Origin: Gossypium raimondii
Lineage: Eukaryota > Streptophyta > Magnoliopsida > Malvales > Malvaceae
Length of the DNA stretch: 64,000 nucleotides
Direction: 5' to 3'
NCBI RefSeq assembly: GCF_025698545.1
Contig: NC_068569.1
Coordinates: 14,632,001-14,696,000 of the forward strand
Notes under the pieces: generated by a model
What the model was told of the DNA's origin: nothing
Database searches by the model: none
Seen by the model: the letters and a program-made list of their open reading frames with translations, nothing else
Made by a program: the position numbers and the translations under genes
Part shown: piece by piece, positions 1-64,000 of the stretch
Layout of the letters: each line of letters opens with the position of its first letter
Numbering within the stretch: position 1 is the stretch's first letter

Positions 1-1105
1 TTTTCCTCTCCGTTTCCAGAGGATATCATCTAGAAATTTGCAAAACCATGATGCCAGTTTTTCTTTCCATGCAAGACGAGTTAAATAATTGGAGTCTTCG
101 GAATGATGCCAGATACGTACTTAAGAGAAAAAAAAATCAAATTTCAGCGTAAACCTATTCAATAACCAAAGTAATTGAAAGACAGTCTAACTGCAATTTG
201 AAATTTGTTCACGTGTATGACAAGTTATAGTACAGTATTTATTCCATGATTAATCCCCTAAAAATACACTTCCATACATATTTTTGAATGAAACCTTGGA
301 AACTTAGTTGATTGTCCTTGTGTATATCCTTGAGGCTACCCGTCATTGGCAAATGGCAATATTACACTGCAATTTAAATTTCATTGGTAAGAGTTCCCCT
401 GTTCCCAGCACAGCATGTCATTTAAAACCAATGATTGGATCACTTGTGTGCGCAATGGCCATTATTTAAGCAACAAATCGACATCCCCTAGTATTATTTT
501 TGTCTTATTCTTAGCTGCATAATGAAGCCCCTACGCCTGCATGCATATGCACAAAACTATAGCCCGCAAATTTAACTATACCTATGTCTTTCCTTCTTCG
601 GCCCATAATAATGAAGTCATAGACCTATAGATTTGGTCCCTTTTCTTTTCTTCATCCTTAATTTCGACTAGGAATGTAAGAATAAACATTGAGATCTATC
701 CCACCAAAATCTAGGCAAGAAAAACTACCTAAAACAACCTTAGAAAGAAAAAGAAAGCAAAATTAAGCCTTAGATTTTCTTGGAGCGAAGAACATGCATT
801 GGACTATTAGGCTCAAAGGGTCCACGAAAAAGATAGGAGGGCAGGTCGCTATGAGGAGAGTACGTGGCACATTGGAGGAGGCCCGTTTGTTTCTATCGTT
901 CAAATTTGACCTCAACCTATTTTTAATGCTCGTGAGGCCCACCTTTCAACTTTTGAGCGTCAACTAGTTCCGTACTATGATCGAATATGATTGCCACACG
1001 TGTCAAAGATAAGATTCTCTTGGTTATCCTTTCCCAACTTTACAACCGACAAGCTTAGGCTTACAAGGTAAAATTCAGTACGCTTCAATTCAGAATTGGT
1101 GAATT
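1..1105. repeat. Tandem-duplicated block, copy 1 of 3 (LOG promoter block)
   Basis: This block recurs at 2144-3246 and, without its first roughly 105 bases, at 5283-6279. In the second copy it sits immediately upstream of the LOG start codon (the gene reads on the minus strand), so it is the LOG promoter/5' flank; here it lies downstream of the truncated LOG fragment. The shared sequence ends in GAATTGGTGAATT at 1105, after which the copies diverge. No coding potential was recognised. It contains CACGTG motifs of G-box type. Position 1 of the window already lies inside the block, so its left edge is not visible. Confidence 0.9.
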
Positions 1106-1157
1106 GACTAGCATAATTAATGGTTAATGAGAGAGAGAATTAAAAGTTGAAAGAGAC

Positions 1158-1803
1158 CTGGTAAGGCGATAAAACAGTCAGAATGGCGTGCCATCTCAGC
1201 TTTCCTTTGGTGCATATCCGCAACAGCTTTGACCTCTCCTACTGTTTCCCCTGTTATCTGCTTAACCAAAAACAAATAGCATGGTTTGGAAACGGACTTT
1301 ACACTAAGAAAGACGAAAAAACAAATGGGCTGTATCACAGATTGTACAGACCTCTTTGTTCATCAGAGTTTTGGGGATAATACTGCGATAAAAGAAAGAG
1401 AATCAACAAACAGTATATATGTAGAAAGTAAATGATGAAGAAAATCAAATCCCAACCAGGTACATATATATATTATATGTATGTATTGGTACCCTAAAAC
1501 ATGTCCTCCACCACGGTGGACCTCCTGAGAGACCAAACCCATCAACCCGACGCTTCCTCCGCCATAAACAAGATCCAACTTCCGGGACACCTTGAACATG
1601 AAAACAAAACCACGAGAATATTGAGAACTTAGTCAAAAGTTGTTAGCGAGGAAGGCATATGAGAGAAGAGTGGAGTAGAATACCAGCTCTTTTCCCAGTT
1701 CTAGGGCAGCATCACTGTAGCAGTTTCGCTTGCCGGAGCTGCTTCCGCAAAAGACGCAAACCCTTTTGAACCTGCTGGAATTCAATGCTTTATTCTCATC
1801 CAT
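1158..1803 (-). pseudogene. LOG: LOG cytokinin riboside monophosphate phosphoribohydrolase, 5' fragment (exons 1-4)
   Basis: LOG enzymes release free active cytokinin from its nucleotide form in the cytosol. Four minus-strand exons join in frame: 1684-1803, 1493-1590, 1352-1382 and 1158-1257, all with GT-AG borders. They give about 116 residues. Family hallmarks are [11 protein letters not shown] near residue 16, [12 protein letters not shown] in exon 2, IIPKTLM in exon 3 and [13 protein letters not shown] followed by FIALPG in exon 4. The next exon should supply the catalytic PGGxGTxxE segment and the C-terminal half (full proteins are about 215 aa). Instead, about 50 bases into intron 4 the sequence switches at 1105/1106 into the duplicated promoter block. 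The reading frame seen is otherwise clean. Either the remaining exons lie left of the window, or this is a truncated by-product of tandem duplication whose intact parent lies to the left; I favour the second. Confidence 0.88.
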
Positions 1804-1954
1804 ATCTCTCTTTTTGTTCTCTGCTTTTCGGTGAGTGTGTTTATTTTCTTTTTACTGCTCTTTCTATTTGATTGATTTAACCTAAAGCAACGACAGGCAG
1901 ATTCTTTGGGCAATAGAAGGAGCCACAATACCCAAAGAGGAATGTGGGAATACA

Positions 1955-1964
1955 CTATATATAG
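1955..1964 (-). promoter_or_regulatory. Putative TATA box of LOG fragment
   Basis: A TATATATA core about 155 bases upstream of the LOG ATG at 1803 on the minus strand would imply a 5' UTR of roughly 120 bases. It lies just before the duplicated promoter block (2144-3246). This is positional inference only. Confidence 0.45.
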
Positions 1965-2248
1965 GATCCCCCCCTATTTCTATTGCAGTGCTGATAATTT
2001 CGTTACACGTGGAATCATGTGGTGCCTCAAAACCCCGAAATTTTTTGCTTTACCAAATTCGCCGACAGGATTTTCCTTAGTATTATTATTATTCTCTCGC
2101 TCTTACACTGTCGTCCATTGATTTTATTCCGCGTTGCACGACATTTTCCTCTCCGTTTCCAGAGGATATCATCTAGAAATTTGCAAAACCATGATGCCAG
2201 TTTTTCTTTCCATGCAAGACGAGTTAAATAATTGGAGTCTTCGGAATG

Positions 2249-5200
2249 ATGCCAGATACGTACTTAAGAGAAAAAAAAATCAAATTTCAGCGTAAACCTA
2301 TTCAATAACCAAAGTAATTGAAAGACAGTCTAACTGCAATTTGAAATTTGTTCACGTGTATGACAAGTTATAGTACAGTATTTATTCCATGATTAATCCC
2401 CTAAAAATACACTTCCATACATATTTTTGAATGAAACCTTGGAAACTTAGTTGATTGTCCTTGTGTATATCCTTGAGGCTACCCGTCATTGGCAAATGGC
2501 AATATTACACTGCAATTTAAATTTCATTGGTAAGAGTTCCCCTGTTCCCAGCACAGCATGTCATTTAAAACCAATGATTGGATCACTTGTGTGCGCAATG
2601 GCCATTATTTAAGCAACAAATCGACATCCCCTAGTATTATTTTTGTCTTATTCTTAGCTGCATAATGAAGCCCCTACGCCTGCATGCATATGCACAAAAC
2701 TATAGCCCGCAAATTTAACTATACCTATGTCTTTCCTTCTTCGGCCCATAATAATGAAGTCATAGACCTATAGATTTGGTCCCTTTTCTTTTCTTCATCC
2801 TTAATTTCGACTAGGAATGTAAGAATAAACATTGAGATCTATCCCACCAAAATCTAGGCAAGAAAAACTACCTAAAACAACCTTAGAAAGAAAAAAAGCA
2901 AAATTAAGCCTTAGATTTTCTTGGAGCGAAGAACATGCATTGGACTATTAGGCTCAAAGGGTCCACGAAAAAGATAGGAGGGCAGGTCGCTATGAGGAGA
3001 GTACGTGGCACATTGGAGGAGGCCCGTTTGTTTCTATCGTTCAAATTTGACCTCAACCTATTTTTAATGCTCGTGAGGCCCACCTTTCAACTTTTGAGCG
3101 TCAACTAGTTCCGTACTATGATCGAATATGATTGCCACACGTGTCAAAGATAAGATTCTCTTGGTTATCCTTTCCCAACTTTACAACCGACAAGCTTAGG
3201 CTTACAAGGTAAAATTCAGTACGCTTCAATTCAGAATTGGTGAATTTTTCTTTTCCTTTTGAGAATGTAGGTATGTATATAAAATTATTATTTTATTGTT
3301 TCAAATATATACAATTATTAAAAATAAAATAAAATAATATGTTATAGAAAATTCATATATTTCTTGTTTAATTTTTTATTAAATATTTACTTGAATTAAA
3401 AACTAGAAATATTAATAATAAATAATAAAATAATTAAAATGGAGCAGGGTAGAATGAAGTGTGATGGGGACGGATGCAAAGAGATAATGAAATAGAATAT
3501 GCAACTATGTACCATGTAACAATAATAGATTTAGCAGCATATGATCACTGCAATTACAAGTTATGATACTCTTTGGTTTCTTTGTTTTCAAAAAAAATAT
3601 TTATTAATTCTAATTTCCAATCAACTCTGAAAATTTTGGAAGGTAATAAATGAGTTTTAAGCATTCGGCTAGGGAGAAACATGAATAAGATTCGGTAGTG
3701 TTGAAGCCGTGTTAATATTGTACAAGGAAAGCATTTTTATTGGAAAAAGGAATTGCATCTGCATGCATGTACTTGTCATTTTCTGCAAAGAGAAAAAAAA
3801 GGGTTTGCTAAGTTGAATTTATAGTTCAAGAAATTAATATGAGATGACAAGTCTTATCCTGGAGATGATTTTCAAACTTTCTGAGCCAATCCGTCAATAG
3901 TAGGGAAGCCTCCTCTGCTTCAAACTTCAGCAGCAAGGGGCTCCACCCTAACAACCAACACTATCGGATCCAAGGGAATAATATTAATTCATTAACTCCA
4001 CCAAATTGTACAATAATTTTAGATAAGTGTTTTCATTCATCACGTCTTGTCGTTGCAAAGCAATAACAAGAGGTTTTTTGGTTTTTAGTAACCACTGATA
4101 TTCGTCTAAATATAATCACAACATCACTTTGACTTAATTATGTGATATATAATACTCCGTCGTTTGCGTATGACCAAGTATATATGCCTCTTACGTGCAC
4201 ATCTAGTTTTCTTGATCTTTCTTCAGAATTTCTGAAAACTTAATTTTTGGTATTACGTGTACAACTTTTCCAGGGTTTTCATTTATGGGATTCCATGTCC
4301 CATTACAAGCAAACAAAATAGCGAGTAAAGGGGGAACCTTTTGCAGGGGCCTTTCAGACTGACTCTTGGAGAAAAGTTGTTAAAATTAAGCTTTTTGGTC
4401 GGTAATGAAATGATGGTTTATAGTAAGTGAGTGAATGACAAGTCATGGGCAAAGAAAGATAAATAAGTAATGCAAGTCTGTGTTTGATATATTGCGGCAG
4501 TGCAGGCAACGTCTGGTGTTGCCACATACAACGCTCTATCCTCATAATTGAGACTTTTAAAGTTAAAATATTTTTATATTCATTTTTATATATTTATTAG
4601 AAGTAGAGTTTTTTATTAAATATATTTTTTGTCTATAAAAATGGAAAGCATTATAAACATTCTATTGATCCATAAAATTCATATGTTCTCATTTGTTCTT
4701 TTAATGTTTTATTCTTTACTCTATTTTATTTTTATTTTATAATACGTTATCAGTATAATTCTCTTCTAATTTTTTCTTAAATAATTTCTCGTAACTCAAA
4801 CAAAATTATGAAAATAAAAAATCAAAACACACCATTAAATCCCTGTGTGACTAAAAGGAATCATAGCCAAATCCTTAGATTTCAACTCTACCTCAACTGT
4901 TCAGCCAAATAAAGAGTTTATACAAGTGATAACTACCGGAGAGAAGAAAAGAAGTTTAAAATTATTCGCAGCAAGAATTTCGCCACGAAATTTATAAAAA
5001 TCTTTTCATGTATTTGAGTAGATTTATTCAATCGAGGATTGAGTATTAAATTTATTCTTCATTATTATAGGCAGTAAGATGCAAAAGTTTTTAATTTAGA
5101 ATTTTTTATTTAATACTTTATATTTGATTTATTGTTTAATTAGTTAATTCATGATCAGATTAATTTATTTTATCTTTATGTTCTTAAGGACGTTGAAGGA

Positions 5201-5282
5201 TATGACATCATTGTCTTCTTAAATTTTCTTGAGAAAAGATTGTAGAAAAAGAAGAATTTTGGGCAAAGAAAATAAAAGGGTC
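2249..5282. repeat. 3.03-kb tandem repeat unit, copy A
   Basis: This unit begins ATGCCAGATACG and ends AAAAGGGTC, and is followed directly by copy B at 5283. It is made of most of the LOG promoter block (to 3246) plus about 2 kb of AT-rich sequence (3247-5282) in which I recognise no gene. Only short open frames occur there, and the same ones recur in copy B. Confidence 0.93.
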
Positions 5283-8200
5283 ATGCCAGATACGTACTTA
5301 AGAGAAAAAAATCAAATTTCAGCGTAAACCTATTCAATAACCAAAGTAATTGAAAGACAGTCTAACTGCAATTTGAAATTTGTTCACGTGTATGACAAGT
5401 TATAGTACAGTATTTATTCCATGATTAATCCCCTAAAAATACACTTCCATACATATTTTTGAATGAAACCTTGGAAACTTAGTTGATTGTCCTTGTGTAT
5501 ATCCTTGAGGCTACCCGTCATTGGCAAATGGCAATATTACACTGCAATTTAAATTTCATTGGTAAGAGTTCCCTGTTCCCAGCACAGCATGTCATTTAAA
5601 ACCAATGATTGGATCACTTGTGTCGCAATGGCCATTATTTAAGCAACAAATCGACATCCCCTAGTATTATTTTTGTCTTATTCTTAGCTGCATAATGAAG
5701 CCCCTACGCCTGCATGCATATGCACAAAACTATAGCCCGCAAATTTAACTATACCTATGTCTTTCCTTCTTCGGCCCATAATAATGAAGTCATAGACCTA
5801 TAGATTTGGTCCCTTTTCTTTTCTTCATCCTTAATTTCGACTAGGAATGTAAGAATAAACATTGAGATCTATCCCACCAAAATCTAGGCAAGAAAAACTA
5901 CCTAAAACAACCTTAGAAAGAAAAAGAAAGCAAAATTAAGCCTTAGATTTTCTTGGAGCGAAGAACATGCATTGGACTATTAGGCTCAAAGGGTCCACGA
6001 AAAAGATAGGAGGGCAGGTCGCTATGAGGAGAGTACGTGGCACATTGGAGGAGGCCCGTTTGTTTCTATCGTTCAAATTTGACCTCAACCTATTTTTAAT
6101 GCTCGTGAGGCCCACCTTTCAACTTTTGAGCGTCAACTAGTTCCGTACTATGATCGAATATGATTGCCACACGTGTCAAAGATAAGATTCTCTTGGTTAT
6201 CCTTTCCCAACTTTACAACCGACAAGCTTAGGCTTACAAGGTAAAATTCCAGTACGCTTCAATTCAGAATTGGTGAATTTTTTTCTTTTCCTTTTGAGAA
6301 TGTAGGTATGTATATAAAATTATTATTTTATTGTTTCAAATATATACAATTATTAAAAAATAAAATAAAATAATATGTTATAGAAAATTCATATATTTCT
6401 TGTTTAATTTTTATTAAATATTTACTTGAATTAAAAACTAGAAATATTAATAATAAATAATAAAATAATTAAAATGGAGCAGGGTAGAATGAAGTGTGAT
6501 GGGGACGGATGCAAAGAGATAATGAAATAGAATATGCAACTATGTACCATGTAACAATAATAGATTTAGCAGCATATGATCACTGCAATTACAAGTTATG
6601 ATACTCTTTGGTTTCTTTGTTTTCAAAAAAATATTTATTAATTCTAATTTCCAATCAACTCTGAAAATTTTGGAAGGTAATAAATGAGTTTTAAGCATTC
6701 GGCTAGGGAGAAACATGAATAAGATTCGGTAGTGTTGAAGCCGTGTTAATATTGTACAAGGAAAGCATTTTATTGGAAAAAGGAATTGCATCTGCATGCA
6801 TGTACTTGTCATTTTCTGCAAAGAGAAAAAAGGGTTTGCTAAGTTGAATTTATAGTTCAAGAAATTAATATGAGATGACAAGTCTTATCCTGGAGATGAT
6901 TTTCAAACTTTCTGAGCCAATCCGTCAATAGTAGGGAAGCCTCCTCTGCTTCAAACTTCAGCAGCAAGGGGCTCCACCCTAACAACCAACACTATCGGAT
7001 CCAAGGGAATAATATTAATTCATTAACTCCACCAAATTGTACAATAATTTTAGATAAGTGTTTTCATTCATCACGTCTTGTCGTTGCAAAGCAATAACAA
7101 GAGGTTTTTTGGTTTTTAGTAACCACTGATATTCGTCTAAATATAATCACAACATCACTTTGACTTAATTATGTGATATATAATACTCCGTCGTTTGCGT
7201 ATGACCAAGTATATATGCCTCTTACGTGCACATCTAGTTTTCTTGATCTTTCTTCAGAATTTCTGAAAACTTAATTTTTGGTATTACGTGTACAACTTTT
7301 CCAGGGTTTTCATTTATGGGATTCCATGTCCCATTACAAGCAAACAAAATAGCGAGTAAAGGGGGAACCTTTTGCAGGGGCCTTTCAGACTGACTCTTGG
7401 AGAAAAGTTGTTAAAATTAAGCTTTTTGGTCGGTAATGAAATGATGGTTTATAGTAAGTGAGTGAATGACAAGTCATGGGCAAAGAAAGATAAATAAGTA
7501 ATGCAAGTCTGTGTTTGATATATTGCGGCAGTGCAGGCAACGTCTGGTGTTGCCACATACAACGCTCTATCCTCATAATTGAGACTTTTAAAGTTAAAAT
7601 ATTTTTATATTCATTTTATATATTTATTAGAAGTAGAGTTTTTATTAAATATATTTTTGTCTATAAAATGGAAAGCATTATAAACATTCTATTGATCCAT
7701 AAAATTCATATGTTCTCATTTGTTCTTTTAATGTTTTATTCTTTACTCTATTTTATTTTTATTTTATAATACGTTATCAGTATAATTCTCTTCTAATTTT
7801 TTCTTAAATAATTTCTCGTAACTCAAACAAAATTATGAAAATAAAAATCAAAACACACCATTAAATCCTGTGTGACTAAAAGGAATCATAGCCAAATCCT
7901 TAGATTTCAACTCTACCTCAACTGTTCAGCCAAATAAAGAGTTTATACAAGTGATAACTACCGGAGAGAAGAAAAGAAGTTTAAAATTATTCGCAGCAAG
8001 AATTTCGCCACGAAATTTATAAAAATCTTTTCATGTATTTGAGTAGATTTATTCAATCGAGGATTGAGTATTAAATTTATTCTTCATTATTATAGGCAGT
8101 AAGATGCAAAAGTTTTTAATTTAGAATTTTTTATTTAATACTTTATATTTGATTTATTGTTTAATTAGTTAATTCATGATCAGATTAATTTATTTTATCT

Positions 8201-8307
8201 TTATGTTCTTAAGGACGTTGAAGGATATGACATCATTGTCTTCTTAAATTTTCTTGAGAAAAGATTGTAGAAAAAGAAGAATTTTGGGCAAAGAAAATAA
8301 AAGGGTC
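5283..8307. repeat. 3.03-kb tandem repeat unit, copy B
   Basis: This is a head-to-tail copy of 2249-5282. Differences noted by eye are short length changes, nearly all in homopolymers: fewer A at about 5305, CCCC to CCC at about 5572, one base lost in a GTGCGC run, T-run changes near 6280 and 6410. I saw no base substitutions. After 8307 the sequence departs into unique AT-rich DNA. Confidence 0.93.
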
Positions 8308-9344
8308 AATAAAAGCCAAGTTATTAATTTTTAAATCTATTACCAAGTGTCACGGGGTTAAAACTTTTGTCTCACAATCTATGGGTTCTTAGGCGATTTC
8401 TTTTATTTAAATTCGCCTAAATCAACTTAACTCTCGACAAATAAGAATTCTCGTAAAAATTCTCTAAGACACTGAAAATTAAAGTGAAGCAACTCAAAAA
8501 AAAAAAACAACAACAAAAGAACAGAAAATGCCACAAAAAAAAACAAAACAAAACACGTCAAGTGCTTCAATGATCACCAAGACTTAAAGTATACAAACTT
8601 CTCCACATATTCCACAAATCAGGTTAAATTGAATATTAATCTCCATAAAACACAAAAGAAAAGGGTGAAAGACAAGGTTTTGAACCTGATAACCACTCGC
8701 CTAATTTAAAATCTTATGTATTTTACGAGAGGAAACATTGTTTACCCTGCGTTATCAGTTATGTAGTGTTTACTTTGGGTTAGCAGTACAAGCTTACAAC
8801 ATATAATACACTTGGGTTGCAATTATCCTTTAATTATTTAAAATATTTTCATAATCAAGCATTAAAGTAGTTGAGAAATTATCTAAAAAATAATTAAGTT
8901 TATAAAGTATGTTAAATTATTATGATGATATTTTTTGTCATTTTAATATTTTATATAAAATTAATAACATCTTACGTATTGTTACAAATTTAAATATTCA
9001 ACTTCAACTTCTAACCAAAACATTATATTTAATTTTATATTAACACTTTCTACAAAATATTTTTCAAAGTTTGTGAAAAATTTAATGTCAATGAATCTTC
9101 TCACACTCAAAGAAAATACTGAAAAGCTCATATTATCGAATAGAAAACGTACCATTTTTAATTGATAAGTTGGAAAATTATTATACTCCCTTTTTTTCTT
9201 CTTCTTAAAGTAAGCAAATGGAGCGTTTTTAGTTAGTTTTGTTAAATTTTTACAAAATCGTCTTGGTAAATGGGTTTAAAGGTTTTGTGGGGAATTGTAT
9301 TGATATGTGGGTAGCTTATGAAGTGCTGCACTCTAAAGAATAAA
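8308..9344. other. Gene-free AT-rich spacer
   Basis: Long A/T runs and short scattered open frames occur on both strands. I see no exon of a known family, RNA gene or clear transposon terminus here. Confidence 0.5.
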
Positions 9345-10969
9345 CGTATAGCAAATAGGTCATTCACTTTAAAGTTCGATAGGAGCAGACATTTCATAAA
9401 GTAAGAACATAGTGATCAGATTTGGTGCTTGAGCCTAATTATGGGTTGTGTATGTTCGGCTTCTTATTCTGCGGTTCTTAATGGCAAAAGTTGTGGTTCT
9501 ATTGGTCTTAGACAATGAGATCCTTTGAACTCATATTTATTTTCTTTTATTTCTGAATATGACTCAAAGAGAGGGCCTTTAACAGGGCACTAGAGTGAGC
9601 AGACGTGATCCTAGTATTACTCGCTTGTTTTATATGGTGAGGCTCCGGTTGCTCGGGTCATATTTACCTCGAAAAATATTGGTGGGTCCCGTTTTTCAAA
9701 GATTAAGGGATCAGTTAAATAACTAGACTTCTCGTTTACTCTTGCAAGCGGAAATGAAGTGTTTATCAAAGCTATCCTTACCTATACCATGCCATGTTTT
9801 TTCTTACCAAGTTCTTTATGCAATGAGGTTGATTCCATTATTAATATTCGGTCATGATCCCATTTCAACAGTTTTTTTTTTTTAAAGGGTAATCAAACAG
9901 GCAAATTTCTATTATTCTGTAGACCAAATATCAAGAAAACTTCAATTCGGCCAAAATCTACATTCAGCCAAACCAGAGGTGCACAATAAACCAAATGCAT
10001 TCGGCCATAAAATCCACACTTTAACAGGAAAACCATAATGCATAAATGAAGTTTCAGTTTTCGTCTCATTATGCTTACAATCCCATTTCACCATCACTTT
10101 ATTGACACCGAAGAAAATAAACAGAAGACATTCCAGAACAGCATCTGTGCTACGCACCCATAAGCAGATAAGCTTCTTCAGGCTGCAGCTAAACACAATG
10201 TCACTGATCATTGAAATGGAGAACAAGTTTTGTTCATGTCATACTTCATTCTTGCTAAACACACTTATATGTACATCTTTTATTGGCAACAAACACATAA
10301 AAAGGGCAAAAGAAATTACCATTAAAAGGTTCTAAGATCTCATAATAATGCCGATGCGAGTACGAGATTTATCTCTTCTCTATTCATGTTTTAATGATGA
10401 TTCTTGTGCATGCATATGCAAATGTCATCAATCGTATGGCCAATATCAACAGACCATTAAACCTTCAAGACATCTATGGCCATATACCTTTATGTAACAA
10501 CTTGAAGTTCAGTAATAAACTCGAATTACTGAAAAATTAAAAAATCAAGGTTTCAAGCATCAACAAATTAATGACCTCCCTTCCACTTGTGTTAAACTTA
10601 GCTATCATAAATGCAAAATTACACAAAAGGGAAACTAAGTAAGGCATGCTAGGCAATCACATAAAAAGAAAAGCAGTACCTAATGCTTGTCTCCATGGCC
10701 ATGAGAATGGTCATCACGGCCCTCCCAAGGGTGTCGCCAACCCTACAAGTCCAGAAACAAAGTCCACTTAAGAATGAAATAAGGTTACTGTGAATAAGGC
10801 TGATTATGAAGACAACTGAAAGGAGAAACTTCTTACCAACACTACGGGACCATCCTGCTTAGCCCTGTACAGGACCCAAAACCTGAAACACCAGAGATAT
10901 TGAGAAACATCAGAAAATCCACCAGCATTGCAGTATCATCTTTTTCAATGTTTGCCATGAATATTCTTA
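9345..10969. repeat. Segmental duplicate of the NDUFB2 3' region (paralog of 24149-26447)
   Basis: This segment matches 24149-26447, with true base substitutions as well as indels, and lacks the 640-bp MITE present there. The match starts near CGTATAGCA and ends in what is intron 1 of NDUFB2, so exon 1 and the promoter were not copied. The part from 9506 to 11160 was then duplicated again in tandem (see 11162-12820). Confidence 0.88.
10680..10882 (-). pseudogene. NDUFB2-like 5'-truncated copy 1 (exons 2-3 only)
   Basis: Exon 2 (10837-10882) encodes FWVLYRAKQDGPVVL and exon 3 (10680-10742) encodes GWRHPWEGRDDHSHGHGDKH then stop, with splice borders as in the intact gene at 26156-27096. Exon 1, with the start codon and GGGHGG amino terminus, is absent: homology to the parent stops inside intron 1 at about 10969. 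Relative to the intact gene the exon 3 motif EGHDDH reads EGRDDH (CAT to CGT). Without a start exon or native promoter I call it a pseudogene. Confidence 0.9.
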
Positions 10970-11161
10970 TTTTCATGGCTTTTGGACCCACCATAGCTGA
11001 CAAAGTTTGATCCTTGGTGACTAACTATTGCGCTAACGTGGCAGTTAACAGTTTCCACATCACCCAACATAGAAATTAAAAAAAGGTGATTAAATAAAGA
11101 TAATGTTGTTATGTTCTAATTACTAAAGTTAATGCATATTACTTTTCCATGGTAACCCAGA

Positions 11162-12820
11162 TCTTAGACAATGAGATCCTTTGAACTCATATTTATTTTC
11201 TTTTATTTCTGAATATGACTCAAAGAGAGGGCCTTTAACAGGGCACTAGAGTGAGCAGACGTGATCCTAGTATTACTCGCTTGTTTTATATGGTGAGGCT
11301 CCGGTTGCTCGGGTCATATTTACCTCGAAAAATATTGGTGGGTCCCGTTTTTCAAAGATTAAGGGATCAGTTAAATAACTAGACTTCTCGTTTACTCTTG
11401 CAAGCGGAAATGAAGTGTTTATCAAAGCTATCCTTACCTATACCATGCCATGTTTTTTTCTTACCAAGTTCTTTATGCAATGAGGTTGATTCCATTATTA
11501 ATATTCGGTCATGATCCCATTTCAACAGTTTTTTTTTTTTAAAGGGTAATCAAACAGGCAAATTTCTATTATTCTGTAGACCAAATATCAAGAAAACTTC
11601 AATTCGGCCAAAATCTACATTCAGCCAAACCAGAGGTGCACAATAAACCAAATGCATTCGGCCATAAAAATCCACACTTTAACAGGAAAACCATAATGCA
11701 TAAATGAAGTTTCAGTTTTCGTCTCATTATGCTTACAATCCCATTTCACCATCACTTTATTGACACCGAAGAAAATAAACAGAAGACATTCCAGAACAGC
11801 ATCTGTGCTACGCACCCATAAGCAGATAAGCTTCTTCAGGCTGCAGCTAAACACAATGTCACTGATCATTGAAATGGAGAACAAGTTTTGTTCATGTCAT
11901 ACTTCATTCTTGCTAAACACACTTATATGTACATCTTTTATTGGCAACAAACACATAAAAAGGGGCAAAAGAAATTACCATTAAAAGGTTCTAAGATCTC
12001 ATAATAATGCCGATGCGAGTACGAGATTTATCTCTTCTCTATTCATGTTTTAATGATGATTCTTGTGCATGCATATGCAAATGTCATCAATCGTATGGCC
12101 AATATCAACAGACCATTAAACCTTCAAGACATCTATGGCCATATACCTTTATGTAACAACTTGAAGTTCAGTAATAAACTCGAATTACTGAAAAATTAAA
12201 AAATCAAGGTTTCAAGCATCAACAAATTAATGACCTCCCTTCCACTTGTGTTAAACTTAGCTATCATAAATGCAAAATTACACAAAAGGGAAACTAAGTA
12301 AGGCATGCTAGGCAATCACATAAAAAGAAAAGCAGTACCTAATGCTTGTCTCCATGGCCATGAGAATGGTCATCACGGCCCTCCCAAGGGTGTCGCCAAC
12401 CCTACAAGTCCAGAAACAAAGTCCACTTAAGAATGAAATAAGGTTACTGTGAATAAGGCTGATTATGAAGACAACTGAAAGGAGAAACTTCTTACCAACA
12501 CTACGGGACCATCCTGCTTAGCCCTGTACAGGACCCAAAACCTGAAACACCAGAGATATTGAGAAACATCAGAAAATCCACCAGCATTGCAGTATCATCT
12601 TTTTCAATGTTTGCCATGAATATTCTTATTTTCATGGCTTTTGGACCCACCATAGCTGACAAAGTTTGATCCTTGGTGACTAACTATTGCGCTAACGTGG
12701 CAGTTAACAGTTTCCACATCACCCAACATAGAAATTAAAAAAAAGGTGATTAAATAAAGATAATGTTGTTATGTTCTAATTACTAAAGTTAATGCATATT
12801 ACTTTTCCATGGTAACCCAG
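11162..12820. repeat. 1.66-kb tandem repeat, second copy of 9506-11160
   Basis: The unit starts at TCTTAGACAATGAG and ends at CCATGGTAACCCAG in both copies. The two differ only by single-base length changes in homopolymers (T run of the ATGTTTTTTC tract, A run in CCATAAAA, G run in AAAAGGGGC, A run in ATTAAAAAAA). I saw no substitutions. Confidence 0.93.
12339..12541 (-). pseudogene. NDUFB2-like 5'-truncated copy 2 (exons 2-3 only)
   Basis: This is identical in coding content to the copy at 10680-10882: exon 2 at 12496-12541, exon 3 at 12339-12401, and the same histidine-to-arginine change in exon 3. The shared change shows that the substitution preceded the tandem duplication. No exon 1 lies between here and 13.4 kb. 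Confidence 0.9.
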
Positions 12821-13400
12821 AAAGCAATTTATTCCAAAATATAAAATCATGAAATTAGTTAATTCAAAATATAAAATGAAAAAGTAAGATTTTTCAGTAA
12901 TTATGAAATAAATACATTTTCTTTAATTAATTAGAAAAACATATTGGTGGAAATTAAAGAGTTTAACCCAGTTTCCCTAAATATATTTAATTGGTTACTA
13001 ACCTATTTAATTAGTTCAATGGTTTGAAAGTATTTAATCAAATATTTTGGAATTACCATTAAGAAAACGGAATCGTGGTTTTGAACACAGTCATGTTGTG
13101 CATTTCGCCGTCACGCATGCATGATAAAAAAACCGCCTTGTTGTAAAGCAATGAATGCCTCCTTTTCCATTTCATCACTTAAGTGGACAATAATAACCAT
13201 CATTAAAAGTAAGAAACAAACAATAATAATTTTGCATATTGCCCACTTATGAGATGGGAAAGAAGGCACGAGGCAGCAGATTTTTATTCCCAAGAGAAAA
13301 CGCTTAATGCTTAATTGGGTTTTTAAACTATTTAAAATATCGAATGACTTAATTGTATTAAACAGATTATTTAAGTGTTATTGAATGAGATATTACTATC
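12821..13400. other. Gene-free AT-rich spacer
   Basis: Unique AT-rich DNA between the NDUFB2 duplicates and the LTR remnants. I see no supported feature. Confidence 0.45.
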
Positions 13401-13747
13401 TAGATCAAGAAATGCAATCGAGAAAAAATAAAAAGTATCGAATTAATCATCGACTTTATTTTTGTAACCGTTTTAGTCGAGGTAAGTTCGCATTTCATTT
13501 TAAAACATTACATTTGAATTTATAAAATTAATTGATATCTTTATATAAGTATTTATATATTGATGATAAGATTGTTTTGATTTGAAAAAAAAAAGAAAGA
13601 ACTGCGATTGAAATACATCATGATATTATACTCAAAAAGGAAAAGACAATGGTTGAAAGACACTATGGCATTACATCTGGTATGTTCGAATCTATGAAAA
13701 GGTTGTAAGGGAAGTCATCAGAAAAGGATGTATTCGAAAAGGATATC

Positions 13748-15935
13748 TGCAATACCCCGAAAATTACTACAGTAAGAAAGTAAGATAATATCCTTGATAT
13801 AGTAAAATAAGGAAATAAAGTGATAAAAAGGGTAATATTGAGTTATGTCAACATTGAGAAGTATATTATGACATATTAATTCAAGAAAGGATTAAATTGT
13901 AAAAGTGAAAAAAGTTTTGTTGCCTAAGAGTAAATACTCAAAATTTGAGGGGTTAAAGTATAAATACAAAAAAGTTGAAGGGCCAATAGTATAAATATTT
14001 TAAGGGTGGAATAATCTAGAAACTAAGGAAAATGGATGAATTAGGACCAAATTGAAAAGGTGAAGAATTTTGAGGGATTAAATTGCGATTTTACCAAATT
14101 AAGTGATGACTCAAGGATGGAATTTCAAAAGATTATAAAGGGTAAAATGGTCAAATAGAGAACGAGAGAATTTTAGAAGGTAATGATGATGTTTGTGATA
14201 TTTTTAATTACTTAATTAGATAAATGTTATTTAATTAATATTTTATTAAGATTTTAGTATTATTTTATTATTAAATGATTAATATAAAAGGGAGGAAAGA
14301 GATGAAAAAATTATCATCTTTCCATACAACCAACGTTAGAAGAGAAGAGAAGAAAGAAAGTTTTGCTTTCTTTACAATTTGGTCCTTTCACCAAAAATTC
14401 ACTATTTTCACCTAGAAATCAAAAGAATTTCTATAGCTTCCAAGAGAGAAAAATAATAAGGAGACAATGGGGAGCTAGAATGTCAAGTTAGATTCAAGAA
14501 ATAGAAGCTGGAGAAGAGAGAAAATCAAGTTAAAGATTGAAATCAATAGCACAAGGTAAGAACATCAAGATTTCAATATATTTTTAAGTTTGTTATTGTT
14601 GAAAAAGCATGGAAATGATGTTATAGTAGAGTTTTCTTAAATAAAGTCTTATGTTATTGATATAGTAGTGAAGGGAAGTAACTGAAAATGATGGGAAATA
14701 TTATAGAGAAAGGGAATTCAGGAGTTATAAACTTAGTAATCAACATCTTGTACTAAAACAGTTTTGGACAACAACAGTAGGTTAAATTTGAAAAATCACC
14801 ATAAGTTGTGGAAATCGAATTAGAGGATTAAAAAAATATGGAATTAAAGCTTATTAAGTCTAGTTTCTCATAGAAGAAACGGTGTAAGTAATGGAATTGT
14901 AAATCATGAGATATAATAAATTTTGTGAGACAAGGTCAGAATGAATTCGGGTTCCCCTATTCTGACTTTGGAAAATCATAAAAAATTGAATAAAAATAAT
15001 TAGAGACTTAAATTTATATTTTTAAAATCCTGAATCAGTCTATTTTCAATAAAAACAAACTGAAACATCATCCAAATTCTTTACAAAGAGATAATTAATT
15101 TTTAGTTAAGAGGGGTCAGAATTGTCAAACAGTGAAATATGGGAAACTTTAAAGAATAAACTGTACTTATTGGCTAAACCAAAAATTCTGAAAATCTTAT
15201 GGTAAGAAGATATGTAAGTCTAGTTTCATATGAATTTAGCGGATATTAATTTGGAGTTCCGTATCTCAAGATATAAACAATTTAGTGACTATGACTCAAG
15301 TGGACAGCTTTGAATTAATATATAAATAAATGGTGGAATTATAGATAATGTGACATATAAGCATATTATACATTAAGGATGTGGAATGGAGAGGAGGAGG
15401 AGGAGAATAAATTATTATTCAACTAGCATGAATTCTCATTAAAATGACCAATTTGTATGTTTTAGGTTCAAGGACTAAATTGAATAAAATAATATTTTAA
15501 GGGTAAATTGGTAAAAATGTCCCTAAATTTTGGTATTTCTGCAATTTAGCCTGGTAAGTTCGCGTAACTTGAATTGTATTATTAGATGATTGAAATATAT
15601 ATATTGGATTGAGAAATTGATTTGAATTGTGAACATGAGAAATTGTGAATTGAATGAAATGGAAATAAAGCTTTGAATTACATGAGTAAATATCGGGTCT
15701 CGTAGGCCCTATTTGTTATGAATATAATATTTTGAGGATATGGAAATAAAGCACGTTAATAATTTAAAAGTTTTAATTCGGATGAAATTTTGTAACTCGG
15801 TTTAATATGTATGCAAATGTATGTCTTCTAGTAATGCCTCGTACCCTATTCCGGCGTCGAATACGGGTTAGGGGTGTTACAATGTGACATCGCCAGATTC
15901 GGTCATAACGTTTAGACCAGGTTTGGGGTGTTACA
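13748..15935 (+). mobile_element. Solo LTR, 2.19 kb, with ATATC target-site duplication
   Basis: The element begins TGCAATACCCCG and ends TTTGGGGTGTTACA, giving the TG...CA borders of an LTR (TGCAATACCCC against GGGGTGTTACA inverted). The five bases before it (13743-13747) and after it (15936-15940) are both ATATC, a 5-bp target duplication. There is no internal coding region or second LTR, so this is a solo LTR left by LTR-LTR recombination. A second internal GGGGTGTTACA-like sequence lies near 15875. The family is probably Ty3/gypsy. Confidence 0.85.
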
Positions 15936-17039
15936 ATATCGAATGAAAATGTCAAAAAAGATAGCAATGAAAAGTTGATATCTCATTCTTTAACCATTCG
16001 CTATTCAGATAACATGTTTCAAGTGAGATATGTATTATAAGTATGAATATGAGATGAATGTTTTGATTAGTATAGTTTGATAATGAATATTAATACCTTG
16101 GTGTAATTATATGTTTCATATGTCTATAAATATGTTATCTAGTTATGTTTGTGGTGTGTTTAGATGATTAAATGGTATATGAGTTTTTCCGAGTATTCGA
16201 TGTTGTTTCATTTGGTTCAACGGGTAATTAAAGCTTTAAAAGAGAACATGAATATGTAAAATAATTCATGGTTTTGAAAGATGATAAAGATTATATTGAT
16301 ATGTGTACTTGAAATGAAAAGTGATTGTTTATTGAATAGCATATTGAAATGCTTATTATAAAATATGTCATGATTTGGTTGGATTTACATGTAATGTTTC
16401 ACCTACTAACCTTGTGAGGTGGTGTGTATAGGAAAAGAATTTTTTCTTATGACATAATGAAACTATGCTTGGTTTACCATAATGTGTTCGGTAAGTTTAA
16501 GTTTCCTTTATATGAGCTTACGAAAGCTCAATCGATTAGAATCTCATTGGAGCACTATCACACTATTCATTCGTCATATTGGTAGTTTTGGTTGTTTTGG
16601 TTAACGGTTATAAATGGCATGTAATAAGAGTTTTTATGCTATGTACCAATACGATGTGGTTTAAGTTTACATGCCTATATGCCTTGATGTTGGCTTATAA
16701 TCGTATATATGTAAGTATGTGTTTTGGTTACTTGTGAATGCTTTGAGAGTTAAATGGTTATTGGTTCATTGAAGTGTGAATGAAATGGTTGAACAGTGCT
16801 TTTAAACAGTTATTTGGTATATATGATTTATGCTTAATGAATGAACTTGAAATGTTAATTTGAGTCAAGTTGATGTGTTAAATTGTGGTGTCAATTGAAC
16901 GTATATTAGCTAGGCACCTAAGTTGGTTGATTTTGGTATGTTTTTGGTATGTTGTAAAGCGTTTTGGTCATGTGAAAGTGATTGGAAATGGTATGGTTTG
17001 TTGTGCAAGAAAAGGTTAATGTTTTGGCTTGTTTTAGGG

Positions 17040-17290
17040 GAAAATTATGTTGCACACGGCCTGAGACACTGGCTATTACACGACCGTGTGCACACATGGT
17101 CGTATGTTTCAAGTCAGTATGCTACACGGTCTGAGACACGGCCGTGTGACTCAACATCAAATGCACACACGATCTGACATACAGCCTACGACACGGCCGT
17201 GTGACCCTATTTCGAATACCCACACGGGTGGACACACAGTCTGGGCTATGTCACACAGCCTGGCCACACAGCCATGTGACCCCTATTTTC
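17040..17290. repeat. Palindromic CACACGGCCGTGTG-type patch inside LTR
   Basis: Degenerate repeats of ACACGGCCGTGTGAC and GGTCTGAGACACGG alternate in both orientations, with about six imperfect copies in 250 bases. They lack the constant spacing of a CRISPR array and lie in an LTR. I associate this style with cotton gypsy LTRs. Confidence 0.75.
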
Positions 17291-17521
17291 CTGTTTTCAA
17301 GATTTTTCCAAAATTTTCTGTTTTGTTTCAAATTGATCTCTGATTATTCTCAAATTATTTTTAGGACCCCAAAAGCTTGGTTTAGGGCCCCCGTAAGAGT
17401 ATTTTTACTATGATTATGTTAAGTTGCATAATCGTTTCTATTTTGAAGATAAATGTGCTGATTTGTACGGTAATGCTTCATGACTCTAATCTGACGATAG
17501 AGACGGGTTAACGGTGTTACA

Positions 17522-18372
17522 AAAATAATACATATACTTTTGAGTAGATCGGATATGAATGCTCAATCAACTCGAGAGTGGATGTATGAATCATCCATAA
17601 CTCTTTTAAAACGGTGGGCTTTTAAATTGAATTTTAAAATTTATGTTTCAAAAATTAGGGTTTAAATTTTGATTTAAATAAATTTGTTCAATTGTTGATT
17701 CAACCACTTCGTATCGATTTATAGATCAATTGATTCAATTCTCTCTCTAGACCAATACCTCAACTAGTTCTTCACTCAATCTATAAGTTCCAATTATGAA
17801 ATCAATGTGTAAATTTGGATTCATCAAAATGTTTGAGGCTCAATTTAAGCCTATTTAGGTAAATATTTGATACATGTACGACCACAAATAATATATGTTA
17901 GAATATATAACTATAATTTGAATGAATCAGCACTATTAGAATTAGACTAATAATCGAAATATATTTAGATCTAAATTAGAATAATTCAATGAAAGAACTC
18001 GCGCATAGTATTTGTATTCCTCTTTATATTTACACTCTCATAATCTCAATTGTATTATTTCGGCCAAGACCCACAATTATTATTACTTATTATTAGACAT
18101 CATATATAATACAAATTCATAATATATAAAAAGAATTCCTGGTGGCTGCCAAAGATTCCACAAGTATCTATAATACATACATCCAAAGGTTTGTAGGGAT
18201 GAAAAAGCTTCCAAAACAGAAAAAAGAAACAATAGCGTGATTCCTTTTGCTTGGTATATATATGCCTAGTGTTTTATTATTTCTTAATCATTCTTTTATC
18301 AACTACATGCAGTGAAGTTGAGAACTTTACGTGCCCCCTTAAGGGCTAACATTCCCCTTCAATTGCTACAGT
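17522..18372. other. Gene-free AT-rich spacer
   Basis: No recognisable gene. It probably includes the 3' UTR and terminator of the minus-strand gene at 18373-18885. Confidence 0.45.
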
Positions 18373-18885
18373 TCAAACTTCGAGCTCAAGGACCTGAGGA
18401 GGAGGAGGAGGAGCTTGTGCTGGGTTTTCATGGACGTTATTCTGCGTAGTGTAGATAACGATGGTGGGAATGGATTGAATTGTGAGAGAAAAGTATCGAA
18501 TAAAGCGTATAAATTGATGGAACAGTCGGTTGTGCCAAGGAACTGTGAGAATGATGAATAAATAGGTAACCCAGAAGCTTGAAGGGGGAAAAAAGATGGA
18601 GGCAAGGAGTGAAATGAACAAGGCAATGGAGATACCTCGAGCTTTCAAGCTAATAGGATGGGGAGTGAGAGGGAATTCAACAGAGAAGAAGAGGAAGATT
18701 ACCATTAATATAATGGCAACAAACAAGGCTAAGAACCCAAGCATCATGGTTGAAACCTGTTGGCCAATGAGGGCACCAGCAAGTAGATCAAATGAAGGTT
18801 CATTTTGGGATGCTACAAATAGAAAAAACCATATCAGATTCAGCAGTGGAGGGAATGTATACCTCAAATCAATCAGGACCTGCAT
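18373..18885 (-). CDS. Unidentified multi-pass membrane protein, 170 aa, single exon
   Basis: I do not recognise this protein. One uninterrupted minus-strand frame of 170 codons carries four strongly hydrophobic stretches, about residues 8-27, 43-69, 84-100 and 105-118. Short charged or polar turns such as SLKARG separate them. The C-terminal tail is proline-rich (AQAPPPPPQ, residues about 156-164) and ends in acidic LELEV. The start at 18885 is supported by a minus-strand TATATAA at 18938-18944, some 53 bases upstream, which would give a short 5' UTR. The length, lack of stops and upstream TATA box make a real gene more likely than chance, but no homologous family can be named. It may be a plant-specific endomembrane or plasma-membrane protein. 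Confidence 0.55.
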   Translation of the reverse strand: MQVLIDLRYTFPPLLNLIWFFLFVASQNEPSFDLLAGALIGQQVSTMMLGFLALFVAIILMVIFLFFSVEFPLTPHPISLKARGISIALFISLLASIFFPPSSFWVTYLFIILTVPWHNRLFHQFIRFIRYFSLTIQSIPTIVIYTTQNNVHENPAQAPPPPPQVLELEV

Positions 18886-18937
18886 TTTTTTTAATGTACT
18901 TTTGCTTTTGAGGAAGTAGAGGGGGAATGGGACGCAC

Positions 18938-18944
18938 TTATATA
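18938..18944 (-). promoter_or_regulatory. TATA box of the 170-aa membrane protein gene
   Basis: TATATAA on the minus strand, about 53 bases upstream of the proposed ATG at 18885. The spacing fits a plant core promoter. Confidence 0.5.
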
Positions 18945-18985
18945 AATGGTAGTAAAAGAAAAAAAGTTAAGATTGAAAATGGCAT

Positions 18986-20787
18986 TGCCGAAAAGGAGGA
19001 AAAAATGGTAAAGACAAAAAGAAGAAAAAGACGAGGAAATTCTGAGTCAGAAAAGCCATGGCAAGGTTGAAAAAGTAACGAATAAGAGATTCAAAATCCA
19101 AAACAGTGACATCAGTCAATAAATCAACGGTAATGGAAGCCCTTTGCCCCAAAACCCTTGGCTTTGCATGTTGAGTTGGTGGTACATGCAGGCATACAGG
19201 AGATCATTATCATTGGGGATGACCTTTCATACGTGTGACAAGTGACATAAACTTCGCAAGTCAAAGTCTATCACTCGCAAATTATTATTTATATAATTAA
19301 AGCATTTAGGGTTCCAACTTGACTTATCTCAAATTACAAATATTATCATTACATATTTACTATTTATTTGAATAAAATAATAATGATTTCACAAACAGCT
19401 TTTGTTTTGAAAGGTAAATTAATTCGTTTGATGAACACAACATACAGAGAAAAAAATAATAAACATTTATCGTAGATGGTAAAGACAAACTCCAACAACA
19501 TAACAAAGATTTTAGCCTCAGCATCAATAGAACATTATGACACGTTGACAATTGGCTTTGCCATAACTCAAGCACGACATATCTGAAGTGATTGCAAACA
19601 CTTAATACGATAAGGAAATCAGGCCCGGATGGTCCAAAACGTTGAGCAAAAATTGACAAAAGAATCAAGCATTCACGAAACTAGAGAGGACGACAATAAA
19701 ATTATCCCTAAAATCACTTGTAAAACTACTATTACGTGCATAAGCAAGACTAAAAAACGTGCTACAAGAGCAGATAAAAATTTCTAAAATTGAAGACTTA
19801 TTAAACAATGGAAAAACAAACAAAAAACATATAAAATTTAAGACAACACGGGTCTAAATCGACACATGAAATAATTTATTGTTCTAAAATACTCTCAAAA
19901 CAAAAACAGATTAAGAAGTTGACGAAAAGTCACCAACTTTTCAAGAAAAACTACTGGTGGCCGGTGGAGTTTTAGCGAAAGACAGGTACCGTCACTTGTC
20001 CATCACAACTTGTGAAGACAACAAAGATACCCACAAAATAGATCTGCAAATTGAAAAGAGAGAAGACATGTGTAGTGAATAAGAAGAATAAAGAAAGAAA
20101 AGTTGATGGGAGAAGAAAAAGGCGGGTGATAACCAGCCTGAAGGCTAGCACCACTGTTGAGCAAAACAAAATATAGAAAATAAATATCTTGGAGAAAAAA
20201 AGAAAAAAGTTTTTAGAATTTTTCTTAACACACAAACAACTTTTTAATTAACCACTAACTTTTTTGAAGTAATTGATTAAATAAGGTGTTACATATACAT
20301 GGCCTACCATTAGAGACACCTTCGCTAGAGATAGCCTCGTTACGAGATTCTACTAGATCTATCAGCTCCACCATTTGGTCATGAATGCAAGTGATCTTCT
20401 CTTTCACCATGAGGACTATTCCACCGGGCTATAAGGAATATGCAAGCAATCACTTCTAACAATTTGACTATCTTGACAAAATATTTATAATTTGTCACTA
20501 ACATATCGTGCAACTTGATCACCTCATGTCACATTATCGACCCAACAAAAGAGCCTATAAGCAATGGGTCAACCTATTAGAAAACAACACATGTTCTACA
20601 ACGTAAACTCATATATCTCTCCTTCAACCAAAATCTTCTCTCTTCCTCCTCCATCCTATGTCAAAATCAAACATTTCTTTTCAATTCCTCCATCTTCACC
20701 TTGTGTCTTTTTGTTCTCATTGGGTGAACCGCCTCTAACTTCCATCTTTAAAATTAATTAATAAATTATTCATATTACATAGATAAT
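18986..20787. other. Gene-free interval
   Basis: Several open frames of 60-100 codons on the minus strand are hydrophobic only because the DNA is A/T-rich with T-rich codons. None resembles a known family or has supporting splice signals. I see no RNA gene. Confidence 0.45.
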
Positions 20788-21380
20788 TAGACCTGATCAT
20801 GGGTTGAGTTACCTACCCAAGCCTGAAGTTCGCCGGAAAAGTAAAAGGATTTGGACAAAAATATAGGCCCAAAAAATAAGCTTTGACAAAAATAAGGCCT
20901 ATTTTTTAAATGGGTCGAGCCTTGGGTAAAAAAAATTTTGGCTTGGACTCGGCCCGAATCAGCCTAAATTTTTTTTATACTGTTGCTTGCTGCTATTTTG
21001 CTATTATATTGATATTGTTTTATTGTTATTGTTTGAATATTTGTGTAACTCTTGTTTTGTTTTTATTTTTACTACTATTTTAGATGCATTTGTTTGTTAA
21101 GTTGCAACTATCTTAATGTTATTTAAGTATAAATATCTTTTTTAATTTATTTTCAATTTGTTGAGAAACATTTGTTTTTATGTTTTTAATGTATTTGATG
21201 TATTATATTTTTAAAATTTATTTTTATATAAAAAAATTAATACAGGTGGGTCGAGTCAGACTCTGGTTTAACATTTTTAATCTAGGTTGGACTTGGGCAA
21301 AATTTTAAGCCTATTATTCAAGATGAGTCAAACCCAGACCTAAAATTTTGCACCGACTGGTTCAACCCATGATAAGTGTA
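20788..21380. mobile_element. Degenerate hAT-type MITE, 593 bp
   Basis: The left end TAGACCTGATCATGGGTTG and right end CAACCCATGATAAGTGTA form imperfect terminal inverted repeats. The flanking 8-mers are TAGATAAT (20780-20787) and TAGATTAT (21381-21388), matching 7 of 8, as expected of an aged hAT target duplication. GGGTCGAG and TTGGGC palindromic stretches lie near both ends, and the core is AT-rich and non-coding. It resembles the younger element at 36975-37375. Confidence 0.7.
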
Positions 21381-24148
21381 TAGATTATTTATTAGAAATA
21401 TAAGAATGTGAGGATATTCATACCTTTGTTTAATATAAGTCCTACTGAAAGCATTTATTTAGTACATTAATGAGATATCACACTATATAATGTATAATTG
21501 TTAAATCTTTAATAAACCTAAATTTGTGGCATTTAAAAATGAAAAGGTTATGAATGTTAAGTCCTATGCTGATATCAAGGTTCACTTCATGATGTATGTA
21601 TATATACCTAAATTTATTATCATATAGGAAAAGCTTAGATGAGGGATTAGAGATAAGAGGGATGAGAAATCTTGGCCGGCCAACCATTTACTAAAAAACT
21701 ATTTCTTTTTTATGCGAAATAAAGTAACCTATTTATTTTCATTAGTAAATTTCCTATATGACTATAGAAATGTCTAATATTATTATTTCCACTTTCCATT
21801 GAAATGAGACGCGACCATTATTAAACACTTCTAGATGAGCTCATGGAAAGAAAATGACAAAACTAGTAATATATATATTATGGTAAAGTCGAGAGAAATT
21901 AGAAGATTTTTAAATTTTGGGTTTAAATTTCTTGGTGCGCATGTATTTTTTTTTTAAATTGTATGTAAAAATAAAATATCCTTAAAATTATATTTATTAT
22001 TTTATAAAAATATTGAATTTTGGTAACTTCGAATGGATTGTTAAAATTAGATTTTACTGGATCACTTCCTTACATCTCCTTTATCCATATGAGAGAATTT
22101 AATCAAATGTTGATTAATGTATATCTTTAATTTGTGGTGATTTGAAGATATAACTTATATTATCGAATATGTGATGGTTAGAACATTTTGATTTTTTTTA
22201 AATTAGGCATTTCTAATTCTTTTTATAAAAAGTTAAAGATTTTTATTTAAAATTTGAAATACTTTTTGAAGAGCTTTTTGACGTATAAAACTAAGTAGTA
22301 TCGCAATAACAATCAAAGATTGAGGATTAGTTTGCTTCAACTAAAAAGTAATTGTCAAATTAAAGATTAAATTTATTATTATACCTTATAAATCAAACAC
22401 TAAAATAAATATTTAATTTTATTTTAATAATACGTAATATTGGAATGCGGGCCGGGGAATTGAAAATAATCTATCAATAGAATCTGGGATGGGATATCAT
22501 ACAAATGGGATGAGATTTCTTACGTCTTAAGTTTCCAATTTAATTACGTCCAAGTTTTTAAGATAATACTAATACTAATAATACAAAGATATGGCGCATA
22601 AAATAAATTATTATAAAACTGCAACTTTAAAATAATTCAGAGATGCATCTTAAAATTTACATCTTAGCCCCACTATCATCAGATCAACATGATGATGAAT
22701 ATCGATTGACCAATCAACAATTGCCGAAATCCCCAAGAAACTCACCGTATTAGTGATGCTAAAAGACCTAGTTTGAGATTACCTATCTTCCCCCTCATTA
22801 TATCGGATCTATCATGATAAAGCTTTCTAGTAGATTTGGCAGCACCATTATATTAATAAATCTCATATATATACACTACAACATGACTAGAAACAAAAAC
22901 TAAAAATAAACTTAATTTATCTTCTTTTAAAGAAAATAAAAATCATGAAAAATATGGACAAAATAAAATTACAATAATTAGCCTTAGCTTTATAGAACTG
23001 CTGTGCCGAGAAGAAAAGTTTATTGACATTCAACTAATAGTTTTTATTATTTTTGTTTAGCATACATGATATGACTAGTTTATAATAGAAGCAGTTGAAG
23101 ATGCAGGGGGAAGAGTCTTGGAAGAAGATCCATGGATTTTAGGTGATCTATCGGTCTACAAATCTTCAGCATATCGTATGGTAATATAATTATCTTGGTC
23201 AGTATAGACGATGCATGCTTAATGGTTAGTCTCTTTCAAACCTTGAGGTGTCATGAAAACAAGAGACAGAGATTTCCAAGAGTTGTACATATACACAATA
23301 TAATTTATGGATTTTGCCATATATGTAAGAATACCAGTTCTTCAAATTTGATGGTACTGGTGTTTACTCAAGTAAATTTAATACTTTGTCCACTCTTCTT
23401 CTTCTTACTGTAATGCTTTTAGTTTTCATAATAGATTTAACTTTGTCATAAGGATGTTGGCTTTTATATGTTAACTACTCATTTTAGACATATGTTAGCT
23501 TTTATTTTAAACAATTTATCAAATGTGATAAAATTGGTATACTAAAAGCACAAAATTATTAATTTAGAAACCAACATCGACAATAAAATTTGAGTCACAC
23601 TGTTGTAGAAATTAATAGTGAAGGAGTGGAGTGCTAAACACCTGTACGAGGACACATATTCAAGGTAGTTATTAGTGGGGTATTATTTTTCTAGATTGGT
23701 ATTAATTTGTTTTGATGTATTTAAGATTTATCACCATTTTTAAAAATTTTCAAATAGTTAAATTAAACAATATCTTTTAGGGTAGATTACATCATTAATT
23801 ACTTAACTATTAGTGTGATTCTGTTCAGTCTCTAAACTATAAAAATATTCAAATTTATCACTAATGCTTTCGACCAGTTCTGTTTTGATCACCTTCTATT
23901 AAACCATTAATGAAATTTGTAATATTGCGATCACCGGATTCATGTATTGAAATGTTACTTTCGATGCCAAAACAACTATATTAAAATCCAGATTATTTAA
24001 CAATTTTATTCAACATATTAGATTAAGGTATCTTTTATGACACTTTTCAAATGCATAACTAAACCTAAAACCAACTCTAAATAATTCTATTATTAGTTAA
24101 TAAACAAATACAGACCTAATTGCAAATTTCGCAAAATTTCCAGCCCGA
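21381..24148. other. Gene-free AT-rich interval
   Basis: No gene recognised. A stretch near 23780-23940 (GGGTAGATTAC followed by AACTATTAG- and AAACTATAA-like phrases) resembles the ends of plant MULE or MITE elements, but no paired terminus or target duplication was found. Confidence 0.4.
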
Positions 24149-26447
24149 CGTATAGCAGATAGGAGGTCATTCACTTTAAAGTTCCATAGGAGCAGGCATT
24201 TCATAAAAAACGTAGTGATCAGATTTGGTGCGTGAGCCTAATTATGCGTTGTGTATGTTCCGCTTCTTATTCTACGGTTCTTAGGGATAGTTTAACGATA
24301 CTTTTGAAAAGTGTTATGGAAAAATACTTTTAAGAAATACTTTTGAAAAGTTTGATTTAATATTTGAGTGTTTACCATTACTGTCAAAAAATACTTTTGA
24401 GAAATAAAATATTCATTTTAGACATGTTATTATCAAGTAAGAAATATGCATTTAAATAATATTCAAATTAGTTAATATTATTATATTTAGTAAGAATATA
24501 AAAAATTTTATTATAACTTGTTAATATTTTAATATATGAAATATAAATTTTAAATATTTTAAGTAATAAATATTAATTATTTATAAAATTTAATTAGAAT
24601 ATATAAACTATATTTTAAATATTTAAGTAATAAATATTAATTATTTTAGATATTAACACATTTGTATTATTTTAAAAATATTTTTATTTTTAATTAATAA
24701 TTTAAACACATTTGTAATTAAGCACAAAGAAAAAAAAAGAATGAAAAGTAGTATATTATTAGAGGGGTAAAAAAGTAATTAAGCACCAAAAGTGCTTTTG
24801 AAAGAAAAAAAGTTAAAAATTTTAACTTCTTTTCAGCAAAAAACAGCTTATTTAGCACAACTTTTCTTCTAAAAGTGTTTTTTGAGTCAAAAATACTTTT
24901 TTTAAGCATTATTATACAAGCCCTTAATGGCAAAAAGTTGTGGTTCTATTGGTCTTAGACAATGAGATCTTTGAACTCCTATTTTTTTCTTTTATTTCTG
25001 AATAGACTGGAAGAGAGGGCCTTTTACTGGGCACTGGAGTGAGCAGACGTGGTCCTAGTATTACTCGCTTGTTTTACATGGTGAGCCTCCGGTTGCTAGG
25101 GTCATATTTACCTCGAAAAATATTGGTGGGTCGTAATAAGCGAGCCGTTTTTCAAAGATTAAGGGATCAGTGAAATAACTAGACTTCTCGTTTACTCTTG
25201 CAAGGGGAAATGAAGTGTTTATCAAAGCTATCCTTACCTATATCATGCCATGTTTTTTTCTTACCAAGTTCTTTATGCAATGAGGTTGATTCCATTATTA
25301 ATATTCGGTCATGACTCATGATCCCATTTCAACAGTTTTTTTTTAAAGGGTAATCAAACAGGCAAATTTCTATTATTCTGTAGATCAAATATCAAGAAAA
25401 CTTCAATTCGGCCAAAATCTACATTCAGCCAAACCAGAGGTGCACAATAAACCAAATGCATTCGGCCATAAAAATCCACACTTTAACAGGAAAACCATAA
25501 TGCATAAATGAAGTTTCAGTTTTCATCTCATTATGCTTACAATCCCATTTCACCATCACTTTATTGACACCGAAGAAAATAAACAGAAGACATTCCAGAA
25601 CAGCATCTGTGCCACGCACCCATAAGCAGATAAGCTTCTTCAGGCTGCAGCTAAACACAATGTCACTGATCATTGAAATGGAGAACAAGTTTTGTTCATG
25701 TCATACTTCATTCTTGCTAAACACACTTATATGCACATCTTTTATTGGCAACAAACACGTAAAAAGGGGCAAAAGAAATTACCATTACAAGGTTCTAAGA
25801 TCTCATAATAATGCCGATGCGAGTCCGAGATTTATCTCCTCTATTCATGTTTTAATGATGATTCTTGTGCATGCATATGCAAATGCCATCAATCGTATGG
25901 CCAATATCAACAGACCATTAAACCTTCAAGTTCTAGACTTGAAGCACATCTATGGCCATATACCTTTATGTAACAACTTGAAGTTCAGTAATAAACTCGA
26001 ATTACTGAAAAATTAAAAAATCAAGGTTTCAAGCATCAACAAATTAATGACCTCCCTTCCACTTGTGTTAAACTTAGCTATCATAAATGCAAAATTACAC
26101 AAAAGGGAAACTAGGTAAGTCATGCTAGGCAATCACATAAAAAGAAAAGCAGTACCTAATGCTTGTCTCCATGGCCATGAGAATGGTCATCATGGCCCTC
26201 CCAAGGGTGTCGCCAACCCTACAAGTCCAGAAACAAAGTCCACTTAAGAATGAAATAAGGTTTACCGTGAATAAGGCTGATTATGAAGACAACTGAAAGG
26301 AGAAACTTCTTACCAACACTACGGGACCATCCTGCTTAGCCCTGTACAGGACCCAAAACCTGAAACACCAGAGATATTGAGAAACATCAGAAAATCCAAC
26401 GGCATTGCAGTATCATCTTTTTCAATGTTTGCCATGAATTTTCTTAT
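24149..26447. repeat. Parent segment of the NDUFB2 3'-region duplications
   Basis: This matches 9345-10969, with point differences, and is interrupted by the MITE at 24284-24923. It comprises NDUFB2 exons 2 and 3, the intron between them and about 1.9 kb of downstream sequence. Confidence 0.88.
24284..24923. mobile_element. 640-bp Tourist/PIF-Harbinger-like MITE with TTA target duplication
   Basis: The element runs from GGGATAGTTTAACGATACTT to TAAGCATTATTATACAAGCCC, imperfect terminal inverted repeats starting with GGG. TTA flanks both sides (24281-24283 and 24924-24926). The paralogous segment near 9479 reads GGTTCTTAATGGC without the element, which is exactly the site with one TTA. Subterminal CTTTTGAAAAGT-type repeats occur on both sides and there is no coding capacity. 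The 3-bp TTA duplication and GGG start fit PIF/Harbinger MITEs; the family assignment is inference. Confidence 0.88.
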
Positions 26448-27096
26448 GATTATCTATGGATCCAAAGGATGATGGAGCAGCAATTATTCGAAGCAAAATC
26501 ACAAAAGCCATGGATCATGATAACTAAGATTGCTTTTGATTTTATTCTTAAAAATGGTTAAAAAAGTATTAAAATAGCCCTTGCATAGTTTACGAATTCT
26601 GCTTAGTAAGACCCAAACAAATAAAAAGTTTGAAGCCTAACCTGGAAAACAAGCGAACCCTAAGACCTAGAGCCCTCTGAGAATCCAAATAATTTGATTT
26701 TGATCCAAATTCAAGCCTTTACTGTACTCTAGGAATTAACTCTTCCCTCTAAAGGCATATCCACAGCTTCTTCTTCTTCAGCTGTGCTAGTTAAAATTGC
26801 ACCCAATTTTCCAATTGCTAAAGCTAAACAGATTCATTCGATAACCTGAATCTAATAAAGCGAAGTTCGTGGAATGGGATTATTGTTAAGCGTGCTTTAT
26901 TCCATAAGGCAGATTTAAAATGGCAGATTAATGCAAAAGAAGACAAGTGAAGGTTCAGATTAGATCACACTAAAAGGGGGGGGGGAGATTACCACATGAC
27001 AGCGCACAAGCCCTTGCCGGTGGCGACGTGCCATCTCTTTGGGTGGTGCAAAGTTACACCTTTGTAAGTTGTGCTCCCTCCATGGCCACCTCCCAT
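26156..27096 (-). CDS. NDUFB2: NADH dehydrogenase [ubiquinone] 1 beta subcomplex subunit 2-like (complex I), 70 aa
   Basis: This is a small accessory subunit of the membrane arm of mitochondrial complex I. Three minus-strand exons (26993-27096, 26314-26359, 26156-26218) join in frame with GT-AG borders to 70 residues. The amino terminus is MGGGHGG, followed by KGVTLHHPKRWHVATGKGLC. A single membrane stretch (AVMWFWVLYRA) sits near residues 32-42, followed by KQDGPVVLGWRHPWEG, the plant family signature, and a histidine-rich tail HDDHSHGHGDKH. Length and layout match the plant protein as I remember it. Intron 1 (633 bases) is where homology to the truncated copies at 10.7 and 12.4 kb ends. TGGGCT (site II-type) motifs lie about 225-280 bases upstream of the ATG. 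Confidence 0.93.
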
Positions 27097-27319
27097 CGGT
27101 CTTTCTCACTGTGATCAAACCCTAAAACACCAGAAATGGTCTCAAATGTTCGAAGCAGGAATGGGGCTCGCGACTCGACTTGGTGGAGTTGATCACTAGA
27201 TTGCCAGTAGCTTCGATTTGAACGATCACAACCGTTGGATGCAAAATGGACCATCAATGCACAAGTGAAGGCGTGATTATTATAGGTGCTGGACAGAATC
27301 CTGAGCTCGTTTATGGTAC

Positions 27320-27377
27320 TGGGCTTTTGGGTCCTGTTCTAACTGATGCTAAACAAATTTATTGAAACCCAAGCCCA
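27320..27377 (-). promoter_or_regulatory. Pair of TGGGCT (site II-like) elements upstream of NDUFB2
   Basis: TGGGCT occurs at 27320-27325 on the + strand and at 27372-27377 on the minus strand. Site II elements (TGGGCC/T) are known to be frequent in promoters of plant nuclear genes for mitochondrial and ribosomal proteins. The distance to the ATG is 224-281 bases. Confidence 0.4.
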
Positions 27378-27399
27378 ATAAATTATAACTTTTCTTCAG

Positions 27400-28600
27400 C
27401 CGAAAGACAAAATGTCGTCGGCCTATAAAAGGATACGCTAAAAGCCTTCAAATTTGTTATGTTTCAAAGCAAAATCATTACCTTAGACAGTTATGTGTTG
27501 AAATATTCATTTTATGGTTTGAGCAGAGTTGTTCTCAAGTCAAAGTAGTATGTCTTAAAATAAGTTTTTTATTCTTTTTAACCACAAGTGTACATATGGT
27601 TTTATTTTTTGAATATGGTTCTATTTGGACAAAAGTGGTGTACATATAATACTTTTTTCAAATGTATTTGATTACAAATTCCCTGATAAAAATCTACTTC
27701 CACTTTCTTCAACTACTTTTTGGTTGAAATAAGCGTTCTTAATTGTGCTATTGCTATATCTCGTTAAGGAATGCTTGCTAATCAGCTCCATATGCCAATA
27801 CTTTGTCAAAGTAAGGTAGCATAATTACGTTATGACATTGCTTAGGTCTACTATAATACCAAAACCAAAGGGACAAAAAGGGGAGAATACCCTGAATCTG
27901 GATAGTTTTGAACTGTTATGATTTTGGCCAATTAGTAATGGAATCCGTTGCAGGCTCCTAGGTTTCGGCCAGTTCTATAATTAAGGTGTAGATTTTTTGT
28001 GTCGGAGGATCAAAGGTTGGGGTTTCATGATTGGAAGTTAGTTGGATATGATGCTTCACGCTTCTCGAAAAAACTCGAGTTAAGCACTGAATTATTAAGC
28101 ATTATCTGCAGGTATGTTTGCACATGGACATCCACCATTTCTCTTCGCCCCGTAACATATCTTATAGATTAATGATTTTAGTTTGTTTTATTAGATATGG
28201 TTCACCATTGATGTGGTTAAAGTAGTGGTTTAAATTATGTTGGTTTTATACTTTATTCAGCCACACCGACCTTTCTGTATCAGATTTCTTCTGATACCAC
28301 CTGTTACAAGAAAGCCAGGAACTTGGGGTCTCACTTGTTTCTACAAGGGGAGAGAGGCTTTTTACTAAAGATACTAGATCAAACTTGAAAAAACATCCCT
28401 TCCTAAAACAATTTATCTAAGACAAAAGACTTTATATAACACTTGTACTTTATCAATGCATTTTCATCTAGAATCGCAATTTCTTGAAGCAGAAGCCCGT
28501 AGGGACTAAAATCCGTGTGGAGTGCTTGGACCCTCACCCCATGTTGAGGAAAATTCAAATCAAACCTGCGTCCATATCCTTCTTTCCTATCCAATCAGCA
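27400..28600. other. Intergenic spacer between NDUFB2 and SAUR
   Basis: AT-rich DNA without a recognisable exon. It includes the NDUFB2 upstream flank and the SAUR promoter. Confidence 0.4.
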
Positions 28601-28612
28601 CACGGCTTTTGC

Positions 28613-28642
28613 CGACACTCAAAACTTAGATTTCTATAAAAG
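28613..28642 (+). promoter_or_regulatory. AuxRE-like motif and TATA box of the SAUR gene
   Basis: CCGACA (inverse TGTCGG, an ARF-binding AuxRE variant) lies at 28613-28618 and TATAAAAG at 28635-28642, about 170 bases before the SAUR ATG. Auxin response is expected for the family; a single AuxRE is weak evidence. Confidence 0.45.
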
Positions 28643-28809
28643 AACCATATACGTACACACACGTACAGATTCTGGTTCTGTACGTGGTGGCAGGCACAGT
28701 CGTTCGTATCAAAACCTGCTTACAAGTTTGATACCACAAAAAACCTGACCACTTCTTGTTTTGAGTTTGACAGCCACTGCAGGGTAGGGTGTGCTTATTT
28801 ACTATTCCC

Positions 28810-29112
28810 ATGATAAGGTCGAAGAAACTGGAGGTGGCCCTCGCAAGGAAGTGGAAAACGATGGCTGGCTTTGGAAGAAGAACCATATCTATCAACCGCA
28901 AGCCAGCAAGAGCAGGCCATTTTGTTGTCTACTCTTCGGACAAGAGACGTTTCGTTGTTCCCTTGGCATATCTCCGCACCAAGGTTTTCCAAGAGCTGTT
29001 AAGATTGTCGGAGGAAGAGTTCGGAATGCCCAAGGATGGCCCTATAACTTTGCCATGCGATGCAGCAGTGTTGGAGTATGTCCTTTCTTTGCTCCGAAGT
29101 CACGTCTCTTAA
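28810..29112 (+). CDS. SAUR-family small auxin-up RNA protein, 100 aa, intronless
   Basis: SAUR proteins inhibit PP2C.D phosphatases, so raising plasma-membrane H+-ATPase activity and cell expansion. This single-exon frame starts at MIRSKKLEVALARKWKTMAG, the lysine/arginine-rich amino terminus typical of the SAUR61-68-like clade. The SAUR core follows: GHFVVYSSDKRRFVVPLAYL (about residues 40-59), then FQELLRLSEEEFGMP and a carboxyl end with GPITLPCDAAVLEYVLSLL. An in-frame ATG at 28789 would add seven residues (MCLFTIP), but the family start is at MIRSKK. Length, lack of introns and motif order are typical. No neighbouring SAUR copies are seen, although these genes often cluster. Confidence 0.93.
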   Translation: MIRSKKLEVALARKWKTMAGFGRRTISINRKPARAGHFVVYSSDKRRFVVPLAYLRTKVFQELLRLSEEEFGMPKDGPITLPCDAAVLEYVLSLLRSHVS

Positions 29113-29344
29113 ATGCTGGAGAAGAAATTGCTTTTCTTTATTGGACTCGAATCAGTATTGTTCCACAATGGCTTCTCAAGACCAGGGTTGACCATCAATG
29201 AAAATAATATACTTGTTTGTACCGCAAATATAAGTTACCTTGGTTTATGAGTGTCTTCTGCCGAAAAATAAATAATATAAGTAAAAGAACTCCATTTTTG
29301 GAAGGTTAGATGGATAGAGAAGACCATACTGGAGCTAATGTACC

Positions 29345-29375
<31 letters not shown>

Positions 29376-30058
29376 ATTTTGGCTTTTGAATGAAGAAAAG
29401 GCTGTTGTCCTCCCACAGCAAATCAATTTAGTTGTATGTAGATATTTCTCCACGAACTTCTGATGATCTGATACTGATTATAACTTGAAAGTAGATAAAT
29501 AAGAATGTTTATTACTAACATGCATGCCAGCTTGTTCACATATGTGCTTTTATCATCATAAACTAGGTCCAAATCAAGCGGAAGAGAACTTCAGCTAGCA
29601 ATGAAAGGCTTCGTGATATATTTAAAATGAGAAAAACAAAAAGAATGGGAGCAAAGAGAGAACTTGGAAAAAACAAGGAGTTAAATAGCGCCGGTCAACG
29701 AACGTCGTCTTCTTCAACCTTGTTAACCACAAATGAACATAATCGATCAGAAACTGTGTTTGCTTCTATTACGTTGTTTCAAGCTTGTTACAACCTTTGC
29801 ATGAAACTAATGTAAATTAGCGGTTGGCCGATCTATAAGTTAAAAACTGTGAATGAAGAGAATAACAGATAGAGATTGGTGAAGTAGTTGAAGATGATTC
29901 TTCTATTCCTCCTTATCAGACACATGGCGTCCATGCAGATGAAGTACAGTTCATCTTCTGCATTAAGAAATTGACTGTTGCTATCAGTGGAACATGAAGA
30001 TGCCGGTAAATAGAACCCAAAAACCATCTCAAGATCCAATTAAGAAGGATACCCAAGC
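29113..30058. other. Gene-free spacer with (AT)n microsatellite
   Basis: A dinucleotide AT run lies at about 29345-29371. No supported gene. Confidence 0.5.
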
Positions 30059-30463
30059 TCAGACCCTCAGGATGCGTGGCTTCCCATCATGGAGTCAAGA
30101 AATGGTAGCCTTCACACTCTATGCCCTGGAATTGGAATTCGAGCCTTTGTACTTCCGGTGGCCGTCACCATTCTTGGCTAGTATGGTTTCAGTTCTTATA
30201 TGTCAAGCACTGCATACAACTTTGCACGCATATACATAATGTTTGCTATTTTACTAAAATAGTAAAAATGGTTAACCTGCTGTTCATATAGCTACGAGTT
30301 TGGTGGCTTCCAGCAGCAGTATATTATGAAATTGCTAGCTTGGAAAAAATGTTGGTAAATGAAGTTTAATTTGGCTTTTAAACAGGCGACGATGCCCTCC
30401 CTCCAGAGTAAAGAAACCATCTATGATACCATGCGGAGAGGGTTGAGAGTTGCATATTTGATC
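30059..30463 (+). pseudogene. Remnants of an LHT8-like (AAAP family) amino-acid transporter gene
   Basis: Two separated + strand pieces resemble lysine/histidine transporter-like 8 proteins. Piece A (30059-30181) reads DPQDAWLPIMESRNG, then LHTLCPGIGIRAFVLPVAV and TILG, and hits a TAG (30179-30181) where the family has the tryptophan of LGWTWG. A few codons equivalent to NAYYAAF are missing after RNG. Piece B (30389-30463) reads TMPSLQSKETIY then MRRGLRVAYLI, like the cytoplasmic loop preceding a later membrane helix, and is preceded by an acceptor-like CAG. The rest of the roughly 500-residue transporter is absent. The identification is from remembered motifs; a database comparison would settle it. 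Confidence 0.62.
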
Positions 30464-32145
30464 ACTGAAGTATTTTCAAGCCTCACTGGACTGGAACTTC
30501 TTCAGTAATTAGGAATTTCATTTCAGATTTCAGTTTGCTAATTTGGTTGAAGCTCTTATTTATTTGATGAAGATTATATGTGAATGTACGTGTTTTTCAT
30601 TAGGTTTTAAATATGTTATCGAGTGAATGAGTAACGTCCAAATTTAGTGCAACTTCTAAGTCTTTTAGTGGCATGCTCATATGACTATTGTTAGGAGGAA
30701 GTTTAGTTATTTATTTCATTTTAGTCAGTAGTGGTGAATATGGATAAATATGTGAAGAAGGACTTAATGGATTTAACTCTTTAAATGCGTCCATTTATTT
30801 ATCAAATACATGCGTGTATTTCCATTCCAGTTTTTGCTCTCTTTTATGGTATAGAGAGCTAGGTTTTTCGATTGTTCATCGTTCTTTTTTCTATCAACTT
30901 TATTTTATTGGAGAAGTTTGAAAGTATAGAAGGGAGCTTTTGTGATTACTTGAATGGAATTCTCAAATGCAGGTGGAATAGTGGAAGACGTGTATATCCA
31001 TTTTTAGTTAACTTAGGTAATGGTTAATAGTGGTAAATGTGTTTATTTGTTTCATTTTCGGAACATGATGTATTTCATGAAAAGATGTGACAAGTGACTA
31101 ATGTGGATTTAACACTTTAAATAGAGAAGGTAAATCAATGTACACATCTATTTTCACAACTTTATTTATCAAATACATTTGCTTATTTTCATTCCAATTT
31201 TACTCTATTTTGTTTTTGCTTATTCATATGCAAATATATAATTTTCAGATAAATAAGTAGTTAAAACAGAAGAAGAAGTTAGGTTGTTTCTTTTCATGCA
31301 ATAATTATCAGAAATAAAATAAAATAAAAATAATTAATTTAAATTTAAACTTGAAAATAAAAATGGAGTAACCACTCTTATAAAAATAAAATTTCTTCAA
31401 AATAAGCAATAATTTTTCCTTCTTTTGTCAATACTATCTCATGAGAATGACTAAATATTATCAATTGAATTAGTTTATTACTAACTCATATACTAAAACA
31501 TTGTAAAAAATAATACTCCAATAAATTTGATATTTGAGCAAATTTAATCAACTCAAGCAACAAGAAATTAGATGTAAAACTACTTTGTTTACCGTTGTAC
31601 AAATTTAAAGGGTCAAGAAGTTTAAACGGATCCATCGTAGTAAAAACCAAATAAACGAAGTATTTAACTCTTCAATCAAAGTATACTATTGATCTATTGC
31701 AAATTACATGCAAAAATGTTCCAATCACTCACAGCATCCACTCCTATCCTCTTATGCCTTTTAGACTACGGCCAAGTCTAAACACATTACAAAATAAAGC
31801 AAATATTGTTTAACTACATTCCCACCGGGATTAGCATCTGAAATTTAGTTTCTCGCAACCACGAATACAAGGAAAAGATAAGTAGTGAGAACCATACTGT
31901 ACCTTAAAGTTAACTGCTACAAGTTCAATTAGAAAATCCCAACTTTCCAGCTCAACTCATTAGACTCCCCAATGGTTCACCAACTTTTGAGGTGATCATA
32001 TCGAAATGATGGTCCTTCGTCAGCTTGCCTCAGGCCAAGTTACATACTTTTAATCACAGCCAGCTTGCCTCAGGCCAAAAGCAATGATCAATAGATCTTA
32101 AATTTACACAAGTCTGTTTTAAACAAATTCAAGCTTCAAGTAGTT
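30464..32145. other. Gene-free spacer
   Basis: AT-rich DNA with no recognisable gene. The right part (about 31700-32145) probably contains the 3' UTR of the minus-strand gene at 32146-33584. Confidence 0.4.
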
Positions 32146-33584
32146 CTACATTGATAAAGGAAGAAGCATCCTTCTCTTCTTTTTCCTAGCCAATCTAACT
32201 TGTTTTGTGATTTTCATGCAGAGAAGCAATAGCATTGTGATGCAAACTAGGATAAAGGCAAGTTGCATATGCCTAAAATACAACGAAACAGCTGAAAAAA
32301 CCAGGAATGCTAAAATAACCAGTTCCCATATAACAAAGACCACAACATCGACCCTGTAACCACAAAACAAGAAAGCACAATGATTAGAATTGGTCTAATC
32401 CAGAGACATAGAAGAACAAACGGGACAAAGGCAAAATGAATGGATAAAAAAAAAACTACACAAGCAAGTACACTCTATGTCACATTCTGTGATAAAAGGT
32501 CAGAATCTCCTGCCTCATACAACTGATTTAATCAAATCATAACCCTACAAACATTTCAAAACTTGTTGGAACTAGTACACATGCATAAGTAACACAACAA
32601 TCAAATGCACACATGTTGCGAAGCACATGTACAATGCCAACAGTTTAGTATTTTCAACTTCTGGCGTCAAAACTTCTCAATAATGAGGACCCCTAGCCTA
32701 ATCCTCCATGATCTGAAACAATTCTTTAAGCACCCGAGTACCAACAGATTGGAAAGCATTCTACTCTTGTAGATGCTTCATAATATCTAAGGAGAAAGAC
32801 TGGAGATATACATGATAAACAACCATAACAGCTGAATCAATGGCAAGATAAAAGCAAGCATTGAATGCTCTTACAATCACACAGTTAATTCAGTCAATAT
32901 AATATACAACCACACAAGTAGAAAAGCAACGATTAGCAATATAATAACAAAATCAAAACTAAAGTTAAAACTGTTGTCACAGCTTTCATCAAAAGCCATA
33001 CTCATAACAACAGCTAACTCCCACGAATCAGCTAAAGAAAGAACCACTGGAGGAATTTTCTAATTCTAATCTTATCCCCAACGGCACAGACTTCTTTCAG
33101 CTAGCTTATTTCTATTTCTGATGAAAATTAAGATGAATCGACAATTTCAAACATTATTTTCCTATACTTTTTGACCACCTAAAATTTCAATGCATTCTCA
33201 AAAAGATAATATAATTGCTCCAAAAATCTTTGCTTTTTCCCCCAATTACTGTTTATCCCAATTATCCTATAAAGCAGCTTGCGTGTAACGTTTTCCGATC
33301 GAAGCTCGGTTTAAAAAAAAATCATAAGCAGACCGTAAAGCACGAAGATCTTGTCATCGAATCAAAACCAGGGTAAAACAGTCATAATTTCAACATAATA
33401 TTCGAATGAGAAATTTTACGAAAAAATAAAATACCAAAAAATAGAGAAGCAAATCATGGAATTAGGTTTACCTAGAAGAGGTAAGATTAGACGTGGAAGA
33501 GAAAAACGAAACGGAAGCCCAATCGTGCTTAGATCGAATCTGATACTCTCTCAACTGCTCTGCTAAATTGGATCGCGTTATCAT
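32146..33584 (-). CDS. Conserved small plant membrane protein, 106 aa, two exons
   Basis: Exon 1 (33472-33584) encodes MITRSNLAEQLREYQIRSKH and a serine-rich stretch (FFSSTSNLTSS). Exon 2 (32146-32353) supplies VDVVVFVIWELVILAFLVFS, a second hydrophobic helix (LAFILVCITMLLLLCM) and a basic tail, KQVRLARKKKRRMLLPLSM. The join restores an arginine codon (AG|G) with GT-AG borders and a 1.1-kb intron. The hydrophilic amino half, two membrane helices and lysine/arginine-rich carboxyl end suggest an endomembrane protein; the basic tail could be an ER-retention or membrane-proximal signal. I believe similar plant proteins exist and are poorly characterised (some labelled B-cell-receptor-associated-like), but that label is from memory and uncertain. 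No function is assigned. Confidence 0.8.
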
Positions 33585-33819
33585 CGTTTCCTTTCTTCTT
33601 TCCCTACCCTTCGGCCTTGTACTTTCTTGGTGTTTGGAGATTAAAAAATCGTTAAATTTTGAGAATTTACAGAGCAAGATACGAATTGGAGCTAGAAAAA
33701 GGGCAAGGGAGAGCATCAATGCTCAATCGATTCAATTAGGCCTCGGTTCGTTGCGTTGGCTATGCGTAGACCCTCTCTCTCCCCCTAATTTTCTTGCTCT
33801 CTTTTTTTTATTGGGTAAA

Positions 33820-33990
33820 CTTCACCGCAGGTCACCCAACTATGTTAATTGTCTTTTTTGGTCACTCAATTATGATTTTTTTTAAAATGATCATCCAACT
33901 AATTGAGATTGTTATTTTGGGTCCATTTCCGTTAATTGCACCAAGGGAGGGTGACGTTGTAGTTGAAAATTTGATATAATAATAATTTTA
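33820..33990. mobile_element. Possible MULE/MITE terminal fragment
   Basis: GGGTAAACTTCACC followed by GGTCACCCAACTATG and GGTCACTCAATTATG phrases resembles the terminal region of common plant Mutator-like or MITE families. No matching opposite end or target duplication was found. Confidence 0.3.
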
Positions 33991-34414
33991 ACCCTCAATT
34001 TTTACATATTATATTAATTTAATCATGATTTTAAAAAAATTAAATCTTAAAATTTACAAATAATATCAATTGGATCTTGATTTTGAGCTTTCAATCTGAG
34101 CACCACCCATCCGGCCTATTGCTTAATGGGCTTTATATTTGGTATGTTTCAGCTACATTTTGATGCTATACTTCTATGTAAGTTGGAAAAAGTAATAATA
34201 AAACTGTTATTTTATTCTTCGGGAACTAATAAGAGTAGTATTTGTTTTAAATTATATTGGATTGGTTTGATGAATATTAAAGTTGGATTCTCACCAATAA
34301 TTTTATTTGATTTATCGAAATAAAATTGAAATATTATGTTATGGAATATATATGTAGTAATTATAAAATATATATAAATATTAGTAATTAAGATTTAATG
34401 GATGAAACTCATAT

Positions 34415-35138
34415 TGTCATGTGTCATGGACCGTGTGTTGAGATTCTTCATAACAACCGAGAGTCAAAACTGCCAACTAAGACACTATTAGGGCTCTAAA
34501 GAAATTGAGAGTTCGAACATTTTAAGGGCATGAGGTAACTCCTAGAGGTCAATAAAGACTCTAGACGCATTGTGCCAGGCAAATTGTCTTGGAGAACGCA
34601 AGAACAAAGTTACAAAGGATCGATGGTCGAATCAGTCAAGTTATTGGTTCATTGGTTCGATTAAAAAATTATTAAAAAAATTTTAAAAATTTAGTTCAAG
34701 CGTTTCGTACTGATTCTCGGTCTAACTGATTCAACGCCACTTTTTGGACCAATCTTCCAACCGATTCCCTATCCAACCAACCTAGTTCAAACAACACTAC
34801 AATGCCAAACAAGGTCAAAAGTTTCCAGAATGAACTGAAAGGAGCCATACAAGACCGATGCATGGGTGAGTCATTTAGAATACCTTTAAACCATTTGAGA
34901 CTAGTCAACACCACCTTAGGATGATATTTTGGAGCTGGGATGATCTTAGCTACTGGTTTGAGTGAATGTGGACTTTTATAAATCAACATGGAGTTGCCTA
35001 TAAATAGATTGGCACTCTCATCCCAATTTGTAAGAGTGACTTGAGAGTGTAGCATACTAAGAGATGATTTTAATGGGTGTTTATCTTCAGTGCGGTGTAT
35101 TTAGTTTTCTTTTTATCTTATGTTGCAGAATCACTACA
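34415..35138 (+). mobile_element. Putative solo LTR (copia-like), 724 bp
   Basis: The candidate begins TGTCATGTGTCATGG and ends CAGAATCACTACA, so it has TG...CA borders. A CCTATAAATAG promoter-like box lies near 34997, in the 3' half, as in LTRs. ATAT flanks both sides (34411-34414 and 35139-35142), a short and possibly fortuitous target duplication in AT-rich DNA. No internal region is present. Confidence 0.4.
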
Positions 35139-36974
35139 ATATTTAATCTTACTGCCACCGTTGTTTTTACACTAACTGCAAATAAACAAACCATCCATCC
35201 AAAAGGTCCTTTAGGTATACTTGAGTAAAAGTATTTAGTGTGTTCACTGTAAAGCTCTCTTATACATCGGTTAAAAAATTATAAAAAGGTCATTTTACAT
35301 TTAAAATAAATTATATTACAAGTATTTTAGGTTTTTTTATTTTAAAAAATTCAACAAAAATTTTACATATAATAGGATTTGAACCCATATCATTTATGAT
35401 TTGATTAAGCCTTAATTTTACTACATAATCGAACTTTATTTTAATATTTTTTCACATTTTATTTTATTTTATACCTACTTTAGTATATTCATCAACTGTA
35501 TATATCTATACTATTGTTTAAGTCCTCCGATTAAGTTGGTGTTACAAGTCAATCGGTACCAATTCAATTAGGAAAATTACAAAATATTCTTCCGCAATTA
35601 AAATAAGTTATACCATTTGATGAAAATTTAGTCTTTTATTTTTCTAAATAAAGAAATAAATAATTTACATTTAACCCATGACAGTTTCATTAATAAAGCA
35701 TTAACTTGACTGCTCAATTAAAACTTTATCTTGAAATATTTTGTACATTTTAATTTTACTACCTTTATCAATTGTATTTATTTAATGTTTTGAATATGAT
35801 GTATTTACATGTTTAGATTTCGTTTCACTCACAATTTAACCTAGTTTTTTTTAATATTGTACATATTGCATGTGTTATTATTAATTAGTTTCAATCACTA
35901 CGTTTCATGATTTATTGTATGTTGTATTTGAACAAACCTATGTATTCTCAATACGTAGTTTCCACACGCATATGCTTGTGATAGAATTTTTAGCATTGAT
36001 AAATTTGTTAATTGAAGTAGTGGCACAAATTAACTCGACACCAACTAAAGATTGATGGCAACACCAAAATAAATAATTATAATGCATTTAATATTCGTAG
36101 TACCATATATTTACGTGTTTAAATTTCATTGTGCTCGCAACTTAATCTAATTTTTTATTTTAATATTATATATATATTTAATATGTTATATTTTATTATT
36201 TATTATGTATTATTTTTAAACACATAATTTTTACATATATATATATAGTGATAGAATATCTAGTAAAAATATATGTCATTACCGAAATGTATTCTAAATT
36301 TTCTCATTTTTTACGATGGTTTTACTCGCATCCTATTAATTCACGGCCTATCATTTATCTCATCCTAGTTATTTTGCTCCAAAAACAAATTTACAATCAG
36401 GGGCTCAGGGAGTGGATAAGTAGGTTTTTGCTAATTATTGTGTTTAATTTTTTTTATCTTTTTTATATCCTTTTATATTATATTAATTCCCGTGTGATTT
36501 TATGTATTTTTTAATTTATTAAGTACTATATTTTTATAATTTTTAAAAATACATTTTTAATTAAGGTGTTGTTTGATAAACTGAGAAATTAAGGGTTGAA
36601 AAAATAAGTATTGAAAATTTAGATGTTGAATTTAAGTTATAAAATTTATTTGATAAATTACTTAAAATTAATTACGAAAGACAATTAGATTGTTTAGAAA
36701 ATATAGAATATAAATTTTAAAAAAATCTATACTACATCTTATCCTTATTTTTAACTTTTCACCTTTATCAAAATTTAAACCTAAATTCTTTATAGGATGA
36801 TCTAATACTAAAATAAATAAATTAAAATTGAATTAATTAAAATATTATCGATTAAATAATAAGTTTCTCTTAACTACTTATTATTTTCTACATTTTAAAA
36901 AAAAAGTCTATCTATTATTTTAATTTTAGATTATTAAATCTGTGTAAAAAATTAGAATTGATCTAAGTTATAAT
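35139..36974. other. Gene-free, very AT-rich interval
   Basis: A sequence near 36564 (GGTGTTGTTTGATAAACTGA) looks like a MITE start, but I found no partner end. Nothing else can be supported. Confidence 0.4.
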
Positions 36975-37375
36975 TAGAGGTGCTCATGGGCCGGGCCGGG
37001 CCCATAAAAAATTTTAGACCGAAATATGGGCCTGAAATTTTGTCCAGGCCTGGCCCGGGGAAAAATTCCTGAGCCCGGCCCGGCCCGGCTCATTTTTTAA
37101 ATAAACACAAAAAAATAGAAAATTAAAAAAGTATTTTTAAAATATTTTTAAAATAAAAAAGTATTTTAAAATATTTTTAAAAATAAAAAATATATTTATT
37201 ATATTCGGTCTGGGCTCGGGCCAAAAAAGTGGTGCCCGAGGCCCGACCCGTTTTTTAAACGGGCCTCATTTTTTTGCCCAAGCCCATATTTCGGGCCTAT
37301 TTTTTACCCAAACCCTCTCATATTTCGGGCGGGCCGTCGGGTCAGGCTGGGTCGCCCGGCCCATGAACACCTCTA
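36975..37375. mobile_element. hAT-type MITE, 401 bp, with 8-bp target duplication GTTATAAT
   Basis: The ends TAGAGGTGCTCATGGGCCGG and GCCCGGCCCATGAACACCTCTA (the second given from its inner side) are long terminal inverted repeats. GTTATAAT flanks it at 36967-36974 and 37376-37383, a perfect 8-bp duplication as made by hAT transposases. GC-rich GGGCCGGGCC and CCCGAGGCCCG palindromes near both ends contrast with the AT-rich core. It is non-coding, so it would need a transposase encoded elsewhere. Confidence 0.9.
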
Positions 37376-37678
37376 GTTATAATAAAAGTCTACTAATTTG
37401 AAAAAATAATTGAGAGAATAAAATATTTTTTTAAAAATAATGAAAATAAAAAAAATGGAAACTAAACAATAGTAAAATACTAAGTAATTAGATAAAATAA
37501 CTTGATATTCAAATATGAGTTAAAATTTCATCTACAAATAATTATTACTTTAATATTTTATTACCTTTGACATGATATTTCATGTTTACAGTTATGTAAA
37601 TATTATTAAAATAAAATAATAGTAAAACTATGAAATATCAAATAATAATAACTAAATATCTTAAATAATAATGAAAAT

Positions 37679-37680
<2 letters not shown>

Positions 37681-37711
<31 letters not shown>
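37681..37711. repeat. (AT)n microsatellite
   Basis: An alternating AT run of about 28 bases. Confidence 0.9.
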
Positions 37712-37712
<1 letters not shown>

Positions 37713-37782
37713 GCAATGGAAACAAAACCTATTAAACAATGCTAAAAAGTGATTTTTTTCTCAATAAATCTTTATATGGTTT

Positions 37783-39137
37783 TGATGGGCGTCAAAACCA
37801 CAAAAAATAACTCCTACAAAATAACTCTAAATAGTAGTAAAGAGTGGTAGTAGAGTCGAGTCCACAGAGATTGAATGTTATAATCAACTTCCATCTTTAA
37901 CTTGTGATCAAAATTTTTGTCGTGTTGAAAGTCGTGCCCACGACTTCAAACGAACTTGCTTAAAAATAAACAAATAAATCAGGGGAGTTTTGAAATGTTT
38001 ATAAACTAAACAGTTGAAACAACATAATTAAACAATTAAATAAATTAAAAATTAAATTGGAAATTAAATTCAGATTTTGTAATCAAAGATAATAAGCCTT
38101 AGCCTAAACTCGATAGATTTCGAGATTTTTGAATCGATCCTTGAAAATCAAATTTCCCCTCTAAACAATACGTTGGTTATAGTAGTTAAGAATGTCCTAA
38201 CCACCAATTCTTCCTTTCGTAGCTGGTCCCGATACGACTTGCAAACCAACCCTTACTGATTATTTAACCGAGATACACGTGTTCCCGATTCAAGATTCCG
38301 GTAGCCTTGCGCTCTGAAGAACCCAACTCAAATCAACGGTCTCAACCGCGTGGGTCGTTTAAACCTGATCACTTCTTCCTTGATTTGTTCTCAGAGATCC
38401 GAATACAGCACGATCAACTCGTTTCTCCAACTGTCAGCAAACACGACTCCAACCCAACGTGCACTTTGACTTGAAATTGAGTTTAAAATGGACGAGTTGT
38501 CTATCCCGATACTTAGGGAAAAAAGGTAAATATCGATTGGAAGGATTTTTAGCACGAATACGTATCTCACGATTCCCCACCGGAAAAGCACCGGCCTAAA
38601 ACTAAGAGGGAATTTAGTGAAGCATGCTTTGTAGAATTGAAAGGTGATTTGATGATGGTGGTGAAAAATGAAAAAGAAAAGTACTTTAAAAGAAATTAGA
38701 CCAATTTGAAAGAATAAAGAAATGGAAACAGAATGCTCACGCCAATTTGAATGAAAAAGAATAATGGCTATTTAATTTCATTAAAATTAGGTATTTCCTA
38801 ACAACATTAAGGCCTATTTATATACACAGAATTTACAAATTTTAGCCTTAACTAATTTAACATAAAAATAAATAAATAAATAAAAATAATTTTTTTTCTA
38901 TTTTTAACTTTTACAAAGTCAAAAATTTTGATGAGTCTTTGGCTTTCTCCACATTTTTGATTCGGCCTCATTTCATTGATTGTGTTTTAATTTGGTCCTT
39001 TTCTACTTGTTTTTGTCTCTTAGTGTCTCAATTGCATCTCTGATAAGATTAAAACATAAAAGCACTAATTTAGCAGGGATCAATTCAGAAATAAACCGAA
39101 TTAAACACAAAAAATCATGCAAATTAACATGTTATCA
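37783..39137 (-). mobile_element. Putative solo LTR, 1.36 kb
   Basis: Read on the minus strand the candidate starts TGATAACATGTTAATTTGC and ends TTTTGACGCCCATCA, i.e. TG...CA borders. GTTT occurs directly outside both ends (37779-37782 and 39138-39141). A minus-strand TATATAAATAG box lies near 38815. No gag-pol or second LTR is present. The short flanking repeat makes this tentative. Confidence 0.45.
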
Positions 39138-39141
39138 GTTT

Positions 39142-39840
39142 TTGAATGAAAATGTCTTATTAATGTATATATTTATAGTGCTAAATATTAATTTTAATTG
39201 ACATATAATTGTAATATTAATTAAGTGATAATTAATCTAAAATGATAAGTATAATTTAATGTGGATGAAAATTGAATTAAGTGATAATAACTATTACACT
39301 GATAATGAAAACAATATAAATAAATATATACATTGTAGCTTAAATTATCAATGTATTGATATTATCTTTATATATATAATATTATTTTCACACATTTAAT
39401 TTTTATTAATTATAAAAATATTTTTAATATTATTAATTGTTAAAAATTTAAAATAAAATCATACTTATATATGCAAATTATATTTATTTAATTAAAAACT
39501 TTAATTTTACTAATTAATTAATTAATTAATTATATTATACGAGTTTATAGATTTTATTCAGTTACAAAATATAATCCTTGATAAATATAGATTCTAAAGT
39601 ATAAAAATTATATTTTATATTTTAATTTTAAATTTTAAATTTATTTTAAATAATAAACAACTCTTTTACACTCTTTTATAAAAAAAATCGAAAAAAATTA
39701 ATCCAACTCTATCAAGTATTTTATATTCGGATAAGTAGCAAAAAAGAATTTATAAATAATACATAGCCTGTGTATATTTAATATTTTAACTGGGGTACCT
39801 TTCAGAAAAAAAAAAGTTTAAGTGGGGTATAGTATCACAA
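39142..39840. other. AT-rich spacer with TAAT microsatellite
   Basis: TAAT repeats occupy about 39511-39531. No gene. Confidence 0.5.
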
Positions 39841-40016
39841 ACCGCCCACCTGTCAAAGTCACATAGGCTCCACCTCAAGTAACGTACCCCCAGGAATGTA
39901 ACGGAGTTAAAAAAGTGAGATTAACGTACAACGAAGCCAACCCCACCATTCATTCCATGGGCACTCCACAACCTAACAGTCGCAGATCTCAAAGTGTCCT
40001 TCTTCATCAAGCCACG

Positions 40017-40106
40017 ACACGTGGCAGCACATCTTCTCTTACCTGGGCCCCTACACCGACCTTCTCAGGCCGAGACACCACCACACCCACGTTCTCCTTC
40101 CACGTG
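40017..40106 (+). promoter_or_regulatory. ABRE/G-box pair and DRE core upstream of dehydrin
   Basis: ACACGTGGCA (40017-40026) and CCACGTGTC (CACGTG at 40101-40106) are ABRE/G-box motifs bound by ABF-type bZIPs. ACCGAC at 40055-40060 is a DRE/CRT core bound by CBF/DREB factors. Their grouping within 90 bases suggests ABA-, cold- and drought-inducible transcription of the dehydrin gene. Confidence 0.7.
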
Positions 40107-40444
40107 TCATTGATTCGAATGGTCGCATGGTCGCACGACTTGTAGTACAGAGTGTCATTTTTTTTCCTTTTCGGCCTTTTGACTGTTAATTTCCACCAGC
40201 GCTAGCTTATAAAGCACGACTACACTCGCTTGACACATGCGCTCAAACCAATAACAAAGCGAGTAGACAAACAATCAATTTCGTTGGAGAGATTTCTTTT
40301 TCCTTTTATTATTGCGGACCTCGGTTACAGAAATGGCGCTCGTTTTGCTTGCCCGTTACCTTCCGTTATTGTTATTATTTTTAAAATTGTTCCTTTTCTT
40401 AATCGTGTCAGAACCGCGTTACGGGTGATGATGCTTTTGGACGC

Positions 40445-40451
40445 TATAAAA
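40445..40451 (+). promoter_or_regulatory. TATA box of dehydrin gene
   Basis: TATAAAA lies 150 bases upstream of the ATG at 40595, implying a 5' UTR of about 120 bases. Confidence 0.6.
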
Positions 40452-40594
40452 TCCCAGCTTCTCGCATCTCAAAATCCATCAATCGGTATTCAGTAGCCAA
40501 CTGTGAATAAGTGAATAGACATCCAAGCGTTCCATTCCATTTCCGTATAGTTCGAAAACACTTGAGTACCTTCGATCATATTTTAGTGTCAAAA

Positions 40595-41338
40595 ATGGCC
40601 GAGGAGCATACCAGTAAGGCCCCTGAGTTGGAGAGCAACGTTAGCGGTGAAGGAGCAGTGGAGAGCAAGGACCGAGGGTTGTTCGATTTCATGGGGAAGA
40701 AAGAAGAGGAGAAGCCTCAAGGGGAGGTGATCGTAACCGAGTTTGAAAAGGTTACTATCGAAGAGACAAAGGCAGAGGAAGAAGGTGAGGAGAAGAAGAA
40801 GCATGGTCTCCTGGAGAAGCTTCACCGATCAGATAGCAGCAGCTCCAGCTCTGTAAGTACACTAATTCACCTGTCGTTAAATTAATGGGACTTGGTTGTA
40901 CTATAATTATCCTAACATGAAATCTGTTGCCTGAACATGCAGTCAAGCGACGAGGAAGAAGGTGAAGGAGAAGAGAAGAAGAAGAAGAAAAAGAAGGAGA
41001 AGAAGGGACTGAAAGAAAAGATTGAAGAGAAGTTAGAAGGAGAGAAGAAAGAAGAGGACACTTCAGTTCCAGTAGAGAAGTGCGATGAGCCAGTAGTCCA
41101 GCCAGAGACGCCAGAGAAGAAAGGTTTCCTCGAGAAGATCAAGGAGAAACTCCCTGGACAACACAAGAAAGCTGAAGAGGCCAGTAGCCCAGCTCCAGCC
41201 CCAGCCCCAGCCCCAGCCCCAGCAGCTGAGCCCCATCACGAAGGGGAGTCAAAGGAAAAGAAGGGAATTTTGGAGAAAATCAAGGAGAAGCTTCCTGGTT
41301 ACCACTCCAAATCAGATGAAGAAAAAGAAAAGGCTTGA
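40595..41338 (+). CDS. Acidic SK-type dehydrin (COR47/ERD10/ERD14 group), 217 aa
   Basis: Dehydrins are disordered stress proteins that coat membranes and enzymes during dehydration and cold. Two exons (40595-40852 and 40943-41338) join in phase 0, with the intron placed inside the serine stretch, as is usual in the family. From the amino end: an acidic segment with GLFDFMGKK (F-segment-like, about residues 30-38), an S-segment ([16 protein letters not shown], residues 77-92), a run of seven lysines (98-104), a degenerate K-segment [15 protein letters not shown] (105-119), a good K-segment [16 protein letters not shown] (144-159), a proline-alanine repeat (169 to about 181) and a final K-segment [16 protein letters not shown] (191-206). 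There is no Y-segment, so it is SK2 to SK3. Upstream ABRE and DRE motifs fit stress induction. Confidence 0.96.
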
Positions 41339-43061
41339 GATTCAAGTTCACATAAAAATACTGATGGGATTGTGTGTTTCTTAAATTGTTAAAAAATTAT
41401 CTGTTTTTGTTTTGAGGTTGTATTTGTTGTATATTTCATATTAAGTTTCTTCTTTTCCCAGCATTTTTAGTACAAATCATAAGAAAAAAAAAGTTTGCTT
41501 TCGGTATGTAAGAAATGACATGTTTCCATTCTGTCTTTTTGTGATTCGAACAGTATTTAATGAATCAATTTCTTGCTTTGTTGTTTATTATTTGGAGTGC
41601 CACTTGTATTTGCTACCTATTCTAAATGAATTATGGTCAGTAATGAAGTTGGATAAACTTCAGCAACATCACATCTTCCTTATATGAAATATATACTTTT
41701 AATTACTCAAGTTTTGGTCACTACTTCCATCATTTTTATCCTTCCCGATTAATTTGATGATAATATTATTATAGTACATTTTTAATAAAACAGAAGTATT
41801 GAATCCATCAATGAAATATTTAATTTTAAAATTCAAATTACAGTATTAATAACACTTTAATATTAAAATTTGAAAAAAAAAATCCAAAGTAGCTAAAAAT
41901 GTTTGAAGGTACGTGATTTACATTTGAGTGCAAATAATTAAAGGAAAAAAATGATGAGAGAAGTTCCACCGAGGAGGAAGGAGTAAAGGTGGCAAGGCCC
42001 ATGATCACCGAAAAGTGGTTGCATTATCTCTCACCTTTCGGTTGAAATGTCAGCTGCTAGGAATTGCTATTTACCAATCACTAATCTTTTGTATGCGTGA
42101 AACGTATCAATAAAGACCCATCGACCAATTTCGTAGTATCTTTTTCCTTAACTGCGTTGATTTCGTGAGCACAATGTCATTATTTTCTTTGGATGGTTTT
42201 CATTCGAAAATATATATCTTTTCATGTCAGAATTCAAAAACTTCCTACACACACCAAGACACCATATGGATCTCATAAAAGCATAGCCAGAATAGTCAAA
42301 GTCACATGTGATGTACAAACAATTTTACGCAATGGGTGGTGCTCTTTGATCTTAGATGGAGCTGTTCTTTTATCATCATTTTCTCTTTTTTTTTTTAAAT
42401 ATTTTTCCACGTCTAATAGAAGTTCAAGACCTCTATTATATGTGCCTAATGGCTAATTTGACAATAAAAATATTGTTTTCTTATATCTCTCCATCACTCC
42501 AATTACAAGGTCACCAAATTAAGAAAAAAAATAGTATAAATTTTCATTTTGTGAAAAAAACAGATTGAACCTTTCTAATCCTTGATAAAACAGATTAATC
42601 TTAGACCTTTTCAATTTTTTATGATGAGATTGTAGACTTTTCCAGGGAAGTTGATTACCCAAGGCTGAATTATATAATTTATCACTTGTTGTGTCCCAAA
42701 ATTAGCCCCTTTTTGCCTATGCAAATGGGTATATGTATAAAACTTTGAAAACAAGCCCTTTGAGAAAGATTTTGAATGAATATATATTGAATGCACTTTG
42801 AGAAATATGTCTGCGGGGGTCCAAAAAAAGATCAACGCTGCCGCAGAAGCAGCATATAATACGTTGAAAATAGACAAAGCCCACGCTTTGTCAATCTCCT
42901 TCATGCCGAACAACCCAATAAATGATGCTTCTTGTGCTCAATTTTCAAACTAATCTAGAAATGTATAGACAAAACGAGATGATCACGACCCTCCTTTTAT
43001 TATTCCATGAGCCGAATCTGTTTCACTAAATACTAGGAAACATTATCGTATGTGTGTAAAA
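41339..43061. other. Intergenic region between dehydrin and ceramidase
   Basis: The dehydrin 3' UTR is followed by AT-rich DNA. A minus-strand frame at 42611-42913 has a short hydrophobic stretch but no splice partners or family resemblance. No gene called. Confidence 0.45.
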
Positions 43062-43076
43062 ATATATATATATATA
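43062..43076 (+). promoter_or_regulatory. TATA-like run upstream of neutral ceramidase
   Basis: An (AT)n run ending in TATATAG lies about 55 bases before the ATG at 43130. The placement fits a core promoter, but the run is low in complexity. Confidence 0.35.
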
Positions 43077-43129
43077 GCTTCATGCTTGATGGATTATCTA
43101 GTGAGGAACACACTCTTTAGACTGACAAA

Positions 43130-46100
43130 ATGCATAAGCACCAGCATTTGTTACCGATTTTTGTTGCTCTTTGTGCAGCTTTTGCCTTGATAGATGAAGT
43201 TGATGGCGAGTATTTGATTGGAGTCGGAAGCTACGATATGACGGGTCCTGCCGCTGGGGTTAACATGATGGGCTACGCTAACATAGATCAGAATACGGCC
43301 GGAATCCATTTCCGACTACGAGCGAGAACTTTCATCGTTGCTGAAAGTTCTCAAGGTGCAAGGTTTGCTTTTGTTAATCTTGATGCAGGCATGGCATCGC
43401 AGCTTGTCACTATAAAAGTGCTTCAGAGACTCAAAACAAGGTAATAAACCAAAGCCATGCAAGATAAGATTAACATATACGATCCACACCGTTTTAGATG
43501 TGAAATGTTTGCTTTTGAAGGTTCGGAGATTTGTATACACAAGAAAATTTGGCGATCAGTGGCACGCATACACATGCTGGGCCTGCTGGTTACTTGCAGT
43601 ACGTGGTTTACTCTGTTACTTCACTAGGGTTTATCAACCAAACGTTCGTTGCGATTGTCACGGCGATCGAGCAAAGCATTATTCAGGCTCACAACAACCT
43701 AAAACCTGGCTCAATCTTGTTGAACACCGGTAAGCGTTTTTCTACTTCAAATGGTTGATTTTCTTTTCCATGAAGGTATATGAGCAGCATGACTAGCAAG
43801 CATCATGACATGTTTTTCTGTAGGGGATGTGGAAAATGCGGGAATAAATAGGAGCCCAAGTGCGTACCTGTTCAACCCTCCAGAAGAAAGGGCTAGATAC
43901 ACCACCAACGTTGATACAACAATGACCCTGTTGAAGCTTTTGGATAGTGCAAGCAATAGGAGCATAGGTGCATTCTCCTGGTTTGCCACGCATGGAACGT
44001 CCATGAGCCGAGAAAACAGGCTCATCAGTGGAGACAACAAAGGCGCCGCTGCCAGGTTTTTTGAAGACTGGTTCACTTTTAGCAACAATTCCCTCTCTAC
44101 TCGAAACACCAAGTTTTCTACCATTCAAAGTAAGCATATCTCGGATTGCCCTCATTATTGTTGTTTAAATTCAGATAATGATAAAAAAAAGAGAACATTC
44201 CATGCACTGTTTGATAGACATCGTACTTGCTTTTGACAATATTTTCGTGTGAGAAAGACATCAGCACACTAAGAAACAAAGCTCAAAAGATCAAGGCCAC
44301 GGGAGGAAAACCCTGTGGGAAAACAACCAGCCAAGGCTTCAAGGTGAGAAAAAACGATGGGTCCAGATTTGTGGGGGCTTTCTGCCAATCAAATGTTGGA
44401 GATGTGACCCCAAATGTGCTAGGAGCATTTTGCACAGACACTGGCAAGCCTTGTGATTTCAATCACTCGTCTTGTAATGGCAATGACCAGCTTTGCGTGG
44501 GGCGTGGCCCTGGGTATTTATACCTTATACCACATATTCTTTTAACTTAAATGACTGTTTGCCTAGTTTTTTTTAACTTAAAAGTGTGAAACAGATACCC
44601 AGATGAAATATTGAGCACAAAGATCATAGGAGAGAGGCAATTCGAAAAGGCCATGGAGCTATTCAGTTCTGCTACTAATCCTTTGAGTGGAAAAATTGAT
44701 TACCGCCACGCGTATATAAATTTCACCAGCATTGAAGTGCAATTGAATGAAAGTACCGTGGTAAAGACTTGTCCAGCGGCTGTTGGAGCGGGTTTTGCTG
44801 CTGGAACTACAGATGGGCCCGGAGTGTTCGGTTTTCAACAAGGAGACACCGAGGTTTGCACTTGGCAATTGGCATCCATATCGGACCATGACTTGCTGTC
44901 TTGGGTCTGTCGTCCTTGAACCTAAGATTTTGGTATCTCCCTGTGTGCAGATAAATGAGATGTGGAAACGATTAAGGGACTTGTTGAAAGAGCCTAGCCA
45001 GTATCAGGTAGATTGCCAAAAACCCAAGCCCGTTTTGCTTAGCACTGGCGAAATGTTTGTCCCCTATGCTTGGGCGGTAAGACCATTTTTAAAGAGCCGT
45101 AAGCTTGTGGTCCAAATACGAACCCTTTCTTTGTTTTGTCTCACACCACTTCACATTTCTGCAGCCCGCTATACTCCCAATTCAAATTCTGAGGTTGGGG
45201 AATTTTGTTATCTTATCTGTGCCTGGAGGTTTGCCTTCTCTTAACTGATCACTTCACCTTCCGGTCTTTGACATATTTATCTTTACGTGACTAAGGTTTT
45301 AGTGCTTACATTAGTCATTTGCCCGAGATAAATGCTCCACTAATTACACTGCAGAGTTCACGACAATGGCTGGTCGGCGGCTGAGGGAAGCAGTTAAAGA
45401 GACATTGATAAATAACGGGAATGGAGAATTTGATAACGAGACACGTGTTGTAATGGCAGGGCTCACAAACACTTATTCTCAGTATATAGTAACTTTTGAG
45501 GAGTACAAGCAGCAGCGATACGAGGTAAGGAAATGGAAGACTACAACAACTCGGATCAAAACAACAAATCTAGTTACCTGCTGCTTTTTGTTTCAATATC
45601 TCATATGGTCCTATATGGAATTTACATATGTAGGCTGCTTCAACACTATATGGTCCTCATACATTATCAGCTTACATCCAAGAGTTTAAGAAACTTGCAA
45701 AAGCAATGGCTACTGGAGAACAGCTCGGTGGAACCGGCTTGTCACCTCCGGATCTTTCCTCTGTTCAACTCAGCCTCTTACAAGATCCTCTAGGAGACTC
45801 ACCGCCCCCTGGCAAAAGATTTGGAGACATGCAGCAAGATGTTGCTCAACCAAAAGGCGGATCATTCAAGAAGGGAGATAAACCGAGTGCTACGTTTTGG
45901 AGCGCTAATCCAAGATATGACCTGCTGATAGAAGGCACATTTGCAGTAGTAGAGATGCTTCAAGGGGAGAGGTGGGTTCCAGTGTACGACGATGACGATT
46001 TTTGCTTGTATTTTAAGTGGAATGTAACAGTTGATAACGGTAGTTTGTATGGTTTAGTAACCATTGAATGGGGAGTGCCAGAGGATGCTGCTTCCGGTGT

Positions 46101-46194
46101 TTATCGGCTCAGGCACTTTGGATCGTCTAAGAAAACGAAGGACTCTCCAAATGAGTACTTTACAGGCGCATCCAGTGCATTCACAGTGTCATGA
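43130..46194 (+). CDS. NCER: Neutral ceramidase, 753 aa, nine exons; catalytic motif Ser replaced by Thr
   Basis: Neutral ceramidase hydrolyses ceramide to sphingoid base and fatty acid at the cell surface or in the endomembrane system. The exons are 43130-43440, 43521-43729, 43824-44129, 44258-44513, 44595-44853, 44951-45076, 45165-45228, 45355-45524 and 45634-46194, all in phase with GT-AG borders. A hydrophobic signal peptide covers about residues 7-22. Conserved blocks are SGTHTHAGPAGYLQYVVY (His120/His122), FATHGTSMS (His230), GRGPGYPDE, VPGEFTTMAGRRLR (Glu511) and TYSQYIVTFEEYKQQRYE; these match the expected zinc-site residues. The nucleophile hexapeptide, GDVSPN in the family, is GDVTPN here (Thr326, codon ACC at 44407-44409), preceded by Val instead of Cys. 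Domain order and length are normal and no frame is broken, so the gene looks functional apart from that residue. The exon 4 acceptor at 44257 was chosen because it alone keeps the frame. Confidence 0.95.
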
Positions 46195-47100
46195 ACATCC
46201 TCAGTGTACTCTGCATCATGTTTAGCACAAAATAAGGCAAAGTTGTCCGCTGACATAAAGTTTTCTGAGATTTGAAATCCAGACAACTCTGGTTTATTGA
46301 AATTGAACATTTTAGATGTAAAAATATTAAATGATTTTTGTTAATAATTTTACATCCAAGTTGATTTTAGATGTAATTTTTATTAATTATTAAAAAAAAT
46401 TAAAAAGTTATTTAATATTTTTATTGACGTGGTATGTCATGTCAATATGCTGTTATGTGCCATCCCCTGTACTGTTGTGTCAGCGCCTTTAATGATCAAC
46501 TAATGATTGTCGTTAATAAAATAACCTAATTGATTATTTTTTTATTCACTAAAGACTCAATAAAATATATTTATTTTTAAGGACTTAATTAATATTTTAG
46601 TTTTTAGTAAAAGAATTTTTTTAACTTAAGCCATATACAAAAGTATTTAATATAATGCGTCTATTTCGTTGTGGAACAGTATCGATATAACTGATGATTC
46701 GGAACAACCAATGTACCAAGCTAGGAAGCTGCATAATAATCTAATGGCGTAGTGAGTATTTGAATTTTAACGTTACAATGGGCAGGGGTTCAACTTGTTT
46801 TAGGGACATGGGCTGGCTAATTCGTGCTAGTATCCCCGTGGCGCATAAAATAGTTTTAACTTGATAGATTCTTTTAAGCCCAAGAATGCGGAGTGAAGTG
46901 AAGATGGAGGACGTAAAAAGCTGAAAATAATGAGCGGTAAGTAACGACTAACAGAAAAACGACGTCATTTTGGCGGTTCCCGTCCGCATCACGAAATGCG
47001 GCGCTGCCTGGTCTCCAGTAAAATTCTTCTGGGATCAAATATAGGCTAATGATAAACAAAGGCACCATTGGCATCGTCGTAGCCAGCCTCGTCCGCTCCT
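46195..47100. other. Intergenic region
   Basis: Ceramidase 3' UTR, then AT-rich spacer and the promoter of the next gene. I see no exon. Confidence 0.45.
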
Positions 47101-47218
47101 AAACGTTGCGATTTTCGGGAACCCTACCCGTCCATTTCTGTACGCATCCCATTGCTTTTTTTCATAGGTCAAACCGAATTTCTCAGTTCTTCGATTTTAA
47201 CCCCCGCACGCCAGTTAG

Positions 47219-47974
47219 GTTCGTGCTTTTGATTCCCTTGTTATTTTTCTTCTTGGTTCTTAGATTTGGACTTAACCCTTTTAGCCCTGTCGTTTTTGAA
47301 GGATTTGATTTAATGCGCATTTTCATGATAATTCTTTCTCTTGGTTTATTTTTATCTTATTTGATTAGTTCTAGGTTCTTCTATATGGCGATTGCTATGT
47401 GATTGTTGATTGTTGATGGGATCATCGGTTCTGATTTGTTGCATTTGGCATTACACTGAGCAATTTTCTTTTTCCCTTTCTATTAAAAAGACAATCAAAT
47501 CAATGTTGGTTATTATATTGGTTGTACAAAGATGTACCTTAAAATTATAGGAACCTTGACTTTTGCTAACCATTGCAAAAGCAATTGTTTCTTGTAAGTT
47601 GTAATGCATTTGCTTGAGGTAAAGTATATTGCTAATGCTCAAATGGATTGATAGATGAAGTTCCAAAGTTGCAACAAAGCTGTTAGTGTAATGCAGATAC
47701 AGTCCTTAGAGCATTTATTTTTTAAGAGATGTTATAATTTTGTTTTATTCCATTCTCCTTATTTGTCTTGCTAGACAACTAAATATTTTTCATTTGATAG
47801 TTAGAGAATAAACTAGACAAATAACTGTCTTCTGATCTTGGGCGGTGATTTATTATGATAGCAACAATTTTTGGAACTTGGTACATTTTGGCTGATGATA
47901 GTTACCTTAGGAATTTGAATTAGGGAAAAATAAGGATGGAAATAGAAGTATTACTTTTTCTTTTGCTGTTCTAG
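47219..47974 (+). other. Likely 5' UTR intron of the BAG6-like gene
   Basis: A TTAG|GTTCGT donor at 47218/47219 and a TTGCTGTTCTAG acceptor at 47974 would bring a GC-richer leader (about 47100-47218) next to the ATG context at 47998. No coding frame fits the leader. The borders are inferred from splice signals only. Confidence 0.5.
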
Positions 47975-47997
47975 GTGATAGAAGCTGTTGAAGTGCT

Positions 47998-50900
47998 ATG
48001 GCAGATCAGCACTCTAATGAGGGTCTGATTACTGGCAATGTTTCTGGGGAATCTTCGAATGCACTAATAGAGCTCAGGGTCAAGACTCTGGATTCACAGA
48101 TATGTAGTCTTCATGTTGAAAAAAATGTAAGCGCTTGCTTTCTAGCTTACGCATTCTCAATATTTTCCTGCAATTCAGTGCAGCCTTAATTTTTAAGAAA
48201 CATGTGCCTCATCCAACTTTTAGCTGATGACTTGTTACTTGGATGTATTCAGACATCAGTCTCTTTGTTCAAGGAGAGAATAGCTAATGCAATTGGTGTT
48301 CCAGTTGGTCAGCAGCGGCTGATTTTTAGGGGAAAGGTCTTAAAGGATGATCATCTCCTTTCTGGATATCATATCCTATTATTTATGTTGTTAGAGAATT
48401 TCATTGTTGCAAGTTAATCAGATTTATTTTAAATTAAAAGTTTTCAATCTGCAGTTCACTGCTGGACCTTCTTAGATGCCATGTTATTGAACAGTTTAAT
48501 CCGAACTCTGTAATTTGAAGCATGAGTGGTGCGTGTATTTATAGCATTACTAGGATTGTAGAATAGTTCTATATTCAGATTGGTTTTATTCCTAACAAAA
48601 TATGTAGACAGCTATTGGTGGTAGCTGCTTATGCAAATTGACCCATTACGTTTACAAGCAGCGAGTCTAAGCAGCGGTTTTCTTTTCCCTTGTTTTCTCT
48701 TGCTATCTCTTTCATATTTTTGGTTAGTAGTTATACCATATGTTCTTATACTATCAACCATGCAAAACTTGGGCAACTCTACATCATATTATCATTCCAA
48801 ATTGATTACAAAGTAAATAGCATCAAGCGATCAACTATTCTATTTCCTAGTCAGTTCATGTTTATTGATGCCAGAATTGAAAATAATCATTTACCCAAAT
48901 ATTGGATGTGACCTTTGTGGTAAAGCAATACCTTGTACTTAATGGGAGATTTGGTAGCTGGTCAGTAATTATAGTTATTGAAAAAGAGAAATCAAGATAT
49001 GAGTATCACAACATCAAGTGCAAGTTTGCAACTCTGTCTAAGTTGTGGTTCACTTTGTGCCTTAAAATCCTTCACTGGTTTTAGATGTTGAGAATGGTGA
49101 TACATTGCACTTAGTTGAAAGACAGCCAACACAATCACAACCTTTGTCTGAAACAAGTTCAGGAGATACAAATGGAAATAACAGTAATGAAGGTATTGAT
49201 ATTTACATTGGTGCTTGTCTGGTCTGTGAAGTTCAGAGCATTTTACTAAAAGCTGCGGCTATCAAGATTTAATTGAAAAATGAATTGGCAGGAAATGATG
49301 CCAGTGCAGGCATTCCTCATAATCGTGTTGGGCAGATCTTGCACAGTGTGGTTCTTGGGACCTTTAATGTTGGAGATCAAGGTGAAGGCATTATTCCAGA
49401 CCTTACTAGGGTGAGTATTTTCTTTATTTTATTTTATTTGTGGAGCATTTCAGTTCAGGTCAAGTGTGTTTCATTCTTTAATTGACATGTGAAATCAGTG
49501 ATATTCTTTATTACTTGACTTATAGGTTATTGGGGCTGTTTTAAATTCTTTTGGAGTTGGAAGCCAGCCTTCTGCTACTAGTACCACCAGGCAGTCTTCA
49601 ACCTCTGTGAGTAATGCTTGATTTCAACATTTGACATTGGGTGGCTTAGAAAAGGCATGATTGCCTTTCACTCAGTGCATATTTCCCCATCTCCTTCCTG
49701 TTTTCACAATTGCTTCAGCTTGAAGAATATCAATTTTAAAAAAAAAAAATTTTACTATTAACTCTAAAGTACATGCTAATGATTCAGATGTTGCTTGAGG
49801 GAAACTAGAAAAGAATGTAATGGTTTTGTAGGGTTTAAGCAATTATTGATATTACTTCCGGTTTCTTAAGTGGAGAATTATATAGAATGTTCAAAGTAAT
49901 TAAATAATCTGTAAATACTGCTTAAATAAAGCTCTCTTTCAGGCTCCTCAAGGAATTTCAACAGATGGAGTGCGTGGTGGTGGGCCTGGTGGTGAGAACC
50001 AAGCAGGAATTCAGACACAGTCTCCCCAATCATTTCCAGCCGCTACTCAATTCATTCCTGTTCCTCTTACTGCTGCACCAATACCCGTTCCTTCACTTAA
50101 TTCGGTTGTACAAATGAACTATTCATTTTTCTAGCAGATTATACTCTGGTTGTTATCTAATCCCATAATTTCCTTTTTCTCCAGCCAATTCCTGATTCTT
50201 TAAATACGCTCTCAGAGTTTATGAACCACATGGAAGCACATTCTCCAAATGGTGATATTTTAAAAGGCATTAACTCACAGATCTTTTCTGAAAAATAGTT
50301 ATAGTAAATAACTGCTGCTGCATTATGTAGGTTATCAACCGCACACTTCTGTGACTAACAGAAGAGAGCAACCAAGGGTAGCATTACCATCGGATGCACG
50401 GGGTTTTCCGACACCTGAAGCATTGAGCATTGTAATGCGACATGTAGAACAGCTTCTCAGCAGTCATGCTATTGCTGCGTTGTCTGTAAGTATTACGCCT
50501 TATGGTTTCTAAGTTAACTATTTTCCGGAATGTTTGAAGCTTTTTATTGGTAATGTTTTTGAAAATGATGTTGGGATTGATGTGTTATCTTGGAGACTAG
50601 TTTCTATATATAATTTTATATCCTTATATCCATTTTCCATTGAAACCTATGTCAATTCTCTTTCACATGTTCTCATTTGATTTCCCAATTTGCCTCACTT
50701 GGTCCAAGAACCCGGGAGAAAGAGGTTATCGAATTCTTAATTGCCATGTACTTTCTCATGTCTGGAGCAATTTGCTTGATTTATGATATATAACATTTTA
50801 AGACATGTAAAATCATGGCATTCTCTGCGGAAAACTTTTGCATGTTGTAACGTTCATGATTACATGTAAGATTGTTGCAACTAAGTTTGCAATATAAGGT

Positions 50901-53900
50901 CTTTTGGCTTTGATGCAGGTAAATTATGAAGTGGAAAATGTGTATAACTGACACTGAGGATTCTTTACACTGAATCTTTCACATACCTTTTCTTTTTCCT
51001 GTCAAGTTTGAAATGTTTAACATCTGATAATATGCATCTTTAATTTGCTACAACTTTTGTAGCATATTGCAGGACGTTTAGAGCAAGAGAGGAATTCTAC
51101 TGATCCTGCACTGAGGGGGCAAATTCAAACAGAGTCTGCGCAAGTAGGTCTTACAATGCAGCATTTAGGTGCCCTTCTTTTAGAGCTTGGTCGAACCATA
51201 TTGATGCTGCGTATGGGGCATTCTCCTGTATGTAATCACTTGCATTATTATCTCCATTAAAATGGTAACATGTCACTAAAATGTTTTATGCAATTTATAG
51301 GCGGAATCTTCAGTCAACGCTGGACCAGCAGTATATATATCTCCTTCTGGGCCAAATCCTATTATGGTTCAGGTTTGCTAAAAATTTATTGGCATTGTGT
51401 CGATTTTGTCAAATAACTGCAACTCTGAGCAATGCAATCAAGCATTGCAGATACTTTCATGTTGTTTAATCCTGTTAATTTAAGTGTTTGAACTCTCTTT
51501 GGGATCCTGCTAATCATGCAAGCATTGATTTGTGGTTTTGCAGCCTTTTCCCCTTCAAACCAGCTCCCTCTTAAGTAGTTCCAATTCTCCACCAAATTCT
51601 CTTAATATAAGTCCGGCTGGGATTGGAAACACTCCAAGGAACATTAATATCCATATACATGCTGGTGGGTAATATCTGCTTCAACTCAGACTGTAATGTT
51701 CTTTAAACTGAAGCAAAGTGACTTCTGTTGTTTAATAATTACCATTATTATCAGGCACCGCACCGGCTCCTATGGTTTCAGCAGTTGGTAATCGAACAGG
51801 CAATGGGGGAGGGGTGCAAGGGGAACATGGTAATAATGCTGGTCCTGATCCAATGCGGGTTCTTCCTGTGCGAAATGTTATTGCTGCTGCTCACCCTGCA
51901 CATTCCACTGGTGCAATGTCCGGTGTAGCACAATCTGCACCCACAGATTCATCTCTATCCTCTGCTCTTGCCGAAGTCACTTCAAGAATTCGAGACCTTG
52001 TTAGTAATATGCAGGGGCAGAACCAGGGTGCATCAGGTAGCTGGCTATTAATTGTTTTTAGATACTAATAACTACAATGTTACTTGTTCATATGGTATGT
52101 TAGTAACATGCAGGGAGAGAACTGGTTTGCATCTGATAGCTGGCACTGAATGGTTTTGGGATGCAAACAATGACAGGATGCAAACAATGACAATGTTACT
52201 TATTCATATGGTATCTTTTCGTTTTTAGGGTAAAAGCAAAATCTGATGTGGATATATTGTATCTGGTGCAGGTGATGATGCTGGAACTGGACAGCCTGAT
52301 AATATGGCTGCTAGTGGAGCAGGGGATTCTAGCGTTGCATTACTAGCAGATCTTCATGCAACTGAAGAACAGGTGTGCTTTGTTCACAATAAAATAAAAT
52401 GACCTTATTTGCAGCCATCTGTTTAGTACTCTAACCAGTACTCTGTTACTATTAATGATCAGTCACAACCTCAACTTGCTGAACATAGTAACAATACTAC
52501 TGAGAGTGGTAAGAGTTCAAAGGATGTATCCACTGGCACAGTTGGATGCCCTCCAAGTTCAAGTGGAGAATTCTTGGTAAAGTCAGAAGACCCTTCAGCA
52601 AGTGTCCAGAAATCCACCGAGGAAAATGCCAAACCTGTTCCACTTGGATTGGGGTTGGGAGGATTGGGGCGTAAGGTGTGATGTCATTTCTTACTTCATT
52701 CTAAATTATTTATGTTACTACCATCAAAAGTGATAACATGGTATCATTGTGGTCAGAGACGGGTCAACCGGGCAAAATCATCTCTCAGTACTAGAGATAC
52801 TGGAACAACTAGCTCTTCTCTTGATGAGAGCTTGAGTGCTAGAACGACTGGCCAAAAGATTTTGCAGTCACTTGCATCTCAGAGCTCTTCTATGAATAGG
52901 GTGGAAGATGATTCTTTGTCGAGTAATCCTGGCATTCAGAGTAATAGATCGTCAGGAGTGCAAAGTTCTGATGATCAATTAGATGTTGCTAATGCTGTCT
53001 CTCAAGTTCTTCAAAGCCCTGCAATAAATGGCTTATTGGCTGGGGTTTCTGAGCAGACTGGTGTCGGTTCACCAGATGTTTTTAGGAATATGCTGCGGCA
53101 ACTTACTCAAAGTCCACAAATCATGAACACTGTCAATCAAATAGCCCAGCAGGTTGATAGCCAGGATATTGGAAACATGTTTTCTGGATTGGGAGGAGGA
53201 CAAGGTGGTGGAGTTGATCTGTCAAGCATGGTCCAACAAATGATGCCTATTGCTTCTCAGGCCCTTGGTCAAGGGGCATCTGCACCTCCGCCATTCCATG
53301 CTGTAGAACCTAAACAGCAGGTCCATCATGATGGAAGGAGGTCTAATGCAGCTGATAAACCTTGTGATAGTGATTTTCAGGTTTTTCTTAATTGAATTTC
53401 CTGTTTTATTTTTAGCAACTAACAGTTAATTAGTGTGTAATTAGTAAGAGATGCTGACATGGTGGCTATTGTATCTGGTATTTCTTCTAGGATAACATTC
53501 AACAAACAGCTCAGAGGATTGAGCAATTAAATTCGCCCTTTGATGTCTTCCATGCAGTTGCTGAAATTGCATTTCAGGTATATGGCATTGACAATGGGAG
53601 GAATACTGAAGAATTTCTGAGTGAGTTGTGTGGTGATGAGAGTCTTGCTGAGGTAGGTTCTGTGGTTGTGCGACCTTTCATACTAGTCTTTAACGTCTAA
53701 TAGTGTTTCCTAGCAGTTAAAAGCGCTTGCGGTTAAAAAAATGCTTCCATAATGGGGAGAAGGAAAAAGGACTAAGACAATGTTGTCCATTTAGTCTGCC
53801 TAATGTTTCTTGGTGATTATTGGCTTGGAACTCATTGTGTTTTCTGACTCGTCCAGGAATACATAGAGATGCTACGGCAGGACATTCGTCAAAGGTTTCA

Positions 53901-53928
53901 GGATAAATGTGAGGAGGATCAGTGCTAG
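47998..53928 (+). CDS. BAG6-like large ubiquitin-like-domain protein, 916 aa, 17 coding exons
   Basis: Animal BAG6 is a ubiquitin-like chaperone holdase for membrane-protein targeting and degradation; the plant relatives are less studied. Coding exons: 47998-48126, 48253-48370, 49085-49192, 49292-49410, 49526-49606, 49943-50104, 50185-50251, 50331-50485, 51063-51227, 51301-51372, 51544-51664, 51755-52036, 52272-52372, 52463-52675, 52757-53380, 53491-53652 and 53857-53928. All phases agree. Residues about 22-96 form the ubiquitin-like domain (LFKERIANAIGVPVGQQRLI, then FRGKVLKDDHLLSGYHVENG and DTLHLVERQP). The long middle is rich in Ser, Gln, Gly and Pro. Conserved patches are LEQERNS to LGRTILMLRMGHSP, the helix around PQIMNTVNQIAQQVDSQD, and the end FDVFHAVAEIAFQVYG. 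Intron 2 is a U12-type AT-AG intron. Layout resembles Arabidopsis At5g42220 as I recall it. Confidence 0.93.
48371..49084 (+). other. U12-type AT-AG intron in the BAG6-like gene
   Basis: The intron starts ATATCCTATT, close to the U12 donor consensus ATATCCTT, directly after exon base 48370, and ends GGTTTTAG at 49084. TCCTTCAC, a near match to the U12 branch consensus TCCTTAAC, lies about 10 bases before the AG. Joining TAT C to AT GTT GAG restores the universal ubiquitin-fold phrase YHVENGDTLHLV. No GT donor in the right phase exists nearby. Confidence 0.88.
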
Positions 53929-54999
53929 CTCTTCTTCATTACGGAAGTTCGAATATAATTTGTTAGGTCTGCCTCTAATTACCTCCTCTCGTACTAGTGG
54001 GGGTGGGGTGTCATTTTTTCTATGGCTCGTAGTCAAGAATCCATGTACAAACCTAGGCTTCTCTTGCAGGGGCTTGTTTCGTATGCTCTTTAAGTTAACA
54101 TTTGATCTGTTTGTTTCAAATGTTTTTCTTGTTAAATTGCGCATCAAATTGAATGTCATGATAACAGCATCTGTTTCCCTTCAAGTGGTATAATTTTCAG
54201 TCGTTTATTCTTCCTTTTAGGGTGGGTTGTTCTTTGAATTAACTACTCATCTTCTACGTCGGGGCCAAACAGCCCTAGTGATCTATTTACAAGTTATTCA
54301 ATAATGATTGAATTGGAAGACATAGAAAATGAACTGGAAAGATTAATAAGTACAAATAAATAGTAATAATTATACAAATATAGGTCAATTTTTTTAAAAA
54401 GGGTTTTGAAATATTAATGAGCTTCTCAATAAATTAAGGTTTTGTATTTAACTTGAGTGTATTAAAATAATAGAAATGTTTCGCGGAGATGAACCCGCAT
54501 CAACCTACTACAAAATAAACATTCATATCCAAACACTTAAATAGCATTGGTGGTAATAAATAGCAATAAAATCACTCAATGTAAGAAAATTAGACTTGTA
54601 TGAAATAGAATAATTATTTAGCAAAATGTACCGATAATAATGACTTCAAAGTCGGCATCTAGGGTAATTGATTTTATTATTAAATTATGATGACCAGTTA
54701 TGGTGTTCTTCTATTTTTGGTCAAAGCATACAAGTTTTAGAATTCAACTAAAACATATAATTATATCACAAATAATCTTTCATAATTATATCAAAACTTT
54801 AATACGAAGAAATTAATAAAATCAAATCTTACTTTGGAACCTATTAACATTATATTTAAATTGAAAAAAAGTAAAATTTGTTTTCTTGGATCAGATTCAG
54901 CTTTAATGCTTTATTTTTACCGGGTTTCATTTCTGTCTTGAACCCCACACTCGTGAATTCTTCACCTCAGACGCAGTTCTCTTGAAACATCCGTCATTT
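53929..54999. other. Intergenic region between BAG6-like and CTU1
   Basis: 3' UTR of the BAG6-like gene, then AT-rich spacer and the CTU1 promoter. No other feature is supported. Confidence 0.45.
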
Positions 55000-57406
55000 A
55001 TGGAAGCCGATTCAAAGCCAAAGAAATCCGGAGCTCGACTGTGTTGCGTTTGTAACCAGAACAGGGCTGCCCTCAAAAGACCCAAAACCCTAGAGCAGGT
55101 ATTGTCTTCAACTTCCCCATCCGTATGCTACTTATTCATTTCAAACATGCATCAAATTCCACTGTTCAAGATATGCAGGGTTTCATTTATTTCATTGTTC
55201 AAATTCCACTGTTCATTTCAAACATGATCACTTTCGTTTATTTCATTGTCTTCTATTTTCTTGGATGCTGAAATTATGCAATGGTTAAAGATATGCAGGG
55301 AGTGTTTTTACGCGGTGTTTGAGGAGGAGATTCACCAGGTAATTTTGGAGAACCAGCTGTTCAAGCCTGGTGAGCGTATTGCTATCGGTGCCTCCGGGGG
55401 GAAAGGTTAATCTCTTTATATAAGCTGATATAAGCACCATTCACTATCATAGCAACAAGTTCTTATTTTTTTATCCTTCTTGGCCTTCTAATAATATCTA
55501 CTGCTGGGGTTGTCGCAGATTCCACTGTCCTTGCTTATGTGTTATCGGAACTGAATCGACGACATAACTATGGCCTTGATCTTTTTCTTTTATCCGTTGA
55601 TGAGGGCATAACAGGGTACAGGGATGACTCACTTGAAACTGTCAAAAGAAATGAACTTCAGGTCAGTTTTGTCTATCTTGTTGAGTTTAATTCCAAAAAA
55701 CACATTCTTGTTGCTTCAAAAGTAGATACATTTTTTTTTTCTTGATGCTTCCCTGATAACTGTTTCAAGCTGTTTGCTTTGATTGGTTTGAAGTTTTTGA
55801 TGTATGGTTCTTCTTCTTGTCTGTTATGCAGTATGGGCTGCCCTTAAAAATTGTTTCCTACAAGGATTTGTATGGATGGACAATGGATGAAATAGTAAAG
55901 ATGATTGGCTTAAAAAATAACTGCACATTTTGTGGTGTTTTCCGCCGTCAGGTATATGAGTTGCCAGTTTCGTTATTTCTGCTGATTCTGATAGGCTGTA
56001 GGTGTGTACTAATGAAACTACATGATTAGACCTTCACATCTGAATTTTAAGATGGGTCCTTCTTCCCCAATAACTTGTTCATGAACTTGGTCCTATTAGC
56101 AAATTTATATACAACCAAGTCCAACTCCAATTAGGGGTTTTTATCTTCTGTCTTTCTAGCACTTTGCATTGTTGTTGTGGTTGAGGATGGAATGACTTGT
56201 TTGACTTTGTTTTTGTTAAAGGCCCTTGATCGAGGTGCTGCATTGCTGAAAGTTGACAAGGTTGCTACAGGACATAATGCAGATGATATTGCTGAAACTG
56301 TCCTTTTGAACATATTACGAGGTGATATTGCTAGGTAATGTATTGGCTGTTCTTTTTGTTTCCTTTTGACTCAATCGATTGTTTATCTGAGATAATTGCT
56401 TTTACTCATGTAGACTGAGTAGATGCACTTCAATTATAACTGGGGAAGATGGACCGATTCCCAGATGCAAACCTTTTAAATATACCTATGAGAAGGAGAT
56501 CGTGATATATCCTTGAAATGCTTGTTGTTCTGGTAGTTTCAATAGTGAATTTATTAATATTCGTTTCTCATTATGGCTTATGCTTGGTTGCCAAAACCTT
56601 AACAAGTTCTCCACGTATGCTTATTTCAAGAAGCTGGACTACTTCTCCACCGAATGTAATTGTTTTTTACCGTTTCTTTTTGTGCCTTCGGATTATGATT
56701 GTTTGAGTTTTCAACTTCTTTGTTAAGGTTTATATTTAGATGGCATTGCATATCCCATAATATTGCACTGACCAATGGTTGGTATTGTTCAAATATCAGG
56801 CATTTATTCTCCAAATGCATATCGTGGGTTTGCTCGTGAATTCATAAAAGATTTGGAGAGAATCAGGTTCATACCTTTGTGTTCCTGCTCTAGTCTCACA
56901 TCTGTTAAGTTTGAAAATTTTGTAGTTGAGTAGTGATTACATTTGTGGCTTACAATTGCAGGCCCAGGGCTATACTTGACATCATTAAATCAGGTGAGGA
57001 TTTTCGAATTTCCACTACAACCAAAATGCCTGAGCAGGGAACCTGTGAACGATGTGGTTATATTTCTAGCCAGGTGACAGATGCTTTTACCTTGCCTGAC
57101 ACCTTATAATTGTTTAAACTTTAGCATGCATTTGATATGCCTTATTTATGATAAAGTTCTGCCTTGTACTGGAGTGGTTTAAGCACTGATAGCTGTCTGC
57201 AGTATAGTTAAAACTGATCTGATCTTATACATGGTATACAGAAATGGTGCAAAGCTTGTGTCTTGCTGGAGGGGCTGAATCGAGGTTTACCAAAGCTTGG
57301 CATTGGTCGTAATCAAGGCCTAAACAGTGATGGTAAGAAAGATAGAAAAAGAGATAGCAGAACACCAAGTATTGAGAGCAAGCAATGTGGAAGTTTGGAA
57401 TTCTGA
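55000..57406 (+). CDS. CTU1: Cytoplasmic tRNA 2-thiolation protein 1 (CTU1/NCS6), 355 aa, ten exons
   Basis: CTU1 with CTU2 thiolates the wobble uridine (mcm5s2U34) of Lys, Glu and Gln tRNAs, using sulfur from URM1. Exons: 55000-55098, 55291-55405, 55519-55661, 55832-55951, 56222-56334, 56414-56506, 56615-56655, 56800-56866, 56962-57073 and 57242-57406. The total of 355 aa equals the length I recall for the Arabidopsis protein. Amino-terminal zinc-type cysteines (LCCVCNQNR, then ICRECF) precede the ATP-pyrophosphatase PP-loop SGGKDS (68-73). Central cysteines are [10 protein letters not shown] (Cys150, Cys153), then [19 protein letters not shown]. Carboxyl cysteines 292, 295, 304 and 307 (CERCGY, KWCKAC) complete a second zinc site. 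The start is the first ATG in frame before the cysteine motif. Intron 6 is U12-type AT-AC. Confidence 0.97.
56507..56614 (+). other. U12-type AT-AC intron in CTU1
   Basis: This 108-base intron begins ATATCCTTGA (perfect ATATCCTT core) and ends TTCTCCAC. CCTTAAC, the U12 branch-point core, occurs 11 bases before the terminal AC. Joining GTG AT to G TAT GCT gives [16 protein letters not shown], the conserved CTU1 sequence. Without this splice the frame would stop at the TGA just inside the intron. Confidence 0.95.
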
Positions 57407-60350
57407 TCCAGAGTTTTAGATTGCTTATGGAATTATCAAATTGTTGTTTGATTGGCCACCCAAGATCTCATATCTTCTCTTTTTAGAGCTTCCTAATGAA
57501 TAGTTAGGCAAACAAAAGCAGTTAATCGCACTGTTTGAGCTATTAGAACTAATCATGGAATAGGGAGATATTGTGTTCAATCATTTTTGGGATGAGCAAC
57601 AGAGGATCGGTTAATAATTATATTTAGTATATAAGCTAAGATCTCACCGGGGTCTAATTTAATTTTTGTTGCTTTCAAATTTCTAAAACATGGACAGTTG
57701 CAATATTCTTGGATTAACTTTGAATTATACTTTTGTCAATGCCTTTCAGCTAAAATCTCAAATGGTATGGTAATACAGGAAGAATCAGTGCAAGAGGGCC
57801 GGTTGTTTTGCACAAACCAAGTCAACCCAGAGGATCAATTTTTTGGTTTCTACATTATAAGAAATAAAAAATTGAAAGGAAAAGAAAAAAAAATAAGAAG
57901 ATACAAAAGGTAACTTTTGAAATGCATAATTCTCAAATTCCATACGTTCATTTCTCATATTTTCTTTTATCATATAGAAGATTTATTTTTATACGTTAAG
58001 ATAGAAAATGGTTATTCTTTTGTTTTCTCTATTCTCATTTTTTTTCTTATTAAGTATGCTTAAAATTTACCAATAAATAGTTAGGTACAATGGTAATATA
58101 CATTACATTTTAAGGGAGTTTACAAATTCAAACTTTAGAGACAACATTGTTAAAAAGAACAATTACGAATCTTGAATATAGGATGTAAAAGGACATGCAG
58201 CGTATATAAAAAAATACTCTCAAAATTTATCTTCTTTTTTTTGTACTTTTCATTTAACTAAGCAAACACCTTTAGAATGTATTTTGACAAAAGATCTAAG
58301 GACAATTTTATTTGAATTAAGATATTTAAAATTCTAAAATTAATTTACTTAACTGAAAAATTAATAGACTTTCTAAATTGGTAAGGATTTTCGAGAGGAG
58401 ATTTGCATAGTTTTTTTTTTTTTTAATTTTCAAATTCCACTTAAAAGAATTGTTTTCCAAAAATCTTCTTAAATTTATTTCATTTGGTACATGTGGTACC
58501 GCTATTAAAAAATTCCTATCATTTAAAAATTCTTCAAAATTTTAGAATCCTCTGAGCAAAAACACATAGTTGTTTGATGTCAGTTAAATAGGTGAAAGGA
58601 GAATAGTTTCACAGAGAAGTAGGCTTGTGTTAAGGTACTAGCGTAATTGCTAGTGTTTGAGGTACTACTAGTAAAGGCCAGAAGATTGAAACGTGGAGCA
58701 GAATAGCAAATCATAACATACGGTCGAAATGAAGACAATAAAGGATTAACTTTCCAGAACATGACAATAAAATGGCCACTAATGCCGGGTTGATTGGGCC
58801 CACTCTATCTCAACAAATATATCATTAAAATAGTAATTATCTTATTTTGCATTTAAAAACGCGTAAACTGCTGCTTAATGTTAATTGATGATATAGGTGC
58901 TATTATCATCATTCATCCAATCCAACCAAGGTCTTGCAATTAGAGTTTGAGGGAATCAAAGCAAGCTTTTGAAAATTGCAATGATGGCACATGGCACATG
59001 GACCATGACTGACCTTTCGGACGTGGGGATAAGACGCTTGGAAATTTCACCACTATTCATTTATGCACGTTTTGCCAGCAATACCAGTATATATTTTTTT
59101 CTTGCAATTCCATGGTTTTGTGGCCCTTTTTTTCTAGGCTTATGTTGTGATTGAAGTGTCCCCACCCCCACCGAAATCGACCTATGGAAGATGCAACGAC
59201 TTTGAGATTCACATTAAGGTAAGAGATAAATCCAAATTAAAAAGCTCGACCATGCTGCTTCCAGTTCACCAAAGCAAGCCGCTATTGTGTAGCTCATTGT
59301 CCACAATTAAAGGGGAAACAAAAAGTAAAAAGTTTTGCCGGGATCTCTTTAAAGGTAAGTTTTGTTTGAAAGGTGCCGGCCGATCATTTTTGTTTAATCA
59401 AAATGCAAAAGTCTAATCTATTAGCGAGTAAAGCTGCTAAATTCAAACTGGTGCTGCACTGCTTGCGTTTACATAGTTAAACATTTGAATCTATCAAAGT
59501 TACCGTGTCACAGTTAAGCTAGCTAGTGTCTGCCAGATATTATGGGAAACAAATAATTCCTCAATATCTATATTTTCAAAAGATTCGTTTAGCCGGTGAT
59601 TTATGGTAAGTAAATTAAGATTATAAATCTCAGTATCATTTTACTATTAATTTGATGAAGTTTTAAAAATACTAGTGTATTAAATATATTAATTACCTCA
59701 AAATTTTCATTTCTCATTGGCTGGTTGGCATCTCAGCACATGGTCCAAGGAATATGGATGCAAGAGTCAATATTAGTCGAGGCGGCAAAGCAGAAATAAA
59801 TTAATTGAAAACAAAGATGGAGATACAACTTTCTATTACGAATTGCATATATACATATTTTTTGGATAAATAATTATTTATTTATAATTTTAAAAATTTG
59901 TGATTAAAAAAAGGTTCTAAATATTACATTGGATTCTATTACTAGCAGCTCTGCCAAGATGAAGATTTGTACTTTTGTAGCAGTCCATCTCTAGCTCTTG
60001 CCAATACGTCTTGTTTCTTTTCGAATGCACATTTAAGCTGAAGCAAAGCAACGAAGTTGTTGGATTGGAACAAAAACAAGCAGTAAATTAAAAGAAGTGG
60101 AAAAGTAAAGTGACATCTTAAGAGGGAGGGGCCCTTGCCCTTGCCCTTGCCCTTTGCCTTTGCATGTTTAACAGCTTCACACTTCACATGCAATCCCTGT
60201 TTCGAAACAAAACAAAAGCACCACTCTAGGTCTTGGCCACCACCAATAAAATATTCTTCCAATTCTCCCATTTTTTGCAGCTACATAAACAACGAACCTA
60301 ACCCCATGTGGCAGACAAGCACGTACACTCACACTAGAAATTAGTCAGCT
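57407..60350. other. Intergenic region between CTU1 and SKS gene
   Basis: AT-rich spacer with scattered short frames of no family resemblance. A hexanucleotide run lies at about 60131-60165. Confidence 0.45.
60131..60165. repeat. CCCTTG hexanucleotide microsatellite
   Basis: About five tandem CCCTTG-type units (the last ones imperfect, CCTTTG), 410-440 bases upstream of the SKS ATG. Confidence 0.8.
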
Positions 60351-60571
60351 AATGGAAAGGACCCCATCACCGACACTTCATTTTCGCTCTTTCATTCCCT
60401 TTTAAGGGATTATTTAGTTTTACAGTTCAAGCCCATTCCATCTTCTTCACATAAATATTGTGCCATATCCCTCCCTATTCAACCAAATCGTCATTCACTC
60501 CCTACCCCTTTCTGTTAAAGTCTCACGTTCACTCTACAGTAAAGGGAATATCTCGTTTCCTTGCAAAAAAA

Positions 60572-63500
60572 ATGCCGCTTCATTCGGCCGTGGCATTGAT
60601 TTGTGCCACTGTTTCTCTTTTTGTCATTGCCGGAGCTGAAGATCCCTACAGATTCTTCAACTGGAATGTCACTTATGGTGACATTTTCCCTCTCGGCGTT
60701 CGTCAAACGGTGAGTTTTCGATAGTATACATTTTTCGTTTTGATTTGATTATGTTTCTGGATCTATCTCTATATACATGAAAAATGATCGATGCTGACGA
60801 ATTGTTTTCCAGGGTATTCTCATCAATGGGCAATTCCCAGGCCCTGATATCCACTCTGTTACCAATGACAACCTCATTATCAACGTCTTTAACAGCTTAA
60901 ACGAGCCTTTCCTCCTTTCCTGGTAAGATCCAATCATCCCTACCTATGTTCTCACCACCAACATTTTGCGCTCAGCTTTTTACGCGCCCTTCTTTTGAAA
61001 AAGACGAATCTAACCCATCATTATCGACTTATCCCACTGACGTACGATGCACATATTTGTAATCTATACGCTTTCTTCCGACAACCATCCGCCTTAATCG
61101 GTCACTCACACTTTAGACTTGCTATTGAACAATGTCTGGTCGGTCGGACTCATTCATTTTGCTTCTTTTTTCTGCTTTATTAAACGTGAACGCTAGGGAA
61201 AACATACATATATGCAATTGGTGACATGGCTGATCTGCGTTTAAATCAGCATAATATCATTGCATTTCTTAACTATTTTCTGCAAAAATACATTATCCAC
61301 GGAACTGGCAGTTTGCCACTCAAATCAAGCGTCCGCCGTTTATCGTGGTATATAGTGGAGCACATAATTACCTTTTTCGTTGTTAGTATCAGTTTACAAG
61401 TAAGCGGGTTCTTTCCTTTGCTGTAATTAGAGGTAGAAAGCGACATGTCCTTGATTGGGAGAGGCAACATTTACCCACTAATTATCATCCGTGATCCAAG
61501 TGGTCCACCTTCTAATTAGCTGTCTACCACCCCTAACAGATAGAGCAAGTGGATTAGGAATTCTTTTGGATAGATATATGGACCCAGAACCAAAGGTGGT
61601 CTTAATTGTTAGCTTTATCAATTATCACGTCTATATTTTGTTAAATATTGATGCTAATTTGTTTTGTCAAAATTCTGATAAACTAGTAGATGATTCGTTT
61701 ATGAACTTGCAACTCCATTGTCGTAATGTACGTAGTTGTATCAATTTAGCTTGAATTTTACAAATTGATTTTAATAACAATCAATAACTTAAATTTAATC
61801 AACTTAAAATTTATCATCTCGAACAAAAAAATAAATTCAAAATAATTTAAACCTAAAATAAATTCAAATTTTAAAATGAAATAAAGGTTAGACTATTTTG
61901 ATTCAATCCAAAACTATCCCAAGCTATGTGACTTATTTACCTTTAGTAACTTACATGGAGATGATAAATATGTAGGAATGGAGTCCAAAACAGGAGGAAT
62001 TCATATGAAGATGGTGTATACGGAACAACATGCCCTATCCCTCCAGGAAAGAACTTCACATACATTCTGCAGGTGAAGGATCAAATAGGAAGCTTCTATT
62101 ACTTCCCTTCTCTTGGGTTCCACAAGGCTGCTGGTGGTTTTGGAGGGATTAGGATCCTTAGCCGACCACGCATCCCGGTTCCCTTCCCAGATCCTGCTGG
62201 AGATTACACTGTCCTTATTGGAGATTGGTACAAGGCCAATCACACGGTAATAATTTCTTCTTTTTACAAAGCCTTGGTTTATTTATATTTACTTGCTTTT
62301 AGGAGGCTTTGAAATGGAATAATGCATGCATGATATTCATAACTGGCCGGGGATATGGGCATCGGGGTCTACGAAAACTTAACGTGGTGGGACTGGGGAA
62401 CACTTCGTGTCTGGGGATTTTAAATGGGTTTGGCAACGGAGTTGGATAAACGAAGCATATTATATGGCATACGGGGCTTTATTCGGTGTGATGGTTTCTG
62501 TGCCATTTCACAGCTGGATACGTTGACAGGCTTTTTCTCTCTCATATCATATCCTGCTGAATTTAATTTTCAGAGTTTTAATTATGATTTTGTATTTCTA
62601 TCCCACTATCATACTATACCTAAAAAATTTAGTTTAAAATCTCATTAGATAATATCAGTTTTTTTGACATAATACTTAAAATTGATCATAATTCTCCTAA
62701 CTCATAAATAAAAGAATAATACGTATTAGCACATTTGAACATACGTCTTTCTGCATTGACAACAAGATTCATATCAACTCAATCAATTAATCTAAAATTT
62801 AAAATTAAACATTAATAAAGGGATGGAAATCATAATTTTACGGAAGGCAGCGAATTTTAAATATTTTCAGAGAAATTGTTGCTTTTCATATTAAGCATCA
62901 ATCACTCGCGAATCTCAAATTATTGAAAAGCATTAGCATATGGTACTTTCATGGGATGTGCTCAACTTAGGGCCCAAAGCAAATTAGGTATTTGCATTCC
63001 CGCTGCACTGCCCACATGTTGTTTCATCTGGGCCCAGCGCATGCCAAGAAAGATTTCTAAGCTCTGTTGGTGGTGGGCTTTAATTAATTAATGATTCTGG
63101 TATTTGCATTAGATTTTAGTTTTATTGAGGTCTGAATGTCTGATACAGTAGTAATCTGGCTTGTGGCTAATTAGAAATTGTGTTTGGTGCAGGATTTGAG
63201 AGCTCAACTGGATAGTGGTAGGAAGCTACCTTTCCCTGATGGAATCCTTATCAACGGCCGTGGACCTGGCGGTGCTTCCTTCAACGTCGAACAAGGTAAT
63301 TTTCGTCGGTCTTAATTTCCTTCAATGTTGCTTCGGTCATTATTCAAGTATTTTGAACATAAATAAACAATGCTGGCCATCATGCAGGGAAAACCTACAG
63401 GCTTAGGATATCAAATGTTGGATTGCAAAATTCTCTCAATTTCCGCATCCAAAACCACAAGTTGAAGTTGGTTGAAGTGGAGGGAACCCACACTCTCCAA

Positions 63501-64000
63501 ACTACCTACTCCTCAATAGACCTTCACCTTGGCCAATCAATGTCCGTTTTATTTACAGCCGATCAGCCTGCTCAAGACTATTACATTGTGGTCTCCTCTC
63601 GCTTTACCAACCCGGTTCTCACCTCAACAGCAACTCTACGCTATAGCAACTCAGCCGGTCCCGTCTCCGGCCCTCCTCCTGGTGGTCCCACCATCCAAGT
63701 TGACTGGTCTTTGAACCAAGCCCGCTCTATCAGGTGCTTTTTATCTACCAATCAACATAGACAGCACGTCATTGTGTGCATCTGTTCTAGTCACATTATT
63801 GACATGTTTCTGTTTCAGGACTAACCTTACAGCAAGTGGACCAAGGCCTAACCCACAGGGGTCGTATCACTATGGTCTCATTAATACGACCAGAACCATC
63901 AGGCTTGCCAATTCTGCCGGCCAAGTCAATGGCAAGCAAAGATATGCAGTTAACAGTGTTTCCTTTGTTCCAGCAGACACTCCTTTGAAACTTGCAGACT
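60572..64000 (+). CDS. SKU5-similar (SKS/NTP303-type) monocopper-oxidase-like protein, 5' part (383 aa, incomplete)
   Basis: SKS proteins are secreted or GPI-anchored cupredoxin-fold proteins at the cell wall, implicated in directional growth and pollen tube growth. Six exons are visible: 60572-60709, 60813-60922, 61976-62246, 63193-63295, 63388-63733 and 63819 to the window end. All are in phase with GT-AG borders. A signal peptide (about residues 5-21) ends near AGAEDPY. Family blocks follow: FFNWNVTYGDIFPLGV, ILINGQFPGPDI, NGVQNRRNSYEDGVYGT, CPIPPGKNFTY, VKDQIGSFYYFPS, LIGDWY, ILINGRGPGG, TYRLRISNVG and NQARSIR. The multicopper-oxidase HWHG ligand motif reads SWNG here and YHSH-type motifs are FYYFPS, so the trinuclear copper site is absent, as in the whole SKS family. 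About 150-200 carboxyl residues lie beyond 64000. Confidence 0.95.

Follow-up and report, generated by a model that had tools for sequence, protein, structure and literature searches.

The neutral ceramidase gene analysed here, which lies in a window of 64,000 nucleotides (the whole stretch of Gossypium raimondii DNA under study), carries threonine where the amidase hexapeptide GDVSPN has serine, and as far as sequence comparison tells this variant is most likely ordinary across the family, unusual beside the sister genes of the same genome and compatible with activity. We consider it likely, and hold this with good confidence, that the gene encodes a working, probably secretory-pathway neutral ceramidase in which the hydroxyl of Thr326 takes the role of the serine, the change being near-neutral or a mild tuning. 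The sequence-only reading had named three options, a threonine-using enzyme, a dead paralog and an erroneous base; a working enzyme that uses threonine fits best, and neither of the other two is needed.

The gene consists of nine exons on the + strand (Table 1), with GT-AG at 8/8 introns, no internal stop and a spliced product of 753 aa, and the end of the stop codon lies at 46194. Both the nine open exons and the placing of codon ACC, as Thr326 within NVGDVTPN, had been read from the bare sequence; they proved right, coordinates and residue numbers included. PF04734 matches residues 28-583 (E 1.2e-218, 727.4 bits) and PF17048 residues 585-752 (149.5 bits), both above the curated cut-offs, and the two domains of a neutral/non-lysosomal ceramidase are thus found across nearly the whole protein. 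Plant neutral ceramidases (NCER) share these two domains and the zinc and pocket residues with the window protein, and the nine-exon structure is common to the window gene and its three paralogs. As to the neighbourhood, a dehydrin gene lies just upstream (40595-41338, + strand; its second-exon ORF matches PF00257, E 3.8e-23), and a multi-exon gene downstream (48000-53400, + strand) resembles by eye a ubiquitin-like-domain, BAG6-type protein, in which a Pfam scan of the ORF at 52682-53392 gave no family. Further on, the ORF at 63363-63821 (+ strand) matches multicopper oxidase PF00394 (E 2.6e-31).

Table 1. Features of the neutral ceramidase gene (positions in the window; residues numbered in the spliced product)
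Feature	Positions	Strand	Content	Basis
Exon 1	43130..43440	+	start codon; ceramidase domain begins	spliced model, Pfam
Exon 1, N-terminus	within 43130..43440	+	signal-peptide-like	judged by eye
Exon 2	43521..43729	+	THTH block, His120 and His122	spliced model; 4wgk mapping
Exon 3	43824..44129	+	Arg183 (human Arg257), His230 (human His303)	
Exon 4	44258..44513	+	NVGDVTPN block; cysteines 334, 341, 348, 355	
Thr326 codon ACC	44407..44409	+	equivalent to human Ser354	read from window
Exon 5	44595..44853	+		spliced model
Exon 6	44951..45076	+		spliced model
Exon 7	45165..45228	+		spliced model
Exon 8	45355..45524	+	Glu511, Tyr554, Tyr566	
Exon 9	45634..46194	+	C-terminal domain PF17048 and stop	

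Human ASAH2 (4wgk) aligns with most of the window protein (E 2.2e-168), and mapping on it places H120, H122, R183, H230, E511, Y554 and Y566 on human H194, H196, R257, H303, E540, Y579 and Y591; all seven zinc and pocket residues are present. Human His194, the counterpart of His120, is a zinc ligand. The earlier view that the zinc ligands are kept stands for the residues, but one ligand label needs changing, His120 being human His194 and His122 being His196. The counterparts of the four residues that a review names for the human enzyme (H196, R257, Y579 and Y591; PMC6952831) are all present, and window cysteines 334, 341, 348, 355, 420 and 469 fall on disulfide cysteines named in the same text. 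The two proteins differ at Thr326, which is Ser354 in the human enzyme, and at Val322, where the human enzyme has Leu.

How rare is threonine at this site? An alignment query (A1), headed by a Thr-bearing protein and with Ser in its other two rows, a bias to be borne in mind, was run on public bacterial and archaeal genomes, and the best 80 of 98 relatives had Thr in 43 and Ser in 37. A family search in four phyla, with matches in 7/398, 27/396, 21/395 and 169/193 genomes, many of them partial or distant, provided a second set of 100 loci. Pooling the 180 bacterial loci (L012-L191) and keeping ORFs no shorter than 350 aa which matched the window protein with E up to 1e-20 gave 128 ORF matches and, once identical ones were removed, 116 distinct ORFs (69/80 of the first set and 47/100 of the second), with no pair at or above 99% identity. 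Among these, Thr was found in 67, Ser in 47 and Val in 2. The sequence-only reading had called the serine near-invariant, a claim which these counts do not bear out for the family: Thr in 67/116 means that the Ser of GDVSPN, which the window protein replaces by Thr326, does not define it. Since Ser is not near-invariant, the case for an odd or dead enzyme loses force, and since Thr is common among bacterial relatives, a natural variant is probable rather than a broken enzyme or a new kind of one. Ser does hold in the three other plant loci and in both distinct solved sequences.

The residues around the site are kept whatever its state, the zinc and pocket residues being found in at least 114/116 bacterial proteins irrespective of Ser, Thr or Val (His120, His122, Arg183, Glu511 and Tyr554 sites in 115/116, the other being a gap; His230 in 116/116; Tyr566 in 114/116). 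Like the window protein, bacterial homologs with GDVTPN or GDMTPN combine Thr with the zinc set, and NEGDVTPN with the full catalytic set occurs in 38/118 aligned proteins, plant rows included; they differ from it in being open frames without introns and in their identity (30-40% for the whole set of the best 80). The closest Thr/Ser pair among the 116 ORFs is 85.3% identical (546/640 positions). Within the second set, the phylum of Myxococcus (G002) contributed 30/47 rows, 28 Thr and 2 Ser, these being its best-scoring matches in an uneven sampling; the phylum of Streptomyces (G003) had 3 Thr, 9 Ser and 1 Val (n=13), and the remaining two phyla 1 Thr and 1 Val (n=2) and 2 Ser (n=2). When the window protein alone was used for scanning, viral contigs gave no pattern match, and genome contigs gave 18 pattern matches with 0 confirmed relatives. 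The two bacterial homologs with Val (L093, GDVVAN, and L110, GDVVSN) retain the zinc residues, L110 having also Asp at the Tyr566 site, and on sequence these two seem more promising than the window gene as places to look for a changed mechanism.

The picture inside the plant genome is different. When the 750.8 Mb genome that contains the window was searched for members of the family, 26 exon-level matches were obtained. They belong to four loci, namely the window gene plus three sisters (L009, L010 and L011), a copy number resting on a search in which only the best candidates were scored. Alignment with these same-genome ceramidases, proposed as a check on the original observation, returned Ser in 3/3: all three sisters read NCGDVSPN, with codons AAT TGT/TGC GGT GAT GTT/GTC AGT/AGC CCC/CCG, so that the Cys-to-Val and Ser-to-Thr changes are real differences inside this genome. 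The neighbouring Cys-to-Val change had also been pointed out beforehand; it does set the window protein apart from its sisters, but the Cys is not a conserved residue, as it occurs in 2/116 bacterial ORFs at position 322 (Glu 52, Ala 44, Pro 8, Ser 5, Leu 2, His 1, Thr 1 and Gln 1 in the others). An error of base calling or assembly at the Ser codon would take a single base, from the AGC of one sister to ACC, and it is nevertheless barely credible, because the whole block has diverged: Val322 lies two more base changes away from TGT, residue 320 is Ser in the window protein and Thr in the sisters, and Thr is a common state in the family.

Spliced sisters are 76.8-86.2% identical to one another, whereas each is 60.6-61.0% identical to the window protein, the most divergent of the four, which on this comparison makes the window gene a divergent, probably old paralog. 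Exons 2, 6, 7 and 8 have equal lengths in all four. One dN/dS method returned no dS for the window gene against its paralogs, which we read as saturation. A further difference lies before the first His of THTH, where the three sisters have Ile (SGIHTH) and the window and human proteins Thr (SGTHTH).

Is the window protein then a catalytically weak or dead paralog, retained for binding or regulation? Beyond the Ser kept in the three sisters and the two solved sequences, this reading can draw on the tree and on column conservation. In a quick tree of 75 rows, which carried long-branch warnings and was built with the Thr326 site itself excluded, the window gene is the deepest of this genome's four plant branches, and its end branch measures 0.39. 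The rows had been thinned from 120 by leaving out 2 short ones and merging those that shared a state and were more than 85% identical; among the rows that remained, Ser outnumbers Thr (Ser 43, Thr 30 and Val 2, the four plant rows included). In favour of a working enzyme, the Ser/Thr/Val state requires at least 13 changes on this tree. At bacterial columns conserved to at least 98%, the window protein keeps 51/53 and the sisters 53 each; at the 95% level it keeps 75/83, that is, it loses eight columns where each sister (79, 79 and 79) loses four; and at the 90% level it keeps 118/140 against 126, 126 and 124. A slight relaxation of the window protein is possible. A weak or dead paralog is clearly unlikely all the same: the zinc and pocket residues are all retained, Thr is the state of 67/116 distinct bacterial ORFs, and two of the eight departures at 95% columns (Ala126 and Ala568) are the human residues.

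The window protein most likely functions as a zinc amidase in which Thr takes over from Ser. In such an enzyme, zinc-activated water would attack the amide of ceramide and the Thr326 hydroxyl would do the job of the sisters' Ser, holding the pocket Arg as in the published account of the human enzyme; the exchange would then be close to neutral, or would slightly adjust rate or substrate, rather than abolish function, and the extra methyl group of Thr may shift rate or substrate range. A Thr nucleophile with an acyl-enzyme intermediate appears very improbable to us. It would follow the older amidase-motif view of the hexapeptide Ser, reportedly that of a 2006 paper, whereas the review assigns this Ser a structural role, Ser354 holding or stabilising Arg257 (PMC6952831); even on the older view, Thr is common in the family, hence not new. 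Other papers report that the amidase domain of human nCDase proved essential for activity (PMC5773612) and give the motif with Ser, GDVSPN, as conserved in various organisms (PMC5874051), and a literature search for GDVTPN as a text string found no match. For the alkaline ceramidase ACER3, the authors of one paper consider that a conserved Ser most likely stabilises the oxyanion, and they mention that Thr has been proposed for such a role in LpxC (PMC9436119). ACER3 is unrelated to neutral ceramidase and serves as an analogy only; taken together with the Ser354-Arg257 account, it makes the replacement of a Ser hydroxyl by that of Thr chemically plausible.

A lead on the function of the gene comes from mycorrhiza. 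The clade of plant neutral ceramidases with Pt5g001130 and Medtr3g079190 is said to be unique to arbuscular-mycorrhizal (AM) hosts. An expression atlas confines expression of the Medicago gene to mycorrhizal roots, its RNAi lowers colonisation, it is among highly induced candidates (PMC4274732) and CCAAT motifs are listed in its promoter (PMC9554486). Because it is the deepest plant branch in this genome, the window gene may be a candidate member of this clade. A bolder proposal, that it does belong there and that Ser-to-Thr with Cys-to-Val is a clade mark tuning the pocket for ceramides of the fungal interface, strikes us as doubtful. We scanned promoters for motifs of mycorrhiza type. In the 2 kb upstream of the window gene, CTTCTTGTTC, TCTTGTTC and GNATATNC are all absent, CTTCTTG occurs once (-202), CCAAT at -1056, -1005, -631 and -215, and CGN7CNANG once, at -1999. 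The same kinds of motif are present in the control promoters of the three sisters, where CCAAT has 5, 3 and 13 matches, L010 has two of CTTCTTG, and L011 has one each of TCTTGTTC and CGN7CNANG. If the window gene is a mycorrhiza-linked NCER, Thr326 would be a residue to test in symbiosis.

For the family at large, our comparison suggests that Ser and Thr can replace each other in nature at this place in the so-called amidase hexapeptide; if so, the motif is not enough by itself for declaring a ceramidase dead.
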